Source of the DNA: Candidatus Aegiribacteria sp. | GTDB taxonomy: Bacteria; Fermentibacterota; Fermentibacteria; Fermentibacterales; JCC-6 | Length of the DNA stretch: 64,000 nucleotides | Assembly (NCBI GenBank): GCA_013138965.1 | Contig: WTBT01000001.1 | Coordinates: 82,342 to 146,341, forward strand | Reading direction: 5' to 3' | Part shown: positions 1 through 64,000 of the stretch, in pieces | Position numbering within the stretch: position 1 is the first letter of the stretch | How the letters are laid out: each line of letters starts with the position of its first letter | Notes under the pieces: model-generated | What the model saw: the letters and a program-made list of their open reading frames with translations, nothing else | Databases searched by the model: none | Told to the model about the DNA's origin: nothing | Program-made: the position numbers and the translations under genes

Positions 1-184
1 CCATTACATTTGCTATATTGAGCATCTTCACATTACCCGGAAGATGTGTCTTTGCCACGATGGTATCAGCAGTAACGGAATCACCTGCGTTTACCAGTGT
101 CTCTCCCGCAAGGGGCAGCCTTCTTTCCTTGCGCACCAATGTGCAGCCCGCGACTCTGAGACCCGGTGTATATGCAAATGCCAT
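1..184 (-). CDS. Conserved protein with barrel-sandwich (lipoyl-like) fold, partial
   Basis: The first 61 codons of a gene that continues past the window edge. The protein begins MAFAYTPGLRVAGCTLV and contains VNAGDSVTADTIVAK followed by a Gly-rich turn, a spacing that resembles the barrel-sandwich hybrid folds of lipoyl/biotin carriers and RnfC-type proteins, though no lipoyl-lysine motif is seen. Its ATG overlaps the TAA of the MutL-like gene by one base (TAATG), so it is translationally coupled to it. It is probably a partner of the ASKHA ATPase upstream. Function unknown; the fold assignment is inference. Confidence 0.6.
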   Translation of the reverse strand, partial: MAFAYTPGLRVAGCTLVRKERRLPLAGETLVNAGDSVTADTIVAKTHLPGNVKMLNIANVM

Positions 185-2058
185 TATTCGTCTCCCTCCA
201 GGTCGATGAATCTCTCTGGATAGACATTCAGAGCATTCGACCATTCCTGCAGCTTTTCTATCCGCAGTGAATCATCTTCCGGAAGTACAAAGGGTCTTCC
301 CCTTCCGTCAAAGATAAGGCCTACAACCCCACCTTCAAGCTCACCGATCCACTCGGTGCCTGGTCCGTTTCCAACGTCGAGATTCTTAGCGGGTCTGATA
401 ACTGCGTTTACCTTCTCACCCACGCCCAGTGGTTCCACATGCATTTTCCCGGGCTCGATTTTGATATCAATGGAAGAACCGTCCTGCTTTGTGATAGTGA
501 CGAACGCCAGAACAGCGGCTTTTCTGTTCACTCCCGCGGGCGCTACGCATGTGCCCAGGCGGATGAGGCAGTCCTTGTCGAACACCTCGGTTGCCGCTTC
601 GGGAAGAACCTCCGAAAGCACGCCAAGCTGAGGCATCATGAAGATGGAATCCACCGCAAGCATTGTAATGCCCTCGGGGAGGAAGGCGTCGATCACCATC
701 AGGGCAGCCTGGCTTCGCCTCGGCGCGTGGGAGAGTACTCCTCCCGACCCTATGAGAAGATCCAGAGTCATCATATTGACCAGGGTTGCGCCGGTCTGGG
801 TCTGCTCGAACGCGTCTCCGATGGTTCTCTCCTGAGCAACTCCCTTGAGACCTGTGGCCAGTTCCTTATGCTGAACGAGGGCGAGGCGAAGAGCTTCCCT
901 GGCTATCGCCTGCTCCACTATGAGTTCCTTGAGTAACTGTGGAATAGTGGTAGGGCGTATCATCTTGTTTCTTATTCTGTTCCTTAGGTCGGCCTCGTCC
1001 ATATAGAACGGGACCCACCGCATAACATTGTCGTAACCGGCACTGACAAATACGTTAGATACACTGTAACTCATACCCAGATTCGCTGATACCGTTCTGT
1101 TGAATACGGTTTCCTCTCCGCTCCTGAAAACGCTGAACACATCTGTGGTGGCCCCGCCTATATCAACACCCATAACCTCAATGTTTTCCTTCTCCGCAAC
1201 AGCCTCGATCAGTTTGCCAACCGCACCGGGGGTGGGCATTATGGGAACCTGTTTCCATTCACCCTCCACATAATGTCCCGCCCATTCCATGAGCCTGGGA
1301 TATCCAGGCGCCTGGGCCATGACATGCTCCATGAAAAGTTCGTGAATAAGATCCCTTGCGGGACCCAGATTCTCTCTCTCGAGAACAGGTCTGAGATTAT
1401 CCACCATCTTCAGTTCAACCTGTTCACCGAGTTCTTCCTTAACCGGTTCTCTGGCGTCCTTATTACCGGCGTATATAACCGGGAGCTTGTATCCAACGCC
1501 GAATCTCGGTTTCGGGTCGGCTGCCCTGATTATTTCCGCGAGCTCGATTACATGATCGACCGTTCCGCCGTCAATACCACCGGAAAGAAGGATCATATCC
1601 GGTCTGAGCCTTCTTATGTCAGCCACCTTTTCATGGGGAAGCCGTCCATCGTTGGAGGCTACAACATCCATAACGATGGCCCCGGCGCCGAGCGCGGCCC
1701 TCTGGGCGCTCTCACCCGTCATGGATTTCACGACTCCCGCCACGGTCATCTGAAGGCCGCCTCCGGCAGAGGAAGTTGACATGTAAATATCCACTCCGTC
1801 GGTACTGTCAGGTGAAACCTGTACGCCGCCTTCACCCGCTTTAAGTAATTTGCGTCCCTCCAGGTCCTCAATCTCCCCGACAGCATTCAAAACGCCTTTT
1901 GTCACATCCTCGGCAGGGGCTTCGACCGTTGTCGGAGCCTCCCCCCTTCTGATGAGACGGAATTCGCCATCCTTCTTCTCGATAAGAATGGCTTTTGTGG
2001 TGGTACTGCCGCAGTCAGTCGCCATTATTCTGGTGATCTCTTTGCTGGCCACTGCCAT
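184..2058 (-). CDS. MutL/GlmL-family ASKHA ATPase (glutamate mutase accessory-like)
   Basis: A 624-residue protein of the GlmL/MutL family, whose founding member is encoded with B12-dependent glutamate mutase. It shows the ASKHA nucleotide-binding motifs: phosphate-1 loop DCGSTTTKA near residue 15, phosphate-2 loop GVDIGGATTDVF near residue 300, and a GSGG adenosine loop near 440. It is longer than classic GlmL (about 460 residues), with an extra C-terminal domain of roughly 120 residues. The ATG is preceded by a strong AAGGAGG. It is the next-to-last gene of a run downstream of gcv and no mutase subunit lies in the window, so its substrate complex is unknown. The mutase link is family knowledge; a role as ATPase chaperone or activator is inference. 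Confidence 0.8.
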   Translation of the reverse strand: MAVASKEITRIMATDCGSTTTKAILIEKKDGEFRLIRRGEAPTTVEAPAEDVTKGVLNAVGEIEDLEGRKLLKAGEGGVQVSPDSTDGVDIYMSTSSAGGGLQMTVAGVVKSMTGESAQRAALGAGAIVMDVVASNDGRLPHEKVADIRRLRPDMILLSGGIDGGTVDHVIELAEIIRAADPKPRFGVGYKLPVIYAGNKDAREPVKEELGEQVELKMVDNLRPVLERENLGPARDLIHELFMEHVMAQAPGYPRLMEWAGHYVEGEWKQVPIMPTPGAVGKLIEAVAEKENIEVMGVDIGGATTDVFSVFRSGEETVFNRTVSANLGMSYSVSNVFVSAGYDNVMRWVPFYMDEADLRNRIRNKMIRPTTIPQLLKELIVEQAIAREALRLALVQHKELATGLKGVAQERTIGDAFEQTQTGATLVNMMTLDLLIGSGGVLSHAPRRSQAALMVIDAFLPEGITMLAVDSIFMMPQLGVLSEVLPEAATEVFDKDCLIRLGTCVAPAGVNRKAAVLAFVTITKQDGSSIDIKIEPGKMHVEPLGVGEKVNAVIRPAKNLDVGNGPGTEWIGELEGGVVGLIFDGRGRPFVLPEDDSLRIEKLQEWSNALNVYPERFIDLEGDE

Positions 2059-2076
2059 ATTCCTCCTTGTCCTTTC

Positions 2077-2481
2077 TTAATCGCTCTTCCGTCTGAACCT
2101 GCTCCAGAAGGATTTTCTGTCCTGCTTCTCCTTCCGGCGAGCTTCCTTCATCTCCGACCGGCGCTGGACTTCAAGAGCGTTTTCCTCTTCTATTACAACT
2201 GTAAGTTTCTCTATGTTTTCCCTGTCTTCTATCATGCGGACAAACTTGTAGTAATTACCAGTCTGTACAACAAGAGATATAACCGGGTTCGCGAATATAA
2301 GAAGCTGGTTGCCCAGAAACGACAGGGGCTTGATGGTCTCGAGGAAAATGATCGCTGGAACGGTCAGCTGGCGCTGAACGATTTCCTTCGCGATCTTACT
2401 CATGAATTCGGAGAAATCCTCATTGCCATCGATATCGATCAGACCATGGCTACCCGGCGGTATGTGCCCTGATAAATTCAA
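2077..2481 (-). CDS. Conserved hypothetical protein with one hydrophobic segment
   Basis: The reading frame is open from 2574, but the first part overlaps the upstream gene and does not look coding. A TTG at 2481 or an ATG at 2403 (MSKIAKEIVQ) are the candidate starts; no good ribosome binding site decides between them. The protein has a moderately hydrophobic stretch (PAIIFLETIKPLSFLGNQLL, then IFANPVISLVV) and a charged C-terminal tail rich in E, K and R that ends SFWSRFRRKSD. This suggests a peripheral or amphitropic membrane protein. It sits between a PH-like membrane protein and the MutL-like ATPase, all on the minus strand. No family function is recognised. Confidence 0.6.
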   Translation of the reverse strand: MNLSGHIPPGSHGLIDIDGNEDFSEFMSKIAKEIVQRQLTVPAIIFLETIKPLSFLGNQLLIFANPVISLVVQTGNYYKFVRMIEDRENIEKLTVVIEEENALEVQRRSEMKEARRKEKQDRKSFWSRFRRKSD

Positions 2482-2869
2482 GTGCTTCCTCTCTGTTTCC
2501 GGAGAACTGTACCGACAGTCCCCTGAATTTAGCCAGTCTGGTGGGTGAGGGGAAAGGACTGAGAAGAACACCATATTTGTCAGGCACTATGCTCTTCACC
2601 TGGCTCCATTTCTTGATTTCCGTGCCGAACAGGGATTTCTTACGCACTCCCTCACTGTCCATCCTGAACCTGATCGGAAGAAAATACGTCCACCCCGACA
2701 GGAAAAGAACTGCTATACCTATCATCCCCCACCAGGGATTGTTACCCATTGCCAGTGTGGCCAGAACACCCGAAAGCAGAATGATGAGAACGTAGGCTAC
2801 CGTCGCCCCCGGCCTCTCCTTCGCAGGATGGGATATCCATTCAAGAACCTGATCGCTGGTCCCGTTCAT
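2450..2869 (-). CDS. Small membrane protein with PH-like cytoplasmic domain
   Basis: A 139-residue protein with two predicted membrane segments (about residues 22-40 and 46-64) followed by a soluble domain of about 70 residues. That domain starts IRFRMDSEGVRKKSLFG and continues with a pattern typical of bacterial PH-like (YcxB/bPH) domains: alternating strands, a W-S-x-V motif and a final helix EEALEFIRAH. It begins only 5 bases after gcvPB ends and overlaps the next gene by about 30 bases, so it is in the same transcript. No enzymatic motif is seen. The PH-like reading is by pattern only. Confidence 0.6.
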   Translation of the reverse strand: MNGTSDQVLEWISHPAKERPGATVAYVLIILLSGVLATLAMGNNPWWGMIGIAVLFLSGWTYFLPIRFRMDSEGVRKKSLFGTEIKKWSQVKSIVPDKYGVLLSPFPSPTRLAKFRGLSVQFSGNREEALEFIRAHTAG

Positions 2870-2874
2870 TCCCT

Positions 2875-4335
2875 CTATGGGTTTCCTCCCTCTTTAACCG
2901 GTTCCACTATACATAGATCCTTGACAGCCTTAACCTCATCAAGTCTGAGTACAGGCGTATTGACGGGAGCATCCGTTACCAGGTACGGTTTCTCAACTGC
3001 TTCCCCCGCTATGGATACCATGGCTTCAACGAAGGAATCCAGGTCCTCCAGGCTCTCCGTCTCGGTGGGCTCGATCATCATTGCTTCGTGTACTATAAGC
3101 GGGAAGTAGACAGTGGGCGCATGGAAACCATAATCCAGAAGCCTCTTGGCTATATCAAGTGTCTTCACTCCCTGCTTTGCCTGCCTGTCTCCGGAAAGAA
3201 CAAATTCGTGCATGCACGGGCCGTTGTCAAATGGATTATCGAAATACTCCCCGAGTTTCGCTTTCAGGTAATTGGCGTTGATCAGAGCATTCTCGCTGAC
3301 TTCCCTCAGCCCTTCAGCTCCAAGTGTTCTGATGTAGGCGTAAGCCTTGTAAAGAACCCCGGTATTGCCATGGAAAGCCAGCAGCCTTCCGAAGGAATCC
3401 TGCTTCCTGCGGAGCCGAAAGCTTCCGTCATCATCAAGGATAACCACGGGATCCGGCAGGAAACGGGCAAGTTCATCGCTACATGCCACGGGGCCTGATC
3501 CCGGCCCTCCTCCCCCATGTGGAGTTGAAAAAGTCTTGTGGAGGTTCAGGTGGCATACATCGAATCCCATCTCACCCGGCTTCGCGATACCGAGCAGGGC
3601 GTTCATGTTGGCCCCGTCCATATAGTTCAATCCTCCGGCTTCATGTACTATTGAGGTCAGTTCCTCGATCCTGGACTCGAAAAGACCGAGTGTATTGGGG
3701 TTTGTAAGCATGAACAAAGCCGTATTGGGGCCGGCTTTCCGCCTGAGATCCTCAGGGTCCACCAGGCCGTATTCGTTGGATTCAACTCCCACAACAACGC
3801 AGTCGGCAAGGGTGGAAGTCGCAGGATTGGTTCCATGGGCGGAGTCCGGCATCAGGACTTCGTTTCTGTGCGGCTCTCCCCTGCTCTCATGGTAGCTTTT
3901 AATGAGCATGATCCCGCAGAATTCTCCCTGTGCTCCGGCTGCGGGCTGTAATGACACACCCTTGAAACCTGTTATCTCGCACAGGAATTCACCCAGCCTG
4001 TACATCAATTCAAGGGAACCTGCCGCAAGCGCAGAAGGAACAAGGGGATGAATTCCCGAGAGACCCCTGATTCTTGCCAGGTCCTCGTGAAGTTTCGGGT
4101 TATACTTCATTGTGCAGGAACCCAGAGGATACATGCCTTTGTCAACATGATGGTTCATCGTGCTGAGGTTTACATAATGCCTTAGAATCTGACCTTCAGT
4201 TGCCTCAGGCAAACCTGTTGTGCCTTCCCCTTCGCGCGATAGGAAAGCAGGAATCTCAGAGGCGGCAGGAACGTCAAGCTCAGGCAGCGATACGCCCATC
4301 CTTCCGGGGCTGCTGAGCTCAAATACGGTTTTCAT
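2875..4335 (-). CDS. gcvPB: Glycine dehydrogenase (decarboxylating) subunit 2
   Basis: The PLP-carrying subunit of the two-subunit P-protein of the glycine cleavage system, 486 residues. The Schiff-base lysine lies in NLHKTFSTPHGGGGPGSGP, the family's glycine-rich signature, and PLGSCTMKYNPK near the N-terminus is also typical. With GcvPA it decarboxylates glycine and passes the aminomethyl group to lipoyl-GcvH. The ATG overlaps the gcvPA stop by four bases (ATGA), consistent with 1:1 translation. The split alpha/beta form is common in anaerobes, Firmicutes and FCB lineages, unlike the single-chain GcvP of Proteobacteria. Confidence 0.97.
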   Translation of the reverse strand: MKTVFELSSPGRMGVSLPELDVPAASEIPAFLSREGEGTTGLPEATEGQILRHYVNLSTMNHHVDKGMYPLGSCTMKYNPKLHEDLARIRGLSGIHPLVPSALAAGSLELMYRLGEFLCEITGFKGVSLQPAAGAQGEFCGIMLIKSYHESRGEPHRNEVLMPDSAHGTNPATSTLADCVVVGVESNEYGLVDPEDLRRKAGPNTALFMLTNPNTLGLFESRIEELTSIVHEAGGLNYMDGANMNALLGIAKPGEMGFDVCHLNLHKTFSTPHGGGGPGSGPVACSDELARFLPDPVVILDDDGSFRLRRKQDSFGRLLAFHGNTGVLYKAYAYIRTLGAEGLREVSENALINANYLKAKLGEYFDNPFDNGPCMHEFVLSGDRQAKQGVKTLDIAKRLLDYGFHAPTVYFPLIVHEAMMIEPTETESLEDLDSFVEAMVSIAGEAVEKPYLVTDAPVNTPVLRLDEVKAVKDLCIVEPVKEGGNP

Positions 4336-5684
4336 GATGTACCCCCCCCGCAGATATCAGTTGCAGCTCTGACGTACCGGTCAATCTCATCCCGGGTTCG
4401 TTTTTCGGTGGCAGTAATAAGCATGGCGCCCTCTTCAAGCTCAACAACCGGCAATCCGGCCAGAATACCGTGTTCGATCATTCTGTCCCTGAGTTCAATT
4501 GAAGAAACAGGGAACGAGATGACGAATTCTCTGAAGAACGGTGTATTCTCGAAAACTCGGGAAACACCGTGAATTTCAAGGAGTTTCTTCTCGAGATAAT
4601 GACTTTTGTGGTAACACTGGCTGGAGATTTCCCGGAATCCCCGCTCACCCATCAGTGAAAGGTAAACCGTATTAGCGAGGGCCATCAGGGCCTGGTTGGA
4701 ACAGATGTTGCTTGTAGCCTTATTCCTCCTGATATGTTGCTCACGGGTTTGGAGGGTCAGAACGTAGCCGGTCTGCCCTGCACGATCAGTGGTCCTGCCT
4801 ATTATCCTCCCGGGCATTTTCCTTGCAAGTTTTGTTCTAGCAGCCATGAAACCGACGCAGGGGCCGCCAAAGGACATGGGTATTCCCATACTCTGGCCTT
4901 CTCCCACAACTATATCAGCCCCGGCGTCTCCAGGTGACCGGAGAAGTGGCAGGGCTACAGGGTCGGCAGCAACAATGAAAAGCCCCTTACATTCATGAAT
5001 CAGCTCCGCAACGGGTTGCAGATCCTCAATGAGACCGAAATAGTTCGGATACTGGGTAAGAACGGCTGCAGTACCGCCTTCGATAAGGTTCCCTGCGGTT
5101 TCAAGATCGAGAGTACCATCCTCAAGGAAAGGGATCTCGCTTATCTCAAAATCTTCTTTTCTCAGGTAAGTCCTTATGACATCAAGCCATCTGGGATTGA
5201 GCGAACCGGCAACCAGTACCCTCTGCTTCCTTGTGATTCGCATGGCCATAAGGCAGGCTTCGGCTGCGGCGGATGCGCCGTCGTACATGCAGGCATTTGC
5301 CATCTCCATTCCCGTAAGCCTTGCGATCATGGTCTGATATTCGAAAATCGCCTGAAGAGTGCCCTGGCTTACTTCAGCCTGATAGGGCGTGTAAGCTGTA
5401 TAGAATTCACTTCTGAGAAGAATATGGTCTACAGCCGCGGGAATGAAATGATCGTAGGCGCCGGCTCCCATGAAACAGGTCAGATCAGCTCCCGTGTTTC
5501 TGCGGGCGAATTCCTCGAATTCGAGGGTCAGCTCGAACTCCGAAAGCGGTTCGGGAATCTGGAGATTTTCCTTCAGCCTGAATTTTTCCGGGACCGGTTC
5601 AAGCAGATCCTCGAATTTCTCCAAGCCGATAGCGCGGAACATCTTCTCCCTCTGCTCCGGGCCGTTCGGTACGAATCTGCTCAT
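4332..5684 (-). CDS. gcvPA: Glycine dehydrogenase (decarboxylating) subunit 1
   Basis: A 450-residue alpha subunit of the split glycine decarboxylase. Family signatures include FMGAGAYDHFIPAAVDHIL, YTPYQAEVSQGTLQAIFEYQ, the QYPNYFG segment and GEGQSMGIPMSFGGPCVGF. This subunit has the type-I aminotransferase fold but lacks the PLP lysine, which is on GcvPB. It starts 3 bases after gcvH ends and overlaps gcvPB by four bases, giving the order gcvT-gcvH-gcvPA-gcvPB. A 500-aa ORF on the opposite strand across this gene is an antisense shadow. Confidence 0.97.
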   Translation of the reverse strand: MSRFVPNGPEQREKMFRAIGLEKFEDLLEPVPEKFRLKENLQIPEPLSEFELTLEFEEFARRNTGADLTCFMGAGAYDHFIPAAVDHILLRSEFYTAYTPYQAEVSQGTLQAIFEYQTMIARLTGMEMANACMYDGASAAAEACLMAMRITRKQRVLVAGSLNPRWLDVIRTYLRKEDFEISEIPFLEDGTLDLETAGNLIEGGTAAVLTQYPNYFGLIEDLQPVAELIHECKGLFIVAADPVALPLLRSPGDAGADIVVGEGQSMGIPMSFGGPCVGFMAARTKLARKMPGRIIGRTTDRAGQTGYVLTLQTREQHIRRNKATSNICSNQALMALANTVYLSLMGERGFREISSQCYHKSHYLEKKLLEIHGVSRVFENTPFFREFVISFPVSSIELRDRMIEHGILAGLPVVELEEGAMLITATEKRTRDEIDRYVRAATDICGGGTS

Positions 5685-5687
5685 TGG

Positions 5688-6071
5688 CTACTCACCGATG
5701 AATTCAGTGTACTCTACGGCACTCTTGAGGCTTGTGAATCCCGACGGATCATCGGTTTTCACTACAATCAGCCAACCCTTTTCATAAGAACTCTCGTTGA
5801 TAAGAGCTGGTTCATCCTCAAGATCCCCGTTAACCCTCACAACCTTACAGTCGAATGGAGCGTAGAAATCCTCGGCAGTCTTCACCGCTTCAAGAGTACC
5901 CAGAATATCACCGGAATTAAAATCCTGCATGCCGGGAAATTCTACCATAACGATCTCGCCCATCTGATCCTGAGCGTAGAATGTAAGGCCTATCATGTAT
6001 TCGCCGTTTCCCAGATCCTTGATCCATTCGTGCGTTTCGGTATAACGGAGTTCTTCGGGAATATTAGACAT
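5688..6071 (-). CDS. gcvH: Glycine cleavage system H protein
   Basis: A 127-residue lipoyl carrier protein. The lipoylation site is the lysine in LEAVKTAEDFYAP, matching the family consensus ESVKAASDxYAP. N-terminal ELRYTETHEWIKDLGNG and the C-terminal GWLIVVKTDDPS segment are also typical. It shuttles the aminomethyl group from GcvPA/PB to GcvT and is reoxidised by dihydrolipoyl dehydrogenase, which is not encoded in this window. The start has an AGGAGGAAATA ribosome binding site. Confidence 0.97.
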   Translation of the reverse strand: MSNIPEELRYTETHEWIKDLGNGEYMIGLTFYAQDQMGEIVMVEFPGMQDFNSGDILGTLEAVKTAEDFYAPFDCKVVRVNGDLEDEPALINESSYEKGWLIVVKTDDPSGFTSLKSAVEYTEFIGE

Positions 6072-6086
6072 TATTTCCTCCTAGCG

Positions 6087-7184
6087 TTACTTTCTGCTGC
6101 CGTCTTTGTAGAATGGCAGTTTGACAGTTTTAACCGGAATTCTCTTTCCTCTAACCTCGGCCTCAAGCACCGTATCCTTTTTATGAAATCCTTTTTCAAC
6201 AAATGCAAGGCAGACTCCGTATCCGAGGGTCGGAGCCAGGGAACCGCTTGTGACTACTCCAACTTTTCTGTTGCCTTCAAAGAGTTCAGCACCCTGCCTT
6301 GGAAATCCATTCCCCTGAACCTCCAGCCCTACGATATACCTGGCCGGTTTTTCCTTTTTCTGCCTGGCCATCACTTCGCGGCCTATGAATTCCTTATCTG
6401 TCTTGAGTTTTACAACCCACCCGAGCTTGGCTTCCATAGGAGTGGTTGTATAGTCCATATCGTTTCCATAGAGAAGGTATCCTACCTCAAGCCGTAAAGT
6501 ATCCCTGGCGCCCAATCCCACAGGCTTTATCTCGAACTCTTCCCCGGCTTCCATGACAGCGTCCCATACGGTTTCAGCGTCTTCCGATCTGATGTAGATC
6601 TCGAATCCGTCCTCACCTGTGTAACCGGTTCTTGCTATAAGGGCTTTTTTTCCGGCAAAGACTCCGGACGTGTGGGAATAGTAACCTATATCCTGGAGTT
6701 TTTCATCGGTAAGCTTCCGGGCTACTTTTTCGGCATCGGGACCCTGTATGGCAACAAGGGCTGTTTCATCACTCTCGTTGGTCAGATCTATGCTGTAGCC
6801 TGCCGTATGATTGTTCACCCATGCCCAGTCCTTCTCGATGTTGGACGCGTTGACAATCATCAGGTAGTCATCCTCTGACAATCGGTATACGACAAGGTCA
6901 TCTACAATACCGGCATCAGGATAGCACATTGTTGAATAATAAGCCTTTCCGGGCTCAACTTCAGAATCATTGGTCAGAAGGTAATCCAGAAACTTCGAAG
7001 CGTCTTTTCCCTTCACTCTGAATTCACCCATGTGTGAAAGGTCGAAGACACCCACTCCGGAGCGGACGGCATTATGCTCTTCCTTTACTGTCGTGTACTT
7101 GATAGGCATGATATAACCGGCAAAGGATTCCATCCTGGCACCTAGTTTGAGATGTTTGTCGTGCAAGGCTGTTTTTTTATCCAT
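6087..7184 (-). CDS. gcvT: Aminomethyltransferase (glycine cleavage T protein)
   Basis: A 365-residue T protein, which transfers the methylene group from aminomethyl-lipoyl-GcvH to tetrahydrofolate and releases ammonia. Diagnostic stretches include GVFDLSHMGEFRVKGKDA, LTNDSEVEPGKAYYSTMCY, TGYTGEDGFEIY and GLGARDTLRLEVGYLLYGND. It is the first gene of the gcv operon and has an AGGAGA site ahead of the ATG. A MITE-like inverted-repeat element starts 37 bases upstream and so lies in or next to the promoter. I saw no glycine riboswitch. Confidence 0.97.
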   Translation of the reverse strand: MDKKTALHDKHLKLGARMESFAGYIMPIKYTTVKEEHNAVRSGVGVFDLSHMGEFRVKGKDASKFLDYLLTNDSEVEPGKAYYSTMCYPDAGIVDDLVVYRLSEDDYLMIVNASNIEKDWAWVNNHTAGYSIDLTNESDETALVAIQGPDAEKVARKLTDEKLQDIGYYSHTSGVFAGKKALIARTGYTGEDGFEIYIRSEDAETVWDAVMEAGEEFEIKPVGLGARDTLRLEVGYLLYGNDMDYTTTPMEAKLGWVVKLKTDKEFIGREVMARQKKEKPARYIVGLEVQGNGFPRQGAELFEGNRKVGVVTSGSLAPTLGYGVCLAFVEKGFHKKDTVLEAEVRGKRIPVKTVKLPFYKDGSRK

Positions 7185-7220
7185 ACGACTTCTCCTGTAC
7201 TAAACTTGCTCCCAGGAGCC

Positions 7221-7368
7221 TGTCCGAGAATGAAACATTGGCATAAAACCCACACAACTGGCTATAATACTCGCATATTATCGTCAAATACATCCAGTAT
7301 TCTCCTCAAATCTACGAGCATTCTATCTCAGCCGTGAGAATATTCTGCTCAATGTACATTACCGGACA
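7221..7368. repeat. MITE-like dispersed element, copy 1
   Basis: A 148-bp non-coding element with imperfect terminal inverted repeats: TGTCCGAGAATG at the left and CATTACCGGACA at the right (10 of 12 match as inverted copies). Flanking AGGAG and CTCCT extend the inverted repeat further. A second copy at 43397-43524 has the same ends and an obviously related interior (shared ATTATCxTCAAATACA, CATTCTATCTCAGCC and TTCTGCTCAATG). This copy carries about 20 extra bases. Both copies lie just upstream of a minus-strand start codon. It could be a miniature inverted-repeat transposable element or a structured 5' regulatory element. Confidence 0.75.
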
Positions 7369-7431
7369 CACTCCTTGGATTATTTCATGAAATATACGGG
7401 TATGAATTTACCAAAATGGGAGATGAAATGC

Positions 7432-8018
7432 AATGATGGCGGAAGGGCTTATTATAGAAAGAACGGCTTTCAATTAATGCTGTTATCCCGCCACGGCTGG
7501 TTAAGAAACTCATAAGGGAAGCACGTGGTTCCGAAGCCCCGGATTTCCTCGAAGTGCTTCTTGCTGAAGCTGTGGCGAGAAGATGGTTCCTGAAACAAAG
7601 AACCCCTTGCTGGAGAACACCCCAGCACCCGATCAACAACGGCAGGTACAGCCTTCTTTTTTCAAGCGGGAGAAGAGCAATTGTCGTGCCTGCGGCCAGA
7701 CAACGGATTTCCTTCGATATATTGGCTAAAGCCGGGTGCGATTATCTGCTGACAGTTGAGATGATGGATACTTCTTCCGGATATGTGAAAGGGTTCTTCT
7801 GCCTGTTCGATATCCGAAAACCCGGGAACATCGGGTGGAGGCCCGACCTGAAAGCTCTGGACACCAGATCAATGGATGAGTTCCCCGAACTCCAGAAAAA
7901 ACCTCAAAACTTCAGACTCAGCTATTTCCTTCAAAGCCTCAGACTCCTGATAATGGGAGACAGAAAAGTCCCCCTTCCCCTGAAACCCCGCCCCCCTTCC
8001 GGGAGACGGGATTTTTAA
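7432..8018 (+). pseudogene. Decayed coding fragment, unknown family
   Basis: A likely broken gene. A short frame MMAEGLIIERTAFN stops at a TAA, and the adjacent frame continues as INAVIPPRLVKKLIREARG, then APDFLEVLLAEAVARRW, as if one frameshift separated them. The downstream frame runs to 8018 and ends with LSYFLQSLRLLIMGDRKV. That last stretch is nearly identical to translated sequence just after recQ (12592-12660). No ribosome binding site precedes it and no known domain was recognised. It is unclear whether the whole stretch was ever one gene. Confidence 0.4.
7911..7978 (+). repeat. Dispersed coding-like repeat, copy 1 (YFLQSxRLLIMGDRKVPLP)
   Basis: About 68 bp that match 12592-12660 at roughly 80-85 percent by eye, translating to LSYFLQSLRLLIMGDRKVPL here and LSYFLQSTRLLIMGDRKVPL there. 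Many differences are at third codon positions, which suggests that the segment was under protein-level selection. Here it forms the 3' end of the decayed ORF. Confidence 0.6.
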
Positions 8019-8093
8019 CGACACCACGTTCAGAGCACTGTTTAAAGTTTCGAAGTAAAACAGTCAGCATGAATGAGTGCTGACAACGCTCTT

Positions 8094-8601
8094 CTACTCC
8101 CTCCTCACGACAAAACTGCCGTTGCTTACATCAGAGCCGATGCTGCACTGATAAAGGTATACTCCATTGGGCACTGGCGTTCCATCACCCGTATACCCGT
8201 TCCAGTGAAGAACACTGCCCGATTCAGCATGACCGCTCCAGATCATGCGGCCGGAAACATCATAGATCTTCACCGATGCTTCCTCGCTGAGTTCAGCAAC
8301 GGGAATCGCAAACATCCACTCTCCGTTTTCAGCACAGCGGGTAATCTCAACAGATGAAACTGCGTTCTCAGATTCCCTTACTCCGTAAACACTGACCTCT
8401 GAAAGACCGGAAGCTCCGCGTATCCGCATGTAACGAACGGCATCGGCGCTGCTCCGTGAATCAGCAATACTGATCCGTGATTCAGCCGCAAATTGGTGAA
8501 ACTCCCTGTCAGAGCCGGCAACTTCAATTAGAAGAGAAGGTTCAACTGCACGGATTGCTTCAAGAGTTCCAACGGATTCAGCTGGAAATATGGTTTACAC
8601 A
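8094..8601 (-). pseudogene. 3' fragment of a secreted protein: FlgD-like/sorting C-terminal domain
   Basis: A minus-strand frame open from just after a TAA near 8604 to a stop at 8094. The C-terminal 80 residues have the typical pattern of a FlgD Ig-like / type-A sorting domain: VKIYDVSGRMIWSG, then LHWNGYTGDGTPVPNGVYLYQC and SFVVRRE at the very end. The ATG at 8429 has no signal peptide, so the ORF is read as the surviving 3' end of a larger exported protein. The upstream part (RAVEPSLLIEVAGSDREF) looks coding but carries no start. Confidence 0.6.
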
Positions 8602-8727
8602 GCATCATTCCAGGAGCGGGAAGCAAGCTCCGACATCCTCTTCCACGTGGATCAATACGGCACTCTGGCCAATGTGGTAGATCCTGATCTGTTCCCCAGG
8701 ATACTCTTTCTGGAATTGGAGGATTGA
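8585..8727 (+). other. Possible short coding remnant
   Basis: A plus-strand frame reading NMVYTASFQEREASSDILFH then VDQYGTLANVVDPDLF up to a TGA at 8727. Amino-acid composition looks protein-like, but there is no start signal, it overlaps the minus-strand fragment's 5' end, and no family is recognised. It may be another piece of decayed DNA in this gene-poor stretch. The rest of 8728-8886 holds only a small inverted repeat (ATTCGG/CCGAAT, 8803-8820) and a TGGTACCACTT at 8824. Confidence 0.25.
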
Positions 8728-8886
8728 TCCAGAGAGAGAGCAGGCAGACGCCGTAAAACTGCATTCAGCCCGATAATCGGATCACGGAAAGTGATGGCAT
8801 AAATTCGGGATTTTCCGAATATGTGGTACCACTTTTTCTCTTTTTACCGGAAAGTTGTACTATTTTGTGGCACTCAATACATTAAC

Positions 8887-8952
8887 TGGTACCACTTAAT
8901 GTCTGCGTATTACACTTATTGACTTTCTGCAATAGTTTTCTATATTTGTTCT
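8887..8952 (+). promoter_or_regulatory. Promoter/operator region shared in sequence with recQ
   Basis: TGGTACCACTTAATG (8887-8901) contains the palindrome TGGTACCA, and TGGTACCACTT also occurs at 8824. TTGACT at 8919-8924 and TATATT at 8941-8946 (16-bp spacer) make a good sigma-70-like promoter whose start point would fall at or next to the ATG at 8953, so the mRNA may be leaderless. The region is visibly similar to 10531-10594 in front of recQ, including TGGTAxxACTTAATG, ATTACACTT, TTGACTT, CTG and the coding start ATGAAAAGAAC. Confidence 0.55.
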
Positions 8953-10317
8953 ATGAAAAGAACCATAGAAACAGATCTTCAGCACTGGAAAAATCAAGCA
9001 TCTCGAAAACCTCTGCTTTTAAGGGGGGTTCGTCAGTCCGGTAAGACATATCTGCTTAAAGAACTCTTTGGGCCATCATTTCCAAAAGTACACTATTTTG
9101 ATCTGGAGCAGAACTTAGCGACAGCAACCATATTCAACAGAGATTCTCTTAAGTCCACAGAGCTGGTAAAGGCTCTTGAGCAGATCTCACAAGACACGAT
9201 TAACATTTACTCTGATCTGATTATTCTGGATGAGATACAGGCTTCACCAAGAGCTCTTACTTCTCTGAAATACTTTGCTCAGGAGATGCCAAAGGCATAC
9301 ATCGCAGCCACTGGAAGTCTCCTGGGAGTCAGTCTGGGGAAAGCCTCCTTCCCCGTGGGCAAAGTCGATTTTCTGGACGTTAACCCCATGAGTTTCACTG
9401 AGTTCCTGGAAGGTATGGGCGAGCACCGTGCAAATGCAACTCTTAAGGATCTTATCTTTGAAAAATCATTGGATGAATTCTATCACAACCGATTATGGGG
9501 TTTATTCAGTGAATACCTTTCCGTGGGTGGTATGCCTGAAGCAGTTAACTGCTACAAAGATCTCAGAAGCAAAAGTCTCTTCCATGCAACTGAAGAAGTA
9601 AGCAAAATCATGAATAATCTTGTTAACAGCTACCTGGCAGACATTGCAAAACACTCAGGTAATGAGAATTCAATGCATATTGCGGAAATTCTCAGAAACA
9701 TTCCTGCACAACTGGGTAGAGAAACAGATGGAAATGCGGATAGATTCAGGTTCAAAGGAATAATTCCAGGGAAAGTTAGATATCGTGATCTTGCCGGAGC
9801 CATCAACTGGCTGGTAGCCAGTAGCATTCTTCTGAAAGTACCAATTGCCAACAGAGGGGAGCAACCTCTTTCTGTCTGGGAATCTTGCACCAGATTTAAA
9901 TTGTATCTGCATGACATCGGGGTGCTTTCACACCTGGCTGAGATGCCGCTTTTGAAAACGGATGCTTTCCTTCCAGGTTTCTACAAAGGCTGGGTTGCTG
10001 AAAACTTTGTAGCTCAGGAGCTGACAGCATCTGGAATAAGTCAGCTGCATAGCTGGCAGGCAGGCAAGTCTGAAGTAGAGTTCGTCCTTCAATCAGATGG
10101 CATTTCAATTCCAGTTGAAGTAAAAGCAGGCAGAAGAACGCAAGCTAAGTCTGCTGGTGTCTTCGCTAAAAAACACTCTTCACCCCTGGTGATCAAACTG
10201 GGTTTCTGGACAAATTCACTAACCGACAGGAACAGGCCGACTCTCAACCTGCCACTCTATGCTGCTGGCCTTCTTGCAGATAGAAACAGAATCCAGAGTT
10301 GTTTCAACGGCACATAA
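8953..10317 (+). CDS. AAA ATPase with C-terminal DUF4143 (AAA_14 family)
   Basis: A 454-residue ATPase of the AAA_14/DUF4143 family. Walker A is GVRQSGKT (residues 25-32) and Walker B is LIILDEIQ near residue 92; the sensor region ATGSLLG follows. The C-terminal third (GWVAENFVAQEL, then EVEFVLQ and IPVEVKAG) has the D/E-x-K arrangement of the DUF4143 nuclease-like fold. Members are widespread, often mobile, and of poorly known function. There is no SD before the ATG, in line with a leaderless transcript. It is followed closely by a small ORF and by recQ, whose upstream region it shares. Confidence 0.85.
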   Translation: MKRTIETDLQHWKNQASRKPLLLRGVRQSGKTYLLKELFGPSFPKVHYFDLEQNLATATIFNRDSLKSTELVKALEQISQDTINIYSDLIILDEIQASPRALTSLKYFAQEMPKAYIAATGSLLGVSLGKASFPVGKVDFLDVNPMSFTEFLEGMGEHRANATLKDLIFEKSLDEFYHNRLWGLFSEYLSVGGMPEAVNCYKDLRSKSLFHATEEVSKIMNNLVNSYLADIAKHSGNENSMHIAEILRNIPAQLGRETDGNADRFRFKGIIPGKVRYRDLAGAINWLVASSILLKVPIANRGEQPLSVWESCTRFKLYLHDIGVLSHLAEMPLLKTDAFLPGFYKGWVAENFVAQELTASGISQLHSWQAGKSEVEFVLQSDGISIPVEVKAGRRTQAKSAGVFAKKHSSPLVIKLGFWTNSLTDRNRPTLNLPLYAAGLLADRNRIQSCFNGT

Positions 10318-10340
10318 CAAAGTCAGACTATGGATACAAC

Positions 10341-10502
10341 ATGATGCACGATGAACTCAAAGGAAGAATTACCTGCGATGCCCAGGGCGAACCAGCACTG
10401 ATCGTTGATAGAATTCATCTCACTATAGACGACCTCGGACACATTATTTCTTCCAGTGAAGGGTTCGAGTTTTCGCTTAAAATAGTAGAGTCACTTATCT
10501 GA
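10341..10502 (+). CDS. Small conserved-looking acidic protein
   Basis: About 53 residues from MMHDELKGRITCDAQGEPAL to the stop. The pattern of a GEPAL strand, a hydrophobic-polar D-R-I-H-L-T-I-D-D-L-G-H-I helix and a final F-E-F-S-L-K strand resembles small stand-alone domains that follow 'DGEPxLxVDGxxLTWEExGRxLxxxEGWQFxLE' in mobile-element proteins, but that is recollection, not a search. The ORF track starts it at 10299 inside the ATPase gene; ATG 10341 or 10344 is more reasonable. It lies between the DUF4143 ATPase and recQ and may belong to one unit with them. Confidence 0.5.
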   Translation: MMHDELKGRITCDAQGEPALIVDRIHLTIDDLGHIISSSEGFEFSLKIVESLI

Positions 10503-10530
10503 CCAACTGTTATACACGAAAACATAAAAG

Positions 10531-10618
10531 TGGTAATACTTAATGCCATTACATTACACTTTGACTTGCTGTATACTTTTCATGTTTGATTATGAAAAGA
10601 ACAAAGGAGATCACAAGC
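10531..10618 (+). promoter_or_regulatory. recQ promoter and leader
   Basis: TGGTAATACTTAATG (10531-10545) repeats the motif found before the DUF4143 ATPase. TTACAT (10549-10554) and TATACT (10572-10577) have a 17-bp spacer and would start transcription near 10584. An AAAGGAG at 10602-10608 sits about 10 bases before ATG 10619, which decides the start; the earlier in-frame TTG 10586 and ATG 10592 lie at the mRNA 5' end without a ribosome binding site. Confidence 0.5.
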
Positions 10619-12544
10619 ATGTTTGCTATTCACAGCATTCTTAAAGAAACATTTGGATTCAATGAATTCAAACCCGGTCAGCAACAGGTAATTACCGACC
10701 TTGTAGCAGGCAATTCCAGCATTGCAATCTTCCCCACCGGTGCTGGTAAATCTTTGTGTTATCAACTACCTTCTCTTCTTGAGCCTGGAATGACCCTGGT
10801 GATCTCTCCCCTCCTGTCTTTGATGAAAGATCAGCTTGACTTCCTGGAATCGAAAAATATCGCAGCAGCAAAACTTGATTCTGGAATGAGTTCTGATGAT
10901 TACAAAAACACTCTTGAAGCTGCCAGGCATGGGAACCTGAAAATTTTACTGATAGCCGTTGAGCGATTTAAAAACGAGCGGTTCAGAACTCAACTGAAGC
11001 AGATGAATGTATCTCTTCTGGTTGTAGATGAAGCTCATTGTATTTCGGAGTGGGGGCACAACTTCAGACCGGATTATCTGAAAATACCCAAATTCGCGGA
11101 GGAATTCGGCATTTCAAAAGTATTGCTGTTAACTGCCACAGCCACTGCAAATGTAGTAACCGACATGTGCAGTAAATTTGACATTCCCGGGAAGAGTGTT
11201 TTTCAAACAGGCTTCTATCGGAAAAACCTGTTTCTCCGTGTTCATCCTGTAGTTCAGGAAGATAAAGATGCGCACCTCCTGGAAGTTCTGGCGGGTAAAC
11301 CGCAAGGATCGGCAATAGTCTATGTGACACAGCAGAAAACTGCCGAGCATGTTGCTGGAATGCTGAAAGAAAATGGTGTAACTGCTGAACCGTACCATGC
11401 TGGAATGGAAAACGAATTAAGAGACTCTATTCAGAACCTGTTCATGTCCGGCAAAACTGACACAGTTGTGGCCACAATCGCCTTTGGAATGGGAATTGAC
11501 AAAAGAGACATCCGGAAGGTAATCCATTACGACCTGCCAAAGTCAATCGAAAGCTACAGTCAGGAAATCGGCCGGGCAGGCAGAGATGGACATCCTTCTC
11601 TATGCTGTCTTATGGGCAACAAAGACGGTGTGCCTGTACTGGAAAACTTCACCTATGGAGACACTCCTGAATACAGTAACATTCGACAAGTTCTGGAATT
11701 AATAGCATCCACTGAAGGAAACACCTTTGAGGTTCATCCATACAGATTGAGTAAAATATCGGACATTCGATTACTTGCATTAAAAACTCTCCTGGTGTAT
11801 CTGGAACTGGCAAAGATCATCAGCCCGCTTTATACCTTCTTTGAATCATACACCTTAAAATTCATAACTTCTGCTGAGGACATCCTTTCAAACTTCTCTA
11901 ATGGGAGGAAAGAATTTGTAAAGACCATTCTAAACAACTGCAAAACCGCCAGAATGTGGACCACAGTAGATATAGAGAAAATTGTAATTGAGTCCGGATC
12001 AGATCGCCAGCGGATTCTAACTGCTCTGGAATACTTCGATGAAAAGGAATGGATCAGCCTTCGTCCCAGAATTTCCGTAGATGTGTTTGAGATTCTTCAC
12101 AGGGAATTCGAGATTGATTCAACTGCCCGGAAACTGGCAGCTCTCTTCTCTCAAAAGGAAGAGAAGGATATTTCCCGTATTCACTCAATGATAAAATTCT
12201 TCGAGAAAGATCAGTGCCTGGCCAGAAATCTGTCTGCCTACTTCGGAGAAAATCTTGCAGAGAACTGCAACCGCTGCTCCGTCTGTTTGAATAAAGTACC
12301 GGCTCACTTACCGTTTACAAAACTTCCAACTCTCGGACAATATGATTTTGAAACTCTTGTTCAGCCACTGGTTGATGCGGCGGATTCTCCACTATCAGTT
12401 AATCAGATAGCACACTATTTCTGTGGGATACCCACGCCCCGGCTTGTTCAGTACAAAGCCAGACAGATGGCCGGTTTCAGCCAGCTTGCGGCGTACAACT
12501 ACAAAGCCGTAAAAGAATGGGTTCAATCACACAACAACGATTAG
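10619..12544 (+). CDS. recQ: RecQ-family ATP-dependent DNA helicase
   Basis: A superfamily 2 helicase of about 641 residues. Motif I is FPTGAGKSLCYQLP, motif II VVDEAHCISEWGH, the RecQ hallmark aromatic-rich loop follows, motif III is LTATAT, and motifs V/VI are ATIAFGMGIDKRDIRKVIHY and QEIGRAGRDG. A Zn-binding segment ENCNRCSVC is present, then a small C-terminal winged-helix-like part. No HRDC domain is obvious. It unwinds DNA 3'-5' in recombination and repair, but its place next to a DUF4143 ATPase in an accessory region could mean a phage-defence or element-linked role. The sequence just after the stop stays open in frame for about 38 codons and carries the dispersed repeat. Confidence 0.9.
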   Translation: MFAIHSILKETFGFNEFKPGQQQVITDLVAGNSSIAIFPTGAGKSLCYQLPSLLEPGMTLVISPLLSLMKDQLDFLESKNIAAAKLDSGMSSDDYKNTLEAARHGNLKILLIAVERFKNERFRTQLKQMNVSLLVVDEAHCISEWGHNFRPDYLKIPKFAEEFGISKVLLLTATATANVVTDMCSKFDIPGKSVFQTGFYRKNLFLRVHPVVQEDKDAHLLEVLAGKPQGSAIVYVTQQKTAEHVAGMLKENGVTAEPYHAGMENELRDSIQNLFMSGKTDTVVATIAFGMGIDKRDIRKVIHYDLPKSIESYSQEIGRAGRDGHPSLCCLMGNKDGVPVLENFTYGDTPEYSNIRQVLELIASTEGNTFEVHPYRLSKISDIRLLALKTLLVYLELAKIISPLYTFFESYTLKFITSAEDILSNFSNGRKEFVKTILNNCKTARMWTTVDIEKIVIESGSDRQRILTALEYFDEKEWISLRPRISVDVFEILHREFEIDSTARKLAALFSQKEEKDISRIHSMIKFFEKDQCLARNLSAYFGENLAENCNRCSVCLNKVPAHLPFTKLPTLGQYDFETLVQPLVDAADSPLSVNQIAHYFCGIPTPRLVQYKARQMAGFSQLAAYNYKAVKEWVQSHNND

Positions 12545-12591
12545 TCATATTCTTCGTTTGCAGAATTGCAGTCTGCCATCATTCAGAAAAA

Positions 12592-12660
12592 ATTCAAACT
12601 CAGCTACTTCCTCCAGAGCACCAGGCTTCTGATAATGGGCGACAGAAAAGTCCCCCTTCC
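12592..12660 (+). repeat. Dispersed coding-like repeat, copy 2
   Basis: Second copy of the 68-bp segment at 7911-7978. It translates to KFKLSYFLQSTRLLIMGDRK in the same frame as recQ, after recQ's TAG stop, and ends at TGA near 12700. The two copies bracket the ATPase-recQ region at about 4.7 kb distance and in the same orientation. Confidence 0.6.
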
Positions 12661-12736
12661 TATCCCCCACGGATTTGACAATAAATCATGTGAGTATTGA
12701 TGTGCCTGGCAGAGAAAGAACAGGAGGAGAATGCGG

Positions 12737-13051
12737 ATGGCAGAGTTTAATAACGTAACGGTAGTGAAAAAAGCGAGCACATACTTCGAAGGTTCAGTAA
12801 CCAGCAGGACCGTCATATTCCAGGACGGCTCAAAGAAAACTCTCGGGATCATGATGCCTGGAGAGTACGAGTTTAATACTGCCGATAGGGAGCTTATGGA
12901 GATTCTTGCCGGAGAGGCAGAAGTACTTCTTCCAGGAGAAGAAAGCTGGAGTGTGTTCAGAGAAGGGGATGTATTCGAGGTGAGGGCGGATTCATCTTTC
13001 AAAATACGCACCAAGGGCATACTGGATTACTGCTGTTCGTACATCAGCTGA
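12737..13051 (+). CDS. ppnP: Pyrimidine/purine nucleoside phosphorylase (DUF1255, PpnP)
   Basis: A 104-residue single-domain cupin of the PpnP/YaiE family, which phosphorolyses several nucleosides. Recognisable stretches are [40 protein letters not shown] and [13 protein letters not shown], then [15 protein letters not shown]. The second ATG (12737) is chosen over 12731 because the AGGAGGAG site ends at 12729. It stands alone, between the repeat and a convergent regulator pair. Confidence 0.93.
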
Positions 13052-13062
13052 AATTCTGCTGA

Positions 13063-13413
13063 CTATTCCCGAATGAAGTAGTACAAGCCGAATCCACCTC
13101 TTGAAATCAACGCAGAACTCCAAAGGGCATGGATCCAGCTTACATTTACTTTATCACTCATGAAAAGGTAGGTAAGAAGCACGAGAACAAAGGATCCTGA
13201 GCGGGAGTATACTTTAAGAAGAAGAAATTTCTCCCTTTCATCGTCATCTCTACCGTGATAGAACCATATATTGAAAACAGCGAGAGATGGAAGACATATC
13301 GCTATTATGGTGAGAAATTCGACTTTCCAGAATATCCAGAGTAGAGTGAACAGTATACCCGCAGCAAGCTGAACAGCTGCCCACCAGATGTAATTACCTT
13401 TAATTGATTTCAT
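13063..13413 (-). CDS. Four-TM membrane protein paired with XRE regulator
   Basis: A 117-residue protein with four hydrophobic segments: around IWWAAVQLAAGILFTLLWIF, FLTIIAICLPSLAVFNIWFY, FVLVLLTYLFMS and HALWSSALISRGGFGLYYF. Start ATG 13413 is fixed by AGGAGGAAG immediately upstream, so the ORF-track start at 13449 is too long. It directly follows the XRE repressor gene. Such regulator/small-membrane-protein pairs (DUF2178-like) are common and of unknown function; they often autoregulate. Confidence 0.75.
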   Translation of the reverse strand: MKSIKGNYIWWAAVQLAAGILFTLLWIFWKVEFLTIIAICLPSLAVFNIWFYHGRDDDEREKFLLLKVYSRSGSFVLVLLTYLFMSDKVNVSWIHALWSSALISRGGFGLYYFIRE

Positions 13414-13414
13414 G

Positions 13415-13621
13415 TTAATCTTCCTCCTCCAGCTGAAACACCTCGTCAACAGGAATCTTAAAAAACTCTGCGATTTTTAATGCTGTGATGATCGAAGGAT
13501 TGAATTTCCCGCGTTCAATTGAATTTACTGTCTGCCTGCTGAGACCTGCTTCTTCCGCAAGATCATTCTGACTGATTTCCTTTTCCGCGCGGAGAACCCG
13601 GAGCCTGTTTTTCAGTTTCAT
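13415..13621 (-). CDS. XRE-family HTH transcriptional regulator
   Basis: A 68-residue repressor made of one helix-turn-helix domain: LRVLRAEKEISQNDLAEEAG, then LSRQTVNSIERGKFNPS and a dimerising tail FKIPVDEVFQLEEED. It belongs to the small YozG/Cro-like regulators that sit before a membrane protein gene. GGAGGAAGGAG precedes the ATG. Two direct repeats at -35 probably bind the protein itself. Confidence 0.9.
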   Translation of the reverse strand: MKLKNRLRVLRAEKEISQNDLAEEAGLSRQTVNSIERGKFNPSIITALKIAEFFKIPVDEVFQLEEED

Positions 13622-13635
13622 CTTAACTCCTTCCT

Positions 13636-13692
13636 CCGAGAATGTAGTTAATCATAGACATTATGTCAAGTATTATAGACATTATGACTAGA
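13636..13692 (-). promoter_or_regulatory. Autoregulated promoter with two 16-bp direct repeats
   Basis: On the minus strand TCATAATGTCTATAAT and ACATAATGTCTATGAT are repeated with a 21-bp period (two helical turns). The second copy overlaps a TTGACA -35, and TACATT follows after a 17-bp spacer. This is a classical arrangement for binding of two regulator dimers on one DNA face and repression of the regulator/membrane pair. Confidence 0.6.
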
Positions 13693-13819
13693 ACGCATTA
13701 CACCAGTTACTGCATTTCCGTATAACTCCCCCGGCTTGTGAACTCAGGATACTCACTTTAGAATAGAGCTGGATACAGTCCGGCTATCTCGCACTAAAAC
13801 GGAGGTCAATAACTTTCTA

Positions 13820-14290
13820 ATGACTTTGAACGAAGCTGAAACAAGACGGCAACTGATCGACAGAGGCAACTCATCATTGCTGATGAAAGCCACAGGAGTA
13901 TTTACAACACATACAAACAGGTTATCCAGTATTTCCACGGGTTCAAGCTGGGTCTTACAGCAACGCCCAGAGATCATATAGACCATGACACATTCAAGCT
14001 TTTCCAATGTGATCCCGGCATGCCAACATTTCGATACCCTTTACTCGGAACTTGCCGGGAGATTATCCCGGGTAATCGTCTCAGATGATCCAAGAGTTCA
14101 CGGCAAAGGCGGGCTTATGGATCAGTTCAAGAATGCTGACATGCCCAGGATTGCAATTTCAGTAGATATGCTGGATACGGGAGTTGATATCCGGGAAGTG
14201 GTTAACCTTGTATTCGCCAAACCTGTGTACTCCTATGTGAAGTTCTGGCAGATGATAGGCCGCGGAACAAGAGATCATGAAGCTTGCTAA
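13820..14290 (+). pseudogene. Remnant of type I restriction enzyme R subunit (hsdR)
   Basis: Pieces of an HsdR helicase in two frames. MTLNEAETRRQLID is the usual HsdR N-terminus and has a GGAGG before the ATG. About 45 bases on, the +1 frame reads IIADESHRSIYNTYKQVIQY then GLTATPRD (motifs II and III). From about 13985 the first frame resumes with [35 protein letters not shown] and QMIGRGTR (motifs V and VI). The N-terminal nuclease region and the C-terminus are deleted and two frameshifts separate the pieces. No hsdM or hsdS is present. Confidence 0.85.
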
Positions 14291-14369
14291 AGCACTCACT
14301 GCATGAAACACTCCTATGCAAGAACAATAAGGGTAACGAAACACTTCAACAAGGTAAAATAGCTAAGTC

Positions 14370-14450
14370 ATTACCCCATAAACCCAACCAGTGACTTCTA
14401 TTCAGGGTAATATATCTTTGACATTACCCCATTGATACATATATTACCCC
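14370..14450 (+). promoter_or_regulatory. fic promoter with repeated ATTACCCC operators
   Basis: ATTACCCC occurs at 14370, 14423 and 14443, and its inverse GGGTAAT at 14405. GGGTAAT and the copy at 14423 form an inverted pair. TTGACA (14418-14423) with an AT-rich -10 about 17 bp further on overlaps the second and third copies, so protein binding here would block the fic promoter. The Fic protein's own C-terminal winged helix is a possible ligand (inference). Confidence 0.5.
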
Positions 14451-14488
14451 AATAGCCACCAAGCATACCTCACAGTGAAAGGAAACAA

Positions 14489-15562
14489 ATGCACTCCATG
14501 CTCAGAAGTTTTGCAGGTTCGCTGAACTTCTCTTCAGAGCACCTCACTACTATTAAGAAACTGGGAGAGTACAAGGGCAAGCAGGAACTCTATTCAAGGC
14601 AGATACCAGAAGTACTGAAGCGCCTTCGTGAGAATGCGATTGTTGAATCAGTCACTGCTTCAAACAGGATCGAAGGGATAACAGCTCCGGAAACAAGGGT
14701 AAAAGCCATAATTCGAAACCCCGAAAAGGGTCACAATCACAACGAACAGGCTATAGCCGGATATCGGGACGCTCTCAATCTGATTCATTCATCGCACCAG
14801 GGAATGACGTTCGACTGTAACGTAATACTTCAGCTTCATTCAATGATCTACCGGTACTTGCCGGAAGCCGGAGGGCATTGGAAACATGAAGATAACCAGA
14901 TAATCGAGAAGAATCCTGATGGATCAATGATAAGGGTGAAATTCAAACCTGTAAGTTACATCCAGACACCTGAAGCCATGAAATCGCTCGAACAGGTATA
15001 TCTGGAGCAGACGGAACGCTACAGAACAGAATCGCTGGTATTAATTCCTCTGGCAATACTGGATTTTCTCTGCATACATCCCTTCGATGACGGGAACGGG
15101 CGTATCGCCCGCTTACTTTCATTACTTCTGCTCTACAAAAGCGGTTTTGAAGTTGGCAGGTACATCAGCCTGGAACGAATCATCGATGAATCGAGAAGAA
15201 GCTACTACGACACTCTCGAAGAAAGTTCCATAAACTGGCATGCCAACGTGCATGATCCTTTCCCCTGGATAACCTACTTCTGGGGAATTCTTATCAGAGC
15301 ATACAAGGAGCTTGAAGAACGAGTAGGTACATCGCAACCATCAAGAGGTTCCAAAACAGCCAGGGTAACAGAAGCTATTATGCGATTACCTGGAGAGTTC
15401 TCAATCTCAGATCTGCAAAAGATATGTCCCACAGTAAGCAGGGACATGATAAGAGTAGTTCTGCGGCAACTGAAGGAAGAAAATATCATATCCGTTCAGC
15501 GCAGGGGAAGAGCATCAAAATGGACCGTAATCAACAGAGGAGACCATGATGCTAACAAGTAA
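14489..15562 (+). CDS. Fic-domain AMP-transferase with winged-helix C-terminus
   Basis: A 357-residue Fic protein. The active-site loop HPFDDGNGRIARLL matches HPFxxGNGRxxR, and an inhibitory-helix motif SNRIEG, (S/T)xxxE(G/N), lies N-terminal near residue 70, making it a class II self-inhibited Fic enzyme. An N-terminal DUF4172/Fic_N-like part precedes, and the last 70 residues (FSISDLQKICPTVSRDMIRV, then IISVQRRG) form a winged HTH. Such enzymes transfer AMP to target hydroxyls and often regulate their own gene. AAAGGAA precedes the ATG. It is probably a single-gene transcription unit in the accessory region. Confidence 0.93.
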   Translation: MHSMLRSFAGSLNFSSEHLTTIKKLGEYKGKQELYSRQIPEVLKRLRENAIVESVTASNRIEGITAPETRVKAIIRNPEKGHNHNEQAIAGYRDALNLIHSSHQGMTFDCNVILQLHSMIYRYLPEAGGHWKHEDNQIIEKNPDGSMIRVKFKPVSYIQTPEAMKSLEQVYLEQTERYRTESLVLIPLAILDFLCIHPFDDGNGRIARLLSLLLLYKSGFEVGRYISLERIIDESRRSYYDTLEESSINWHANVHDPFPWITYFWGILIRAYKELEERVGTSQPSRGSKTARVTEAIMRLPGEFSISDLQKICPTVSRDMIRVVLRQLKEENIISVQRRGRASKWTVINRGDHDANK

Positions 15563-15567
15563 ACTGC

Positions 15568-15587
15568 CCTCGAAGTTCGCTTCGAAT
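15568..15587 (+). terminator. Hairpin with UUCG loop after fic
   Basis: TCGAAG-TTCG-CTTCGA, a six-bp stem with a stable UUCG tetraloop, starts six bases after the fic stop. The next T-run (TTTTT) is 12-15 bases further on, so it is not a textbook intrinsic terminator, but it may still end the transcript or protect its 3' end. Confidence 0.4.
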
Positions 15588-15710
15588 GTACTTCCAAGTT
15601 TTTCCTGTATTGATATGATCTCAGATTGATCTGCATGCTCGATCTGATTAAATCCAGCTGCAGACTCCGTCTTCAATGCTTCCATGGGCGGGGTCCCGCG
15701 GCAGGGGGCA

Positions 15711-16115
15711 TTAAATCACAAATGTTGTGCAAGCGGGATCTGTGGTGTAATGGTACAATTCCCCGCATCCAGGACAGGGAGTATCCCAGTGCCCCATTAT
15801 ACCGGATGTTTCAAGTTCACTGAGTTCTTCAGGGTATCGGTTGTAACTTCCGTAAAACATCAAGCATCCGGTTGCGAGAGATCTCATATTGCTGTGACAT
15901 ATTTCTGGCCAGTCTGCTGGATCTGGAGGCCAGCTGCTCTGGCCATTTACGATATATCCATGATTCGGATCAGAAGGAAGAGGACATGTGACCGTATATA
16001 CTTCACCGGAACCGCTGAGATCATACATATACAGAAGATCGCATGAAGGACAAGTAAGGCTGCAGATTTCACACTGACAGCCTGCCGGTTTTCTCCGGGA
16101 TGAACCGATTGTATA
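15711..16115 (-). pseudogene. Cys-rich protein fragment with duplicated CPxC module
   Basis: The frame is open upstream to 16115, where a TAG interrupts, with no convincing start (ATG 16028 cuts into the first module). It contains two related modules. The first is CEICSLTCPSCDLLYMY then CPLPSDPNHGYI. The second is HSNMRSLATGCLMFYGSYNR, YPEELSELETSG, then CPGCGELYHY. Small Cys-pair modules of this kind occur at the C-termini of pseudopilin-like secreted proteins in uncultured FCB bacteria (recollection). It probably is a 5'-truncated gene. The flanking 15588-15710 and 16116-16183 show nothing further. Confidence 0.5.
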
Positions 16116-16183
16116 CTATCCTGATTTCAAATATTCACTTTACAGAGGGCTCCGGGCTCCAATCACAGAAAGGCAGAATCTAG

Positions 16184-16789
16184 ATGAAGAACAGCCTTCT
16201 TGCGATAATTGCTGCTGCTTCGGGTTTTCTGCTCTTTTCAGGCTGCATGGGAACTTTCGAGACGGCCAGGGTGGTACCTTTCAAGCTAGGCGCCACTTAT
16301 TTCGCAACAATTGATGCCAGCGAAGACGACTCCTTCACTATGCCCGGCATGATCCTTGAAACTGGATGGCCGGCGGCTCCGGCACGGTTCGGGCTGGGGC
16401 TTCACCTCAGGGCTACCGCGGTCATTGGATCCGACCAGAATGATGACAATGGTTTCATGATAGTCTGGGGGGGCAAGTTACAGATACCTCAGAACAGTCT
16501 TATCGATATTGCCCTGGGATTGGATATATGGGGTTATGTCCCGGGTGAAATCAAGTTGTATCTATCCAGAAGGTTCGGCATCATCGAACCTTACGTTATC
16601 CTGGCCGTAGCTGAACTCATCGATTTCAGAGATAGTGATATTTTAAATGCTGACGGTTTAACGAGTTATACCCTTGGCACGATGATTGAACTTGGAAGTG
16701 GGTCCGGCTGGGCGCTTGCTGCAGAGTTTGAAGGCGGAGACGTATGGGTTTCTCAGGGAGTGGGCCTGGGTCTGATCAGGGAATTCTGA
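16184..16789 (+). CDS. Secreted lipoprotein, possibly outer-membrane beta-structured
   Basis: A 201-residue protein with a lipoprotein signal peptide: positively charged MKNS, a hydrophobic core and the lipobox LFSGC with Cys at about 21. The mature part is rich in alternating Gly/aromatic strands (WGGKLQIPQNSLIDIALGLD, FGIIEPYVILAVAELIDF, LGTMIELGSGSGWALAAEF), a pattern seen in small outer-membrane beta-barrel or barrel-like proteins. No named family is recognised. It ends 12 bases before the isochorismatase-like gene and could share its transcript. Confidence 0.65.
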   Translation: MKNSLLAIIAAASGFLLFSGCMGTFETARVVPFKLGATYFATIDASEDDSFTMPGMILETGWPAAPARFGLGLHLRATAVIGSDQNDDNGFMIVWGGKLQIPQNSLIDIALGLDIWGYVPGEIKLYLSRRFGIIEPYVILAVAELIDFRDSDILNADGLTSYTLGTMIELGSGSGWALAAEFEGGDVWVSQGVGLGLIREF

Positions 16790-16801
16790 TCCTGCGCGGT
16801 C

Positions 16802-17476
16802 ATGTACACTGAACCGTTTGTAACGCCGGATAATATCGATGATAAACTTTCGGAGTGGCTGGCTCGGATAGAGAAACACACCCATCCCAGGCCGCACCTT
16901 ACACTAAAAGCAGACAAGTGCGCTCTGATCGTTGTGGATATGCTCCATTACTTCGCTGATCCCGGTGGAAGGGTATATCTGCCTTCGACAAGAGCGATCA
17001 TCCCTCGAATAGCCATGCTTCTGAAACACTGGAGAAGGATCGGCGGAACCGTGGTTTATACCAGGCACTGCCACAGCGGTTCTGAGGATCTGGGAATGCT
17101 TGGCAGATTCTTCAGCGATTACATCCGTTGCGGGAAGAAGGAATCCGAGATCATCTCTGATCTATCCCCCCTCCCCGGCGAGAGGGTGTTACGGAAAAAC
17201 ACCTACGATGCATTTTACAATACAGGTCTGGATGAGTTTCTGAGAAGCAGGTCTGTGGAGCAGGTTCTTGTTACCGGGGTGCTGACGCAAATGTGCTGCG
17301 AGACAACGGCAAGATCAGCGTTCGTCAGGGGGTACGAAGTGTACATTCCGGCGGACGCGGTGGCGACAAGCTCGGAGGAACTTCACATCGGCAGCCTCAT
17401 GAACCTCGCAAGCGGCTTCGCGGTTATCACCGATGCTTCATCCATCTGTGGCTACGGATTACAAAACATTGAATGA
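16802..17476 (+). CDS. Isochorismatase-family cysteine hydrolase
   Basis: A 224-residue member of the isochorismatase-like hydrolases (nicotinamidase/ureidoacrylate hydrolase/isochorismatase fold). The catalytic Asp is in ALIVVDMLHYF, the Lys in VLRKNTYDAFYNTGLDEFL, and the nucleophile is in VTGVLTQMCCETTARSAF. The Cys is doubled, CC, where the family usually has one. The substrate cannot be inferred from these residues. It overlaps the flavoprotein gene by up to 44 bases and is the first enzyme of a three-enzyme operon. Confidence 0.88.
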   Translation: MYTEPFVTPDNIDDKLSEWLARIEKHTHPRPHLTLKADKCALIVVDMLHYFADPGGRVYLPSTRAIIPRIAMLLKHWRRIGGTVVYTRHCHSGSEDLGMLGRFFSDYIRCGKKESEIISDLSPLPGERVLRKNTYDAFYNTGLDEFLRSRSVEQVLVTGVLTQMCCETTARSAFVRGYEVYIPADAVATSSEELHIGSLMNLASGFAVITDASSICGYGLQNIE

Positions 17477-18356
17477 CGTAACCGTTATCGGAGCGGGGCC
17501 GGCAGGCTGCGCGGCAGCTGTTCAGTGCAGAAGGCTGGGCCTTGATGTCATTCTGGTTGATACATGCGGAAAAGCGGGGGGGCTCATCCGAGAGGCACGG
17601 CTCATCGAGAACTATCCCGGGCTCGAAAAGCCTGTTGCAGGGCCTGCATTCGCACGAAGGCTGGTTTCCATCGTTTCAGCACACGATCTGAAGGTACGAT
17701 GTTTTCATGCTGACTCGATCGCTCTAAACGAAAATGTCTTTGAGATATACGGAAACGGCGAATGCATCAGATCGCGCTCGGTGATAGTCGCTGCGGGAAC
17801 GGTTCCGAAGGATTTCGGTCTCAAAATTAACGGAGATGTCAGAATACACCGGTCTATCCTAGATCTGCTTTCGCAACCTCCGAAACGAACAATAATAGTT
17901 GGTGGTGGCGAGGCCGCTCTGGACTACGCGCTGAACCTTTCAGATTCAGGATCATCTGTCAGCATGCTTGTCAGAGGCTCCCGCCTCAAGGCCGCAGGCA
18001 AACTCAGGGATAAAATCGAAAGACGCAGTATTGTTACAATCCTTTATAATACCGTTCCCGTATCGGCATCCAGTTTAGAGGGAATTACCCTTCTTGAAGC
18101 TGAGTCATCAGGACGGGAAATAATTCTGGAAGCGGATGCTGTGCTTGCAGCTGTGGGCAGGGAACCCCGGCTGCCTCGGATTATGAATGATTTCGTTCAT
18201 GACCGGGGAAATGTTAGAACATCAATTCATGGATTGTACATTTCAGGAGACGCTTCACTGGGCAGCCTGGGGCAGTCTGCCATAGCATCAGGCCAGGGTA
18301 TTCAGGCAGCGCTATACACATTTGAATTTCTGAAAGCAGGGAACGGCAAATCGTGA
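17433..18356 (+). CDS. Thioredoxin-reductase-like flavoprotein without CxxC
   Basis: An FAD/NAD(P)-binding protein of about 300 residues. VTVIGAGPAGCAAA is the FAD dinucleotide fold, IIVGGGEAALDYA the NAD(P) fold, and GDASLGS near the C-terminus the second FAD contact. In thioredoxin reductases a CxxC lies just before the NADPH fold; here the corresponding stretch reads IHRSILDLLSQPP with no Cys, so it cannot pass electrons through that disulfide. The start is uncertain: ATG 17433 overlaps the hydrolase by 44 bases, while a TTG at 17469 would remove the unneeded N-terminal residues. It may serve as the reductant for the radical SAM partner, which is inference. Confidence 0.85.
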   Translation: MLHPSVATDYKTLNDVTVIGAGPAGCAAAVQCRRLGLDVILVDTCGKAGGLIREARLIENYPGLEKPVAGPAFARRLVSIVSAHDLKVRCFHADSIALNENVFEIYGNGECIRSRSVIVAAGTVPKDFGLKINGDVRIHRSILDLLSQPPKRTIIVGGGEAALDYALNLSDSGSSVSMLVRGSRLKAAGKLRDKIERRSIVTILYNTVPVSASSLEGITLLEAESSGREIILEADAVLAAVGREPRLPRIMNDFVHDRGNVRTSIHGLYISGDASLGSLGQSAIASGQGIQAALYTFEFLKAGNGKS

Positions 18357-19333
18357 AAATCGTAGGACAACGGGGAGAATCAGATCTCGCAACCGTTTAT
18401 ATAGGTGAGCTTTCTGGCGGTGAGCTTATCGAGTTCGTGGAATCGGTGCAGCCTCCCGTACCGCAGAATGAAAAATGGGTTCTCATCGTCTCCACACTCA
18501 AAGGCTGCCCCGTTAATTGCCCCATATGCGACGCCGGGAATTCCTATGCCGGAAAGCTCTCATTCGGGGAAATAATCGGCCAGATAGATTTCATGGTGCG
18601 AAGAAGATACAGTGACGGCAAAGTACCTGTCTCAAAGTTCAAGATTCAATTCGCCAGAATGGGTGACCCCGCTTTCAACCCGGCCGTTCTGGATGTTCTG
18701 CAGGAATTACCTTTCGTTTACGATGCCCCCGGACTATTGCCAAGCATATCAACCATCGCGCCAAGGGGTTGCGATGATTTCTGGGAAAAACTTACGGATA
18801 TTAAGAACAGGCTATACGCCGGCGGCAGATTCCAGATGCAGTTTTCAATCCATACATCGTCCGAGGAAAAAAGACCTGAACTTGTGCCCTGCAATACATG
18901 GAGCTTCAATGAAATGAGCGAATGGGGTGAGGAATTCTTCAGTTCCGGTGACAGGAAAATTTCCCTGAATTTCGCTGCGGTCAGAGGGTATCCGGCGGAT
19001 CCGGCAGTAATCGCCGACTTCTTTTCACCAGAGTGTTTCATGGTTAAGCTTACGCCCGTCAATCCGACACATTCTTCCCGGAGCCGTGGGCTTGAGGGTA
19101 TCATAGACCCTGATCGTCCGGAAACGGCTGATGAACTTGTTAACGGTTTCCAGAATGCAGGATTCGATACTATCCTGAGTATAGGCGAAACAAGGGAAAA
19201 CCGCATAGGTTCAAACTGCGGAATGTACGTTGGGCGTTTATCCAGTAACCGGGAGGAGAAAGCACCGCAAAAACACGCTCTCCAGATGTTGCCCCGTGAG
19301 TTCCCTGATAGATATCGTAGGGAGAGAAACTGA
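18353..19333 (+). CDS. RlmN/Cfr-like radical SAM enzyme
   Basis: A 326-residue radical SAM protein. The cluster motif is GCPVNCPIC (Cx3Cx2C), placed and flanked as in RlmN/Cfr methyltransferases, with a conserved-looking FARMGDPAFNP like their F-MGxGE/P region and LTPVNPTHSS like their LIPxNP. A single Cys in IGSNCGMYVG corresponds in position to the methyl-carrying Cys of RlmN. The N-terminal accessory domain of RlmN is missing. The GTG start overlaps the flavoprotein stop (GTGA). The last 30 residues run antisense into the convergent lipoprotein gene and probably are a late extension. The substrate is unknown; it is unlikely to be the housekeeping RlmN. Confidence 0.82.
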   Translation: MKIVGQRGESDLATVYIGELSGGELIEFVESVQPPVPQNEKWVLIVSTLKGCPVNCPICDAGNSYAGKLSFGEIIGQIDFMVRRRYSDGKVPVSKFKIQFARMGDPAFNPAVLDVLQELPFVYDAPGLLPSISTIAPRGCDDFWEKLTDIKNRLYAGGRFQMQFSIHTSSEEKRPELVPCNTWSFNEMSEWGEEFFSSGDRKISLNFAAVRGYPADPAVIADFFSPECFMVKLTPVNPTHSSRSRGLEGIIDPDRPETADELVNGFQNAGFDTILSIGETRENRIGSNCGMYVGRLSSNREEKAPQKHALQMLPREFPDRYRRERN

Positions 19334-19709
19334 ACCGGTAGGACATATTCCTGCGTGTGAAATCCACGGACCAGACAATCCAGCCGCCATTATCAAAGGG
19401 ACCCCAGGTCAGCGTTGTAATATTGGCATCGTAAAGCTCTTCAAGCTCGTAATGGTACGGCAGCCTCCAGTTACCGCCAATACTTGCAGCCCATATTCTG
19501 GCCTCGTACCAGTCGAAATCCCTGTTCGGGCCGACTATCCACTGCAGACCGGTTACTATATCCGTGATAATATTGTCAGAAGATACCAGGAAGCGGTCAT
19601 AAATACTTATGCGTGAGGTCGAAGGCCTGCAGCCGGGCAGAATAAGCGGAAACAGTGAAAGGATTATTACTGATGTCCTCAGAAATCCTTTGACTGTCAT
19701 TTCATCCAT
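19170..19709 (-). CDS. DUF1566 (Lcl-like) domain lipoprotein
   Basis: A 179-residue protein with a signal peptide ending LILPGC (lipobox). The body is a DUF1566-like domain: DIVTGLQWIVGPNRDFDWYE, then ARIWAASIGGNWRLPYHYEL and WGPFDNGGWIVWS, ending near GERVFAVLS, where the family normally stops. The final 22 residues lie antisense to the radical SAM gene's 3' end, with which it overlaps by 164 bases tail to tail. Either start M1 or M4 is possible. Cell-surface, function unknown. Confidence 0.75.
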   Translation of the reverse strand: MDEMTVKGFLRTSVIILSLFPLILPGCRPSTSRISIYDRFLVSSDNIITDIVTGLQWIVGPNRDFDWYEARIWAASIGGNWRLPYHYELEELYDANITTLTWGPFDNGGWIVWSVDFTRRNMSYRFSFSPYDIYQGTHGATSGERVFAVLSPPGYWINAQRTFRSLNLCGFPLFRLYSG

Positions 19710-19713
19710 TCCT

Positions 19714-19750
19714 TGATAACTTCTGATAACTTCTATGACTGCTTCTATGA
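19714..19750. repeat. Short tandem repeats upstream of DUF1566 lipoprotein
   Basis: TGATAACTTC is repeated perfectly twice in tandem (19714-19733), followed by the partial repeat TTCTATGACTGC TTCTATGAG. It occupies the leader/promoter of the lipoprotein gene and could be an operator or a slippage-prone tract. Confidence 0.5.
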
Positions 19751-19828
19751 GTTAGTATACTTCCGCTCATGCCGCAAGCATAACCCCGATCCGCCTGTAA
19801 GAATTCCTATCGACGGACCTTCATGATA

Positions 19829-21916
19829 TCAGGAATTATTGTTTGCCGCGTACTGAAGGAGGTAGAGATTGTAGTAGATGCCTCTTCTGGCAAGCAGTTC
19901 CTGATGATTGCCCCGCTCAAGGATTCTTCCATCGTCTATGACCAGTATCTGATCAGCCTTCTGTATTGTGCTTAGCCTGTGGGCAACCACGATACTGGTA
20001 CGATTCTTCATAAGCACATCTATGGCGTTCTGTATCAGCTGCTCGGTTGCGGGGTCAACATTGCTGGTGGCTTCATCAAGTACGAGAATCCTCGGGTCGT
20101 GAGCCAGGGCTCTGGCGAAACAGATCAGCTGTTTCTGTCCCGTTGACAGGGTGGCTCCCCTTTCAGCCATTACAGTGTCAAAACCCTCCGGCAGTTTCTC
20201 TATGAAAGGTGTGACCTGAACCATGTCCGCAGCTTTCCGTACCTGTTCTTTTGTAAGGTCCTGTCCCAGTCGTATGTTGTCCTCTATACTCCTGCTGAAG
20301 ATGAAGGCGTCCTGCAGGACTATTGAAATGCTCTCCCTCAGCGTCTTTACAGGCAGATCCCTCAGATCGTTGCCATCCAGGAGTATCCTGCCGGAATCAA
20401 CATCGTAGAATCTGCAGAGAAGGCTGATTATGGACGTCTTTCCCGCTCCCGTGGGGCCAACAATCGCAACACTCTTTCCAGATTCGACCTTGAAACTGAC
20501 ATGACGGAGAACCTTCTTGTCCGCTTCGTAAGAAAAGGTCACGTTATCAAATTCGATGGCGCCTGTCAGAGCGGTATCCCTGGCAGTGGATTTATCGGCT
20601 ATCTCAGGCTCGGTATCGAGTATCTCGAATATCCTCTCCCCCGCGGCCATGGCGCTCTGCATTATGTTGTATTTCTGGCTTATGTCCGCAAGTGGCTGAA
20701 ACATCTGTCTCACGTAACTTATGAAGGCAACAAGTGCGCCTATTGTAAGACCGCCTTTGAGAACGCTGCCTCCACCGTAAACCAGTACAAGAGCGATCCC
20801 GACTGACGCTGTTATCTCGATCAGTGGTCTGAAGATGCCGAAGATAACCATCTGCTTCATGTTAGCTTTGAAATAATTTCTGTTGGTCTCCTGATATTCG
20901 TCTCTCCGTCTTTTTTCCTGCCGGAAAACCTGTACGATCTTAATTCCGCTGAGATCTTCGGACAGACTTGAATTAAGTCCGGCGAGGAATTTCCTCACCG
21001 CCCTGTAAGCACCTCTTGCCTTAACGCGAAAGATCACGGTAACGATTATGAAAACCGGGGTAACGGAGAGGGAAACCAGGGCGAGTCTCCAGTTCAGCAG
21101 AAAGAGGATAATGGCTGTGCCGACGATCAGAATAACATCCTTGACAAGGTTCACAAGGACTGCGGTAAACATTTCGTTGAGGGCTTCGATATCGTTGGTT
21201 ACCCTGGTAACAAGCCTGCCTATGGGGTTCTGAGAATAGAACTTGAGTGACAGCTGCTGTATGTGCTTGAAAAGCTCAGTTCTGACATCGTACATGGATC
21301 TCTGCCCCGCTACCACCAGTGTCATGACATGACCATAGCCGGCCGCAAGGCTTATGATAATCAGTATGCCCAGGAACCATGCAAGCCTGCTTATACCGGC
21401 GATATCATCGCCTCTGACATCAACGATCACCGAAAGAGGTACACTGGAGAGTTCCGTCTCGGGTACAAGCCAGTAACCATCCATTACCTCGCCGGTATGG
21501 CCGTTGAAGCTGTCTCCCGGAAAGAGATAGTACGTCTCTCTTGAGAGGTTGCCTTCCTCCTCCATCTCAACCCGTTCAGCGGGGTCCATCCTGTCGAGCG
21601 CCGCTTTTCGGACCAGTAGAAGTGTGTCTGCTGAAACGGGAATAAAGTCGGTTGTATCCTGTGACGATTCAACAAATTCCGTACATACTGCCACAGGGGC
21701 CGAATATACCTGATAGAGTTTCGCCAGGTAATCATCAATCCCCACTTTTGTCACGTAGGGAATGAGCAGCTCGATTCCGGCGGTGACGACCATGAAGAAC
21801 ATTGCAAGGAAGACCAGGCGCCGATGCGGCCTTACGTAACGGAGCAGTCTCCTGATAAGGACGCGGTCGTACAGCTTCCCTCCAGCAGCATCTTCTACAA
21901 ACGGACTGCCGTGCAT
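19829..21916 (-). CDS. ABC exporter half-transporter, canonical NBD, with extracytoplasmic insertion
   Basis: A 695-residue type IV (MsbA/MdlB-like) exporter. Its NBD has Walker A GPTGAGKT, signature LSTGQKQ (degenerate from LSGGQ), Walker B ILVLDEAT with the catalytic Glu, and the switch His in VVAHRLSTI. Between TM1 (about 34-55) and TM2 (about 178) lies an unusual soluble insertion of over 100 residues (VESSQDTTDFIPVSADTLLL... LFPGDSFNGHTGEVMDGYWL), which would be extracytoplasmic. Half-transporters normally have only a short loop there. The ATG overlaps the stop of the partner gene by one base (TGATG), so the two form a heterodimer. Confidence 0.92.
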   Translation of the reverse strand: MHGSPFVEDAAGGKLYDRVLIRRLLRYVRPHRRLVFLAMFFMVVTAGIELLIPYVTKVGIDDYLAKLYQVYSAPVAVCTEFVESSQDTTDFIPVSADTLLLVRKAALDRMDPAERVEMEEEGNLSRETYYLFPGDSFNGHTGEVMDGYWLVPETELSSVPLSVIVDVRGDDIAGISRLAWFLGILIIISLAAGYGHVMTLVVAGQRSMYDVRTELFKHIQQLSLKFYSQNPIGRLVTRVTNDIEALNEMFTAVLVNLVKDVILIVGTAIILFLLNWRLALVSLSVTPVFIIVTVIFRVKARGAYRAVRKFLAGLNSSLSEDLSGIKIVQVFRQEKRRRDEYQETNRNYFKANMKQMVIFGIFRPLIEITASVGIALVLVYGGGSVLKGGLTIGALVAFISYVRQMFQPLADISQKYNIMQSAMAAGERIFEILDTEPEIADKSTARDTALTGAIEFDNVTFSYEADKKVLRHVSFKVESGKSVAIVGPTGAGKTSIISLLCRFYDVDSGRILLDGNDLRDLPVKTLRESISIVLQDAFIFSRSIEDNIRLGQDLTKEQVRKAADMVQVTPFIEKLPEGFDTVMAERGATLSTGQKQLICFARALAHDPRILVLDEATSNVDPATEQLIQNAIDVLMKNRTSIVVAHRLSTIQKADQILVIDDGRILERGNHQELLARRGIYYNLYLLQYAANNNS

Positions 21917-23718
21917 CAGCCCTCACCCCCTTCATCACTGTCAGGGGTTTCTTCCTTCTTTGCTTCTTCCTCCAGCTGCTGCATTCTGAAAAGCTCAGCA
22001 TAGAATCCGTCATGCTCCACGAGTTCGGTGTGGGTTCCCTGCTCGACTATCCTGCCATCATCCATTACGATGATATTGTCGGCATTCTGTATGGTGCTTA
22101 TCCTGTGGGCGATAAGAATGCTTGTAAGATTGCTTATGTCCTTCTTCAGCCGCTTTAGAATGGCGGCTTCAGTTTCCGTATCGACACTGGAAAGAGCATC
22201 ATCCATAACAAGTATCCTTGGTTTCACAGCAAGCGCCCGGGCAATCGCTACCCTCTGCTTCTGACCCCCCGATAGGGTAACTCCCCTCTCTCCAACAGTT
22301 GTGTCGTACCCGTCGGTAAAGCCCTGGATTTCTTTGTCTATATCAACAACTGAAGATAATTCCTTAATCATTTCGCGGGATATGTCGCAATTACCGAAGG
22401 CAATGTTGTCAGCAATGGACATGGCGAACAGGAATGTCTCCTGGGGAACGTAACCGAACATTCCCCGGATGTTTGACAGTTTCATTTCATGAATATCGAT
22501 CCCACCAAGAAAAACCGTACCTTCGGGAGGGTCGTACAGCCTCATCAGAAGCTCAACAAGCGTAGTCTTGCCCGATCCTGTGCGCCCGACAATGCCAAGG
22601 GTTCCTCCTGCCGGCAGCTGGAAGGATACATCCTTGAGAACCTCTATCTCGGTACCAGAGTAGGTGAAGGAAAGATTTTTCACCAATATTTCAGGCTCGG
22701 GCTCGATATCCTTCGCGCCATCCATGATGTCAGGCAAGGTTGTGAAGATCTTCTGGAGCCTGTCCATACTCGCGGCACCCCTCTGAAGCAGATTGACTAC
22801 CCATCCTATTGCTATCATCGGCCATATAAGCATCATCAGGTAACTGGAAAAGGCAACGAACTCACCAAGCGAGATGATTCCCTTTACAACCATCGAGCCA
22901 CCTGCGCCAAGCAGTATGGCCATGCTTGCCATGGCAAGGGCTCCGATCATCGGCTGGAACATTCCCCATATCCGGGCGAGTCTGACATTCTGCAGGACAC
23001 AGTCCTCAGCCTTCTCAGAGAAGTATCTGTCCTCCGATTGCTCGTCTCCGTAGGCTTTTATGACCCTCACCCCCGAAAGAGATTCCTGGGCTTTCTCTGT
23101 AAGAGTGGAAAAAGCTTTCTGAACAGATTCGAACCTCTTATGAATCAACGCTCCGAACTTCAGCATCATAAAAGCAATAAAAGGAAGGGGTATCATGGTA
23201 AGAAGGGTCAGTTTCCAGTTCATGATAATCATGATAGTGATGCTGGACACCGAAAGAAAAATGGCATCGAACGAGGCTATTGTCGCAATACCGGTGGCCA
23301 TTCGTACGGCACTTATGTCGTTAGTTGCGTGGGCCATGATATCGCCCACCTTGGTGTGGTCGTAATACTGTGGCGACAGTGTCTGAAGATGATCGTAAAG
23401 CTCCTGTCTTATATTCCTGTCGATCCTGTGGCTTGAACCGATGACAAGATATCTCCAGAAGAACCGGAAAATACCCATGATCAGATAAAGTCCGAGTATT
23501 AAAAGTCCCAGTTCAAGCAGAAGCGAACGGGTCGCCATTCCACTGGCCAGACTGTCGATAACCTTCTCGAAAACCTTCGGAACAATGAGCTGCATTGCAT
23601 CCACTATTACGAGTGTGCAAAGCCCCAGACCGATAGCTTTCTTATGTCTTAATACCCTCAGGAACAGAAGCTTCAGGCTGGACTTTTTCATACCCTTTTT
23701 CGGTGACGCTGACTTCAC
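21916..23718 (-). CDS. ABC exporter half-transporter with degenerate Walker B
   Basis: A 600-residue partner of the preceding gene. Six TM segments, coupling helices, Walker A GRTGSGKT, signature LSGGQKQR, and Walker B ILVMDDALSSVD, where the catalytic Glu is replaced by Asp; switch His is LIAHRISTI. In heterodimeric exporters (TM287/288, BmrCD, LmrCD) one ATP site carries exactly this substitution and a weakened signature on the partner, as seen here. The pair thus has one consensus and one degenerate site. Substrate unknown; proximity to a lipoprotein and M16 proteins suggests envelope or peptide export. Confidence 0.92.
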   Translation of the reverse strand: MKSASPKKGMKKSSLKLLFLRVLRHKKAIGLGLCTLVIVDAMQLIVPKVFEKVIDSLASGMATRSLLLELGLLILGLYLIMGIFRFFWRYLVIGSSHRIDRNIRQELYDHLQTLSPQYYDHTKVGDIMAHATNDISAVRMATGIATIASFDAIFLSVSSITIMIIMNWKLTLLTMIPLPFIAFMMLKFGALIHKRFESVQKAFSTLTEKAQESLSGVRVIKAYGDEQSEDRYFSEKAEDCVLQNVRLARIWGMFQPMIGALAMASMAILLGAGGSMVVKGIISLGEFVAFSSYLMMLIWPMIAIGWVVNLLQRGAASMDRLQKIFTTLPDIMDGAKDIEPEPEILVKNLSFTYSGTEIEVLKDVSFQLPAGGTLGIVGRTGSGKTTLVELLMRLYDPPEGTVFLGGIDIHEMKLSNIRGMFGYVPQETFLFAMSIADNIAFGNCDISREMIKELSSVVDIDKEIQGFTDGYDTTVGERGVTLSGGQKQRVAIARALAVKPRILVMDDALSSVDTETEAAILKRLKKDISNLTSILIAHRISTIQNADNIIVMDDGRIVEQGTHTELVEHDGFYAELFRMQQLEEEAKKEETPDSDEGGEG

Positions 23719-23785
23719 AAGTTTCCCTTCAGCTGAAGCGTTCAGAATCTATAGGTTTACCGGTAGATGTTGCCGGCAGGCAGGA

Positions 23786-24115
23786 TCATTCGTAAGCACC
23801 CTCCTCTGATCCTATCATCACGTACTCTATTAACTCGAGTTTCTGGAGTTCCGGATCCAATGACCAGCCCTCATCAGTGGGGATGGCGGTAATAATTAGA
23901 GGAAGGCCGTACTGCGTAACGAGTTCTCGCGCAAGGTCACCCACAAGGGCGAACCGTTCCCCGGTCTCAAAATCTTCAAAGATCACTGTTTCAGAACGGG
24001 TGCCGACAGCCATGACCTGAGTCGATCCTGTATACTGAATATAGCCATCCTGAATACGCTGACTTGTACCGCATGCAGCAATAAGAAGAATGATTAACGC
24101 AATATAATACTTCAT
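23786..24115 (-). CDS. Small lipoprotein
   Basis: A 109-residue protein from MKYYIALIILLIAACGTSQ, with the lipobox LIAAC. The mature part holds VFEDFETGERFALVGDLARE, like small OB- or SH3-type beta domains. Start ATG 24115 follows the M16 gene by 10 bases and has a GGGGAA ahead; the ORF-track extension to 24166 overlaps that gene without a signal sequence. It is at the end of the M16 operon. No function is recognised. Confidence 0.7.
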   Translation of the reverse strand: MKYYIALIILLIAACGTSQRIQDGYIQYTGSTQVMAVGTRSETVIFEDFETGERFALVGDLARELVTQYGLPLIITAIPTDEGWSLDPELQKLELIEYVMIGSEEGAYE

Positions 24116-24125
24116 GGCTATTCCC

Positions 24126-25433
24126 CTAATTGAGTGGCCAGGGCTGCAGCTGATCAAAAGGAACAACTGTTGTGTCAGCGATTATTCCCCATCCTCCGTT
24201 GCCGACCCAGGTTTCGAGCACGACTCTGAGATCCTCAGGAGTCAGTTCCTCAATATTATCAAAAACGGTATAACCATTCCGCCAGTCACCTGTGCTGATT
24301 TCGAAACTGCCCATCATCCAGCATTGAGTATCCTTGCTTGCAGCCCTCATATTTTCCAGTGTTCTGCTCTTCTCAATTGTGCCCCTGACGATATCCACAT
24401 TCATCGGGTTTTCGATGGCATCTACGAGAACTCCGGCCATCAGGGAACAGGCCTGCACGGGTTGTTGAGAGCTGACGTACATGTAACCCCAGTTCTGCTG
24501 GTAACTCGTTGTACCGGAGAATACAGCATATGTCAGACCGTGGTCGGTTCTCAGGACCTGCCAGAGCAGATCATCGACTACGGTCAGAGCTGCCGTGAAT
24601 GGGAGCAGATCCTCATGTCCCTGTGGAGGAGCATTGAATTTGACGACCGCGTAAGCAGTGGGTATCTCTCTGTGCTGCACAACAACAGTATCGAACGGAA
24701 CCTGGAAAGGTTCTACAGCCTCATACTCCTGACCACCTTCGGGTATATCTGCGAAGGCTTCCTCCAGCATTTCTTTCAGTTCTTCAGAACCGGTAGGTCC
24801 GGCATGGGTGATAAGGATGTTGCCGGATCGAATTCTCTCATCAAGCATATCTTTCGCTTCATCTATTGTGAAACCGGCAACTGTTTCCTCTATCCCATCC
24901 GGCACATTTCTGTAAGTGTGTCCCGGCATGAAAGCATCATTTGCCACGAGCCAGATCCAGCTGTCAGGAGTGTAATATTTCTCCTGAAGATCCTGAATGG
25001 AACTTTCACGTACCTGTTCAACTGCCTGTGAGCTGAACTCAGGGTTAAGAAGGCAGTCGCCGAAAGCCAAGAGAAGAGCTGCAAGATCGTCCTTTGCGCA
25101 GCGCAGATGGTATCGGCTGAAATCGTAATTGAAACTGCTGGTCCATTCCGCCTGTGTTCTGTCCATGAGTTCGCGCCAGACAGGTCCTGGATATTCATCT
25201 GAACCCATCATCGCACATTCGAGGGCGAAACGTTCAAGCCCCTGAATGTCTTCCGTCAGGGCTCGGGATCCACCGATCAGGAAAAGAGAAAGACCCTCTA
25301 TATCGTTATTATCAATTGTTCGAGTAATTACCGGGATACCATTAGAAAGGGTGAACTCCTCAACATTCTCCGGTATTGCAGCTAAAGCTGAACCGGCAAG
25401 AACAGTCAGGATAATCGATACGAATATTCTCAT
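24126..25433 (-). CDS. M16 peptidase-like subunit lacking the zinc motif
   Basis: A 435-residue secreted protein with signal peptide MRIFVSIILTVLAGSALA and the two-domain M16 (insulinase-like) fold: EEFTLSNGIPVITRTI at the start and DLQEKYYTPDSWIWLVANDA in the middle. Where HxxEH is expected it has GLERFALECAMMG, so it cannot bind zinc. It overlaps the active-type partner by four bases (ATGA). This is the arrangement of M16B heterodimers (as in SPH2681/2682 or mitochondrial processing peptidase), in which the inactive subunit completes the chamber. Confidence 0.88.
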   Translation of the reverse strand: MRIFVSIILTVLAGSALAAIPENVEEFTLSNGIPVITRTIDNNDIEGLSLFLIGGSRALTEDIQGLERFALECAMMGSDEYPGPVWRELMDRTQAEWTSSFNYDFSRYHLRCAKDDLAALLLAFGDCLLNPEFSSQAVEQVRESSIQDLQEKYYTPDSWIWLVANDAFMPGHTYRNVPDGIEETVAGFTIDEAKDMLDERIRSGNILITHAGPTGSEELKEMLEEAFADIPEGGQEYEAVEPFQVPFDTVVVQHREIPTAYAVVKFNAPPQGHEDLLPFTAALTVVDDLLWQVLRTDHGLTYAVFSGTTSYQQNWGYMYVSSQQPVQACSLMAGVLVDAIENPMNVDIVRGTIEKSRTLENMRAASKDTQCWMMGSFEISTGDWRNGYTVFDNIEELTPEDLRVVLETWVGNGGWGIIADTTVVPFDQLQPWPLN

Positions 25434-26746
25434 TGCTGACTCTCCTCTGCATCAAGGGGGATCATGATAAATGAAGCACGAGGTTTACCTTTTATCCAGG
25501 TTTCCAGGAAAGAGTTTATATCTTCCGGTTCAACTGCGTTAATACTGTCAGAATAGGTTGAGTAGTATTCCAGATTTCCCGCTACAACCCACCAGAATGG
25601 CAACGATTCTATGGCAACATCCCGGGCAGTCTCCTCCGCCATAATCCTGTGACGGTCAAGATCTTCCTTTGCCAGAATCAAACCCTCGGCATCGTAATAG
25701 TCAGGTGACTGCAGCTGTTCGATTTCTTCCAGCAGAAGGCTCAGCGCTTCTTCAGCCCGATCGGGATGAACCATACCGCTAAACGTGATTACAGGCGAGA
25801 AACGCTGTGTATAATAAGAACCGGAAATGCTGATGAAAGGACCGTTTGTAACAAGATCAGTATAGTACTCTCTACTCATCAGGCCCAGGTATGATCCCCA
25901 TACATCGGCTGGATAACTCGCTCCGGGGTCAGTAGATATTGATGGTCCCTCAAAGATGACTGAAATGAATCCTGCTCCTGAGGGGCTGTTCACGTATACA
26001 GTAGTGTCTCTTTCTATACTGACAAGCCGAGGCAGTATGTCGTAATTACTTAGTCCTCCGTACTCCCATGGAGAGAAGAGCTGTTCCGCAAGCATGAAAG
26101 CCTCTTCACATTCCACGTCCCCCGCAATGATGAGTGCGGAATTATCCGGAGTGTAGTACATCTCCTGGAAGTATTCCATGGCTGGAGGTGCGGCTGCCTG
26201 TATAACTTCAGGCACACCGATTGAGCTCTGCCTCCAGGGAGCGTCAGCGAAGATGACCTGCTCCTGGGCCAGCCAGAAAAGCCAGAGGGGATGGCTCGTT
26301 TTCCGCTCGTACTCGTTCATAATGACATCACGCTCACGCTCCATCTCAACCTGGTCAAAAAGCGGGGAAGTGATGGCATCGAACATGAACTGCAATCCCT
26401 CTTCAAAATTATCGCTGCCGAGAGTGATGTGGTACCAGACCCTCTCGGTAGAAGTCGCGCCATTGTTAATGATCCCGAGTTCTCCCATTCGCTGTCTATA
26501 TGCGGTCTGATCGGGGAGAGCGGAGTTCCCCTTGAAAAACATATGCTCGTAGAAGTGAGCAAGTCCGTTTGTCTCGGGAGTCTCGCATGTTGCTCCCGTC
26601 TTCACGGCAATACAGATTGTTACCACAGGAGATGTATCATCAGGGCTGACAATAACAGTTAAACCGTTTTCCAGCTCCATCGTTTCAAATTCGGCTGCTG
26701 AAACAGCTAAAACAAGCGGGAAAAACAGGATAATGAAGGCTTTCAT
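25430..26746 (-). CDS. M16 family zinc metallopeptidase (active subunit)
   Basis: A 438-residue secreted M16B peptidase: signal peptide MKAFIILFFPLVLAVSA, METENGLTV-like strand ETMELENGLTVIVSPDDTSP, and the inverted zinc motif HFYEH in GLAHFYEHMFFKG, with the distal Glu expected in the downstream helix (ERERDVIMNEYERKTSH). It degrades peptides in the periplasm or at the surface. It is the first gene of the unit M16 active - M16 inactive - lipoprotein, transcribed divergently from the amidohydrolase gene. Confidence 0.93.
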   Translation of the reverse strand: MKAFIILFFPLVLAVSAAEFETMELENGLTVIVSPDDTSPVVTICIAVKTGATCETPETNGLAHFYEHMFFKGNSALPDQTAYRQRMGELGIINNGATSTERVWYHITLGSDNFEEGLQFMFDAITSPLFDQVEMERERDVIMNEYERKTSHPLWLFWLAQEQVIFADAPWRQSSIGVPEVIQAAAPPAMEYFQEMYYTPDNSALIIAGDVECEEAFMLAEQLFSPWEYGGLSNYDILPRLVSIERDTTVYVNSPSGAGFISVIFEGPSISTDPGASYPADVWGSYLGLMSREYYTDLVTNGPFISISGSYYTQRFSPVITFSGMVHPDRAEEALSLLLEEIEQLQSPDYYDAEGLILAKEDLDRHRIMAEETARDVAIESLPFWWVVAGNLEYYSTYSDSINAVEPEDINSFLETWIKGKPRASFIMIPLDAEESQQ

Positions 26747-26886
26747 ACAAACCCCGATCCAGCTATACTCGGATGAGTGATGTTGACATTATCGATAATC
26801 AAATGAATCTAATAAGATTTTCCGAAAGTGTCCCGGAATTGAAACTGTGCTTTTCAAGCAGCATGAGAATGGTGCATAATACGGCT

Positions 26887-28185
26887 ATGGAAAAAGTACT
26901 TGATGTAGCTGGAATCATTGATAATGGTAAATTCTTTTCCGGCGGGTTTTCTATCGAACTGGAAAACGGTCTGATAGAATCCATCACCAGGGCTAATGCC
27001 AAGGGGAAATGGAAAAACTGTATCGCGATGCCCGGTCTGATACAGACACATATTCATCTGGGACAGACACTGTTCCGGGGTATGGCTGAAGGAAGAACAC
27101 TGCTGCCCTGGCTCGAAAACAGGATCTGGCCCTTCGAGGCCTCGCATACACCCGACACACTTGCAGTATCAGTGATCCAGTCATTGAGGGAGTTATTCTC
27201 ATCAGGATGTACAGGCCTTCTCGATATGGGAGTACTCAGATATTCAGAAGTCGCGGTGGATATTCTCAGGAGATCCGGCACACGGGCTCTGATCGGGAAT
27301 TCTCTTATGGATGTAGGTCCCGACTGGATAACGGAGGAACTCTCCTGGTTGAAGGAGGAAACTGAACGGATTAAGAATTCCTGCGGCGGCCATGTGACCT
27401 ATGCGTATACACCCAGATTCGCCCTTTCATGCTCGGACGCTATCTGGGAATGGCTGGCTGAGCTTCCTGCAGGTATCAAAAGGACAACACATGCTTCCGA
27501 ATCCATCGATGAAATCAGGCATCCGTCCATAAGAGAGAAAGGCGGCAATATACATTTCCTGGATAAGAGGGGCTTTACCGGTCCGGATACATTACTTGCC
27601 CACTGCATACACCTGCAGCAGGGAGAGTTAAAAATACTGCAGGGATCCGGAACAACAGCGGTACACTGCCCCTGGACTAATCTAAGGCTTGGAAGCGGTA
27701 TAGCAGATGTTCCTGCCATGGGTTCCTCAAACATCAGGGTAACCGTTGCAAGCGATGGGGCTGCATGCAATAACCGACTTGATCTGGCTGGTGATCTACG
27801 GCTGGCAATGGGGCTTGCGTCGATTAAGAAATCTCCTGCAGCCACATGCACAGAGTTCTGGTTCAACAGTGCGTCGCGATCAGCTGCCCTGGCACTGGGA
27901 TGGAAGAACACAGGAAGACTTTCCGAGAATTTCACCGCGGATATTACTCTCATCGAACCCTCATATGAGGAGTGGGAAGAACTCACGCTCTCAGAAGATC
28001 CGGTAAAGTATATACTTGAGCTGATATGGCCGGAGAGAATCGTATTAACGATGGTGGCAGGCAAAACAGTATATCGAACCGGCGAATTCCCGACATTGCC
28101 CCCACTTCCATTGAAGCTAAGTGAGGCGCGGCGGCAGGTTCTTGACAGAGCCGGCGCGATCCCGGGAAATCCCCTTTCCAAGTGA
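26887..28185 (+). CDS. Amidohydrolase family protein (TrzA/AtzB/SAH-deaminase-like)
   Basis: A metal-dependent hydrolase of the cyclic amidohydrolase/5'-deoxyadenosine-SAH deaminase group. Ligand motifs in order: THIHLGQTLFRGMAEG (HxH), TTHASES (His), LAHCIHL (His) and VASDGAACNN (Asp). The canonical SAH/MTA deaminases share GLVNxHxHxxQTLxRG and SDxAASNN, so an N-heterocycle deaminase or dechlorinase-like reaction is likely, substrate unknown. ATG 26887 is preferred as the start because the family begins shortly before this point; the ORF remains open to 26773. The stop overlaps the priA GTG. Confidence 0.85.
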   Translation: MEKVLDVAGIIDNGKFFSGGFSIELENGLIESITRANAKGKWKNCIAMPGLIQTHIHLGQTLFRGMAEGRTLLPWLENRIWPFEASHTPDTLAVSVIQSLRELFSSGCTGLLDMGVLRYSEVAVDILRRSGTRALIGNSLMDVGPDWITEELSWLKEETERIKNSCGGHVTYAYTPRFALSCSDAIWEWLAELPAGIKRTTHASESIDEIRHPSIREKGGNIHFLDKRGFTGPDTLLAHCIHLQQGELKILQGSGTTAVHCPWTNLRLGSGIADVPAMGSSNIRVTVASDGAACNNRLDLAGDLRLAMGLASIKKSPAATCTEFWFNSASRSAALALGWKNTGRLSENFTADITLIEPSYEEWEELTLSEDPVKYILELIWPERIVLTMVAGKTVYRTGEFPTLPPLPLKLSEARRQVLDRAGAIPGNPLSK

Positions 28186-30590
28186 CAACTGAGCCGGACA
28201 TCAAACTGATTGAAGTCGTCCTCAACAGGCCGCTCTGGCAGTCCTTCACATACTCAATACCGCCCGGGCTGGCTGGTGGTGACCTTGTTGGATGCAGAGT
28301 AGCGGTGCCTTTCGGAACAAGCCGGCTTATCGGCTATGTGTGGGGATTCACTACCACCGACCAGGAGAACAGACCGAAAGTAAAAGATGTTCTGGACAGA
28401 CTTGATGCCAATCCTCTTCTTCCCCGGTCAATCCTGAAGCTTGTGAGGTGGGCGGCTGATTATTACCAGGCGCCTCCCGGAATGATGATGGCGGCTGCTC
28501 ATCCTCCCGGAATCTCAGGCAAAGCGGAAAGGGTGGTAACCCTGACCGGTAAAATTGATCCTGAACATCCATTCAGCACCCTTCTTCCAGCCCGCCGGAA
28601 TGTTTCCGTGAAACTTCTCAGAGACAGTATGAACAGTGATTATCCCCTTGAAAAGGAATTGTCCGTACTTGAGAAAAGGGGAGTTCTCAGGACAATATGG
28701 AAATCCGTTTCAGGCCCTGAACCGGTCATGGAAAGAATGGTTGAAGCCGCTATCGATGATTCAGTGCTTATCAGGAAAGCTGATGTTCTGAAACGTACGG
28801 CTCCCCGTCAGGCTGAGATCCTATTGTACCTGGCGACCTGCGAAGGATCGGTTACCCGCAGTCAGTTATTAAAAACTACAGGCGCTACAGCATCTTCTAT
28901 TGAAGGCCTCAGAAAAAAAGGACTTGTGAAGGAATCCTATCGCAGAAGGTACAGGGAATCTCTGATTAGATCGGATATTGAGAAGGAAAAGGATGTTCCT
29001 GTGCTCTCCGAAGCTCAGGAGCACGCCCTGAAAGCAATTATTGAAAGCCTCGATCGTAACAGGGTCTTCCTCATGCATGGTGTTACAGGAAGCGGTAAGA
29101 CAGAAGTTTATCTCAAGGCGATATCCGAAGTTGTTTCAAGGGGTCGAACAGCCCTCGTTCTTGTTCCCGAAATTTCCCTTACACCCCTGACAGTTTCCCG
29201 TTTCAACAGAAGGTTTCCGGGGCTGGTAACCGTTCTCCACAGCGGAATGACCGGCGGCGAACGGCTTGACAGCTGGAATCTGGCAAAACTCGGAGAACGA
29301 AGAATTGTAATAGGTCCCAGAAGCGCTGTCTTCGCACCGCTTCCTGATCTGGGAATTATCGTTGTGGATGAAGAACATGACAGCAGCTACAAGCAGAATG
29401 AACTGCCGAAATACAATTCAAGAGACGTAGCGGTCGTCAGAGGAACGACGGAAGGCTTTCCGGTTATTCTGGGATCCGCGAGCCCCTCCATGGAATCGTA
29501 CGGAAACTCGGTGAACAGGAGATACCACCTTCTTGAGCTTGACAGCAGGATAGACGGTATTCCGATGCCTTCAACCGTCCTGGTTGATGAGAGAAGCATG
29601 CGTCAGCATCTGCTTTCGGATGAACTGCTCAAAGGCATCGGTCGCAGAACCGCGAGGGGGGAACAGAGCATCATCCTTATTAACCGCAGGGGCTTCTCTC
29701 CTACTCAGATGTGCAGAAACTGCGGACACCGGGAGGAATGCCCAAACTGTGGAGTAACACTGACTTACCATAGAAAGGGACAGGTTTTAAGGTGCCATTA
29801 CTGTAATCACTGGAAAGCCGCAATGATAAGATGCCCTGAATGCGGGTTCGATGAGTTCGCTCATATGGGACCCGGCATACAGAAAGTCGAGGAGCACCTG
29901 AAAAAGCTGCTGCCTGAAACCAGGGTGATCAGGATGGATGCCGACACTACCAGGGGCAAGGATGCACACTGGGATTTACTGAACGCATTCGCGCAAGGCA
30001 GGGGTGATGTGCTTCTGGGAACGCAGATGGTTGCCAAGGGGCATGATTTTCCCGGTGTTACGTTTGTTGGAGTGATTTCTGCTGATATGGGTCTGGCGTT
30101 TCCGGATTTCAGGGCGGCCGAAAGGACTTTTCAGCTGATTCTCCAGGTTGCCGGCAGGGCGGGCAGGGGAAAGATTCCAGGGGAAGTAATCATTCAGACG
30201 CATGACCCAGACAACCCTGTGATAAAAGCAGCCGCAAATCATGACTACGCTGATTTCTGGAAGAGGGAAAGCAGAATACGAGAAATGTTCGGATATCCTC
30301 CGTACGGCTATCTTGTGAGGTTCGTCTGGAGCGGGCTTGATAAAAGCAGGGTTCAGAAAGCGGCAAATGCCTCTGTAAGAAATATCGGCCAGCGCGATAC
30401 GTTCATATCAGACGTGCTTGAAGCTGCATTCCCGCGGATTAACAGAAGGTGGAGATGGAGCGCTATCGCGAAATCATCTTCAAGAAAAACACTTGCCTGT
30501 ATTTCGCGCGAAGTGAGAAAGCAGTTCGACACCATCCCCCATAAGGGTGTTCGCCTTGAGATCGACATAGACCCTTACCACCTCCTTTAG
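28182..30590 (+). CDS. priA: Primosomal protein N' (replication restart helicase PriA)
   Basis: An 802-residue PriA. The N-terminal 3'-DNA-binding domain includes LNRPLWQSFTYSIPPGLAGG; helicase motifs are GVTGSGKTEVYL, VVDEEHDSSYKQ and LGSASPS; the zinc region CRNCGHREECPNCGVTL then CHYCNH and CPECG carries the eight Cys; GTQMVAKGHDFPGVTFVGV and QVAGRAGR complete motifs V and VI. It restarts stalled forks. GTG start overlaps the amidohydrolase stop (GTGA). Length is at the upper end for the family. Confidence 0.97.
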   Translation: MTTEPDIKLIEVVLNRPLWQSFTYSIPPGLAGGDLVGCRVAVPFGTSRLIGYVWGFTTTDQENRPKVKDVLDRLDANPLLPRSILKLVRWAADYYQAPPGMMMAAAHPPGISGKAERVVTLTGKIDPEHPFSTLLPARRNVSVKLLRDSMNSDYPLEKELSVLEKRGVLRTIWKSVSGPEPVMERMVEAAIDDSVLIRKADVLKRTAPRQAEILLYLATCEGSVTRSQLLKTTGATASSIEGLRKKGLVKESYRRRYRESLIRSDIEKEKDVPVLSEAQEHALKAIIESLDRNRVFLMHGVTGSGKTEVYLKAISEVVSRGRTALVLVPEISLTPLTVSRFNRRFPGLVTVLHSGMTGGERLDSWNLAKLGERRIVIGPRSAVFAPLPDLGIIVVDEEHDSSYKQNELPKYNSRDVAVVRGTTEGFPVILGSASPSMESYGNSVNRRYHLLELDSRIDGIPMPSTVLVDERSMRQHLLSDELLKGIGRRTARGEQSIILINRRGFSPTQMCRNCGHREECPNCGVTLTYHRKGQVLRCHYCNHWKAAMIRCPECGFDEFAHMGPGIQKVEEHLKKLLPETRVIRMDADTTRGKDAHWDLLNAFAQGRGDVLLGTQMVAKGHDFPGVTFVGVISADMGLAFPDFRAAERTFQLILQVAGRAGRGKIPGEVIIQTHDPDNPVIKAAANHDYADFWKRESRIREMFGYPPYGYLVRFVWSGLDKSRVQKAANASVRNIGQRDTFISDVLEAAFPRINRRWRWSAIAKSSSRKTLACISREVRKQFDTIPHKGVRLEIDIDPYHLL

Positions 30591-30754
30591 CCCGGATTCC
30601 CATTCTCTGTCAGGCACTAAAGACAGCCTTGCAACAAATTAGTCTGGATATTATTTTTATTGCAGGTTCAGCAAAACTATCAGTGGTGTTAGCTTCTGAC
30701 TACCGCTGTGTATTGTGCATTACATCTTAACTACGCATGAAACAAAGGATATGT

Positions 30755-30952
30755 ATGAATGAAAGAATAGATAGAAAAGCCATCAGTATTGGAAGCTTTA
30801 AAGAGTTGGAAAAACAGAATATACAGTTTTGGGCAATAGCTGGCGCAGCAGAAAAGTTTAAAACAATCACATATCTAAGGGAATGCTTTTATGGGCATGA
30901 AGCAACTACCGGAAGACTTCAAAGAGTTTATAGAGTTTTTAAACGATCATAA
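30755..30952 (+). CDS. Small protein upstream of and overlapping a nucleotidyltransferase
   Basis: 65 residues from MNERIDRKAISIGSFKEL to RVFKRS. AAAGGA five bases ahead of ATG 30755 favours this start over 30737. The C-terminal part (LRECFYGHEATTGRLQRVYR) overlaps the next gene by 62 bases in another frame. The AT-rich composition of this pair differs from that of priA before it. It has the look of a two-gene toxin-antitoxin unit, the first product being the smaller partner, but no known family is identified. Confidence 0.65.
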   Translation: MNERIDRKAISIGSFKELEKQNIQFWAIAGAAEKFKTITYLRECFYGHEATTGRLQRVYRVFKRS

Positions 30953-31343
30953 GGTTCATTACCTGCTTTTGGGCGGGTGGGCTGTTGGACTCTATGGAAA
31001 TCCAAGAGCAACAAAAGATATTGATTTCCTGATAGCAACAGATGACGAGAATATCAGAAGATTGCAGCAGGCACTCCTTGCGTTCGGGGCACCAACTGTG
31101 GAAAACAAAGTTTTCCAGAAAAAAGGCAATGTGTTCCGAATGGGTAGAACTCCAATACAGATTGACATAATTAATGAAGCAGATGGAATCAGTTTCAACG
31201 AATGCTATGAGCACAGAAATATCATAAGAATTGATGATATCGATATTGCCACTATATCCAAAGATGATCTAATAAAAAATAAAAAAGCTTCCGGGCGCCA
31301 CAGAGATTTAGCAGATATTGAATCCATCGAAAACCAGGAGTAG
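30891..31343 (+). CDS. Nucleotidyltransferase (AbiEii/DUF6036-like, MNT fold)
   Basis: A 150-residue Pol-beta-fold nucleotidyltransferase: LLLGGWAVGLYGNPRATKDIDFLI has the GG/S and R-x-T-x-D-x-D pattern, and TPIQIDIINEADG supplies the third acidic residue; a KKASGRHRDLADI tail is typical of the family. Such proteins are MNT toxins/antitoxins (AbiEii, MenA, HEPN-MNT). Two starts, 30891 and 30897, are possible. The gene's stop is only 4 bases from the left end of the RAYT element. Confidence 0.82.
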   Translation: MGMKQLPEDFKEFIEFLNDHKVHYLLLGGWAVGLYGNPRATKDIDFLIATDDENIRRLQQALLAFGAPTVENKVFQKKGNVFRMGRTPIQIDIINEADGISFNECYEHRNIIRIDDIDIATISKDDLIKNKKASGRHRDLADIESIENQE

Positions 31344-31347
31344 CCTT

Positions 31348-32605
31348 TAAGGGACGTACCACATTTCTTCAACTTATGGGCATATTTATATCTATATTAA
31401 TACGTATTATGTATTTAAAATTGTCTAGGTATCTGAATGATCATGGAGAATATCATGTATTTCGGAATCGAAATCACATTCTGGGAGGAATCTATCTGCA
31501 GCAGCATGAACACCCTGAGAGCTGAGGTTCAAGATTCTACCGGAATCTACAAGACTCAAACCCAATATATTGACGAGAGTGTAGCTAACAAATTCTCTTG
31601 CTCTGGATATTGATCTGGTACGACCTTTTGAAGTAAGTGCCCTTTTATTGATCCCCCATTTTTTTTCTATGTATTTCAAGATCTTTGCTACTGATTCATG
31701 CTCATATTCGCGATCCCTTAGATGATCTTTTTTTCTGCGATTGACCTCATTGTAAATCTTCCGGGCAAAATCATAGTTCCCAAGTATTTGATACTGCGAG
31801 TATCCCCTCATATCTTCTTCTGATTCTTCCAGACTGAGTAATCCATTAGCCCCAAGGAGAAAAGATCCTTCATCAAATCTTCCGTCCTGATAGATAGTTT
31901 CCCCGGGTTCTACGATGAACTGTGCATATTGCTTTATTTTGTTCGTTTTATTTCCAGAAAAGGTATTCAGTACCTGATCAGTTTCCTGCCATGGATAATA
32001 ACCAGGATAGATTAATCCTGGATGACCTGTCCAGGGGTACTTTTTAAGCATCTCATGATCACTTACCAATTCTGCTTTCAATGGATTTAAATGAATGTAG
32101 CGTACTAGCTTGAGGAGATAAATATCAGCCTGAACAAGAATCGATTTGTAACGATTCTGAAATAGGTGTCCGACTCGATCGTACTTCTTATTGAAATAGT
32201 TTGCATGGCCTGTAAGAAGTTTCTGCATGAATTTCGAAAGGGGCATCTTCCGGGTTCGGATAAGCAAGTGTATATGATTGGGCATCAGTGCCCACGCATA
32301 TATTGATACTCCTGTTTCAGCAGCGCACTTCTCAATCCGAGACACGAACTGTGCTTTGTCTCTATCATCCTTGAATATGGCTCTTTTCTCGATGCCTCGC
32401 GCCATCACATGGTGCACTGCGCTTTTCCAGTCCAACCTATTTGATCTAGCCATAATACTGATAGTGTACGCACATGCACGATGTGTTTCAAGTGCGCAAA
32501 ATTGTTATTGCAATAATTCAATATAAATACACTATTTTAGTAGATATATTTAAATACAGGGTGATATCCAGTCAAATTAGTTGAGGAAATGTGGTGCGTC
32601 CCCTA
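31348..32605. mobile_element. RAYT (Y1 transposase) element with inverted terminal repeats
   Basis: A 1.26-kb element. Left end AAGGGACGTACCACATTTCTT (31349 on) and right end, read on the minus strand, AGGGGACGCACCACATTTCC (from 32604) are inverted copies over about 26 bases. The right-end sequence extends to CTCAACTAATTTGAC. It contains one Y1 transposase gene (minus strand) and AT-rich flanks. A solo copy of the right-end sequence lies at 44059-44091. The inside differs in composition from neighbouring core genes. Confidence 0.85.
31425..32453 (-). CDS. REP-associated tyrosine transposase (Y1_Tnp)
   Basis: A 342-residue HUH single-strand transposase. N-terminal HHVMARGIEKRAIFKDDRD, HUH motif in YAWALMPNHIHLLIRT, and the catalytic Tyr in the YDRVGHLFQNRYKS region are present; LVRYIHLNPLKAELV is the family's usual next motif. 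The C-terminal part (ESVAKILKYIEKKWGINKRA to the end) looks like a DnaA-domain-IV-type helix-turn-helix. The enzyme processes hairpin repeats as single-stranded DNA. Complete, so possibly active. Confidence 0.93.
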   Translation of the reverse strand: MARSNRLDWKSAVHHVMARGIEKRAIFKDDRDKAQFVSRIEKCAAETGVSIYAWALMPNHIHLLIRTRKMPLSKFMQKLLTGHANYFNKKYDRVGHLFQNRYKSILVQADIYLLKLVRYIHLNPLKAELVSDHEMLKKYPWTGHPGLIYPGYYPWQETDQVLNTFSGNKTNKIKQYAQFIVEPGETIYQDGRFDEGSFLLGANGLLSLEESEEDMRGYSQYQILGNYDFARKIYNEVNRRKKDHLRDREYEHESVAKILKYIEKKWGINKRALTSKGRTRSISRAREFVSYTLVNILGLSLVDSGRILNLSSQGVHAAADRFLPECDFDSEIHDILHDHSDT

Positions 32606-33385
32606 AATGAAGTCTGATAAGTACATAATTGAGTTGAATAATGCTGCGTTTGGTTTGTGACCCGCTATTGTCTCTGCCTGTTCAATCAAAGTTCTGGCCT
32701 GAAAATCAAGATCTCTTATCTCATCCCTCTCTTTACTGGATTCCGCCTTTTTCACAAGGAACCTGGCCCGTCCGGTAAGGACACCTATCTGCGCCGCGTC
32801 ATCAAGCATCATATCCGATGCCCCTGCGAGAAGCGCCCCACCGTGCGAAGCGAATCTGGCCAGCTGACCGCTATACAATTCCGACAGTGACCGTCCATCA
32901 GGAACTACCGTTTCTACTCCATCCGCGCGATCGACTTCCATAGATAATCCTGTGAGCATCCCACCGGCTCCCACAGCCTTAACAGCTTCCGAAACCAGCC
33001 TTGAGGAGCGCATACCACCGTTATCCGCGAGATACTCGATTGCAAGCGCAATAAGCCCGTCACCGGCCAGAATTGCCAGCGTATCATCCTTTTCATCAAG
33101 CAATTGAGGCAGTCTTTCAAAAACTCCGGCAAAACTGCTTACTTCAAGATGAACTGTAATGCCCGCGCGGAGCATGAGAGCTGCAATTGCGGCAGGCATG
33201 CCCGAACACTCAGTGGAACCACACCACCTTGATGAGGCGCATGCGAGAAGGCTCAATTCAAGATTGTAATTATGCCCGACACATGAATGCAAAGCATTCC
33301 GAAAAGCTCCGGGCATCTTCTGTACAGAACTGCTGATGACCGCATGGACGGTATCGACAAGTTCCTGCTTGAGCTTATCAAGCAT
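32603..33385 (-). CDS. Degenerate polyprenyl synthetase-like protein
   Basis: 260 residues aligned by eye to isoprenyl diphosphate synthases: PAAIAALMLRAGITVHLEVS corresponds to the helix carrying the first Asp-rich motif, LAGDGLIALAIEYLAD to LAGDALLALAFELL, and AVGAGGMLTGLSMEVD to GxxGMxxGQxxDL. DDxxD is absent (HLEVSSFAGVFERLPQLLDE) and the second Asp-rich motif is replaced by ASDMMLDDAAQIG. It therefore should not make prenyl diphosphates. Its C-terminus stops at YLSDFI, with the stop TAG contributed by the RAYT right end, so a few residues may be lost. It ends the tilS-cdaA operon. Confidence 0.75.
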   Translation of the reverse strand: MLDKLKQELVDTVHAVISSSVQKMPGAFRNALHSCVGHNYNLELSLLACASSRWCGSTECSGMPAAIAALMLRAGITVHLEVSSFAGVFERLPQLLDEKDDTLAILAGDGLIALAIEYLADNGGMRSSRLVSEAVKAVGAGGMLTGLSMEVDRADGVETVVPDGRSLSELYSGQLARFASHGGALLAGASDMMLDDAAQIGVLTGRARFLVKKAESSKERDEIRDLDFQARTLIEQAETIAGHKPNAALFNSIMYLSDFI

Positions 33386-33387
33386 GC

Positions 33388-34197
33388 TTAGTTTTCTCTT
33401 TCCGAAGTAAGTTCTACAAGTCTTTTGCCGAACTCATCCAGCAGAATGGCTTCTTCGAGAATTCCGTTATAGGCAATGCTGAAGTTACCCGTTTCCTCAC
33501 TTACGACAACGGCAATAGCATCGGAAACTTCAGTTACTCCGATAGCCGCCCTGTGACGGGTTCCAAGGGCAGGTCTGGGCCTGTTCACCCTGGATCTTCC
33601 AAAATAAGTTTTGCGCGAAAGAGGAAGGATTGCCCTGGCTCCGACAATACGTCCGTTACTTATAATGATAGCGCCGTCATGGAGAACTCCAGGGGGCTGA
33701 AGGAGCGAAGCCACGACAGGAGGGTTGATCCTGAGCTTATCAAGCATGACGGGATCACCGTAGATACTTTCAAGAGATTCCTCTCTTTCCATTACAAAGA
33801 GCCCTCCGAGCCGAAGCTTTCTTAAAAGAACACAGGATTCAACAAGTGATTCAATCTCACTCTGCTCAATGATATCAGCATGGCCAATGAATCTTCTCAG
33901 ATTACGACCCATTGTGCCCAGTAAATCCTTGATCTCTTCATGGAAGATAACCACCACCGCTATGAATAGAATTGGTGTAAGAAGCTGAAGCAGGTAGTTG
34001 AACGTAAAGAATCCCAGTTCTCCGAGAATGTTCGCGAACAGTATGATGATACTGAACATCAGGATTACAGGCATTGCAGGAGTTCTCCAGAGGTACTTCA
34101 GCAGCATTCTTACAATGAAGGCGATAATGACGATGTTTGCCAGCTGCGCAAGCCAGAAACCGCTGATGATGGAGTGACCCAGTGGCTGTATCATCAT
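33388..34197 (-). CDS. cdaA: Diadenylate cyclase CdaA
   Basis: A 269-residue membrane-anchored c-di-AMP synthase. Three N-terminal TM segments (residues about 15-85) precede a DisA_N domain with DGAIIISNGRIVGARAILPL (DGA motif) and GTRHRAAIGVTEVSDAIAVV (RHR motif). It condenses two ATP to cyclic di-AMP, which controls potassium and envelope homeostasis. No cdaR or glmM follows, unlike in Firmicutes. The gene overlaps folP by four bases. Confidence 0.96.
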   Translation of the reverse strand: MMIQPLGHSIISGFWLAQLANIVIIAFIVRMLLKYLWRTPAMPVILMFSIIILFANILGELGFFTFNYLLQLLTPILFIAVVVIFHEEIKDLLGTMGRNLRRFIGHADIIEQSEIESLVESCVLLRKLRLGGLFVMEREESLESIYGDPVMLDKLRINPPVVASLLQPPGVLHDGAIIISNGRIVGARAILPLSRKTYFGRSRVNRPRPALGTRHRAAIGVTEVSDAIAVVVSEETGNFSIAYNGILEEAILLDEFGKRLVELTSEREN

Positions 34198-35390
34198 ATT
34201 CTCTGTCCAAACTCCATGGAGACTTTTAGAATCTGCAATGTTCCCTCAACATCATGAACCCTCATGATATCCGCACAGTATGAAGATAGTGCAGTTACCG
34301 CGTGCGTACCAGCATCAAGAAGAGAGGGTCTCTCGATTCCTGTCAGCATACCGAGAAAACTCTTTCGAGAGTGTCCGAGAAGAACTCTGCAACCCAGCCA
34401 TTTGAATTCTGCAAGCCTTGATATGAGTTGTATATTATCTTCCAGTTTTTTACCGAAGCCTATGCCCGGATCAACGATAATATGTTTTCCAGATATCCCC
34501 GACTCAACCGCTGCTGTGATTCTCTTCTGAAGAAATGTGTAAACTTCTTCCACCACATCAGTATATTCCGGATTATCCTGCATAGTCTCAGGTTGTCCCC
34601 GCATATGCATCAGAACCACCGGGACATCCGCATTCGCTACTATTTTCGCCATTGCCGGGTCGGACATGGCAGTTACATCGTTTATCATCTCAGCCCCAGC
34701 CGAAAGAACTGTATCCGCAACCTCCGCGCTGGATGTATCAACGGAGATAACAGCCCTGCAGTCAGATGAAAGCCTTTTCACAATGGGAAGCAGCCGTTCA
34801 AGCTGAACGGCAGAAGGTACAGGTTGTGAACCGGGTCTGGTGGACTCCGCCCCGATATCAATTATATCCGCTCCCTGACTCGTCATTAATCTTGCATGTT
34901 CAACCGCCACTTCCGTATCAAGATAGTTCCCTCCATCGCTGAAAGAATCGGAGGTTACATTCAGAATACCCATTATGAGTGGTCGTCCGCTGAAATCAAG
35001 CACTTTACCGCGGGTCAGGATCTTTTCCGACAGACAGGGAGAGCCTTCAAGTGCCGCTCCGAGTTCATGTGCAAGCTCCGGGAGTTCAAACGGCTGTCCG
35101 ATAAGCGACTCGCACCCACGCATTATCTGTTTTGTCGTCCCTACGATCAGCGCCCTGGTCTCACTTGTTCTGCAGGAAACCGTTTTCCTGGATACTATGG
35201 CATCCGCTCCTCCGGAAAGCATGCATTGCTTCAGAATATTCGCCGCAGTTGCGGACATTAACCCTGTGGAAAATACGGTTACTCTGCATTTCCTGGAAAG
35301 CCTGTCCCAGGTAACAGGGTCAGCCCCTATGAAATTCAGTTCTCTACGCCATTGATCATCGGTGGAAATATGAAGTTTCCTGATTCTCAT
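34194..35390 (-). CDS. folP: Dihydropteroate synthase with N-terminal extension
   Basis: A 398-residue protein; residues from about 130 on form the TIM-barrel DHPS: MGILNVTSDSFSDGG, DIIDIGAESTRPGS, AVISVDTSSAEVA, HMRGQPETMQ, DPGIGFGKKLEDNIQLI and GHSRKSFLG. It joins p-aminobenzoate to dihydropterin pyrophosphate. The first about 130 residues (NILKQCMLSGGADAIVSRKT and around) are an additional domain found in many non-proteobacterial FolP proteins. The start overlaps the folE stop by one base. Confidence 0.95.
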   Translation of the reverse strand: MRIRKLHISTDDQWRRELNFIGADPVTWDRLSRKCRVTVFSTGLMSATAANILKQCMLSGGADAIVSRKTVSCRTSETRALIVGTTKQIMRGCESLIGQPFELPELAHELGAALEGSPCLSEKILTRGKVLDFSGRPLIMGILNVTSDSFSDGGNYLDTEVAVEHARLMTSQGADIIDIGAESTRPGSQPVPSAVQLERLLPIVKRLSSDCRAVISVDTSSAEVADTVLSAGAEMINDVTAMSDPAMAKIVANADVPVVLMHMRGQPETMQDNPEYTDVVEEVYTFLQKRITAAVESGISGKHIIVDPGIGFGKKLEDNIQLISRLAEFKWLGCRVLLGHSRKSFLGMLTGIERPSLLDAGTHAVTALSSYCADIMRVHDVEGTLQILKVSMEFGQRI

Positions 35391-35962
35391 CAGGTGACTC
35401 TGATCGCTCTTCCAATTAGGGAAAGCGCTTCTGTCCTTGTTTCAAGTTTTTTTAGATATCCGCGCATGGCTGATGTGACTATCCTTGAATCGCGTTTTTT
35501 GACGCCACGCATTGCAAGGCACATATGCTCAGCTTCCATCACGACCATAACGCCTTTAGCAGATAGTTCGGCCATAAGTCTATCCGCTATTTCGGTTGTA
35601 AGCCTCTCCTGAATTGTCGGCCTGGCCGCCATCGTTTCAACCATCTCAACAATTGATGACAAACCTGCTATGCGATCGTTCGCAGGGAGATAGACAACGT
35701 CACACCTGCCTATATAGGGAAGAAGATGGTGCTCGCACAAAGATGAAAAACTGATATCCTTTACGATGATCATTTCGTTCTGCCCGATGCAGGACATGGT
35801 CTTCGCAGGCTTGATCTCCTCGGAGTTCAGACCCCGGCACAACTCGGCCATTGATCTGGATACGCGGTAAGGAGTCTCCTTCAGCCCTTCTCTGTCAGGA
35901 TTCTCCCCCACTCCCTCCAGCATCAGCCTCACTCCCTTTTCTATTTTCTTCAGATCCATCAT
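35390..35962 (-). CDS. folE: GTP cyclohydrolase I
   Basis: A 190-residue enzyme converting GTP to dihydroneopterin triphosphate, first step of folate synthesis. Zn-binding and active-site motifs: SLCEHHLLPYIGRCDVVYLP, LSSIVEMVETMAARPTIQER and EAEHMCLAMRGVKKRDS. Start ATG 35962 (or 35959) follows AAGAGGAAG and lies inside the 3' end of ftsH, overlapping it by 68 bases in a different frame; the ORF-track start at 36088 is an artefact of that overlap. Confidence 0.95.
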   Translation of the reverse strand: MMDLKKIEKGVRLMLEGVGENPDREGLKETPYRVSRSMAELCRGLNSEEIKPAKTMSCIGQNEMIIVKDISFSSLCEHHLLPYIGRCDVVYLPANDRIAGLSSIVEMVETMAARPTIQERLTTEIADRLMAELSAKGVMVVMEAEHMCLAMRGVKKRDSRIVTSAMRGYLKKLETRTEALSLIGRAIRVT

Positions 35963-37931
35963 TTTCACGAACTTCCTCTTCTTGTTCAGGATTAACGTTG
36001 GAAGATTCGGCTGTTTCCCCAATCTCTGAAATGGGTGGAAGAGAGGGTATAGGACCCATATCAGGGCGTAGATCCCGGAATATGTCATTAATCTCAGCGC
36101 TTGAAATCGTTTCCTTTTCCAGAAGCTGTTCAGCTATTCGCTCTACAATGTCCCGGTTATCATTCAATATTTCAAGAGCAACGCTGTATGCTTCCTCAAT
36201 AATTCTTTTAACCTCTGAATCTATCACTCTCGCAGTATGCTCACTGTAATCCCTGGTTTTGTTGAATTCCCTTCCAAGGAAGATCAAGTCTCCCGATTGT
36301 GAGTGTGTGACGGGGCCGAGTTCCTCGCTCATTCCCCATTCACAGACCATTTTCCTCGCAAGTTCGGTTGCCTTTTCCAGATCATTTCCGGCACCGGTGC
36401 TCAGAGTATCAAGAAAGAGATTTTCAGAAGCCCTGCCCCCCATCAGTGTGGCGAGCATACTGACAAGTTTCTTTTCAGTATAGGTATATCGATCATCGGA
36501 GGGGAGAAAACTGGTCACCCCCATGGCCATTCCCCTGGGAACTATTGTAATTTTGTGTATTGGATCCGTTTCAGGAACGAATATGCCCACCACCCCGTGT
36601 CCGCTTTCATGGTAGGCGGTACACTTCTTCTGATCGGGACTGATAACGATACTCTTACGTTCCAGCCCGAGTATGATACGGTCAATCGCATAGTCGAAAT
36701 CATCCTGTTCGACTTTCTTTGCGCCTCGTCTTGCCGCCCTTAAAGCCGCCTCATTGGCCAGGCTTTCAAGGTCGGCACCGCTGAAACCGGGAGTACTCCT
36801 TGCAACCTTTTCAAGGCTGACCTTCTCATCAACCGGCATTTTGCGTGTGTGCACTTTCAGTATGGCTTCCCGGCCCTTTACATCTGGCATACTCACGACA
36901 ATCCGCCTGTCAAATCTGCCCGGCCTCAGAAGTGCCGGGTCAAGAACATCGGGACGGTTTGTCGCTGCCATTACAATAACCCCGGCATTCTCCTCAAAGC
37001 CGTCCATCTCTACAAGAAGGGCATTGAGGGTCTGTTCCCTTTCATCGTGTCCCCCTCCGAGACCTGCCCCCCTGTGTCTCCCAACCGCATCTATCTCATC
37101 GATGAAAATAATGCAGGGCGCCTTGGATTTACCCTGTACAAAAAGGTCTCTGACCCTGCTGGCTCCTACTCCTACGAACATTTCTACAAAATCGGAGCCG
37201 CTCATTGAATAGAATGGAACCTTTGCTTCTCCTGCAACCGCTTTCGCCAGGAGAGTTTTACCTGTTCCAGGTCTTCCGACCAGAAGTACACCCTTGGGAA
37301 CTTTTCCACCCAAACGACGGAACTTTTCAGGCTTATTGAGGAATTCAATCACTTCAAGCAGTTCGGCTTTTGCCTCGTCTACTCCAGCCACGTCCTCAAA
37401 GGTAATTGAAGGTTTATCGCTGGAAAAGAGTCTGGCTCTGCTTTTACCGAATGAGAACGCCTTGCCGCCGCCTCCAGCCCTTCTCATGAAATAGATAAAG
37501 AAACCGATCAGAAGCAGGAAAGGAATGAAGGAAAGTATCTGTGCAAGCAGTTCATTTGGCTGTTTGGCTGTTACGAGCACATTATGAACAGCCAGTGAAT
37601 CAAGTACCGCGGTATTCTCAAAAGGGATGAAGCTGGTGAACCCGCTGTATTCAACTCCATCCTTAACAACAGGGAAAGTGAATTCCCCTTTAATAAACCC
37701 GCCGGTTTCTATGACGACTGACTCCACTTTGTCACGGCTGATATAATCCATAAGGCCAGAAGTACCGGAGTAGGGTATTTCGATGCTGTCGGTACCAGTA
37801 TCGAAAACCCGAAATACTGTGAACGCAATCAGAGCCATCAGCAGCCACATCGTAAGTGTTTTAACAGAACAGCCTGAAGTTAATGGCTGCAAGGGCATTT
37901 TGCCTGGTTTTCGTTTATTATCCTGGTTCAT
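35895..37931 (-). CDS. ftsH: ATP-dependent zinc metalloprotease FtsH
   Basis: A 678-residue membrane AAA protease. TM1 near residues 26-45 and TM2 near 130-147 ([20 protein letters not shown]) flank the periplasmic domain. AAA motifs: [33 protein letters not shown] and the SRH region ending RPGRFDRRI. The zinc site is HESGH. The last 70 residues are acidic and Ser/Glu rich. FtsH degrades misfolded membrane proteins and regulators such as LpxC. The order tilS-hpt-ftsH-folE-folP is shared by many bacteria. Confidence 0.98.
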
Positions 37932-37946
37932 GAAACTCCTGGTTTT

Positions 37947-38474
37947 TCAATCTTTAAGTGTTACGATATCGGGAAGATTGCGACCATATCCCCCCGGGCT
38001 GTCCAGCCCGTATCCGAACACGAACCTGTCAGGAATGCTGAATACGCATCCGTATACTTCCACATCAACCTGCCGTCTGGCTTTTTTATCAAGCAGTACA
38101 ACCGTACGAAGGGAGGCTGGATTTCTTGATTTAATCAGCTTTTGAATATACGCCAGTGTAAGTCCTGTGTCTACAATATCCTCCACCAGCAGGACATCCC
38201 GTCCTGACAGGGGAAGTGTTGTATCAAGAGTAAGACGAACCTCTCCCGATGATCTGGTCTGCTCCCCGTAGCTTGCAGCACCAAGGAATTCGATCTGCAG
38301 ATCAACATCCATATTCCGGATAAGGTCGGCTGCGAACATGAAACCACCCCTGAGAAGTGGTATAACAACGATCCTTCTGCCGGCGTAAATCTCTGTAAGC
38401 TCTGCTCCGAGCTTTCTGATACCTTCCTGAATGTGAGCTGAAGAGATCAGCATGTCCCAGCCATTACTCCTCAA
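37947..38474 (-). CDS. hpt: Hypoxanthine phosphoribosyltransferase
   Basis: 175 residues with the PRPP loop VLLVEDIVDTGLTLAYI, the catalytic neighbourhood VIPLLRGGFMFAADLIRN and the purine-binding RFVFGYGLDSPGG with YGRNLPDI at the end. It salvages hypoxanthine and guanine. It overlaps tilS by four bases and lies 15 bases ahead of ftsH. Confidence 0.96.
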   Translation of the reverse strand: MRSNGWDMLISSAHIQEGIRKLGAELTEIYAGRRIVVIPLLRGGFMFAADLIRNMDVDLQIEFLGAASYGEQTRSSGEVRLTLDTTLPLSGRDVLLVEDIVDTGLTLAYIQKLIKSRNPASLRTVVLLDKKARRQVDVEVYGCVFSIPDRFVFGYGLDSPGGYGRNLPDIVTLKD

Positions 38475-39439
38475 TCTTCTACCTTTCCCGCACTTTTCAA
38501 GGGTTGCAGGATATGGATCCTGCCCCCTTCAGCAGTAATTCTCGCTCCCCCGGGAAGAATATGGTATCCATCCTTTTTCCCCAGAATCCACCTGTCGGTT
38601 TTTTCTAATTCCCGTTTTCCACCCCTGGGTCGACCGCTCACAGCCCAGAGAATTCCCAGCCTTACTGCTCTCGGTAAAATCAAATACATCTCTCTCCGGA
38701 ATGTATCTCCCTCAAGGAGTTCGTCAAGAGAATCATCGATAATACTGTCCGCAATATCCCTCCATTGGGAAAGATTCGCTGAAGATCTGGCTATAGCGCA
38801 TGTGCTTCCCGGTGATATGGATTCAAGAACAGGAATAACCCTGTGACGGATCCTGTTCCTGAGAAATGAATCCTCCTGGTTCGTCGGGTCTTCAATCCAG
38901 TTCTGTCCAATTTCCTCAAGGTATTCGCGAAGTTCTCTACGGGTGAAATCCAGCAACGGCCTGCGAACAGATCCGCGTCCGAAGTAATCCATTCCCCCCA
39001 GCCCCCTGAGTCCGGATCCCTCAAGCAGTCTCATTAAAAGTGTTTCCGCTCTGTCAGATGCCGTATGTCCCGTGGTAATAAGAATTTTCTCCGAAGCGTA
39101 TTCCCTGTAAATTCTAGTCCTTTCGGCACTGAAGTGCCCTTCGGAAGATCCGGACCCGTGTGATGAGATTTCTTCAACATTGCAGCGCAGACCGATTCCT
39201 TCTGCAAGATCCTTTACGAAAACGGCATCTTCACCACTCCGGGGTCTGGCTCGATGATCGATATGGAGGACTGCCAGTTTCCAATGCATGTGATTGGCAA
39301 ACCGGTGAAGAAGCTGCAGCAGTGCAACAGAATCACTCCCGCCCGAAACAGCTGCGAATATATCTGAACCGCAAGGGAGCAGATTCCTGAGTTTAACTGT
39401 CTCAATAAAAGTGTTCTCGAAAGATCGCTGTAAACTCAC
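38471..39439 (-). CDS. tilS: tRNA(Ile)-lysidine synthase
   Basis: PP-loop ATPase that converts cytidine 34 of tRNA-Ile(CAU) to lysidine. AAVSGGSDSVALLQLLHRF is the PP-loop; LHIDHRARPRSGEDAVFVKD, TGHTASDRAETLLMRLLEGS and RPLLDFTRRELREYL are family signatures. The GTG at 39439 is chosen because AAAAGGAG precedes it; the ORF-track ATG at 39502 adds 21 residues without support. About 322 residues, first gene of the operon. The tRNA it modifies is not among those seen here unless the tRNA at 41446 is the Ile type. Confidence 0.95.
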   Translation of the reverse strand: MSLQRSFENTFIETVKLRNLLPCGSDIFAAVSGGSDSVALLQLLHRFANHMHWKLAVLHIDHRARPRSGEDAVFVKDLAEGIGLRCNVEEISSHGSGSSEGHFSAERTRIYREYASEKILITTGHTASDRAETLLMRLLEGSGLRGLGGMDYFGRGSVRRPLLDFTRRELREYLEEIGQNWIEDPTNQEDSFLRNRIRHRVIPVLESISPGSTCAIARSSANLSQWRDIADSIIDDSLDELLEGDTFRREMYLILPRAVRLGILWAVSGRPRGGKRELEKTDRWILGKKDGYHILPGGARITAEGGRIHILQPLKSAGKVED

Positions 39440-39531
39440 ATATTCTCCTTTTAACAGTAATATACATGAACCCTTGAAACAAGGTGGACTTGATGCCTTC
39501 AAAAGATAATAATGCTTTCAGGGGGTAACTG

Positions 39532-41394
39532 ATGCATCAACATAGAGAGAAAAACGCCAGACTCTCCCGGGATCTCGGCATTCCTTCCCTTTTCGCGATC
39601 GCAACAGGCGCGATGATAAGCTCCGGGCTTTTTGTTCTGCCTGCACTGGCTTTTACTGTGGCGGGTCCCGGTGTGATATTCTCTTACCTCATAGCTGGAA
39701 TTATCACCATCCCAAGCATGCTCAGCAAAGCTGAACTTGCGACTGCAATGCCAAGAGCAGGGGGAACCTACTACTTCATCGACAGGTCTCTTGGCCCCCT
39801 GGCCGGAACTCTGTCCGGGCTGGCGGCCTGGTTTTCTCTATCAGTCAAAACAGCTTTCGCGTATGTCGGGCTTGGAATATTCATGGAGTTCCTATCTCCC
39901 GAGATCAATGGAAGACTTTTCGCGATGATAGCCTGTGTTGTCTTTACGGCAGTTAATCTCAGAGGTGTCGGACATGCTGGAAAAACTCAGATAGTACTGG
40001 TTGCCGGGCTTCTCATATCCCTGACTCTGTTTGCAGGGTTCGGCTTAACTAACCTTTCCCCCGGTCACTTCAGACCCATCGCGCCGGGGGGCTTCAATGG
40101 AATTCTGGAAGGGGCAGCTCTGGTGTTTGTAGCTTTCGGGGGTCTGACCAAGGTAACAAGTGTGTCGGAGGAGGTGAAACGACCGGGGCGTGATCTTCCG
40201 GTCAGCATGTTTCTCGCTCTGACCGTGGTAACGATCTTCTACTTCGTATCGGTGCTTATCTGTGTGGGCGTTCTCGACCCTTCCGTTCTCTCTTCAAGCG
40301 GCATGCCCATCTCCGAGGCAGCCAGAGTGATTGCAGGCAAAACAGGCCTGACGGTAATGAGCATTGCAGCCGTACTGGCATTTCTTTCAACAGCCAACGC
40401 GGGAATCATGGCCTCCGCAAGGTTCCCATTCGCGATGAGCAGGGATGATCTGCTTCCTGCCGGCCTTTCCAGAACTTCAAGAAAGAAAGGTGTTCCATGG
40501 GTTTCCCTGATTCTGACAGGTGTGATAATAATCCTTCTTCTCCTGCTTGATTTCACGCATCTGGTGAAGCTTGCGTCAACGATGATGCTTATTCTGTTCC
40601 TGCTTGTTAACATCTCTCTGATAGTAATGCGGGAAAGCCGCATACATACCTACAAACCCGTATTCAGAAGCCCCGGATACCCCTGGATTCAGCTTCTGGG
40701 AATTGCCGGCATGCTTATTCTTCTCGCAAAACTCGGCCAGTCCGCGCTTACAGCCAGCCTGCTGGTCATTGTCGGAGGAACCATCTGGTATTTTGTATAC
40801 TCCAGGAAGAGGACTCAGAGGGAATATGCACTGCTGCATCTTACCGCAAGAATTTTCCCAAGAGAACTGGTTAAAAACGGTCTTGTAAGGGAACTGGCGC
40901 AGGTTCTCAGGGATCGGGATCACATAATCGAAGACAGATTCGATGACCTGGTTTCCAATGCAGTAATACTGGATATCGATAGATCAATTGATATGCAAGA
41001 ATTCTTCAGGATGGCCTCTGAAAATCTGGGGGATTCCCTCTCTCTGGAAAGAAGTAAAATCGATAGACTTCTGATTGAAAGGGAAAGTGATTCTTCAACC
41101 GCTTTGCGGAAAGGCCTTGCCATACCGCATATCATCGTTCCCGGTCCTGGTAGATTCTCCGTCCTTCTGGCCAGATGCAGAGAGGGTGTTGATTTCGGAG
41201 GAGAGAATTCACCGGTAAGGATGATCTTTGTACTTGCGGGTTCAAGGGATGAAAGAACTTTCCATCTTCGCGCGTTGATGGCGATTGCGGAAATTACCAG
41301 TTCCCCCGATTTCGACTCGAAATGGCTGAAATGCCGCAACATAGATGAACTGAGAGATCTTGTACTCCTGACAAAAAGAAGAAGACTGGAATAA
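39532..41394 (+). CDS. APC-family amino acid permease fused to PTS EIIA-type domain
   Basis: A 620-residue protein. The first about 430 residues are an APC transporter with about 12 TM segments, starting SLFAIATGAMISSGLFVLPA (the family's G-A-M-I-G/S-S-G motif). After a linker, residues about 470-615 form an EIIA type-2 (mannitol/fructose) domain, with the phosphorylatable His in LAIPHIIVPGPG and a typical LxxRxEGVDFG-like CREGVDFGGE. A permease with a PTS-type regulatory domain could couple uptake to nitrogen or PTS phosphorylation state. It is transcribed alone and ends before a hairpin. Confidence 0.88.
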   Translation: MHQHREKNARLSRDLGIPSLFAIATGAMISSGLFVLPALAFTVAGPGVIFSYLIAGIITIPSMLSKAELATAMPRAGGTYYFIDRSLGPLAGTLSGLAAWFSLSVKTAFAYVGLGIFMEFLSPEINGRLFAMIACVVFTAVNLRGVGHAGKTQIVLVAGLLISLTLFAGFGLTNLSPGHFRPIAPGGFNGILEGAALVFVAFGGLTKVTSVSEEVKRPGRDLPVSMFLALTVVTIFYFVSVLICVGVLDPSVLSSSGMPISEAARVIAGKTGLTVMSIAAVLAFLSTANAGIMASARFPFAMSRDDLLPAGLSRTSRKKGVPWVSLILTGVIIILLLLLDFTHLVKLASTMMLILFLLVNISLIVMRESRIHTYKPVFRSPGYPWIQLLGIAGMLILLAKLGQSALTASLLVIVGGTIWYFVYSRKRTQREYALLHLTARIFPRELVKNGLVRELAQVLRDRDHIIEDRFDDLVSNAVILDIDRSIDMQEFFRMASENLGDSLSLERSKIDRLLIERESDSSTALRKGLAIPHIIVPGPGRFSVLLARCREGVDFGGENSPVRMIFVLAGSRDERTFHLRALMAIAEITSSPDFDSKWLKCRNIDELRDLVLLTKRRRLE

Positions 41395-41410
41395 TCGAAT
41401 ACCTGAAGAA

Positions 41411-41442
41411 AATTGCCGCAGGCAGTTACACCCGCGGCAAAA
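41411..41442. terminator. Possible terminator after the permease gene
   Basis: TTGCCGC (41413-41419) pairs with GCGGCAA (41434-41440) around a 14-base loop, with AA..TT flanks. It sits 17 bases after the permease stop and 4 bases before the tRNA 3' end, so it could terminate both convergent transcripts. A clear U-run is missing. Confidence 0.45.
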
Positions 41443-41445
41443 TTC

Positions 41446-41521
41446 TGGTAGCGGCGGAGGGACTTGAACCCCCGACCCGCGGATTATGATTCCGCTGCTC
41501 TGCCAACTGAGCTACACCGCC
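41446..41521 (-). tRNA. tRNA-Met (CAT)
   Basis: 76 bases on the minus strand reading GGCGGTGTAGCTCAGTTGGC, with the anticodon stem-loop GCGGA-ATCATAA-TCCGC, the T-arm GGGGGTTCAAGTCCCTC and encoded CCA. Anticodon CAT. Elongator Met is the best reading from the GGCGG acceptor, but a tRNA-Ile2 (lysidine-modified) cannot be fully excluded by eye. G1 pairs with U72 as a wobble. Confidence 0.93.
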
Positions 41522-41565
41522 ATGGACGAGGAAAATAGAGTCACCAGGATGAACTGTCAAGATTG

Positions 41566-43344
41566 TTAATGCTGCTCTTCTTCATTCTGTGCTTTAAGTT
41601 TTTCGATCACATCAACCAGTTCCTCATCACCGAGCCCCTTGCCGCTTTTCTGTATTCTGAAGAGAATAGCGGATACACCAGCCCATTCGATAATACTCAC
41701 ATTAACTGTGTATTCTTTTACCGCTTCAAGAAGATGCTGGAACGCGACCTCCTCACTTTCGCAAACAAAACAGATCAGAGTTGCCACTTTTCTGTCACCC
41801 TCCAATACGTTCCGTGAACATGGATTACCCGATGTCTCCCGGCTCGCGAGATATGATGATATGGAATCGTATACAAGCCTGATATGCTCAGACAGCTCAT
41901 CAACAGAAATACTGGCCCTGAGAAAATCCTCAATATGGTAATAGAAATCTGTTACTACACTGTCAGGGATCTCGTTCAGTTCGGATCTTATCTCTTTCAG
42001 TTGCCTTACATCGTTAAGTCTCATCCCTCTGTCAAAATCTCTGAACTGTCCGAAATTTTCTTCAATAGCAAGTTTAATATCCCTGTAAGCATCTTCCATC
42101 TCCGCAAAGTCTTCCCGATCGATGGTTACATTCAGAATATCCACCCAGATATTCCTGTAGTTGGAAGGGGATCTGAAGGATACCACAGTAAGCCCTTTCA
42201 TAGCGTTAACCGAGCCTACCAGATCTATAATTTTTGTATCGTGAGCATTACTGTCATGCTGATTCGTAACAAGAACAAGTTTCAGCTGAGCCTGGAATGT
42301 TGATGATGAGAATATGGCGAGATATGCTTGATTCATACCTGTTGTCTCACACTCTTTTTTCAGCAGGGGAATCAGAGCTCTGGCGTAATGTTCGCTGCCG
42401 CCGTACTGGTGAATTCTCTTCAATTTTTCAAGTTCATGAGCCACCAGGAGCTTCTTGAGGCTCCTTCTTATAACTATCTGTTCCGCTCTGGTTGCGCTCA
42501 AACCGCTGGGGCCGGTCATCTCTATCCTTATGGAAATAATACCGTCCCGCGTGGTATATCTTCTCTGGTGGCGAATGGAGGCTCCGTACCACGAGTGTGT
42601 AAGCGCGGTTACACAGTTCTGAAATGAAATGTCCCTCTCGAATCCAGCAATGTTAATACCCGTAAGGTCTTCCCTCGTCGTCCTGAGGTTCTTAATGGCG
42701 AACTGGGGTTTTCCAGAACTTGCTCTGACCATGTTAACCAGCTGGAAATTCGTCTTGATTATCCAGGCAAGGTCACTTGCTTTTCTCTCGGCACGGTACT
42801 CATCAGATCTTGATGAAATGAACAAAACGAGTTCTCCCTTTTTCCCGAGAATACCCGCCGGCACCTTCTTATCACTGTACAATACCTCCAGGGCGGTCCG
42901 TACTTCTTCAAATTTCTCAAGCCTTTCAGCTGCCCTTGACAGTAAAGAGACGGTTCCCGCGCTTCCCTGTGCCAGATTGGCAAGAAGATCGGCCATTTTG
43001 CCGGCATCGGAAATGAATTCATCCCGCCGTTTTGAATCCTCGTCCCTGATTCCTGTTATCACGAACCCTCTTCGAATACCATCAGCATTCAGCGCAAAGC
43101 CTTCCAGAAGATCCAGATTCCATCCGGAGTGGTGAAGCTCGCTCAGTACAACAGTTGCCAGCCCCGGCCAATCCACTGCTCCTACTCCAACGAGAACAAG
43201 GTCATCGCCTTCCTTCTGGTTAATGACAACCTTGGTTTCACATGACTTTTCCATATCAAGCAGCTCATTGAAAATAGCCGATCTTCTTTCGGAAGGAATA
43301 ATGCTTCCGGGGCAGCCAACGTGTTTCTTATCCGCTTTGCTCAA
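41566..43344 (-). CDS. Large ACT-domain-containing protein, function unknown
   Basis: 592 residues from a TTG start (43344; GGAG 12 bases ahead). The segment VLVGVGAVDWPGLATVVLSE, then LHHSGWNLDLLEGFAL has the ACT pattern (betaalphabeta with a DxPG-like turn), and IIRIEMTGPSGLSATRAEQI and VISFRSPSNYRNIWVDI-like stretches suggest further ACT-like units. The architecture recalls the long N-terminal regulatory part of large NAD-dependent glutamate dehydrogenases, but no dehydrogenase domain is present. It lies alone between two tRNAs, with the second MITE-like element 53 bases upstream. Confidence 0.6.
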   Translation of the reverse strand: MSKADKKHVGCPGSIIPSERRSAIFNELLDMEKSCETKVVINQKEGDDLVLVGVGAVDWPGLATVVLSELHHSGWNLDLLEGFALNADGIRRGFVITGIRDEDSKRRDEFISDAGKMADLLANLAQGSAGTVSLLSRAAERLEKFEEVRTALEVLYSDKKVPAGILGKKGELVLFISSRSDEYRAERKASDLAWIIKTNFQLVNMVRASSGKPQFAIKNLRTTREDLTGINIAGFERDISFQNCVTALTHSWYGASIRHQRRYTTRDGIISIRIEMTGPSGLSATRAEQIVIRRSLKKLLVAHELEKLKRIHQYGGSEHYARALIPLLKKECETTGMNQAYLAIFSSSTFQAQLKLVLVTNQHDSNAHDTKIIDLVGSVNAMKGLTVVSFRSPSNYRNIWVDILNVTIDREDFAEMEDAYRDIKLAIEENFGQFRDFDRGMRLNDVRQLKEIRSELNEIPDSVVTDFYYHIEDFLRASISVDELSEHIRLVYDSISSYLASRETSGNPCSRNVLEGDRKVATLICFVCESEEVAFQHLLEAVKEYTVNVSIIEWAGVSAILFRIQKSGKGLGDEELVDVIEKLKAQNEEEQH

Positions 43345-43396
43345 GGCGCTTATTCTCCAATCGTAACGGGCTCATGTTTTCAGAGGTGCTGTAGGC

Positions 43397-43524
43397 TGTC
43401 CGAGAATGCGGTATCGGCGTAAGGAACCAGATATTATCATCAAATACACTCAGTACTCTCTTCAGATTTGTAATCATTCTATCTCAGCCATGCGGCTCTT
43501 CTGCTCAATGCCCATTGTCGGACA
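43397..43524. repeat. MITE-like dispersed element, copy 2
   Basis: 128 bp bounded by TGTCCGAGAATG and CATTGTCGGACA (11 of 12 match as inverted repeat). Shares its ends and interior blocks with 7221-7368. Same orientation relative to the downstream minus-strand gene as copy 1. Confidence 0.75.
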
Positions 43525-43567
43525 ACCTCCTTGACAGAAAGCACCAGTCAAACCATATATGCTGCCC

Positions 43568-43586
43568 GGTTGCAGAACCTGCAACC
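43568..43586. other. Perfect 8-bp hairpin upstream of tRNA-Val
   Basis: GGTTGCAG-AAC-CTGCAACC. It lies 12 bases before tRNA-Val. It could be a terminator or a processing signal; no T-run follows on either strand. Confidence 0.4.
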
Positions 43587-43597
43587 ATCATTCTTGT

Positions 43598-43674
43598 GGG
43601 CGAATAACTCAGCTGGCTAGAGTGCCTGCCTTACAAGCAGGATGTCGGGGGTTCAAGTCCCTCTTCGCCCACCA
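43598..43674 (+). tRNA. tRNA-Val (TAC)
   Basis: 77 bases: acceptor GGGCGAA with TTCGCCC, D-arm CTCAGCTGGCTAGAG, anticodon stem-loop CCTGC-CTTACAA-GCAGG (anticodon TAC), T-arm GGGGGTTCAAGTCCCTC, and encoded ACCA. All stems pair. Confidence 0.96.
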
Positions 43675-43780
43675 TCCACAATTACAGGCCTTACAATATT
43701 TCTTCATCATAGTATCGAGGTCATGGTTTTAACTGTGAAACTCCATGAATGCTCCGCAACCAACGACATCTCCTGATCAG

Positions 43781-43999
43781 TTATCCGAACCCGGTAACGG
43801 ATCCAGAGGCAAGTACGGATACTGTAGTAAAATCACCGAATCCAGTTGAATCGGTAAACACTGACCAGGAATATCCTCCGGGGGGAATCGTGATAACCAG
43901 ATTGTCATTGTATGGCTGCGCTGAGAGTGTGCCAGCTGCAAAAATAAAAACGAAAAATGCAGCAGGCAAGGTGGGAAATATGCAAAATCTGTTATTCAA
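43781..43999 (-). CDS. Small secreted protein or 5' remnant of a larger exported protein
   Basis: 72 residues with a plausible signal peptide (MNNRFCIFPTLPAAFFVFIF, then AAGTLSAQP with a signal peptidase I site) followed by a short beta-rich stretch VITIPPGGYSWSVFTDSTGF. The exported proteins nearby are much longer, so this may be only the truncated 5' end of such a gene. No partner or domain is recognised. 43675-43780 between it and tRNA-Val shows nothing. Confidence 0.45.
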   Translation of the reverse strand: MNNRFCIFPTLPAAFFVFIFAAGTLSAQPYNDNLVITIPPGGYSWSVFTDSTGFGDFTTVSVLASGSVTGFG

Positions 44000-44058
44000 A
44001 GAAACTCCTTTAAATTACATTATTATGTATATTTATCGTTATTTATTAACTGTATACT

Positions 44059-44091
44059 GTCAAACTAGTTGAAGAAGTGTGCTACGTCCCC
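44059..44091. repeat. Solo RAYT-type end repeat
   Basis: On the minus strand GGGGACGTAGCACACTTCTT CAACTAGTTTGAC, matching the right end of the RAYT element (32571-32604) over about 33 bases with roughly six differences. No transposase lies nearby. The stop codon TAG of the FGE-like lipoprotein is inside it. Confidence 0.75.
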
Positions 44092-44831
44092 GGGAGCAGG
44101 ATACGGAAGCCGATGTGGCGTGCCCGGTCGCCGGGGGCCAGGTATTTTACCGCGTCAATTGTAACCTCCCCACCAGGCGACAGCCATGCTCCTCCACGGA
44201 CCGCTAATACTGAATCCAGAGGTGAATAGGTCCATTCGGATACATTACCCGCCTGGCATGTAAAACCCGCATCAGTCAATGGGAATGAATCAACAGGGGC
44301 GGTCCAGAAGTATCCATCCATTCCTCTGGTCTCCCACTCATCTCCAGCGAGGAGGTTGGCCGGATATTCCGCATCCTCAGGCTTGAGAGAACCCCAGGGA
44401 TACTGCCCCGCGACATCCCCTGATACTCCCAGTGACGCCGCATATTCCCACTCGGAACTCGTGGGAAGCCTTCCTCCCAGTACTGCTGCGGCCGCTGCGG
44501 CCTCTCTTACGCTTACGTTTACCACAGGATAATCCGGATATTCGAAAAGGTAATGGCTCATCCCCGGAAATTCGGGATCCGGTGGCAGTTCAAGGCCCTT
44601 TTCATCGGCAAGATAATAATAGAGTCTGTTGGATACTTCGTACCTCCCCAGACGAAAATCTGATATCTCCACCGTATCTCCGGCCTCGCTGATAAAAACT
44701 CCCCCTGTTACGAAAACGAAGGCTGTGTCCTTTGCCGTCAACGGAAGGGGATCAGGCCTGAACAGCTGCTCTTCACCATCGCCACAGGCCAGGAACAGAG
44801 TCAGCGTGAGAGCAGCAAGCGAGTGTTTCAC
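44082..44831 (-). CDS. FGE-sulfatase-domain (SUMF1-like) lipoprotein
   Basis: About 250 residues. With GTG 44831 as the start the signal peptide is short and typical (M/V-KHSLAALTLTLFLAC, lipobox LFLAC); the TTG at 44873 adds 14 residues and overlaps the upstream gene. The rest is a formylglycine-generating-enzyme-like domain: TGGVFISEAGDTVEISDFRL, YEVSNRLYYYLADEKG, LGGRLPTSSEWEYAASLG, GNVSEWTYSPLDS and VRGGAWLSPGG, ending IGFRILLPGT. In many lineages such lipoproteins are non-catalytic, binding or gliding-associated. The catalytic Cys pair of true FGE is not evident. The last codons and stop come from the RAYT-type repeat. Confidence 0.8.
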   Translation of the reverse strand: MKHSLAALTLTLFLACGDGEEQLFRPDPLPLTAKDTAFVFVTGGVFISEAGDTVEISDFRLGRYEVSNRLYYYLADEKGLELPPDPEFPGMSHYLFEYPDYPVVNVSVREAAAAAAVLGGRLPTSSEWEYAASLGVSGDVAGQYPWGSLKPEDAEYPANLLAGDEWETRGMDGYFWTAPVDSFPLTDAGFTCQAGNVSEWTYSPLDSVLAVRGGAWLSPGGEVTIDAVKYLAPGDRARHIGFRILLPGT

Positions 44832-44832
44832 G

Positions 44833-45075
44833 CTAAGCAGTTTCAGGCCGCTTTTTTCTGAATACGATGGCAATGGGGATGATGACGCAGTACCCTGCGA
44901 TCAGCATGACAGGGGCAATGGTGATATGTCCCCCGCGGAGGAGAAACCATCCGATGATAATGTCAAGCAACCCCGCGGCAAACAGTATATAATTTACAAG
45001 TGTAAATGGAGCTGCGCCTTCTGTACTCTCCTTCTGATCGATCTCTTCAGGAGCAGCCTTGTTCTTTTTCGCCAT
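44833..45075 (-). CDS. Small two-TM membrane protein
   Basis: An 80-residue protein: an acidic/Lys N-terminus (MAKKNKAAPEEIDQKE), then two TM helices (LVNYILFAAGLLDIIIGWFL and ITIAPVMLIAGYCVIIPIAI), and a basic C-terminus. It resembles the DUF3098-type small membrane proteins of Bacteroidetes. AGG lies ahead of the ATG. It is immediately upstream of the FGE-like lipoprotein. Confidence 0.65.
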   Translation of the reverse strand: MAKKNKAAPEEIDQKESTEGAAPFTLVNYILFAAGLLDIIIGWFLLRGGHITIAPVMLIAGYCVIIPIAIVFRKKRPETA

Positions 45076-45126
45076 TGAATTCTACCTCCATCATAATGGA
45101 TCTTAAATCTACTGTATGAATAATAC

Positions 45127-46404
45127 TTATACACTACTCTTCAGAGGACTGTCAACGTTGGTAATATGATCGAAAAGCTGTCTCTGTTCCTCCCCCTCTT
45201 CAGGCATGGTTATCCAGCCCTTCTCCCACGCCTGCCGCATTGCGTTTCCGACAACGAAGAACGAACCCGTTACAACCAGAATATCCGAAGCCAGGGATCT
45301 GCCCTTTTCCAGCGCTCTGCCTATATCATCCTCCCGGATGGCTTCAACTCCGTTTTTCCGGAATTCAGCAGCGAGTGTTTTTGCCGGCAGGGATCTCTCG
45401 TTAATCGGTGTAGTTGTTATCACCGGGTTGAATATTCCTTTCAGCTGGAGGGTCATTTCCCGCCAGAATTTGTCCTCCAGGAAACCAATCACAACCGGTA
45501 TCGGGGTCTTCCAGCCGCTTTTCAGATGCTTAATCAGATTAGCTATTGAACCTGGATTATGAGCGACATCGAACAGGATGGAGGGAGAACCGGAGCGCAG
45601 ATCGATACGCCCCGCCCACCGTAGTGTAGAACATGCTTTCTCGAAAGCGCTCATGATCGAAACGTCATCTTCTCCCGTTATCTGAATAGCTGCTGAAATA
45701 GCAAGTCCTGCATTGCGCTTCTGATGTTCTCCCGGCATGGGAGCGCTCGAAGCCGGTTCCGGCCATTCGCGAACTAAATTCCTCTCCCTGACGGCATCTG
45801 CAATAACTTTCTCCACTTCAGGTTCCTGCCTGTAAGCGATGAGTACTGACCCCTCCCTGGCAATGGCTACCTTTTCCGCTGTGATGGCAGCCTCAGTGGA
45901 TCCAAGAATTCTCCTGTGCTCAATCTCCACCCCAGTGAAGACGCTGCATTCGCCATTAAGAAGCCTTGTAGCATCAAGCCTTCCCCCAAGGCCGGCCTCT
46001 GCGACCACCAGATCTACACCACTATTCATGAAATGCCATGCTGACATGACAGTTGTAATCTCGAAGAAGGTCGCGCTGTGCTCCTCAATTCTATCTCTGA
46101 AGAGTTCCACGAATTTCACAACTTCCTCTTCCGGAATCCACAATGAGTTCACCGCAGTCCTTTCCCTGTAGTGGAAAAGATGGGGGGATGTAATTCTCCC
46201 TGTTCTGAATCCGAGATGCCTTAGAATCTCGGAAAGAAGTGCGGTGGTGCTGCCCTTTCCGTTGGTGCCGACAACATGAACGGTTCTGAAATTCTCCTGC
46301 GGGTTTCCGGCATCCTTCATAAGTTTTCTGACCCGATCAAGGCCGAATTTCATACCCATCCTCCTCCTGTCGAAGAGGTATTTCTCCACATCACTGTAAT
46401 TCAA
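45127..46404 (-). CDS. folC: Folylpolyglutamate/dihydrofolate synthase
   Basis: About 425 residues with the Mur-ligase-like ATP loop VHVVGTNGKGSTTALLSEI, SPHLFHYRERTAVN, AEAGLGGRLDATRL, GVEIEHRRILGST (Mg-binding His/Glu region) and the C-terminal FDVAHNPGS. It adds glutamate to dihydropteroate/folates, fitting folE and folP elsewhere in the window. Family members begin with NYxxAxxYL; the TTG at 46404 (LNYSDVEKYLFDRR) is therefore the best start, overlapping the upstream fusion gene by 14 bases. The ORF-track extension to 46518 is unsupported. Confidence 0.93.
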   Translation of the reverse strand: MNYSDVEKYLFDRRRMGMKFGLDRVRKLMKDAGNPQENFRTVHVVGTNGKGSTTALLSEILRHLGFRTGRITSPHLFHYRERTAVNSLWIPEEEVVKFVELFRDRIEEHSATFFEITTVMSAWHFMNSGVDLVVAEAGLGGRLDATRLLNGECSVFTGVEIEHRRILGSTEAAITAEKVAIAREGSVLIAYRQEPEVEKVIADAVRERNLVREWPEPASSAPMPGEHQKRNAGLAISAAIQITGEDDVSIMSAFEKACSTLRWAGRIDLRSGSPSILFDVAHNPGSIANLIKHLKSGWKTPIPVVIGFLEDKFWREMTLQLKGIFNPVITTTPINERSLPAKTLAAEFRKNGVEAIREDDIGRALEKGRSLASDILVVTGSFFVVGNAMRQAWEKGWITMPEEGEEQRQLFDHITNVDSPLKSSV

Positions 46405-47641
46405 CTGAAACAGCCTCCCGGATGAAGTAAGCAAGGAAGGCTTCCTGTTTTTTTCTGACCTTTTCCTGTGATGATAGAACTTCCTCATGGGTAACCACCG
46501 CTTCCGGGGATGCGGCATTGGTTACCAGTGATACCGCTGCCACATCAAATCCCCGCGCCGAAAGAAGCAGGGCTTCAGGCACAGTTGACATGGATACTGT
46601 CGAAAAATCTTTATTCTTCAGAAACTTTATCTCCGCGGAGGTTTCGTAGGCAGGTCCGGAAACACACGCAAAGATCCCTTCCCTTAATTCTGTTCCGGTA
46701 CTGCGTGCAGCTTTCTCAGCCGCTTTTCTGAGCCTGTTTGAATAGACTGATCTTCTTACCCTTCCAATTATACACTCCGGCACACATCCGGCGAAGTTCA
46801 CATGATCTCTGAACAGAACGGCATCACCGGGGAGGAGTTCGGTGTCGACCGCTCCGGAAGATGACGTAAGTATCCATGCTGTAACACCCAGATCTCCAAG
46901 TACGCCGGGCAACATGGATATCTCGTCTCCCAAATATCCCTGATAATGGTGCAGCCTGCCGAGCATGAAAACGAACCTGCCGCAACGGCTGAATGAGATC
47001 TTCCCGGGATGTCCGGGAACTTCAGGGCTCGATTCTCCGAGTAATTCCTCAAAGCTGATCTCAAGCAGTGATCCGAACTCCTCCGCAAGCCATGACAGTC
47101 CGGAGCCCAGAATTACTCCCACGGGGGGGATTATGGCACACCTTCTTAGAATCCGCTCAGCAATAACTGAAGCAACCCTGTCGGGACGGATTGTTTTCCG
47201 GAACTGAAGACCGTCTTCTCCATCGGGATAGTAACCTTGAATAAGCTGCGTACCGCTGTAGTCGCTTTTTTTATATAGAGCCCGGGCAGGCAGAGCGCTT
47301 TCCCGTACTTCAAGAAAAGAAACCTCAGCGCCGAGACGCCGACCCCACGATTCAGCGGTTCTAAGAAGACAGGTTGCCAGACCCTGCCTCCTATAATTCT
47401 CACCTGCCGCAAGGTTAACAATATGAAGCCCGGGAGCATCGAGTTCTGCGGTAATGTACCCCGCGACTCTGCCATCGAGCCTTGAGATCCATGTCCGGAA
47501 GGACGGGGATTCAATACAGGCATTAATGGTTTCAGTATCCCATGGGCAGGGGAATGATTGATTCTCTATATCCATTATGCCGGGAATATCAGTTACGGAC
47601 GCAAGACGTATCTCAGGGAACACTGCTGTCAGCCTTCTCAT
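46391..47641 (-). CDS. RimI acetyltransferase fused to purine nucleoside phosphorylase
   Basis: A two-domain protein of about 416 residues. The first 150 residues are a GNAT of RimI type: MDIENQSFPCPWDTETINAC, NLAAGENYRRQGLATCLLRT (acetyl-CoA loop) and FLEVRESALPARALYKKSDY. The remainder is trimeric-type purine nucleoside phosphorylase: GVILGSGLSWLAEEFG, EVPGHPGKISF, GRLHHYQGY and CVSGPAYETSAEIKFLKN. RimI acetylates ribosomal protein S18, and is normally a separate gene after tsaB. Start ATG 47641 overlaps tsaB by 29 bases. There is no stop or frameshift between the domains. Confidence 0.9.
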   Translation of the reverse strand: MRRLTAVFPEIRLASVTDIPGIMDIENQSFPCPWDTETINACIESPSFRTWISRLDGRVAGYITAELDAPGLHIVNLAAGENYRRQGLATCLLRTAESWGRRLGAEVSFLEVRESALPARALYKKSDYSGTQLIQGYYPDGEDGLQFRKTIRPDRVASVIAERILRRCAIIPPVGVILGSGLSWLAEEFGSLLEISFEELLGESSPEVPGHPGKISFSRCGRFVFMLGRLHHYQGYLGDEISMLPGVLGDLGVTAWILTSSSGAVDTELLPGDAVLFRDHVNFAGCVPECIIGRVRRSVYSNRLRKAAEKAARSTGTELREGIFACVSGPAYETSAEIKFLKNKDFSTVSMSTVPEALLLSARGFDVAAVSLVTNAASPEAVVTHEEVLSSQEKVRKKQEAFLAYFIREAVSVELQ

Positions 47642-48287
47642 TGAAACCACGGAGGTACACGGGAGCCGGAGAATCATCGAAGCCGTATAATTCAGCCTTC
47701 AATGAACCCAGCAAAGCGACAACTGAAGGTCTTGGAGTGTCCCAGAGTGGATCTGTCTTTCTCACCTTGTCGGAAAACGACATAACCTTCCTGCCGCTGC
47801 CCACCACTATAATTTCATCCAGTTCATCTATCCTCTTCTCAATGGCAGAGGTCGTGTAAACACCGGAAGGAACGATCTCACCAGCCTGGAATGAACTGTT
47901 TTCATAAACAGCGGCATAAACCTCTTCACTTCTCGCAATTATACATGAAAGAACAGGGCAATTGGCTGTAACTGACGCAGCAAGAACTCTGAGTGTTTCT
48001 ACACCTACCGCGCCTATGCCCCATCCGGCAGACAATCCCTGGGCCGTGGCGATTCCGATGCGAAGACCTGTGTAAGATCCAGGGCCTGATGATACGGCGA
48101 TTCCGGTAATCTCTTCAGGTGTCACTTCAGCCTGCTTCAGAAGTCTTGCGATACCTGGAAGGATTTTTTCTGAGTGCGTCGCCCTGACCGGGAAACACTC
48201 CTCCGCCAGAAGAACTCCATTCTTCATTACCGCAACTCCGCCTGTTGCGGTAGTGCTCTCAATTCCCAGCCAGACTCCTGTCATCAA
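47613..48287 (-). CDS. tsaB: tRNA threonylcarbamoyladenosine biosynthesis protein TsaB
   Basis: 224 residues of the ASKHA-fold TsaB (YeaZ): WLGIESTTATGGVAVM, ERTHSE-like RATHSEKILPGIARLLKQAE, and AVSSGPGSYTGLRIGIATAQ GLSAG. With TsaD and TsaE it makes t6A37 in tRNAs. Two adjacent ATGs (48287, 48284) are possible starts; it overlaps tsaE by 29 bases. Confidence 0.95.
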   Translation of the reverse strand: MMTGVWLGIESTTATGGVAVMKNGVLLAEECFPVRATHSEKILPGIARLLKQAEVTPEEITGIAVSSGPGSYTGLRIGIATAQGLSAGWGIGAVGVETLRVLAASVTANCPVLSCIIARSEEVYAAVYENSSFQAGEIVPSGVYTTSAIEKRIDELDEIIVVGSGRKVMSFSDKVRKTDPLWDTPRPSVVALLGSLKAELYGFDDSPAPVYLRGFNEKADSSVP

Positions 48288-48684
48288 TCTCCACCTCCCT
48301 CATCATCGGATTATCTGTAAAACCGATGGTCACGAAGACCCCGTTCTTCTGAATGGCCGCATCCAGGCGCTCAGCCCATTCTACAATTACTGCGGCATCG
48401 CTTTCAAGGACTTCGTAAATCCCGTAGAACTCCAGCTCATCAGGAATTCCCCGCAGCCTGTAGAGGTCTATGTGATGAATTTCCAGGCCGGCAGCGCTAT
48501 AAACGGCATCCACAATGAAGCTTGGACTCGGGATACTGCCTTTCACACCCAATTTCCGGAGAACAGCTCTTGCGAATACAGATTTTCCCGCGCCCAGATC
48601 ACCGGAAAGAAAAAGCCTGCTGCCGGGTCCCATGTGACAGGCGATTCCCGCGGCGAGCTTCTCCAGCGCAACCTGATCAATCAT
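48259..48684 (-). CDS. tsaE: tRNA threonylcarbamoyladenosine biosynthesis ATPase TsaE
   Basis: 141 residues with Walker A GDLGAGKSVFARAVLRKLG, SPSFIVDAVY, HHIDLYRLRG and the E-WAERL Walker-B-like region (VIVEWAERLDAAI). P-loop ATPase regulating the TsaB-TsaD complex. ATGA overlap with porX. Confidence 0.96.
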   Translation of the reverse strand: MIDQVALEKLAAGIACHMGPGSRLFLSGDLGAGKSVFARAVLRKLGVKGSIPSPSFIVDAVYSAAGLEIHHIDLYRLRGIPDELEFYGIYEVLESDAAVIVEWAERLDAAIQKNGVFVTIGFTDNPMMREVEIDDRSLAGN

Positions 48685-50237
48685 CTCATGCTCTTGGGCT
48701 TCAGGATTATACTGGGAACTATCATCTCCTCAAGCGAAACCCCGCCATGCTGGAAAGTATTTCTGAATTTGCGCATCTCGTCTCTGGGAACATTCTGGAA
48801 CATCATGAAATAATCCGATCTCGCTAAGAGGTAACCCTTTGAAGGCCTGTCGTCGGGCAAACCCCATTCAGCCGGATTCCTTACGTTAATAACCGCCTTT
48901 TGATCAGCTGACATCGAGTTTCCGAAACGGAATCTTATACTGCCCGAAACCCCTCTACCCTTAATCCTTGTCTCCCGGGATGTAAAAACGGAACCGTGAT
49001 CGCTGGTAATCACAACTGTGGTTCCCCTTGCCGCAAGGGTATGGAATAAATCCTTAAGAAATGAAGATCTGAACCATGTTCCGGCCAGTTTCCGGAAACT
49101 TGTTACATCGGGAGCCAGATCCCTGATAAGATCCAGCTCTGACCTGCCGTGGGTCAGATGATCTATGTAGTTGACTATTATCGCGAAAAAACCATCCTTG
49201 AGAGATTTTGAGAGGGAGTGCATCAGCGCTTCTCCTTCTCTTCTGTTGCTTATCTTCGCGTATTCCGGCTCGATACTCCTGTTACAGCCCAACCTTCTGA
49301 GAGCTTCCGTAAGGAAATAACGCTCATGCCTGTTTAATCCGGCTTCTCCGTAGTTCTCATTCCATTTATGCCGGTAGAATCTCCAGATATCTCTTGGAAG
49401 AAGGCCCGCGAAAATGGAGTTTCTGCTGTAGGGCGTCGCGGATGGAAGTACAGTAAGCATGAAATCGGTCTCAATATGAAACCACTTCTCCACTATGGGA
49501 GCCATAGTAAGCCACTGGTCGTACCTCATGCAGTCTATTACCATCATAACCAGCTCATCGGAAGATTCCATCTGAGGAACCACCACCCGTTCAAGATAAT
49601 TGTGCGACATGAGGGGAGAATCAGGGCCTGTGCCGGATATCCAGTCTCGATACTTGAGTTCAACATGTTTTGAGAAATCAAGCTCCAGATCACTGAACCT
49701 GTTCTTATCAACGCTCCGCATTTCGTCCGCAAGGGAACCGTCCGAAGCGACATCTTTCTCGACCCACGAACGGTAGATATTGACCCATTTTCTCCAATCC
49801 ATCTCATGGCTGAGCATATCCATGACCATGGTTGTCTGATCGGCCATCTCTCTGGCGGCCCTCTGGGTTCTCAGGCGGTTGCCCATCAGTAACCTCTTTA
49901 TTACAAGAAGTATCTGGCTGGGGTTCACAGGTTTTGTCAGATAATCATCGACCTCACCGCCTATGGCGAGATCCATCAGTTCCTCTTCCTCGCTCTGGGT
50001 TACCATGACGATCGGGAGCACATGATAGTTTTTCCGGATTCTCGCTACGGTTTCTATTCCATCCAGTCCCACCATCATCTGGTCCATGAGAACGATGTCC
50101 ACCTGGTTTCCTCGCAATACATCAAGGGCCTGTTGTCCGCTGTGCGCGGTAAGCACCCTGTAATCGCGCTTTTCCAGGAATCTTATATGACTTCTGAGAT
50201 GCTGTATTTCATCGTCAACCCAGAGGACCGTAATCAT
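48681..50237 (-). CDS. porX: PorX-like response regulator with PglZ/alkaline-phosphatase-fold effector
   Basis: 518 residues. Receiver domain (1-120) with Asp52 in DIVLMDQMMVG and Lys in DDYLTKPVNPS; a linker helix; then a PglZ-type alkaline-phosphatase superfamily domain with MMVIDCMRYDQW, VLPSATPYSRNSIFAGLLPR, IIVNYIDHLTHGR and VVITSDHGSVF (metal ligands). PorX is a T9SS regulator in Bacteroidetes with oligonucleotide phosphodiesterase activity. It overlaps its kinase gene by four bases, so the two should form a cognate pair. Confidence 0.92.
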   Translation of the reverse strand: MITVLWVDDEIQHLRSHIRFLEKRDYRVLTAHSGQQALDVLRGNQVDIVLMDQMMVGLDGIETVARIRKNYHVLPIVMVTQSEEEELMDLAIGGEVDDYLTKPVNPSQILLVIKRLLMGNRLRTQRAAREMADQTTMVMDMLSHEMDWRKWVNIYRSWVEKDVASDGSLADEMRSVDKNRFSDLELDFSKHVELKYRDWISGTGPDSPLMSHNYLERVVVPQMESSDELVMMVIDCMRYDQWLTMAPIVEKWFHIETDFMLTVLPSATPYSRNSIFAGLLPRDIWRFYRHKWNENYGEAGLNRHERYFLTEALRRLGCNRSIEPEYAKISNRREGEALMHSLSKSLKDGFFAIIVNYIDHLTHGRSELDLIRDLAPDVTSFRKLAGTWFRSSFLKDLFHTLAARGTTVVITSDHGSVFTSRETRIKGRGVSGSIRFRFGNSMSADQKAVINVRNPAEWGLPDDRPSKGYLLARSDYFMMFQNVPRDEMRKFRNTFQHGGVSLEEMIVPSIILKPKSMR

Positions 50238-51604
50238 TCTGCGTCCTCCGTTATCGCGGGCAGCATTATTACAAAAGTAGTTCCTTTTCCAGGTGAGCTG
50301 GCTTTCAGACGCAGGCTTCCATTATGGTACTGTTCTATAATACGCCTGCTGAGTGCCAGACCGAGCCCCCATCCTCCCCGTCTTGTACTGAAACCCGACT
50401 TGAAAATTCTTTTCTGATCGGCAAATGGAATTCCTTTGCCGTTGTCGGCTATTTCCACTTCAACCAGCCCCGATCCTTCCTGAACGTCCCTCGTGCTTAT
50501 TCTTATTATACTGCCTTTTGTTTCCTTCAAAGCGGCAATTGAATTCTTCAGAAGATTTTCGATGACCCAGCTGAATAACACCCTGTTAAGATCGATCAGA
50601 TACTCGGATTTCAGTTCAATTTCCAGATTCACGCCGTTATCCAGGAAACCGGGACGTCCGGAGAGATAGTGTACCGTATCGAGAATAACAGAATTGATCA
50701 TGCACTTCTCAAGCTTCGGTTTCTTTCCCATCTGGCCGTATCTCCCGGCTATCTGCTTCAATCTGTCAATATCGTTTTCGATAAACTCCAGGGCTTCCGC
50801 GAACTCTTTATCCGTCTCAGCCTCAGGTCTCTCCCTGAGCAATTCTATCCAGCCCATAAGGGATGAGAGAGGAGTACTGATCTGGTGTGCCGTTTCCCTG
50901 GCAAAACCAACCCATGAAAGCTCCTTTTCCTTCTTCATTTCTATCCTGATAACGTAAAGAAAAAGGAGAACAAATATAAAGAAGACACCGAGTTCAATAT
51001 ACGGCACGAGCAGGAGTTCCTTTGCCAGTTTATCAGCTCCGTAATGAAGATATCCAATGGTTTCACCATAGGAATCCGTTATTGCAACCGGCGCGTTCTC
51101 ATCGTCAAGCTCCTCGGTAAGCAGCATCAGGGATTTTAGACTCTCTACGCTCATCGAATCTGCAACCGCAATGCCGTTTACAACCTGGGGAACCATATTA
51201 GTATCGGAAAGAATAGTCGTATAATCAAGTCTTTCAACCAGATCTTTGAAGAGTCTCCTGGTTCTCTGAAAAAGTCTCCGCCGTTCCTCAATGCCTTCCA
51301 TTGTAACGAAGTACCATTTGTTCACCTGACCACATTCCTGACAGAACCTCGTTATGCTGGAATCCGATTCAAACCCGTATGCAGGGATTATTGAACCGCA
51401 TCCCGAGCAGACGTACATCATGCCAAGCTCCGCCAGCCTGCTCATGGGAACCTGAGCCCCTGCCCAGAACCATGCTATGGTTTCGTTTGCATTTACCCTG
51501 GCTTCCCGGAGACGGGACACCAGGCTGTAACTGTAGTAGAAAAACACCCATACAAGAACGATCACGACAAACAGTGGTAATAGCCGGGTTCTTAGCCTCC
51601 ACAT
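50234..51604 (-). CDS. Membrane histidine kinase with zinc-ribbon-like sensor
   Basis: 456 residues. TM1 at 9-27 and TM2 at about 200-222 frame an extracytoplasmic domain that contains C66-x2-C69 and C88-x2-C91 (VCSGCG... FCQECGQ), a zinc-ribbon-like arrangement, unusual for an exported sensor. The kinase core has H240 in FARETAHQISTPLSSL, the N-box ENLLKNSIAAL, DNGKGIPF (G1) and GWGLGLALSRRI (G2). H-x-I/L-x-T-P-L-S-S-L is the sequence of PorY-like partners of PorX. One base separates it from larA-like gene upstream. Confidence 0.88.
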   Translation of the reverse strand: MWRLRTRLLPLFVVIVLVWVFFYYSYSLVSRLREARVNANETIAWFWAGAQVPMSRLAELGMMYVCSGCGSIIPAYGFESDSSITRFCQECGQVNKWYFVTMEGIEERRRLFQRTRRLFKDLVERLDYTTILSDTNMVPQVVNGIAVADSMSVESLKSLMLLTEELDDENAPVAITDSYGETIGYLHYGADKLAKELLLVPYIELGVFFIFVLLFLYVIRIEMKKEKELSWVGFARETAHQISTPLSSLMGWIELLRERPEAETDKEFAEALEFIENDIDRLKQIAGRYGQMGKKPKLEKCMINSVILDTVHYLSGRPGFLDNGVNLEIELKSEYLIDLNRVLFSWVIENLLKNSIAALKETKGSIIRISTRDVQEGSGLVEVEIADNGKGIPFADQKRIFKSGFSTRRGGWGLGLALSRRIIEQYHNGSLRLKASSPGKGTTFVIMLPAITEDAE

Positions 51605-51605
51605 C

Positions 51606-52787
51606 TCAGTTTTCTTCCGAAACCGGCACTACGAAACCCGCTCCAGATATGAAAATGGGTCTGTCGCATTTCTTCTGCGTGATCCATGATTCAATATCAT
51701 GAACAGGTTCAATACCCATTCCTTCCACAATACTGTCAGGCAGGCTGCTTGAAAGTGCCAGATTTATCCTTTTCCTCATACTCTTGAGCCGGACAATGGT
51801 ATGATCTCCAAGATTGTACTGATGTCTCTCGGGAGTGTTCCAGGTTTCGTCCATGGATGTTATGAAGGCTTTCTCAAGGTGATCCGCTCCGAGACCTTCC
51901 CCGCATGAACTGATAAGAAGAAGAAAACCACCATCCTCAACAATCGAATCACAGTTGTAAATAGCTTTTTCCGACTGGTAGAGATTTATGTCCAGTGGTT
52001 CTCCTGGATGAAGGATAACCACCGGGGATCTGTATGGAACGGAAACCGTAGACAGGACAGCTGAAGCCTCGGACGCTTTCATAAAAGATTCCCTGCACGT
52101 ACCCGAGTAAAAATGCACCAGCCTGCCGCGGTGTACGACCCCGTTCCCCTGCACTATCTCCACTCTATCCTCCAGCATGGAGAGAGCATCCATCATGTCC
52201 GCGTGTACAGGGTTGCCGTCAAGCCTTCCGGGCAGCGCCCCCTTCATACAGGCATGAAAGTGGTTCATTACTATGGATTCCCTGGAGGAAACACCCGGAA
52301 GAAAGGATTTTCTTCCTCCGGTGTATCCGGCAAAATAGTGGGGTTCGACGGAATTCACGGCTATTACCGGATTCCCGTCGAAAAGCCATGGGTCCATACT
52401 TACCGGTGTGCCGCCAGGAGTTCTGCCTATGTAAACCATATCCTCAGAATCGCAATCATTGTTCTTCCACTGCGCATCCGGAAAGCAGCCACCGAGAAGG
52501 GCTGATTTCTCATCCGGGGTAACTGGCCTGTGGGTTCCGGTGGCAAACAGGATTCTTACTTTATCACCAAGAATTTTCTCCAGGGGCGCAATCATGGGAA
52601 AGGAAGCCGGTCTTGTGGCATCGTTAACCACAAGCGTTACAGCTTCGCTGTTCCCGAACCTGACCAGATCAGACATGATATCAGCCCATGCATCCTTAAC
52701 CTGCTGCTCGGTAAGGGGCTGCGGGGCAACGGGACTGGAAACCTCTATTTCTTTCAGTATTTCCGGCACACAAATCGGCACGTTCAT
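51606..52787 (-). CDS. LarA-family (DUF2088) lactate-racemase-like protein
   Basis: 393 residues. N-terminal domain: VVNDATRPASFP and FATGTHRPVTPDE; middle: VNSVEPHYFAGYTGGRKSFL PGVSSRESI with the Lys that binds the NPN cofactor in LarA; a further MNHFHACMKGALPGRLDGNP. LarA racemases use a nickel-pincer nucleotide; LarB/C/E are not in the window, so activity and substrate are unknown. Overlaps the lipoprotein gene by four bases and starts the HK/porX cassette. Confidence 0.85.
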   Translation of the reverse strand: MNVPICVPEILKEIEVSSPVAPQPLTEQQVKDAWADIMSDLVRFGNSEAVTLVVNDATRPASFPMIAPLEKILGDKVRILFATGTHRPVTPDEKSALLGGCFPDAQWKNNDCDSEDMVYIGRTPGGTPVSMDPWLFDGNPVIAVNSVEPHYFAGYTGGRKSFLPGVSSRESIVMNHFHACMKGALPGRLDGNPVHADMMDALSMLEDRVEIVQGNGVVHRGRLVHFYSGTCRESFMKASEASAVLSTVSVPYRSPVVILHPGEPLDINLYQSEKAIYNCDSIVEDGGFLLLISSCGEGLGADHLEKAFITSMDETWNTPERHQYNLGDHTIVRLKSMRKRINLALSSSLPDSIVEGMGIEPVHDIESWITQKKCDRPIFISGAGFVVPVSEEN

Positions 52788-53242
52788 TGGACTTGTAATC
52801 TCCTCCCGTCCCAGACAAGCTCAGTTCCGGCTATGTCCTGAACACCGGTGAAGGAATTGAAATCATCCTCGTACGTAAATGTTCCCTCTCCCTGGAGAGA
52901 GCCCTCAGAGTAAGTAAATTCAAGAATACTACCCGTTAGAGTTCCTCTAATGGTTCCCAGCGGATATTCTCCCGTAACGTTATCGGAATCATCCACTACC
53001 AGTTCCAGTTGACCCATGGTCGTATCCCATAACCCCGCAGGATCCGCTGTTACTGGAACAGTTTCTGCTGTCTCCTGCAGTTGTTCCGACACATCTGTTA
53101 TCACGGGTTCTCCGGTAATCACGGTATCGGGGAGTACCTCAGTGGAAGAGGAATCCACCGTTTCCGATTCGGAGTTACCGCCGCAGGATCCGATGGTTGC
53201 AAGCAGAGCGATGAAGATCACCACTGTTGATGAAATGCGCAT
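52784..53242 (-). CDS. Lipoprotein with acidic Thr/Ser-rich linker
   Basis: 152 residues from MRISSTVVIFIALLATIGSC, a lipoprotein signal with lipobox TIGSC. It is followed by a low-complexity acidic linker (TVDSSSTEVLPDTV...) and a small beta-rich domain (GTIRGTLTGSILEFTYSEGS, GTFTYEDDFNSFTGVQD) like the repeats of short calycin-like proteins. ATG 53242 follows AAAGGA. It leads the operon with larA-like, kinase and porX, so it may be a surface partner of the kinase. Confidence 0.7.
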   Translation of the reverse strand: MRISSTVVIFIALLATIGSCGGNSESETVDSSSTEVLPDTVITGEPVITDVSEQLQETAETVPVTADPAGLWDTTMGQLELVVDDSDNVTGEYPLGTIRGTLTGSILEFTYSEGSLQGEGTFTYEDDFNSFTGVQDIAGTELVWDGRRLQVQ

Positions 53243-53396
53243 ATGGAAACATCCTTTCAATAATTTGTCAATCCATCAGGAAATAAATGATAAGGTGCTA
53301 TTCCGTGTAAATGATTATAACCGCAGATACAGCTATGGACACATGGAACATAAAAATATACACTATACTTATCCAGCTATCATAAGGAGGGTATTT

Positions 53397-55301
53397 GTGT
53401 TCGGATCCCATGAAAATAAAAGAGGCCTGCTTTTTCTCATATTGACCGGTATTCTGCTCGTTCTTGCATCCACCGCTTTCGCAAGAGCTGGAGGAGGCGG
53501 AAGCTACGGCGGCTCAGGCGGAGGAGGCGGGGGAGGAGGCAGCGGGGCGGGATACATAGTTTACCTTCTTATCAGGCTGGCCATCCATAAACCGCTCATA
53601 GGTGTACCGCTTCTGGTAGTAGTGGTAATCCTTGTCATAAAATCCGGGAAGAAGGCTAAGGGCGGATACGAAACACATACTATCACGAGGGCTGGAAAAC
53701 TCAGAAGAGAGCAGGAGCACCAGGAAATGCGGAACGCTCTGGACGCTTTAAAACAGAGAGATCCCGGGTTCTCGAAGGAGAATTTTCTACGGAAGGTGAA
53801 CAGGGCTTTCATAGCGCTTCAGGAGGCCTGGTCGAATCAGTGCCTTTCATCTGTAAATCAGTTCGTCTCCGACGGGATAGATGAACGGTTCAGCCTTCAG
53901 ATTGAAATGCAGAAGGCTGAAGGATACAGAAACAGAATGGAGAATATAACGGTTCAAAGTTCCAGAATTGTTGGTGTTTTCAGTGATTCGCACTTCGACA
54001 CGATTCACGTTGAGATTACTGCCAGGGCCGACGATACTGATGTTGACCTGAAGACCGGAAAACGGATCCGGATGAACACCTCCGCGCCGTTTACCGAATA
54101 CTGGAGTTTCCTCCGGAAACCCGGCGTCCAGACCCTTGAGGGAAAAGGCCTTGTAGAAGGAGTCTGCCCGAACTGCGGAGCTCCTATTGAACTCAGTGAT
54201 ACCGGCAGATGTGAAAACTGTGATTCTGTTCTTACCAGCGGCGAATATGACTGGGTGCTTGCTGAAATAACCCAGTCAATGGAATGGAACGTGATATCCG
54301 GCAAGTCCCTCATTCCCGGGTTCGAGAGTATGCTTGCCATGGATCCGGGCTTCAACCTGCAGCATATCGAAGACAGAACTTCCGTGATTTTCTGGAGGTT
54401 GATGAAAACATGGTTCACCAGCGAGGTATCTGAGGCAAGGAAGGTTGCTCTCCCATCGTTTCTTGAAGGATTCGAAAAACAGCTGTCCACAACCGGAAGT
54501 GATAACGGCTGGCTCTTTTTCAAGGACGCAGCTGTTGGCACTGTTGAAGTTCAGAACATTATTCCCGGAACGAAGAACCGTATGGACAGGATCGAGGTTC
54601 TCGTAAAATGGTCAGGTATAAACGCCAGGAGAGACGAAGCGGGAAAGGTACATGTAACCGGACGGAAAATTATAAGACCCCAGATATACACCCTTGTCCG
54701 CAAATATGGCGTAAGAACCGTCGTTGATCAAAGCTTCAGATCATCTCACTGCCCCGGCTGCGGAGCACCTTACGAAGGCGGCAGTACCGGTGAATGTGAA
54801 TACTGCGGAAGACCTCTGAACGATGGAAGCCAGGACTGGGTGCTGGAATCTGTGAAACGTTTCTCCGCGTCCAGAATCACCGCAAAGGCTATTGACGGGA
54901 TAGAAAAAGCAGCCCTGGTGCCGCCGGAACTGCTTCTCTCAGCAATGGTCAAAGCCATGTACGCGGACGGTGAGGTGGATGAAAAGGAGATGAAAACCCT
55001 TTCGTCCTTCGCTGAAAAAAGGAACATAACCGGCGAACAGCTGACCGAAATCATCAACACGGTAAAATCAGGACAGGATGTACTGCCGGCTCCGAGCAAC
55101 CAGCGTGAGGTCAGGGAAATACTGGCAGCCATGTCGCGGATGGCGCTTGCGGACGGGAGACTTACCGGTAGCGAGAAGAACCTTCTTCAGACCTTTGGTG
55201 AATCCCAGGGGCTGGTATGGGCGGACGTGAAGCTCATCATTTCACAGCAGAAGGCGAAATTGTACACCGAAGCAAAGAGGGTTATTAAAGAGACCAGATA
55301 A
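53397..55301 (+). CDS. Membrane protein with duplicated Tim44-like/zinc-ribbon modules and C-terminal TerB domain
   Basis: GTG 53397 is placed by AAGGAGG six bases ahead; the ORF-track start at 53016 runs antisense through the lipoprotein. 634 residues: TM1/signal (LLFLILTGILLVLASTAFA), a glycine-rich linker GGGGSYGGSGGGGGGGGSG, a second TM (KPLIGVPLLVVVVILVIKSG), then two copies of a Tim44-like domain (QEAWSNQCLSSVNQFVSDGI... WFTSEVSEARKVALPSFLEG) each followed by a zinc ribbon (CPNCGAPIELSDTGRCENC; CPGCGAPYEGGSTGECEYC) and QDWVLESV. The C-terminal 110 residues are a TerB-like helical domain with MYADGEVDEKEMKTL and MALADGRLTGSEKN acidic motifs. Function unknown. Confidence 0.8.
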   Translation: MFGSHENKRGLLFLILTGILLVLASTAFARAGGGGSYGGSGGGGGGGGSGAGYIVYLLIRLAIHKPLIGVPLLVVVVILVIKSGKKAKGGYETHTITRAGKLRREQEHQEMRNALDALKQRDPGFSKENFLRKVNRAFIALQEAWSNQCLSSVNQFVSDGIDERFSLQIEMQKAEGYRNRMENITVQSSRIVGVFSDSHFDTIHVEITARADDTDVDLKTGKRIRMNTSAPFTEYWSFLRKPGVQTLEGKGLVEGVCPNCGAPIELSDTGRCENCDSVLTSGEYDWVLAEITQSMEWNVISGKSLIPGFESMLAMDPGFNLQHIEDRTSVIFWRLMKTWFTSEVSEARKVALPSFLEGFEKQLSTTGSDNGWLFFKDAAVGTVEVQNIIPGTKNRMDRIEVLVKWSGINARRDEAGKVHVTGRKIIRPQIYTLVRKYGVRTVVDQSFRSSHCPGCGAPYEGGSTGECEYCGRPLNDGSQDWVLESVKRFSASRITAKAIDGIEKAALVPPELLLSAMVKAMYADGEVDEKEMKTLSSFAEKRNITGEQLTEIINTVKSGQDVLPAPSNQREVREILAAMSRMALADGRLTGSEKNLLQTFGESQGLVWADVKLIISQQKAKLYTEAKRVIKETR

Positions 55302-55331
55302 ACCAGAAATAGCATGAATAAGGAGTCTGAA

Positions 55332-56813
55332 ATGAAGCTTTCAATCGTATACATGGCCTTTATCGCGTTTCTACCGGGCATTCTTAATGCAATGCCGGTT
55401 GATCAACTCGAAGCTGAGAGTATTGCAGAAGCCAGACTTACTCGCGATGGTCAAAATCTCTGTTTCACAATAGCAAGCTGCATCACACTTGAGAATGGTC
55501 AGGATCAACTAACACTGGCATACGTCTTCGAGCTCAGTCCCGCTGGATACGTAGTAATAGCCGCTGATAACGATCTACCTCCGGTAATAGCTTATTCTTA
55601 CACGAATAACTGCACGATTGCAGAAGTTGAAAGAAATATCCTTCTCGATATGATCGCACTGGATATCGAACTGAGGCTGTCATCCCTGGATGATGCCCCA
55701 GCGGAGTTACTTCAGGTGCATCGTACCTGGTGGGAAGAGTATTCCTCGGGAGACTATATGCTGCTATCCGACAATCTTACAGAGCAGTGGCCTCCGGCGG
55801 GTACAACACCCACAGAAGGATGGCTCATGGAGAACTGGACGCAGGGAGCGCCTTACAACAACTACTGTCCATTGGATCTCATCGCAGGCTCCAGAAGTGT
55901 TGCAGGCTGCCCTGCGGTTGCCATGGCATCGATCCTGAATTTCGGAGAAACAACAAACGGCACACAGTTCAGCAATACCGACGACTATTACCATAATTAC
56001 CATGAATACTACTGGATAGACGATGATCATGTTGCACATGATTTCCCCTCCTGGCCGGAATTGAACGTATATCTGGATTCACTGGAATACCATTATCTGA
56101 ACCATGAAACGATTACGAATTCTGACAAAGCAGCGCTGGTTTACTCCTGCGGGGCAGCCTGCAAACAGGTTTACACAGCCTCGCTTTCAGGTACTTTCGG
56201 GGTGAATCAGGCCTACGATGCATACCTGAAGTTCAGCTTCTCGGATTGCAGCCTTCTCGATGCATCTTCGGACAGTCTTTACGAGAGGCTTTCAGCGAAC
56301 ATGATGGTCGCCATTCCAGCTCATCTGGCGATTGTGGATTCTGGACCGACGTACGGTCATAATCTTATCATCGATGGTTACAATACAGATGAATTCTATC
56401 ATCTGAATTTCGGCTGGGGAGGAGCCTACAACGGCTGGTATCAATTCCCTCTGTCGGGAATGCCATACAGTATGAATATCATAGAGGGGATCATACTTGA
56501 TATAGGCGAAGGGCAGCTGTCCGTTGAGGGTGAGACGGTGCAGGATGAAATCGCTGTTCTGTTCCTCTCGTGTCAGGCAAATCCTGTTTCTGATTATCTG
56601 CTCATCAATCTTGAGATCATGCAGAGGTGCGGGGTGAATGTATCCATTTACAGTATCTCAGGGCACCTTCTTGAGACAGTTGCAAACAGGGAGTTCTATC
56701 CCGGTTCCTGCCAGCTTGGCTGGGTTCCCGGGAACACGGAGAACGGTGTATACATTCTTGCAGCCTCAGGTTCATGGGGAGTTGAAACAGCAAGATTCAC
56801 AATCCTGGATTAA
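55332..56813 (+). CDS. C10 (streptopain-like) cysteine protease with sorting domain
   Basis: 493 residues. Signal peptide MKLSIVYMAFIAFLPGILNA, a propeptide domain (SIAEARLTRDGQNLCFTIAS...), then the catalytic part: Cys in SVAGCPAVAMASILNF, and His plus the typical Trp region in YGHNLIIDGYNTDEFYHLNF GWGGAYNGWYQF. The C-terminal 80 residues form a FlgD/type-A sorting-like beta domain (VNVSIYSISGHLLETVANRE ... NGVYILAASG). ATG 55332 follows AAGGAG; the ORF-track start 55314 is 6 residues too long. Secreted protease. Confidence 0.9.
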   Translation: MKLSIVYMAFIAFLPGILNAMPVDQLEAESIAEARLTRDGQNLCFTIASCITLENGQDQLTLAYVFELSPAGYVVIAADNDLPPVIAYSYTNNCTIAEVERNILLDMIALDIELRLSSLDDAPAELLQVHRTWWEEYSSGDYMLLSDNLTEQWPPAGTTPTEGWLMENWTQGAPYNNYCPLDLIAGSRSVAGCPAVAMASILNFGETTNGTQFSNTDDYYHNYHEYYWIDDDHVAHDFPSWPELNVYLDSLEYHYLNHETITNSDKAALVYSCGAACKQVYTASLSGTFGVNQAYDAYLKFSFSDCSLLDASSDSLYERLSANMMVAIPAHLAIVDSGPTYGHNLIIDGYNTDEFYHLNFGWGGAYNGWYQFPLSGMPYSMNIIEGIILDIGEGQLSVEGETVQDEIAVLFLSCQANPVSDYLLINLEIMQRCGVNVSIYSISGHLLETVANREFYPGSCQLGWVPGNTENGVYILAASGSWGVETARFTILD

Positions 56814-56833
56814 AGGACAGACTGACAGAATTC

Positions 56834-56851
56834 AGGTTCATCACTGATCGT
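56834..56851. repeat. 18-bp direct repeat, left copy
   Basis: AGGTTCATCACTGATCGT, identical to 58327-58344. The two copies bracket the radical SAM gene. Downstream of this copy further similarity to the 3' end of the NtrC-like gene is visible (ATTCAGC). Confidence 0.75.
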
Positions 56852-56876
56852 TTTAATAACTAATTCAGCGATCTGC

Positions 56877-58301
56877 TTACTTTCGAAACAGCTTTTTCAC
56901 ATGAGAAAACATTTCGCGGGTCATTCTTGAGATGTGCTTATGAGTATTCCTTATATCATACTTCACAATCGATGCAAATAATGGAAGAAGCCGTAGCGGT
57001 GACCAGGCTGCCACTGAATAATCCCTTATGAAATTGTAGTTGAAGAGCTGAAGATTCCCCTTCATGAAGGCACTGATCCGCTCTTTACATAGGTAATCAT
57101 CCGTTTCAAAAATGCAATAGACCTTCCTCTTATGGAACATGAACGGAACATTCTTCCAATCGCGGAGAAATCTTACACTGTTGTCTGCCATAAGTATATC
57201 GTAACCTTCTGTCTTTTTGAAGGGACAGAAGAGGTTAAACCATACGGCATCAAGATTCAGCTTTTTTGCAAAAGCAATACTTTCCATGTCACTCTGAAAA
57301 TCACTTCCTGGAAGGCCAATTATGAATGAAGCTGCAACCCTCATACCGGCAGCCTTCACCATATTCACCGATTCCTCGATTGTTTTCAAAGTTTCACCCT
57401 TCTTAATACCAGCAAAAACAGCAGGTGAACCACTTTCTATGCCGAAGTCAATTCCGGTGCAACCAGAATCCTTCATCAGGCTGACAAGCTCTTCATCTAT
57501 TCTATCCGCTCTGATCCCGTTGGAACACTTCCATCGGAAGTTAAGTTTCTTTTTAATCAGCTGCATGCAAAATTCTTTTACGCGGGAAATGTCAAATGTA
57601 AAATTATCATCTGCAATATCAATGCACTGAATTCCGGGGTGTGTTATTAATGCGTGCTCAAGTTCCTCAATGATATTACTCACGCTTCTGAATCTCCACT
57701 TTCTGCCGGATATGGATGGGACGTTACAGAATGTGCATTTGAATGGACAGCCCCTGCTCGTACAGACCCAGTATACCTTCATGCCATTTGAGAAAATGTC
57801 GAAATGTGTGTAATCCGGGAAAGGAATCATATCAAGATCGTCTACCGGTGCTCTGAGTTCTGTGCGTAAAAGACCGTCACCACTCCTCGCAATAATACCT
57901 TTAATCTCCTCAAGTTTCCTGTTTCCAAGCAGGTAATCAATTATCTCCAGAATGGTATCCTCACCCTCACCGGCAACACCAATATCAAAGCACGAATGTT
58001 CATTGAGAAAAGCTTCACCATCAATGGTTATGTGTGGACCGCCGCAGATTATAGGGCCGTCATAGGACTTTCTAACTTCCATTGCGGCATCAATTACCCG
58101 CAGTACGGTACTGGATTTAATAGAGAACCCGACGATATCCGGTTGCTCTTCCATAATAATTCTGGAAACTTTACAGACGCTTTCTGCACCTTTGACAACT
58201 CTGCAGTAATGTCCATGTGCTTTGAGAACACCACATAGATACCCCAGACCAACATTACTCTCTGTTTCAGATAGATATGGATCTATAAACAGTATATTCA
58301 T
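56877..58301 (-). CDS. B12-binding-domain radical SAM protein
   Basis: 474 residues. An N-terminal Rossmann-like cobalamin-binding domain (GYLCGVLKAHGHYCRVV, IVGFSIKSSTVLRVIDA, PIICGGPHITID) precedes the radical SAM core with the cluster motif CTSRGCPFKCTFC; the IESGSPAVFAGIKKGET and GLPGSDFQSD segments are typical of the B12-radical SAM superfamily. The C-terminal about 110 residues have no recognised fold. Substrate unknown. Flanked by the 18-bp direct repeat, and lower in GC than its neighbours. Confidence 0.88.
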   Translation of the reverse strand: MNILFIDPYLSETESNVGLGYLCGVLKAHGHYCRVVKGAESVCKVSRIIMEEQPDIVGFSIKSSTVLRVIDAAMEVRKSYDGPIICGGPHITIDGEAFLNEHSCFDIGVAGEGEDTILEIIDYLLGNRKLEEIKGIIARSGDGLLRTELRAPVDDLDMIPFPDYTHFDIFSNGMKVYWVCTSRGCPFKCTFCNVPSISGRKWRFRSVSNIIEELEHALITHPGIQCIDIADDNFTFDISRVKEFCMQLIKKKLNFRWKCSNGIRADRIDEELVSLMKDSGCTGIDFGIESGSPAVFAGIKKGETLKTIEESVNMVKAAGMRVAASFIIGLPGSDFQSDMESIAFAKKLNLDAVWFNLFCPFKKTEGYDILMADNSVRFLRDWKNVPFMFHKRKVYCIFETDDYLCKERISAFMKGNLQLFNYNFIRDYSVAAWSPLRLLPLFASIVKYDIRNTHKHISRMTREMFSHVKKLFRK

Positions 58302-58326
58302 TGATAATTCATTCGTTTATGACAAA

Positions 58327-58344
58327 AGGTTCATCACTGATCGT
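58327..58344. repeat. 18-bp direct repeat, right copy (3' end of NtrC-like gene)
   Basis: AGGTTCATCACTGATCGT, covering the last three codons and stop (DDQ-TGA) of the NtrC-like regulator. Confidence 0.75.
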
Positions 58345-59689
58345 CTTCCAGCAGCTTATTCAGCTTTTCCACATCTATCGCAAGCAGCCTGGCGGCAGCC
58401 TTTTTTTCGGAGCCGCAGTACTCCAGGGTTTGCATTACATGATCGATGATCTTGTCATGGAGTTTCATGGGAGTGAAATCCCCAGACATTTCACCCGGAA
58501 TAATTCTCTCACGGATGTAAGGCGAAAGAGAATCCTTGTTCAGTATTTCGCCGTCAGTGTTCACAACTGCACAGGCTATGATGTTTTTCAGCTCCTGAAC
58601 ATTGTCGGGATAATTGTACTGCTTGAGAAACTCAAGCAGCTCACCTGAGAAACCGGTAATTTTCCTGCCTGTCCTTTCTGCTTCCTCCTTCAGAAAATAC
58701 TCGGCAAGAAGTGGTATATCATCAGCCCTGTCCCTCAATGGAGGAATACGAATGGAATTCACCATAAGATGGTATAGAAGGTCCCTGGAGAATGAGTCCC
58801 GGTATCCGGAGCTTGTCAGATCATGTGTGGAAGCAACTATGAGCCTTACATCACTTCCCAGAATCTCAGTGGAATTATCTCTGTAGTACTCGCTTGTCTG
58901 TATGACCCGCTTCAGCCTTACCTGAACGTGTAAGCTCATATTCTCGATATTATCGATGAATAGAGTTCCGCCTGAAGCGGTTTCCAGGAAACCGGGCATC
59001 TCCTTGCTCTTCCCGCTCCAGTCCCTGACCCTGCCGAACAACTCTGATGAGAATTCCTCCGGGGAGTGGGAAGCGCTGTCTACTGCGATGAAGGGTTTGT
59101 TAACCCTTGGGGACGAGTTGTGAATCGCTCTTGCCAGTGATTCCTTACCGGTGCCCCGCTCGCCCCAGATGAATACGCTCAGGTCCCCACCCGCCATCTG
59201 TTCAGCCTGGTGGAAAAGGCGGATAACCGCGGTATCCTGTGTAGGGAGATGCTCAAAGGCGGCCGTATTGTCCAGATCCTCCCTGGATAGGGCCTGGGGC
59301 AGTCTGTTAATCGTGCTGTAGAGGGTTCCGTACTCCATGGCATTATTAAGGACTTCCAGAAGGTGTTCATCATCAACCGGTTTTGTAAGGTAATCGAAAG
59401 CGCCCCTCTTCATGCTTTTTACAGCCAGATCAACATCGTTAGCTCCGGTCAGTATAACTACAGGGATGTTTATGTCCTTGGTGTTCATCATCCCCAGTAT
59501 ATCCATACCGGTGACATTGGGCATATCGAGATCCAGCATTATCACATCAAAATGTTCTTCCTCAATAAGTTCTTCAACCTGCCTTGAATCGTTGATCACT
59601 GTAGTTTCGAATATCTCCGTCTGCATGAGGAACACCATGAAATAATTGGTTACAGCAACGTCATCGTCTACAATGAGTATTCTTTTCAA
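58334..59689 (-). CDS. NtrC-like response regulator with degenerate AAA+ domain
   Basis: 451 residues: receiver with Asp53 (VIMLDLDMPNVTG) and Lys in DYLTKPVDDEH; AAA+ domain with Walker A GERGTGKE; C-terminal HTH near SEKKAAARLLAIDVEKLNKL. Key residues differ from sigma-54 activators. The GAFTGA loop is replaced by DWSGKSKE after SSELFGRVR. Walker B is LFIDNIEN with the Glu changed to Asn. The arginine-finger region reads RDLLYHLMV. It should neither contact sigma-54 nor hydrolyse ATP normally. Four-base overlap with the kinase gene. Either an ATP-binding switch or a sigma-70 regulator. Confidence 0.88.
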   Translation of the reverse strand: MKRILIVDDDVAVTNYFMVFLMQTEIFETTVINDSRQVEELIEEEHFDVIMLDLDMPNVTGMDILGMMNTKDINIPVVILTGANDVDLAVKSMKRGAFDYLTKPVDDEHLLEVLNNAMEYGTLYSTINRLPQALSREDLDNTAAFEHLPTQDTAVIRLFHQAEQMAGGDLSVFIWGERGTGKESLARAIHNSSPRVNKPFIAVDSASHSPEEFSSELFGRVRDWSGKSKEMPGFLETASGGTLFIDNIENMSLHVQVRLKRVIQTSEYYRDNSTEILGSDVRLIVASTHDLTSSGYRDSFSRDLLYHLMVNSIRIPPLRDRADDIPLLAEYFLKEEAERTGRKITGFSGELLEFLKQYNYPDNVQELKNIIACAVVNTDGEILNKDSLSPYIRERIIPGEMSGDFTPMKLHDKIIDHVMQTLEYCGSEKKAAARLLAIDVEKLNKLLEDDQ

Positions 59690-61677
59690 TTGCTCACCTT
59701 CTCTGCTGTCGCATCCTCACCGGTGGGAATCCTGACTGTGAATTTTGTTCCGGCCCCGGGCATGCTGCTTACGGAAATGTTTCCGCTGTGTTCCTCCGCG
59801 ATCCGGAAGGCTATTGCAAGGCCCAGGCCTGTACCTCCTTTTGCCCTTTTTGTTGTGAAGAACGGATCGAATATCTGCTTCTGTGTCTTCTCATCCATAC
59901 CCTTCCCGTTATCCTCTATCTCTATCACTACATTATTACTGTGGTCCATGCACGTTCGGACAGTGATAAGGCCTTTCCTGTCATCGGGAATTGCCTGTGC
60001 GGCGTTTACAATGAGATTAACGAAAACCTGCTCTATCTTCTGTGAATTCCCGGTAAATTTCGCCAGGTCATTCCCCAGTTCAAGCACTATCTCTGCATGC
60101 TTGTGTACCTCATTTTTCACCAGCCTTGTTGTGGCCTCCAGAAGAGTATTTACATCAACAGTATCAACCAGAAGCCCCTCATCTTTTCTGGCGAAACTCC
60201 TGAGTCCCTCAACTATTCCCTTTATTCGCTCGGAACCGTGTATCATGTCATCAACAAGGGTCATGATATGCTCGCGGAAGAAATCGTACTTGAGACGTGC
60301 AATTTTCAGATCGAGATGATCCTCCCGGTACGCATCAACTATGGGCAGCATATCCGTTATCGCCTGTTTGATGATCTTGATATTGCCCCTTATGAACTGG
60401 TTCGGATTGTTTATCTCATGGCCGATACCGCTGACCAGCTGCCCAAGGGAAGCCAGTTTGTCCGCCTGCTGTATCTGCTGTTCATAGGTCTTCTCAAGGG
60501 TGACATCCCTGTAGAACTCCAGTATTCCATCGACTTCCTCCTCCTGATTGTATACAGGAAGAGTATGGACTTCCATGAACTTGTCCCCGTCCCTGATTGT
60601 GATCGTTATGGGTGTCTTATCACGCTTGATCTTACCAAGTCTGCAGTCTCTGCACGGTGTATCACGGTTGAAATAGGTTCTATAGCATTTATCACCGGGT
60701 TCAATGTCATCGTGATTGCTCATGACCACATTCCTGTTGAGATCTATCAGCATGACTTCTCCTGGAATGACCTTGAACATGGTTTCAAGACGATGTCTTG
60801 TCTCGTCCCAGCTTCTGTTGATCCTGTCCAGGTAGGAATCGGCAGTACTCAGTTTCTGCTTCTGTTCCTCCAGGTCCCTTTCCCGCTCATCGATTTTTGC
60901 TTCCAGTTTATTCAGACGGCTATTCAGCTCTTCTTCTTCCTCCTGTTTGAGAACCATCCTTTCGGAAAGCTCTTTACGCTCCAGAGCAACGCTCAGCATT
61001 CTTCCTATTTCGTTAAGCATCTTCTGCTCTTCAGGAAGATGCTCGTGAGGTCCGCTTATGTATCCCACCCTGATCTCACCCTTATGTTCACCGTTGATTA
61101 TGAGTTCTACACTGATGTAATCATCCCCGGAGGGTTTCTGCCCGTATTCCTCCCCCTGGAATATGGAGTAAACAACTGCTTCGTCAGGTGAACGCATCCC
61201 ACGTGAGAGGTATTCGGGCAGTTTTGTAAAAAACTCCTTGATGGAGGCTGAAACTTCTATCCATTCGGCAACCGTGTACAGGCAGGAGAGCTCCTTTACC
61301 CGCTCCTCCTTCTCCCAGTCACTGATTCTTCGCAGGGCATCTACCTGGACACCGAAGAAAAGGTAGATCCCTCCATGAACACTCTCAATATATCCGACTT
61401 TCATTGGTACGGGGGTTAATTTGCTCGCCTGCACGGCAAACAGCGAAATAACGCCCCTTGCTCCTTCATGCACTTTTTCAATGGCATTTCGAAATGACTG
61501 AAGGGATTCCAGGTCAAGAATGTCATGAAGATGTATTCCGGAAGCATCGCGGTTCGCAGGAGAACAGGTTCGTTTAAGCAACGGGCTTACGTAGATTATT
61601 TTCTCGTTCGCGTCAGCAACCAGCAAAAAATCAAAGCTGCTCTCAATGAGTGTATACAGGCTTTCAAGGCGGATCAT
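59686..61677 (-). CDS. PAS-domain histidine kinase (NtrB-like)
   Basis: 663 residues: N-terminal PAS (FLLVADANEKIIYVSPLLKR), a GAF-like middle (WIEVSASIKEFFTKLPEYLS), a long coiled coil (KQEEEEELNSRLNKLEAKID...), a second PAS with CYRTYFNRDTPCRDCRLG, then HisKA with GHEINNPNQFIRG and HATPase with NAAQAIPDD, DNGKGMDEK and GGTGLGLAIAFRI. No TM segments, so it is cytoplasmic. The Cys cluster C-x11-C-x2-C could carry metal or a redox sensor and occurs in many delta-proteobacterial PAS kinases. It phosphorylates the adjacent NtrC-like regulator. Confidence 0.92.
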   Translation of the reverse strand: MIRLESLYTLIESSFDFLLVADANEKIIYVSPLLKRTCSPANRDASGIHLHDILDLESLQSFRNAIEKVHEGARGVISLFAVQASKLTPVPMKVGYIESVHGGIYLFFGVQVDALRRISDWEKEERVKELSCLYTVAEWIEVSASIKEFFTKLPEYLSRGMRSPDEAVVYSIFQGEEYGQKPSGDDYISVELIINGEHKGEIRVGYISGPHEHLPEEQKMLNEIGRMLSVALERKELSERMVLKQEEEEELNSRLNKLEAKIDERERDLEEQKQKLSTADSYLDRINRSWDETRHRLETMFKVIPGEVMLIDLNRNVVMSNHDDIEPGDKCYRTYFNRDTPCRDCRLGKIKRDKTPITITIRDGDKFMEVHTLPVYNQEEEVDGILEFYRDVTLEKTYEQQIQQADKLASLGQLVSGIGHEINNPNQFIRGNIKIIKQAITDMLPIVDAYREDHLDLKIARLKYDFFREHIMTLVDDMIHGSERIKGIVEGLRSFARKDEGLLVDTVDVNTLLEATTRLVKNEVHKHAEIVLELGNDLAKFTGNSQKIEQVFVNLIVNAAQAIPDDRKGLITVRTCMDHSNNVVIEIEDNGKGMDEKTQKQIFDPFFTTKRAKGGTGLGLAIAFRIAEEHSGNISVSSMPGAGTKFTVRIPTGEDATAEKVSN

Positions 61678-61988
61678 CTACATTTCCCTTCAATCACGAT
61701 GTTCGGAGGTTCCTGTAATTCAATTCATTAGATGTGGAATTGCAGCATGCCCGTCAAGCACCGGCTTGTGCCGGATGGAACGATCTGCCTGCTCAGTAAT
61801 CATGTTTCTCAAAATATCTTCGGAACTCTTCCATCGCATCCTGTATGTCAATCCACCTCCTACATTAACAGCAGCTGTTAAACAACGTTTTTCGCAGTGT
61901 TAGTATACATATGCTTACTTTATGATGTCATGATAACCGCCTTAACTCCCAGTATCCTGCGCTATATTTTCCAAGGTAATGAACTACA

Positions 61989-62007
61989 CCCGCCGCAAGC
62001 AGCGGGG
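61989..62007. repeat. REP-like palindrome CCCGC-N8-GCGGG
   Basis: CCCGCCGCAAGCAGCGGGG forms a hairpin and matches a very common intergenic palindrome of anaerobic bacteria (CCCGC-TTGC-GCGGG type; recollection). Just after it lies GCAACTGTTGC. 61678-62051 holds otherwise only the kinase promoter and a small CAAGC-GCTTG palindrome at 61760. Confidence 0.5.
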
Positions 62008-62051
62008 TATCTATAAGTCGAACTGCAACTGTTGCTACGCCCCAAGGAGGA

Positions 62052-62159
62052 TTATGCAAAGCTTTGCATAAACCGCCTTATGCAAAGTAAAGTATTATGC
62101 TAAGTAAACCTGCCAACTCCAATAGAACTAGTGGCTTACATCCTATTTACTTTGCATAA
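62052..62159. repeat. Repeat cluster at recombinase element end (TTATGCAAAG family)
   Basis: Perfect 20-bp palindrome TTATGCAAAGCTTTGCATAA (62052-62071), direct copies TTATGCAAAGTAAAG (62078) and TTATGCTAAGTAAAC (62095), and inverted TTTACTTTGCATAA (62146-62159). The last two types form the arms of a 82-bp imperfect stem around 62078-62159, ending 9 bases from the recombinase stop codon. Reads as a recombination site or binding-site array for the encoded tyrosine recombinases. Confidence 0.65.
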
Positions 62160-62168
62160 TATCTTCAC

Positions 62169-63182
62169 TTACTTCAATTCTGATAGCCATGAAAGCAGTG
62201 CCTGATCTTCGCTCCAGTCAGGCAAGTTACTATCAATCAGCTCCGGATAGGCACTCTCGATTGCCTTCCGTTTTGTTTCAGTATCTGTTCTTGCGTAGAT
62301 TTCTGTAGTTTTTAGATTGACATGCCCCAAAAAATCCCGGATGTAGATTAAATTTACACCTGCCTGCAAAAGGTGCATTGCCTTGCTATGGCGGAACATG
62401 TGCACTTTTACCTTAGGGGGTACTAAGGTCGGTGATCTCCTTGCCATCTTCACATATTTGGCAACTATATATGCTACGCCTTCTTTTGTAAGTTTATTGT
62501 GTTGGTTGTTTACGAAAAGTGGGTTTTCATTTTTCCCAGGTTGCTTCAGTCTGTTTTCCGCAAGATAGCTTTGCAGTAACAAAACAGCGTTCTTCATTAA
62601 AGGAACTCTTCTGATTTTGTTTCCTTTTCCGGTCAGAGTAATTACAGCAGGATTATCCAAGACAACATCACCGACCTTGATATCAATCAACTCCTGTACA
62701 CGTGCTGCGGTATCATACAAGATACTCATCAGAGTCAGGTCGCGCCTACCTTTTTGGGTATGTTTATCCGGTTGCTCTAGAAGCAGTTTCATAGCTTCCG
62801 GTGCCAAATGCTCAACTATTGTTTTCTTAGCTTTTTTTATTGGGATAGCAATTATCTTTTGAAAATGGAAGATCCCAGCAGGTTCTTCTGACTGTACGTA
62901 CCGAAAAAAAGAATGAACAGCGGCAAGCCTTTGGTTTCTGCTAGAAATGCAGTATTCTCTATTATTCTCCAGCCATTCCAAAAAACTGGTAATTAGCTTA
63001 CTAGAAAGGATGTCCAGCTTAATCTTTTCTGCAGGAATACTTTTCTCCTCCCAACAATACCTTATCAGTAATTTAAACGTATCACGGTAGGAGTAAATCG
63101 TATTCTTGCTGGAATTTTTCTGTAATGGAAGGTAAACGGAAAGGAATTCAGTAAGGTGCTTTGCAAAATCAGTGGGTTTCAT
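62169..63182 (-). CDS. XerC/D-like tyrosine recombinase
   Basis: 338 residues from ATG 63182, preceded by GGGAGG eight bases away. N-terminal SAM-like domain (LTEFLSVYLPLQKNSSKNTI YSYRDTFKLLIRYCW), then the catalytic domain: Arg in YDTAARVQELIDI, Lys beta-hairpin GKGNKIRRVPL, HxxR in HMFRHSKAMHLL, GH in FLGHVNLKTTEIYA with the Tyr. All residues present, so active-type. Overlaps the upstream recombinase gene by 14 bases. AT-rich, ends in the TTATGCAAAG repeat cluster. Confidence 0.92.
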   Translation of the reverse strand: MKPTDFAKHLTEFLSVYLPLQKNSSKNTIYSYRDTFKLLIRYCWEEKSIPAEKIKLDILSSKLITSFLEWLENNREYCISSRNQRLAAVHSFFRYVQSEEPAGIFHFQKIIAIPIKKAKKTIVEHLAPEAMKLLLEQPDKHTQKGRRDLTLMSILYDTAARVQELIDIKVGDVVLDNPAVITLTGKGNKIRRVPLMKNAVLLLQSYLAENRLKQPGKNENPLFVNNQHNKLTKEGVAYIVAKYVKMARRSPTLVPPKVKVHMFRHSKAMHLLQAGVNLIYIRDFLGHVNLKTTEIYARTDTETKRKAIESAYPELIDSNLPDWSEDQALLSWLSELK

Positions 63183-63897
63183 CGCAATCACCTCCCAGCG
63201 CAGGGATTATCCCCTGGTACAATGTTTCTAGTTTTAGTGTAATATCTGGAAAAACATCCGCAGTCAGGCGCAAATAGTAGGCTGTATCGGCAAAGGAGTA
63301 GTGCCCCATATATGTTTTTAGTACCGGAAGATATACTGCTAAATCAATTTTCTGTTGTACCCATTTTTTTAGGCAGTGTACGGCGAAAGAGTGACGAAAA
63401 TCATGAATGCGTGGCCCATATCCTCTGCCGCCATGTGAAATTCTGGCACACCACAAAAACCTGCGAAAGTTATTGTATACATTCCCTACTGTCATCGGCT
63501 TACCATTAAGTGCTGGGAAATATATATCTTCCTGTTTTGGATGTGGGTGTACCTTTTCCGAATAATGTCGGCAATGTACCGTAAGATAGTCTGACATGGG
63601 TACCAGTCTGTCGTTATCCTTTTTTGAATGACAAATGGCAAGAATGCCGTTTTCAATGTCAACATCACCCACCTTGAGAAGTCGTGCCTCAGACACCCGC
63701 AATCCGCATGTATATATCATGCGAAAGAATACAGGCATAATCAGATGGCGGTATGGATGCTCATAACAATAGCGACACTTATCGGTTTCCGCGAAAAACT
63801 TTGTTAATTCATCGACTGTATAGATGTGGGGAATATATTGCGCTTCCGTAGGATAATATCCTTTGGGAATGATATAGATGGCACCGACAGAATTCAA
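63169..63897 (-). pseudogene. N-terminally truncated tyrosine recombinase
   Basis: The catalytic domain is complete: TCGLRVSEARLLKVG, IHDFRHSFAVHCLKKW, YMGHYSF and DTAYYLRLT. The family normally has about 80 more residues (SAM-like DNA-binding part) ahead of NSVGAIYIIPKGYYPTEAQY; here a TGA lies directly upstream (TGATTATTG) and the following DNA to the window end encodes none of it. 'Start' at 63897 is TTG with no site. Likely partner of the intact recombinase in a two- or three-recombinase element. Confidence 0.8.
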
Positions 63898-64000
63898 TAA
63901 TCATACAGCAAGCCGCAACTGATATTTTTCAATCCGATGGGTATTTCTCATCCGAAGATGGAAATATCTCCAGTTCAACCTGATTTGACCCCGAATTGCG

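Follow-up and report, generated by a model that had tools for sequence, protein, structure and literature searches.

A dedicated three-gene cassette joins a sister family of the RlmN/Cfr radical SAM methylases to a CxxC-less flavoprotein and a cysteine hydrolase

The window, a stretch of 64,000 nucleotides from Candidatus Aegiribacteria sp., carries at positions 16802-19333 three neighbouring genes on the same strand, which we call HYD, FAD and RSAM (Table 1). A preliminary description, made from the DNA letters and a list of open reading frames (ORFs), took them for a hydrolase, a flavoprotein and a radical SAM enzyme, and both the ORFs and profile searches confirmed all three. It also considered the genes to be coupled by a 44-bp and a GTGA overlap. 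The GTGA overlap is indeed present at the FAD-RSAM junction, but the 44-bp one had to be revised. In two relatives (loci L014 and L018) an in-frame stop lies a short way 5′, so that FAD cannot begin there before the TTG homologous to the one in the window. By this comparison the ATG first called as its start appears too far upstream and the window gene probably starts at the TTG, which would reduce the HYD-FAD overlap to 8 bp.

Table 1. Genes and key residues of the cassette, in positions of the window
Feature	Position	Strand	Basis or remark
HYD, isochorismatase-fold cysteine hydrolase	16802..17476	+	PF00857, E 1.5e-43
HYD catalytic triad D46-K132-C165; codon of C165	17294-17296	+	family-wide conservation
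FAD, thioredoxin-reductase-like NAD(P)H/FAD protein without CxxC	17469..18356	+	likelier start TTG 17469
FAD ORF as first called, from ATG	17433-18356	+	ORF listing
RSAM, compact RlmN/Cfr-like radical SAM protein	18353..19333	+	profile and fold searches, tree
RSAM Ile45 codon, site of RlmN resolving cysteine C118	18485..18487	+	alignment
RSAM Cx3Cx2C motif (C52, C56, C59)	18506..18529	+	invariant, 54/54
RSAM Cys289 codon, site of RlmN methyl-carrier cysteine C355	19217..19219	+	invariant, 54/54

Several other ORFs surround the cassette. Directly 5′ of HYD lies a lipoprotein-like ORF of no known family (16184-16789, +), which is kept in the nearest relatives and is present as two tandem copies at locus L033, and a Fic/DOC-domain protein is encoded upstream of the cassette (14489-15562, +). 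At the other end, an antisense ORF with an Lcl_C domain (19170-19709, -) shares 164 bp with the 3′ end of RSAM. Relatives keep this ORF too, and L018 carries a tandem duplication of it in which the tail of RSAM is copied as well.

HYD matched the Pfam Isochorismatase family (PF00857) with 149 bits against a cut-off of 27, and its catalytic triad is retained throughout the family (Asp in 43 of 44 members, Lys and Cys in all 44). The nearest NCBIfam models were BiuH and RutB in all 29 members compared. These amidohydrolases, of biuret and ureidoacrylate respectively, share the isochorismatase fold and the Asp-Lys-Cys triad with HYD, but the window protein scored only 86 bits against RutB and 77 bits against BiuH, far below the equivalog cut-offs of 370 and 378, and the gene context is different. 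With regard to a defence role, no PADLOC match was found for HYD or RSAM.

FAD matched TIGR01292 with 133 bits (E 7e-39; cut-off 343). It retains both dinucleotide-binding motifs, in which G20, G22, G25 and G157 are invariant, and the best PDB folds for its predicted structure (pLDDT 93.6) were thioredoxin reductases. Its two-domain FAD/NAD(P)H fold is thus shared with thioredoxin reductase and with the CxxC-less ferredoxin-NADP reductases that resemble it. In contrast to thioredoxin reductase, FAD has neither a redox CxxC nor any conserved cysteine, as the highest column of the alignment holds Cys in 11 of 53 members, and its gene is linked to a radical SAM gene. The original view of a flavoprotein that keeps both nucleotide folds and lacks the redox disulfide is therefore correct. 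Since no cysteine is conserved, electrons must be handed straight from the flavin to a substrate or a partner; the obvious candidate for such a partner, and a likely one, is RSAM. By description, a parallel is LipT, an FAD-binding NAD(P)H oxidoreductase encoded beside the radical SAM pair LipS1/LipS2 and proposed as its electron donor (PMC10332631). LipS1 and LipS2, however, belong to radical SAM families different from that of RSAM, and most cassette genomes are without LipS2.

RSAM had no Pfam match, and no Pfam or NCBIfam family above its own cut-off named it; the score against the RlmN model was 25.5 bits, compared with a curated cut-off of 290. RlmN and Cfr nevertheless ranked first in profile and fold searches, and they were the closest folds to the predicted structure (pLDDT 88.8), as the early comparison with these enzymes had anticipated. 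Such a weak RlmN match could mean that RSAM is a divergent rlmN duplicate, standing by chance next to two other, unrelated housekeeping-type genes. Against this, the host genome has a separate canonical rlmN (349 bits), which also removes the concern that RSAM is itself the housekeeping enzyme, and in 31 of 34 genomes with the cassette a different gene exceeds the curated RlmN cut-off. Maximum-likelihood analysis placed RSAM and RlmN in two separate clades with support 100/100.

Inspection of the alignment revealed both the common ground with RlmN and the departure from it. Only four cysteines are invariant in RSAM, each in 54 of 54 members: the three of the Cx3Cx2C motif, and C289, which aligns with the methyl-carrier cysteine of RlmN and Cfr (C355 and C338; Cys in 20 of 21 RlmN). 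The motif and the distal Cys reported at first are thus real features of the family. The loop around C289 shares I285, C289 and G290 with the RlmN loop, and Gln follows in 39 of 54 members, giving the CGQ signature of RlmN; RlmN/Cfr and RSAM also have E27, S47, Q77, N109, R174, P179 and N237 in common. At the site of the resolving cysteine (C118 of RlmN, C105 of Cfr), in contrast, all 54 RSAM members have I, V, L or M and none has Cys, although Cys is found there in 20 of 21 RlmN. RSAM starts at about position 70-79 of the RlmN model, and the N-terminal helical RNA-binding domain, already described as missing, is absent from the predicted structure as well. In addition, polar residues invariant in RSAM replace those of RlmN (given in brackets) at K97 (N), Q99 (V), R102 (G), Q163 (A), N206 (E), K232 (N) and E282 (G), and N288 is found in 52 of 54 members where RlmN has A. 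Judged from these sequences, RSAM is not RlmN or Cfr, because it forms a separate clade, has no resolving cysteine and no RNA-binding domain and has acquired new invariant polar residues; it also differs from them in having its own reductase and hydrolase genes adjacent. The replacements suggest that RSAM has exchanged RNA for a small, polar substrate.

When 385 genomes were searched, the full RSAM family was found in 57, of which 24 lie outside the window's own order and span 19 families; three more matches (about 1e-16 to 1e-17) resemble ordinary RlmN. Follow-up searches of two phyla detected RSAM in 45 of 103 and 8 of 10 genomes, respectively. Overall, the cassette is known from about 24 bacterial families. 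A plasmid search gave only matches that look like ordinary RlmN/Cfr. FAD adjoins RSAM in 49 of the 51 neighbourhoods fetched, the exceptions being one contig end and the ambiguous locus L130, and HYD lies within the same neighbourhood in 41 of 51, nearly always directly upstream of FAD; the suspicion that RSAM homologs might occur mostly without the other two genes was not borne out. The commonest intergenic spacing within the cassette is a 4-bp overlap. Because gene order and tight spacing recur over many families, the set is not a chance arrangement. Clustering of the neighbours at 31 loci gave no fourth gene widely common to them. No FAD-RSAM fusion was found; an apparent gene fusion at L131 proved to be an out-of-frame read-through.

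The association also holds where the genes are unlinked. In all seven assessable genomes where HYD is missing from its normal position, a close HYD (192-242 bits) was found elsewhere, in one of them (G356) on the opposite side of RSAM; in two further genomes without the usual linked HYD, the match was no more than a fragment at a contig end or a weak one. Among genomes without RSAM, a close HYD (>180 bits) occurred in just 3 of 80 (G099:C1:2491447-2492028, G020:C63:64830-65405 and G062:C42:11316-11867), and these may be remnants, results of assembly gaps or cases of a separate HYD use. Pairwise distances of HYD, FAD and RSAM correlated with one another (rho 0.73-0.75, permutation P <= 0.001), whereas their correlations with the distances of RlmN from the same genomes were 0.02, 0.08 and -0.03. 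This result indicates that the three genes of the cassette move together and that their history is unlike that of the housekeeping rlmN. The joint history, the conserved order, the co-occurrence even when unlinked, the rarity of HYD without RSAM, the distinct clade and the separate rlmN together refute the notion of chance neighbours. The observation of the cassette is thus real and stronger than first described: RSAM constitutes a broad, well-delimited sister family of RlmN/Cfr within a dedicated three-enzyme cassette, a set of which we found no description in the literature searched.

The genes around the cassette vary by lineage. In one genus it closes a biotin operon, in one lineage it follows the rpoA-rplQ genes, and at three Thermotogota loci LipS2 adjoins HYD; elsewhere it precedes a cluster of YgeY, carbamoyltransferase, dihydropyrimidinase and SsnA-like genes, or adjoins purB or purA. 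The slight leaning toward purine and pyrimidine genes is insufficient for naming a substrate. The first and third of these contexts, with a review that links an isochorismatase-like gene to an orphan selD, could be taken to mean that the cassette serves biotin, lipoate or selenium metabolism as an accessory, but the distributions make this very unlikely. The biotin link was dropped since bioB is also present in the genus with the biotin operon and exceeded its cut-off in just 9 of 39 genomes, and the lipoate link since LipS2 did so in 5 of the 32 genomes that carry the cassette (all five Thermotogota) and in 1 of 15 others. For selenium, 15 of 29 genomes with the cassette had selD above its cut-off, compared with 7 of 11 others; of five Thermotogota tested, none did.

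One copy lies in a cultivated Thermotoga (G472), probably T. maritima, where the cassette adjoins a trp operon and a TnpB-like gene (OrfB_IS605, Cas12f1-like TNB domain; L113:3657-4901, -) is inserted between FAD and RSAM. At two other Thermotoga loci a gene of about 190 aa with a metallo-beta-lactamase fold is set tightly in the same place (L114:5933-6511, -; L115:4429-4995, +). We rejected the idea that it replaces HYD there, since HYD is also present; several genomes of this Thermotoga genus carry the gene between FAD and RSAM besides HYD, and it is possibly a fourth pathway member in them.

With regard to function, the preliminary description saw in the genes a small pathway, for either RNA or nucleotide modification or metabolite methylation. 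The dedicated set with the flavoprotein as its likely reductant stands, and metabolite methylation is plausible. Modification of RNA is not supported, because RSAM has neither the RNA-binding domain nor the resolving cysteine and carries invariant polar residues in place of those of RlmN. An RNA methylase for another rRNA or tRNA site, reduced by FAD and only loosely related to HYD, would agree with the RlmN/Cfr fold and with the position behind rpoA-rplQ in one lineage. These sequence features, the tight tie of an amidohydrolase to RSAM and the patchy distribution nevertheless render it improbable.

We consider instead that the three genes would form one self-contained pathway, small and anaerobic. 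RSAM would represent a compact offshoot of the RlmN/Cfr fold that has abandoned RNA and binds one [4Fe-4S] cluster and SAM. C289 would most likely still be a methyl carrier, through which one carbon is attached to, or inserted into, a small polar substrate that probably carries a charge. FAD would take electrons from NAD(P)H and hand them straight on, most likely to RSAM, reducing the cluster and resetting the cysteine, and HYD would hydrolyse an amide or ureido bond, either to prepare the substrate or to release the product. We estimate the probability of this combination, methyl-carrier chemistry on a small substrate with electrons from FAD and hydrolysis by HYD in one pathway, at about 0.4. 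The differing neighbours and the absence of a FAD-RSAM fusion count against this explanation. Counting against the methyl-carrier role is the lack of the resolving cysteine, for which another base or thiol would have to act, none being conserved in RSAM; in RlmN, product release needs this cysteine, and its loss traps a covalent enzyme-RNA adduct (PMC9692996).

The same lack bears on the main rival, according to which RSAM is a non-methylating radical enzyme (an epimerase, lyase, dehydrogenase or rearrangement enzyme), C289 donates a hydrogen atom and is re-reduced by FAD at each turnover, and HYD handles the product. A cysteine serves as hydrogen-atom donor in spore photoproduct lyase and in radical SAM epimerases, and a single conserved cysteine outside the cluster motif, with no resolving partner in RSAM and a dedicated reductase adjoining it, would suit such a role. 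The C289 loop, however, resembles the methyl-carrier loop of RlmN, and the nearest folds of RSAM are all RlmN/Cfr methylases, which leaves the donor role doubtful.

Under the methyl-carrier reading, the cassette might represent a radical SAM system of a new type, which methylates a small metabolite or inserts one carbon into it and in which a methyl-cysteine radical without a resolving cysteine, redox supply by a CxxC-less flavoprotein and an amidase are combined; we advance this tentatively, at less than even odds. If true, it would add a further class of radical SAM methylases, and the pathway would be an anaerobic one shared by many bacterial families. The reductant of RlmN-type enzymes is termed currently unidentified in a review (PMC9692996). 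RlmN and Cfr act on RNA with two cysteines and the RSAM family retains one, so this family offers a direct route to asking what the resolving cysteine does and what reduces RlmN-type enzymes, and the copy in a cultivated Thermotoga makes the cassette open to experiment.

Follow-up and report, generated by a model that had tools for sequence, protein, structure and literature searches.

A putative mobile toxin–antitoxin pair with a 62-nt dual-coding overlap and a MenT1-like nucleotidyltransferase in Candidatus Aegiribacteria

Results

Layout of the locus

The window, meaning the whole 64,000-nt stretch of Candidatus Aegiribacteria sp. DNA that was analyzed, contains two small overlapping forward-strand genes, here termed S and N, located between priA and a transposase gene. 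S occupies 30755–30952 (65 aa; ATG at 30755, stop codon at 30950–30952), and N occupies 30891–31343 (150 aa; ATG at 30891, TAG stop codon at 31341–31343). They have 62 nt in common (30891–30952), with N read in the +1 frame relative to S; these coordinates and the overlap had been given exactly, to the base, in the first-pass annotation. A second possible start of S lies at 30737; 30755 is nonetheless preferred on the basis of the Shine-Dalgarno-like AAAGGA and of how the relatives align. The GC content is 0.37–0.41 at the pair and about 0.50 in its surroundings. The features are as follows.

30584..30589, no strand: left-hand CCTTTA of the 6-bp direct repeat that brackets the insert (target-site duplication or microhomology)
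30590..31343, forward: inserted segment of leader, S, and N, ending at the N stop codon; absent in 10 congeners; GC 0.37–0.41
30625..30660, forward: leader motif CCTTGCAACAAA...TGGATATTATTTTTATTG, probable promoter; present in most intact Fermentibacterota copies despite differing flanks
30743..30748, forward: Shine-Dalgarno-like AAAGGA region for S, read from the sequence; most relatives retain an AAAGG-type sequence ahead of S
30755..30952, forward: S, predicted antitoxin; helical protein of 65 aa belonging to an undescribed family
30877..30882, forward: AAGGGA within S codons L41-R42-E43, Shine-Dalgarno-like for N and 8 nt ahead of its start codon; relatives have a purine-rich counterpart
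30891..30952, forward: 62-nt dual-coding overlap; the N start codon lies within S codons Y46-G47
30891..31343, forward: N, 150-aa DUF6036 nucleotidyltransferase, MenT1-like, predicted toxin
31344..31349, no strand: right-hand CCTTTA of the same 6-bp repeat

The leader motif probably serves as a promoter and is not called by a generic sigma-70 scan; generic promoter and terminator scans of the region, as well as an Rfam search, returned no matches. Within the overlap, the RLQR motif of S (30914–30925) and the DFKE motif of N (30915–30926) have 11 of 12 nucleotides in common.

Insertion next to priA

The pair in the window is a recent insertion between priA and a pre-existing transposase. In 10 congeners, priA is followed by roughly 60–120 nt and then by the same Y1/REP-type transposase, with S-N absent, and relative to them the window carries 760 extra bp in this interval. 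At the priA end, CTCCTTTAAGGGACG occurs just once in the congeners; the window reads CTCCTTTAG...GTAGCCTTTAAGGGACG. Because the 10 congeners without S-N have the transposase in the same slot, the transposase is older than the insertion, and carriage of the pair by this neighbor is rejected; the evidence for mobility is therefore the empty site. Two arguments of the first-pass annotation for a toxin–antitoxin (TA) pair are weaker than they seemed: the adjoining mobile element was already there and is not a visible carrier, and the AT-richness marks only the insert. In several relatives, the sequence upstream of S includes an intergenic stretch resembling the left end of the insert, so the insert does not necessarily correspond end to end to a defined mobile unit.

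The transposase itself is a REP-associated tyrosine (Y1) transposase (31425–32453, reverse strand; ends at about 31350 and 32610) whose C-terminus bears a DnaA-like helix-turn-helix; the inverted repeats GGGACGTACCACATTTCTTCAA / TTGAGGAAATGTGGTGCGTCCC flank it. Most congeners have it in this slot after priA, and in one (L186) its orientation is reversed.

Protein families and predicted structures

N passes the Pfam cutoff for DUF6036 (PF19502; 38.8 vs 23.6 bits), and 66 of its 70 aligned relatives match this family. N falls outside an assignment to DUF1814, as AbiEii (PF08843) remains narrowly below its cutoff (21.4 vs 22.5 bits) and DUF6036 scores higher; 25 of the 70 relatives match AbiEii at E ≤ 0.01, and the AbiEii models of both Pfam and PADLOC match N weakly. 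A PDB sequence search with a profile of the 70 relatives retrieved MenT1 (8an4) at E = 2e-7, with the next match at 0.013. The AlphaFold2 model of N (pLDDT 89.8, pTM 0.85) likewise gave MenT1, in the MenAT1 complex, as its best Foldseek match (E = 1.9e-6, TM 0.71), followed further down the list by the antibiotic nucleotidyltransferases LnuA and ANT(2'').

The nucleotidyltransferase motifs G28-G29 and D43-x-D45 are intact, as the first-pass annotation had read them. R39, T41, K131, D139, and D142 are invariant in 70/70 aligned N sequences, while D43 is kept in 68 and D45 in 69. R39, T41, D43, D45, K131, D139, and D142 align with R37, T39, D41, D43, K137, D149, and D152 of MenT1. Toxicity of MenT1 requires D41, K137, and D152 (PMC10435456), and its autophosphorylation takes place on T39 (PMC11375011). 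By alignment and structural model, N is a nucleotidyltransferase with the MenT1 fold and a MenT1-type active site.

S, by comparison, resembles nothing in the collections searched. Its family has no match at a useful E-value in Pfam or NCBIfam, including no HEPN domain, and S retrieved nothing from the PDB by sequence or by Foldseek fold search, in agreement with the first-pass statement that the protein was of no nameable family. A TetR_C_9 match of the window S (0.012) was discarded, as it lies below the cutoff and is matched by none of 75 other relatives. The model of S (pLDDT 87.5) has two main helices, a third short helix, and a tail; no DNA-binding domain was found in it. Searches of viral contigs and phage records with S found nothing convincing; the broad S alignment was too variable for scanning.

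Pairing within the phylum and across bacteria

When S alone was the query, 13 of 42 genomes from the phylum proved to carry it, and at each good match a whole or partial N overlaps it. The same 62-nt overlap recurs in same-phylum relatives, and many of the copies are found at different loci, where the flanking sequence is unrelated. A 92%-identical N is present in Candidatus Fermentibacteraceae (L029). The window genome holds a second, divergent pair (L017, G000:C91:60148-60588), whose N is 39% identical to the window N and whose S, ending in ESRLQRNVISITRQQS, can be recognized chiefly from its length, its position, and the RLQR motif at its C-terminus.

Beyond the phylum, a scan for N covered about 85,000 species genomes. 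An S-like gene runs into N at all 80 of the nearest N loci, the best 80 of >500 relatives, a set biased towards overlapping pairs because the scan patterns contain an N-terminal segment of N that is encoded within the overlap. The S-type open reading frame ending inside N was located by a scripted search for nearly all 80; three loci were read by eye, namely L079, which has a longer S, L080, whose S is longer than the script took, and L084, where the S C-terminus is visible at a contig edge. The overlap measures 62 nt in 39 of the 80 loci and 68 nt in 12, the rest lying between 44 and 65 nt save for one outlier, and its phase is identical in all of them.

Starting from S yielded the same picture. 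The S-first searches comprised three sets: the phylum, 20 genomes underlying the loci, and 146 genomes sampled from another phylum; the 20 were picked for holding a known pair and are a biased sample, whereas the other two sets are unbiased. All 60 S genes recovered from S-alone searches overlap N or a remnant of N. The first-pass annotation had proposed looking for S next to nucleotidyltransferases, and the pairing, whose lack of conservation it had named as part of a refutation, is decisively conserved (80/80 N-first, 60/60 S-first), as is generally found for the two adjacent small genes of TA systems. The distribution is patchy, as is typical of mobile TA modules, with 16 of 146 genomes positive in the phylum-wide draw around Pseudanabaena biceps besides the 13 of 42 in the home phylum. 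Sequences on the N tree with an NCBI phylum label fall into 24 groups. Along the tree the labels switch 34 times against a minimum of 23, which suggests transfer between phyla, with paralogy as the other possibility.

Several individual loci merit description. Candidatus Anammoxibacter (L053 / G054) has 11 S copies, some with a truncated N, a local expansion. Two N paralogues in the home phylum (L157, L168) have another small upstream partner that does not overlap them (MDR(D/N)LKV...QERRWG.DWATKPIEKVVSYEE), which suggests partner exchange. Between L001 and L006, the N proteins are 96% identical, the S proteins are only 72% identical, and the upstream sequence differs, so that recombination inside the module is possible. 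Among cyanobacterial plasmids, the copies in Geminocystis (L020) and Annamia (L021) lie beside type I restriction subunit genes, and the Geminocystis copy also has a VapC-type toxin next to it. On pSYSA of the model organism Synechocystis PCC 6803 (L027, about 26000–26330), S is intact and unannotated and N is cut to about 64 aa; this remnant is not among the pSYSA rows examined from the Synechocystis survey (PMC4963859). Two further candidates were set aside: a Pseudanabaena plasmid homologue of S (27%), which has no annotated overlapping partner and a nucleotidyltransferase pair nearby on the other strand, was used as a remote sequence only, and L015 (29%, E 0.003) was judged a chance match and excluded from the counts.

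Selection on both frames and one-sided decay

Both proteins are under purifying selection, and both reading frames are under selection inside the overlap. The dN/dS of S outside the overlap is mostly about 0.1–0.5, well below 1 in most pairs compared, and that of N is about 0.05–0.2. Across 23 cassettes with the common 62-nt overlap, where N third codon positions are S first positions, divergence at N third positions is 0.255 inside the overlap, compared with 0.618 over the remainder of the gene (Mann-Whitney P = 1.3e-5). The conservation of RLQR in S and DFKE in N is partly shared because they are nearly the same nucleotides; S is nevertheless conserved in its own right, since W26 and R42, each at least 90% conserved, fall outside the overlap.

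The two genes decay unequally. Among 58 S-first loci away from contig edges, both genes are intact in 40, S is intact and N broken in 15, and both are broken in three; none of the 58 has a broken S with an intact N. The 80 N-first loci likewise contain no broken S beside an intact N, save one cut by a contig edge. Loss of the toxin with retention of the antitoxin is the pattern of TA modules, and 15 loci against 0 follow it, small numbers that come from many draft assemblies and from an S profile built partly from the same loci. If breaks fell in proportion to length (135 nt unique to S, 453 nt for N), the chance of 0 in 15 would be about 0.02 by hand calculation. The one-sided decay, being only modestly beyond this length-proportional expectation, lends modest support to N as the toxin and S as the antitoxin.

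Discussion

Taken together, the sequence comparisons, the structural models, and the analogy with MenAT1 make it probable that S-N is a mobile two-gene TA module in which N acts as a MenT1-like toxin and S as its antitoxin. The core of the first-pass idea, a TA-like pair of a small protein and a nucleotidyltransferase, has held up through the universal pairing, the likeness of N to MenT1, the one-sided decay, and the patchy insertional distribution; the reasoning from the mobile neighbor and the AT content is weaker. Several points count against this explanation: S has no sequence or fold similarity to MenA1, DUF6036 is an uncharacterized family whose fold also holds the small-molecule enzymes LnuA and ANT(2''), and the one-sided decay comes from 15 loci, many of them in draft assemblies.

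In the proposed mechanism, S would be translated first from an mRNA common to both genes. S would bind N and hold it in an inactive state, probably by obstructing the active site, and might provoke autophosphorylation of N at T41, as MenA1 does to MenT1. Once free, N would be an active nucleotidyltransferase of the MenT/AbiEii superfamily, most probably adding nucleotides to the tRNA 3' end so that translation stops. Through the 62-nt out-of-frame overlap, N would be translated in a manner coupled to S, and the two genes would be tied together.

A broader reading, to which we give an even chance, is that S-N is an undescribed, bacteria-wide TA family present in at least 24 phyla. An unrelated minimal antitoxin would here have come convergently to control a MenT-like tRNA nucleotidyltransferase, with the N start, its Shine-Dalgarno-like sequence, and the first 14–22 codons of N located inside the antitoxin gene. 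Because RLQR and DFKE are the same nucleotides in two frames, the S frame would under this reading have to be translated for N to be made and could not be lost without harming N.

Other explanations were weighed against the TA module. One is a special form of it, a phage-defense (abortive infection) version in which infection frees N from S. The weak AbiEii matches of N in Pfam and PADLOC and the cyanobacterial plasmid copies beside restriction genes speak for such a role; however, the window copy lies among housekeeping neighbors rather than in a defense island, and the viral collection held only one distant relative of N and none of S, leaving this version a tentative possibility. Less probable, and in our view unlikely, is a role outside TA biology, with N as a small-molecule or metabolic nucleotidyltransferase (an antibiotic-modifying enzyme akin to LnuA or ANT(2''), for instance) and S as its obligatory subunit or regulator. 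The fold is common to LnuA and ANT(2''), and the Aminoglyc_resit profile matches 51 of the 70 N members at E ≤ 0.01, but MenT1 comes first by both sequence and fold, the frequent loss of N with S kept would be unexpected if S only served N, and the insertional distribution and plasmid neighbors fit TA or defense better. The reverse polarity, in which S is the toxin and N an antitoxin adding AMP to it as MntA does to HepT, draws on the adjacency of a small protein gene and a nucleotidyltransferase gene and on HEPN-MNT being an abundant pair (PMC7641770 and PMC2701414), yet it is very improbable because 15 loci keep S with N broken and none shows the reverse, which is unexpected for a toxin without its antitoxin, and also in view of the absence of a Pfam or NCBIfam HEPN match in this 65-aa helical protein, the rank of MenT1 as best structural match, and the absence of MntA among the best 50 Foldseek matches listed.

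For the TA module with N as toxin, S most likely represents an undescribed antitoxin family with an unusually long and conserved overlap; the literature covered was that under open license, and an earlier description elsewhere is possible. If the interpretation is correct, a widespread antitoxin family would be added to those described, and DUF6036, a Pfam family of unknown function, would become a set of predicted toxins. Several unrelated small helical proteins would then hold MenT-type enzymes in check, which bears on the generality of antitoxin-induced autophosphorylation. The deeply conserved dual-coding overlap is also a rare example from nature in which to study the locking together of an antitoxin with its toxin.

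Comparison with known systems

Like HEPN-MNT (MntA-HepT), S-N is a small two-gene module with a protein of the nucleotidyltransferase fold. However, S is not a HEPN protein, with short helices only, N carries the MenT motifs K131...D139..D142, and the decay polarity is opposite to that expected for an MNT antitoxin; the part of the 2009 TA survey drawn on here names MNT only with HEPN (PMC2701414). DUF6036 (PF19502, "nucleotidyltransferase of unknown function") takes in N and nearly all of its relatives, but it is a sequence family without a described function or partner, and we found no mention of it in the open-license literature searched.

AbiE and MenAT3, which pair a DUF1814 toxin with a COG5340 antitoxin, are closer in that a nucleotidyltransferase of the same superfamily has an upstream partner and the AbiEii models match N weakly. 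The partner in these systems is a much larger winged-helix antitoxin, such as the 22.5-kDa MenA3 (PMC11375011), whereas S has 65 aa and no DNA-binding domain was found in it.

The nearest counterpart is MenAT1 of Mycobacterium tuberculosis (Rv0078B-Rv0078A), in which MenA1, a 68-aa helical antitoxin, is encoded upstream of MenT1 (PMC10435456). Both systems place a small helical antitoxin, in S-N a predicted one, directly upstream of a nucleotidyltransferase toxin, as the overlapping gene at every N-first locus illustrates, and MenT1 and N are alike in fold and active-site residues. In contrast, S is not detectably related to MenA1 or to the COG5340 family of MenA3 and AbiEi, and N is shorter than MenT1, belongs to Pfam DUF6036, and falls below the AbiEii cutoff. 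Under the preferred TA explanation, S-N would therefore work like MenAT1 by analogy rather than count as a demonstrated member of that system, because the two differ in the S family and in the Pfam family to which N belongs; its own hallmark is the 44–68 nt over which the predicted antitoxin and toxin genes overlap.
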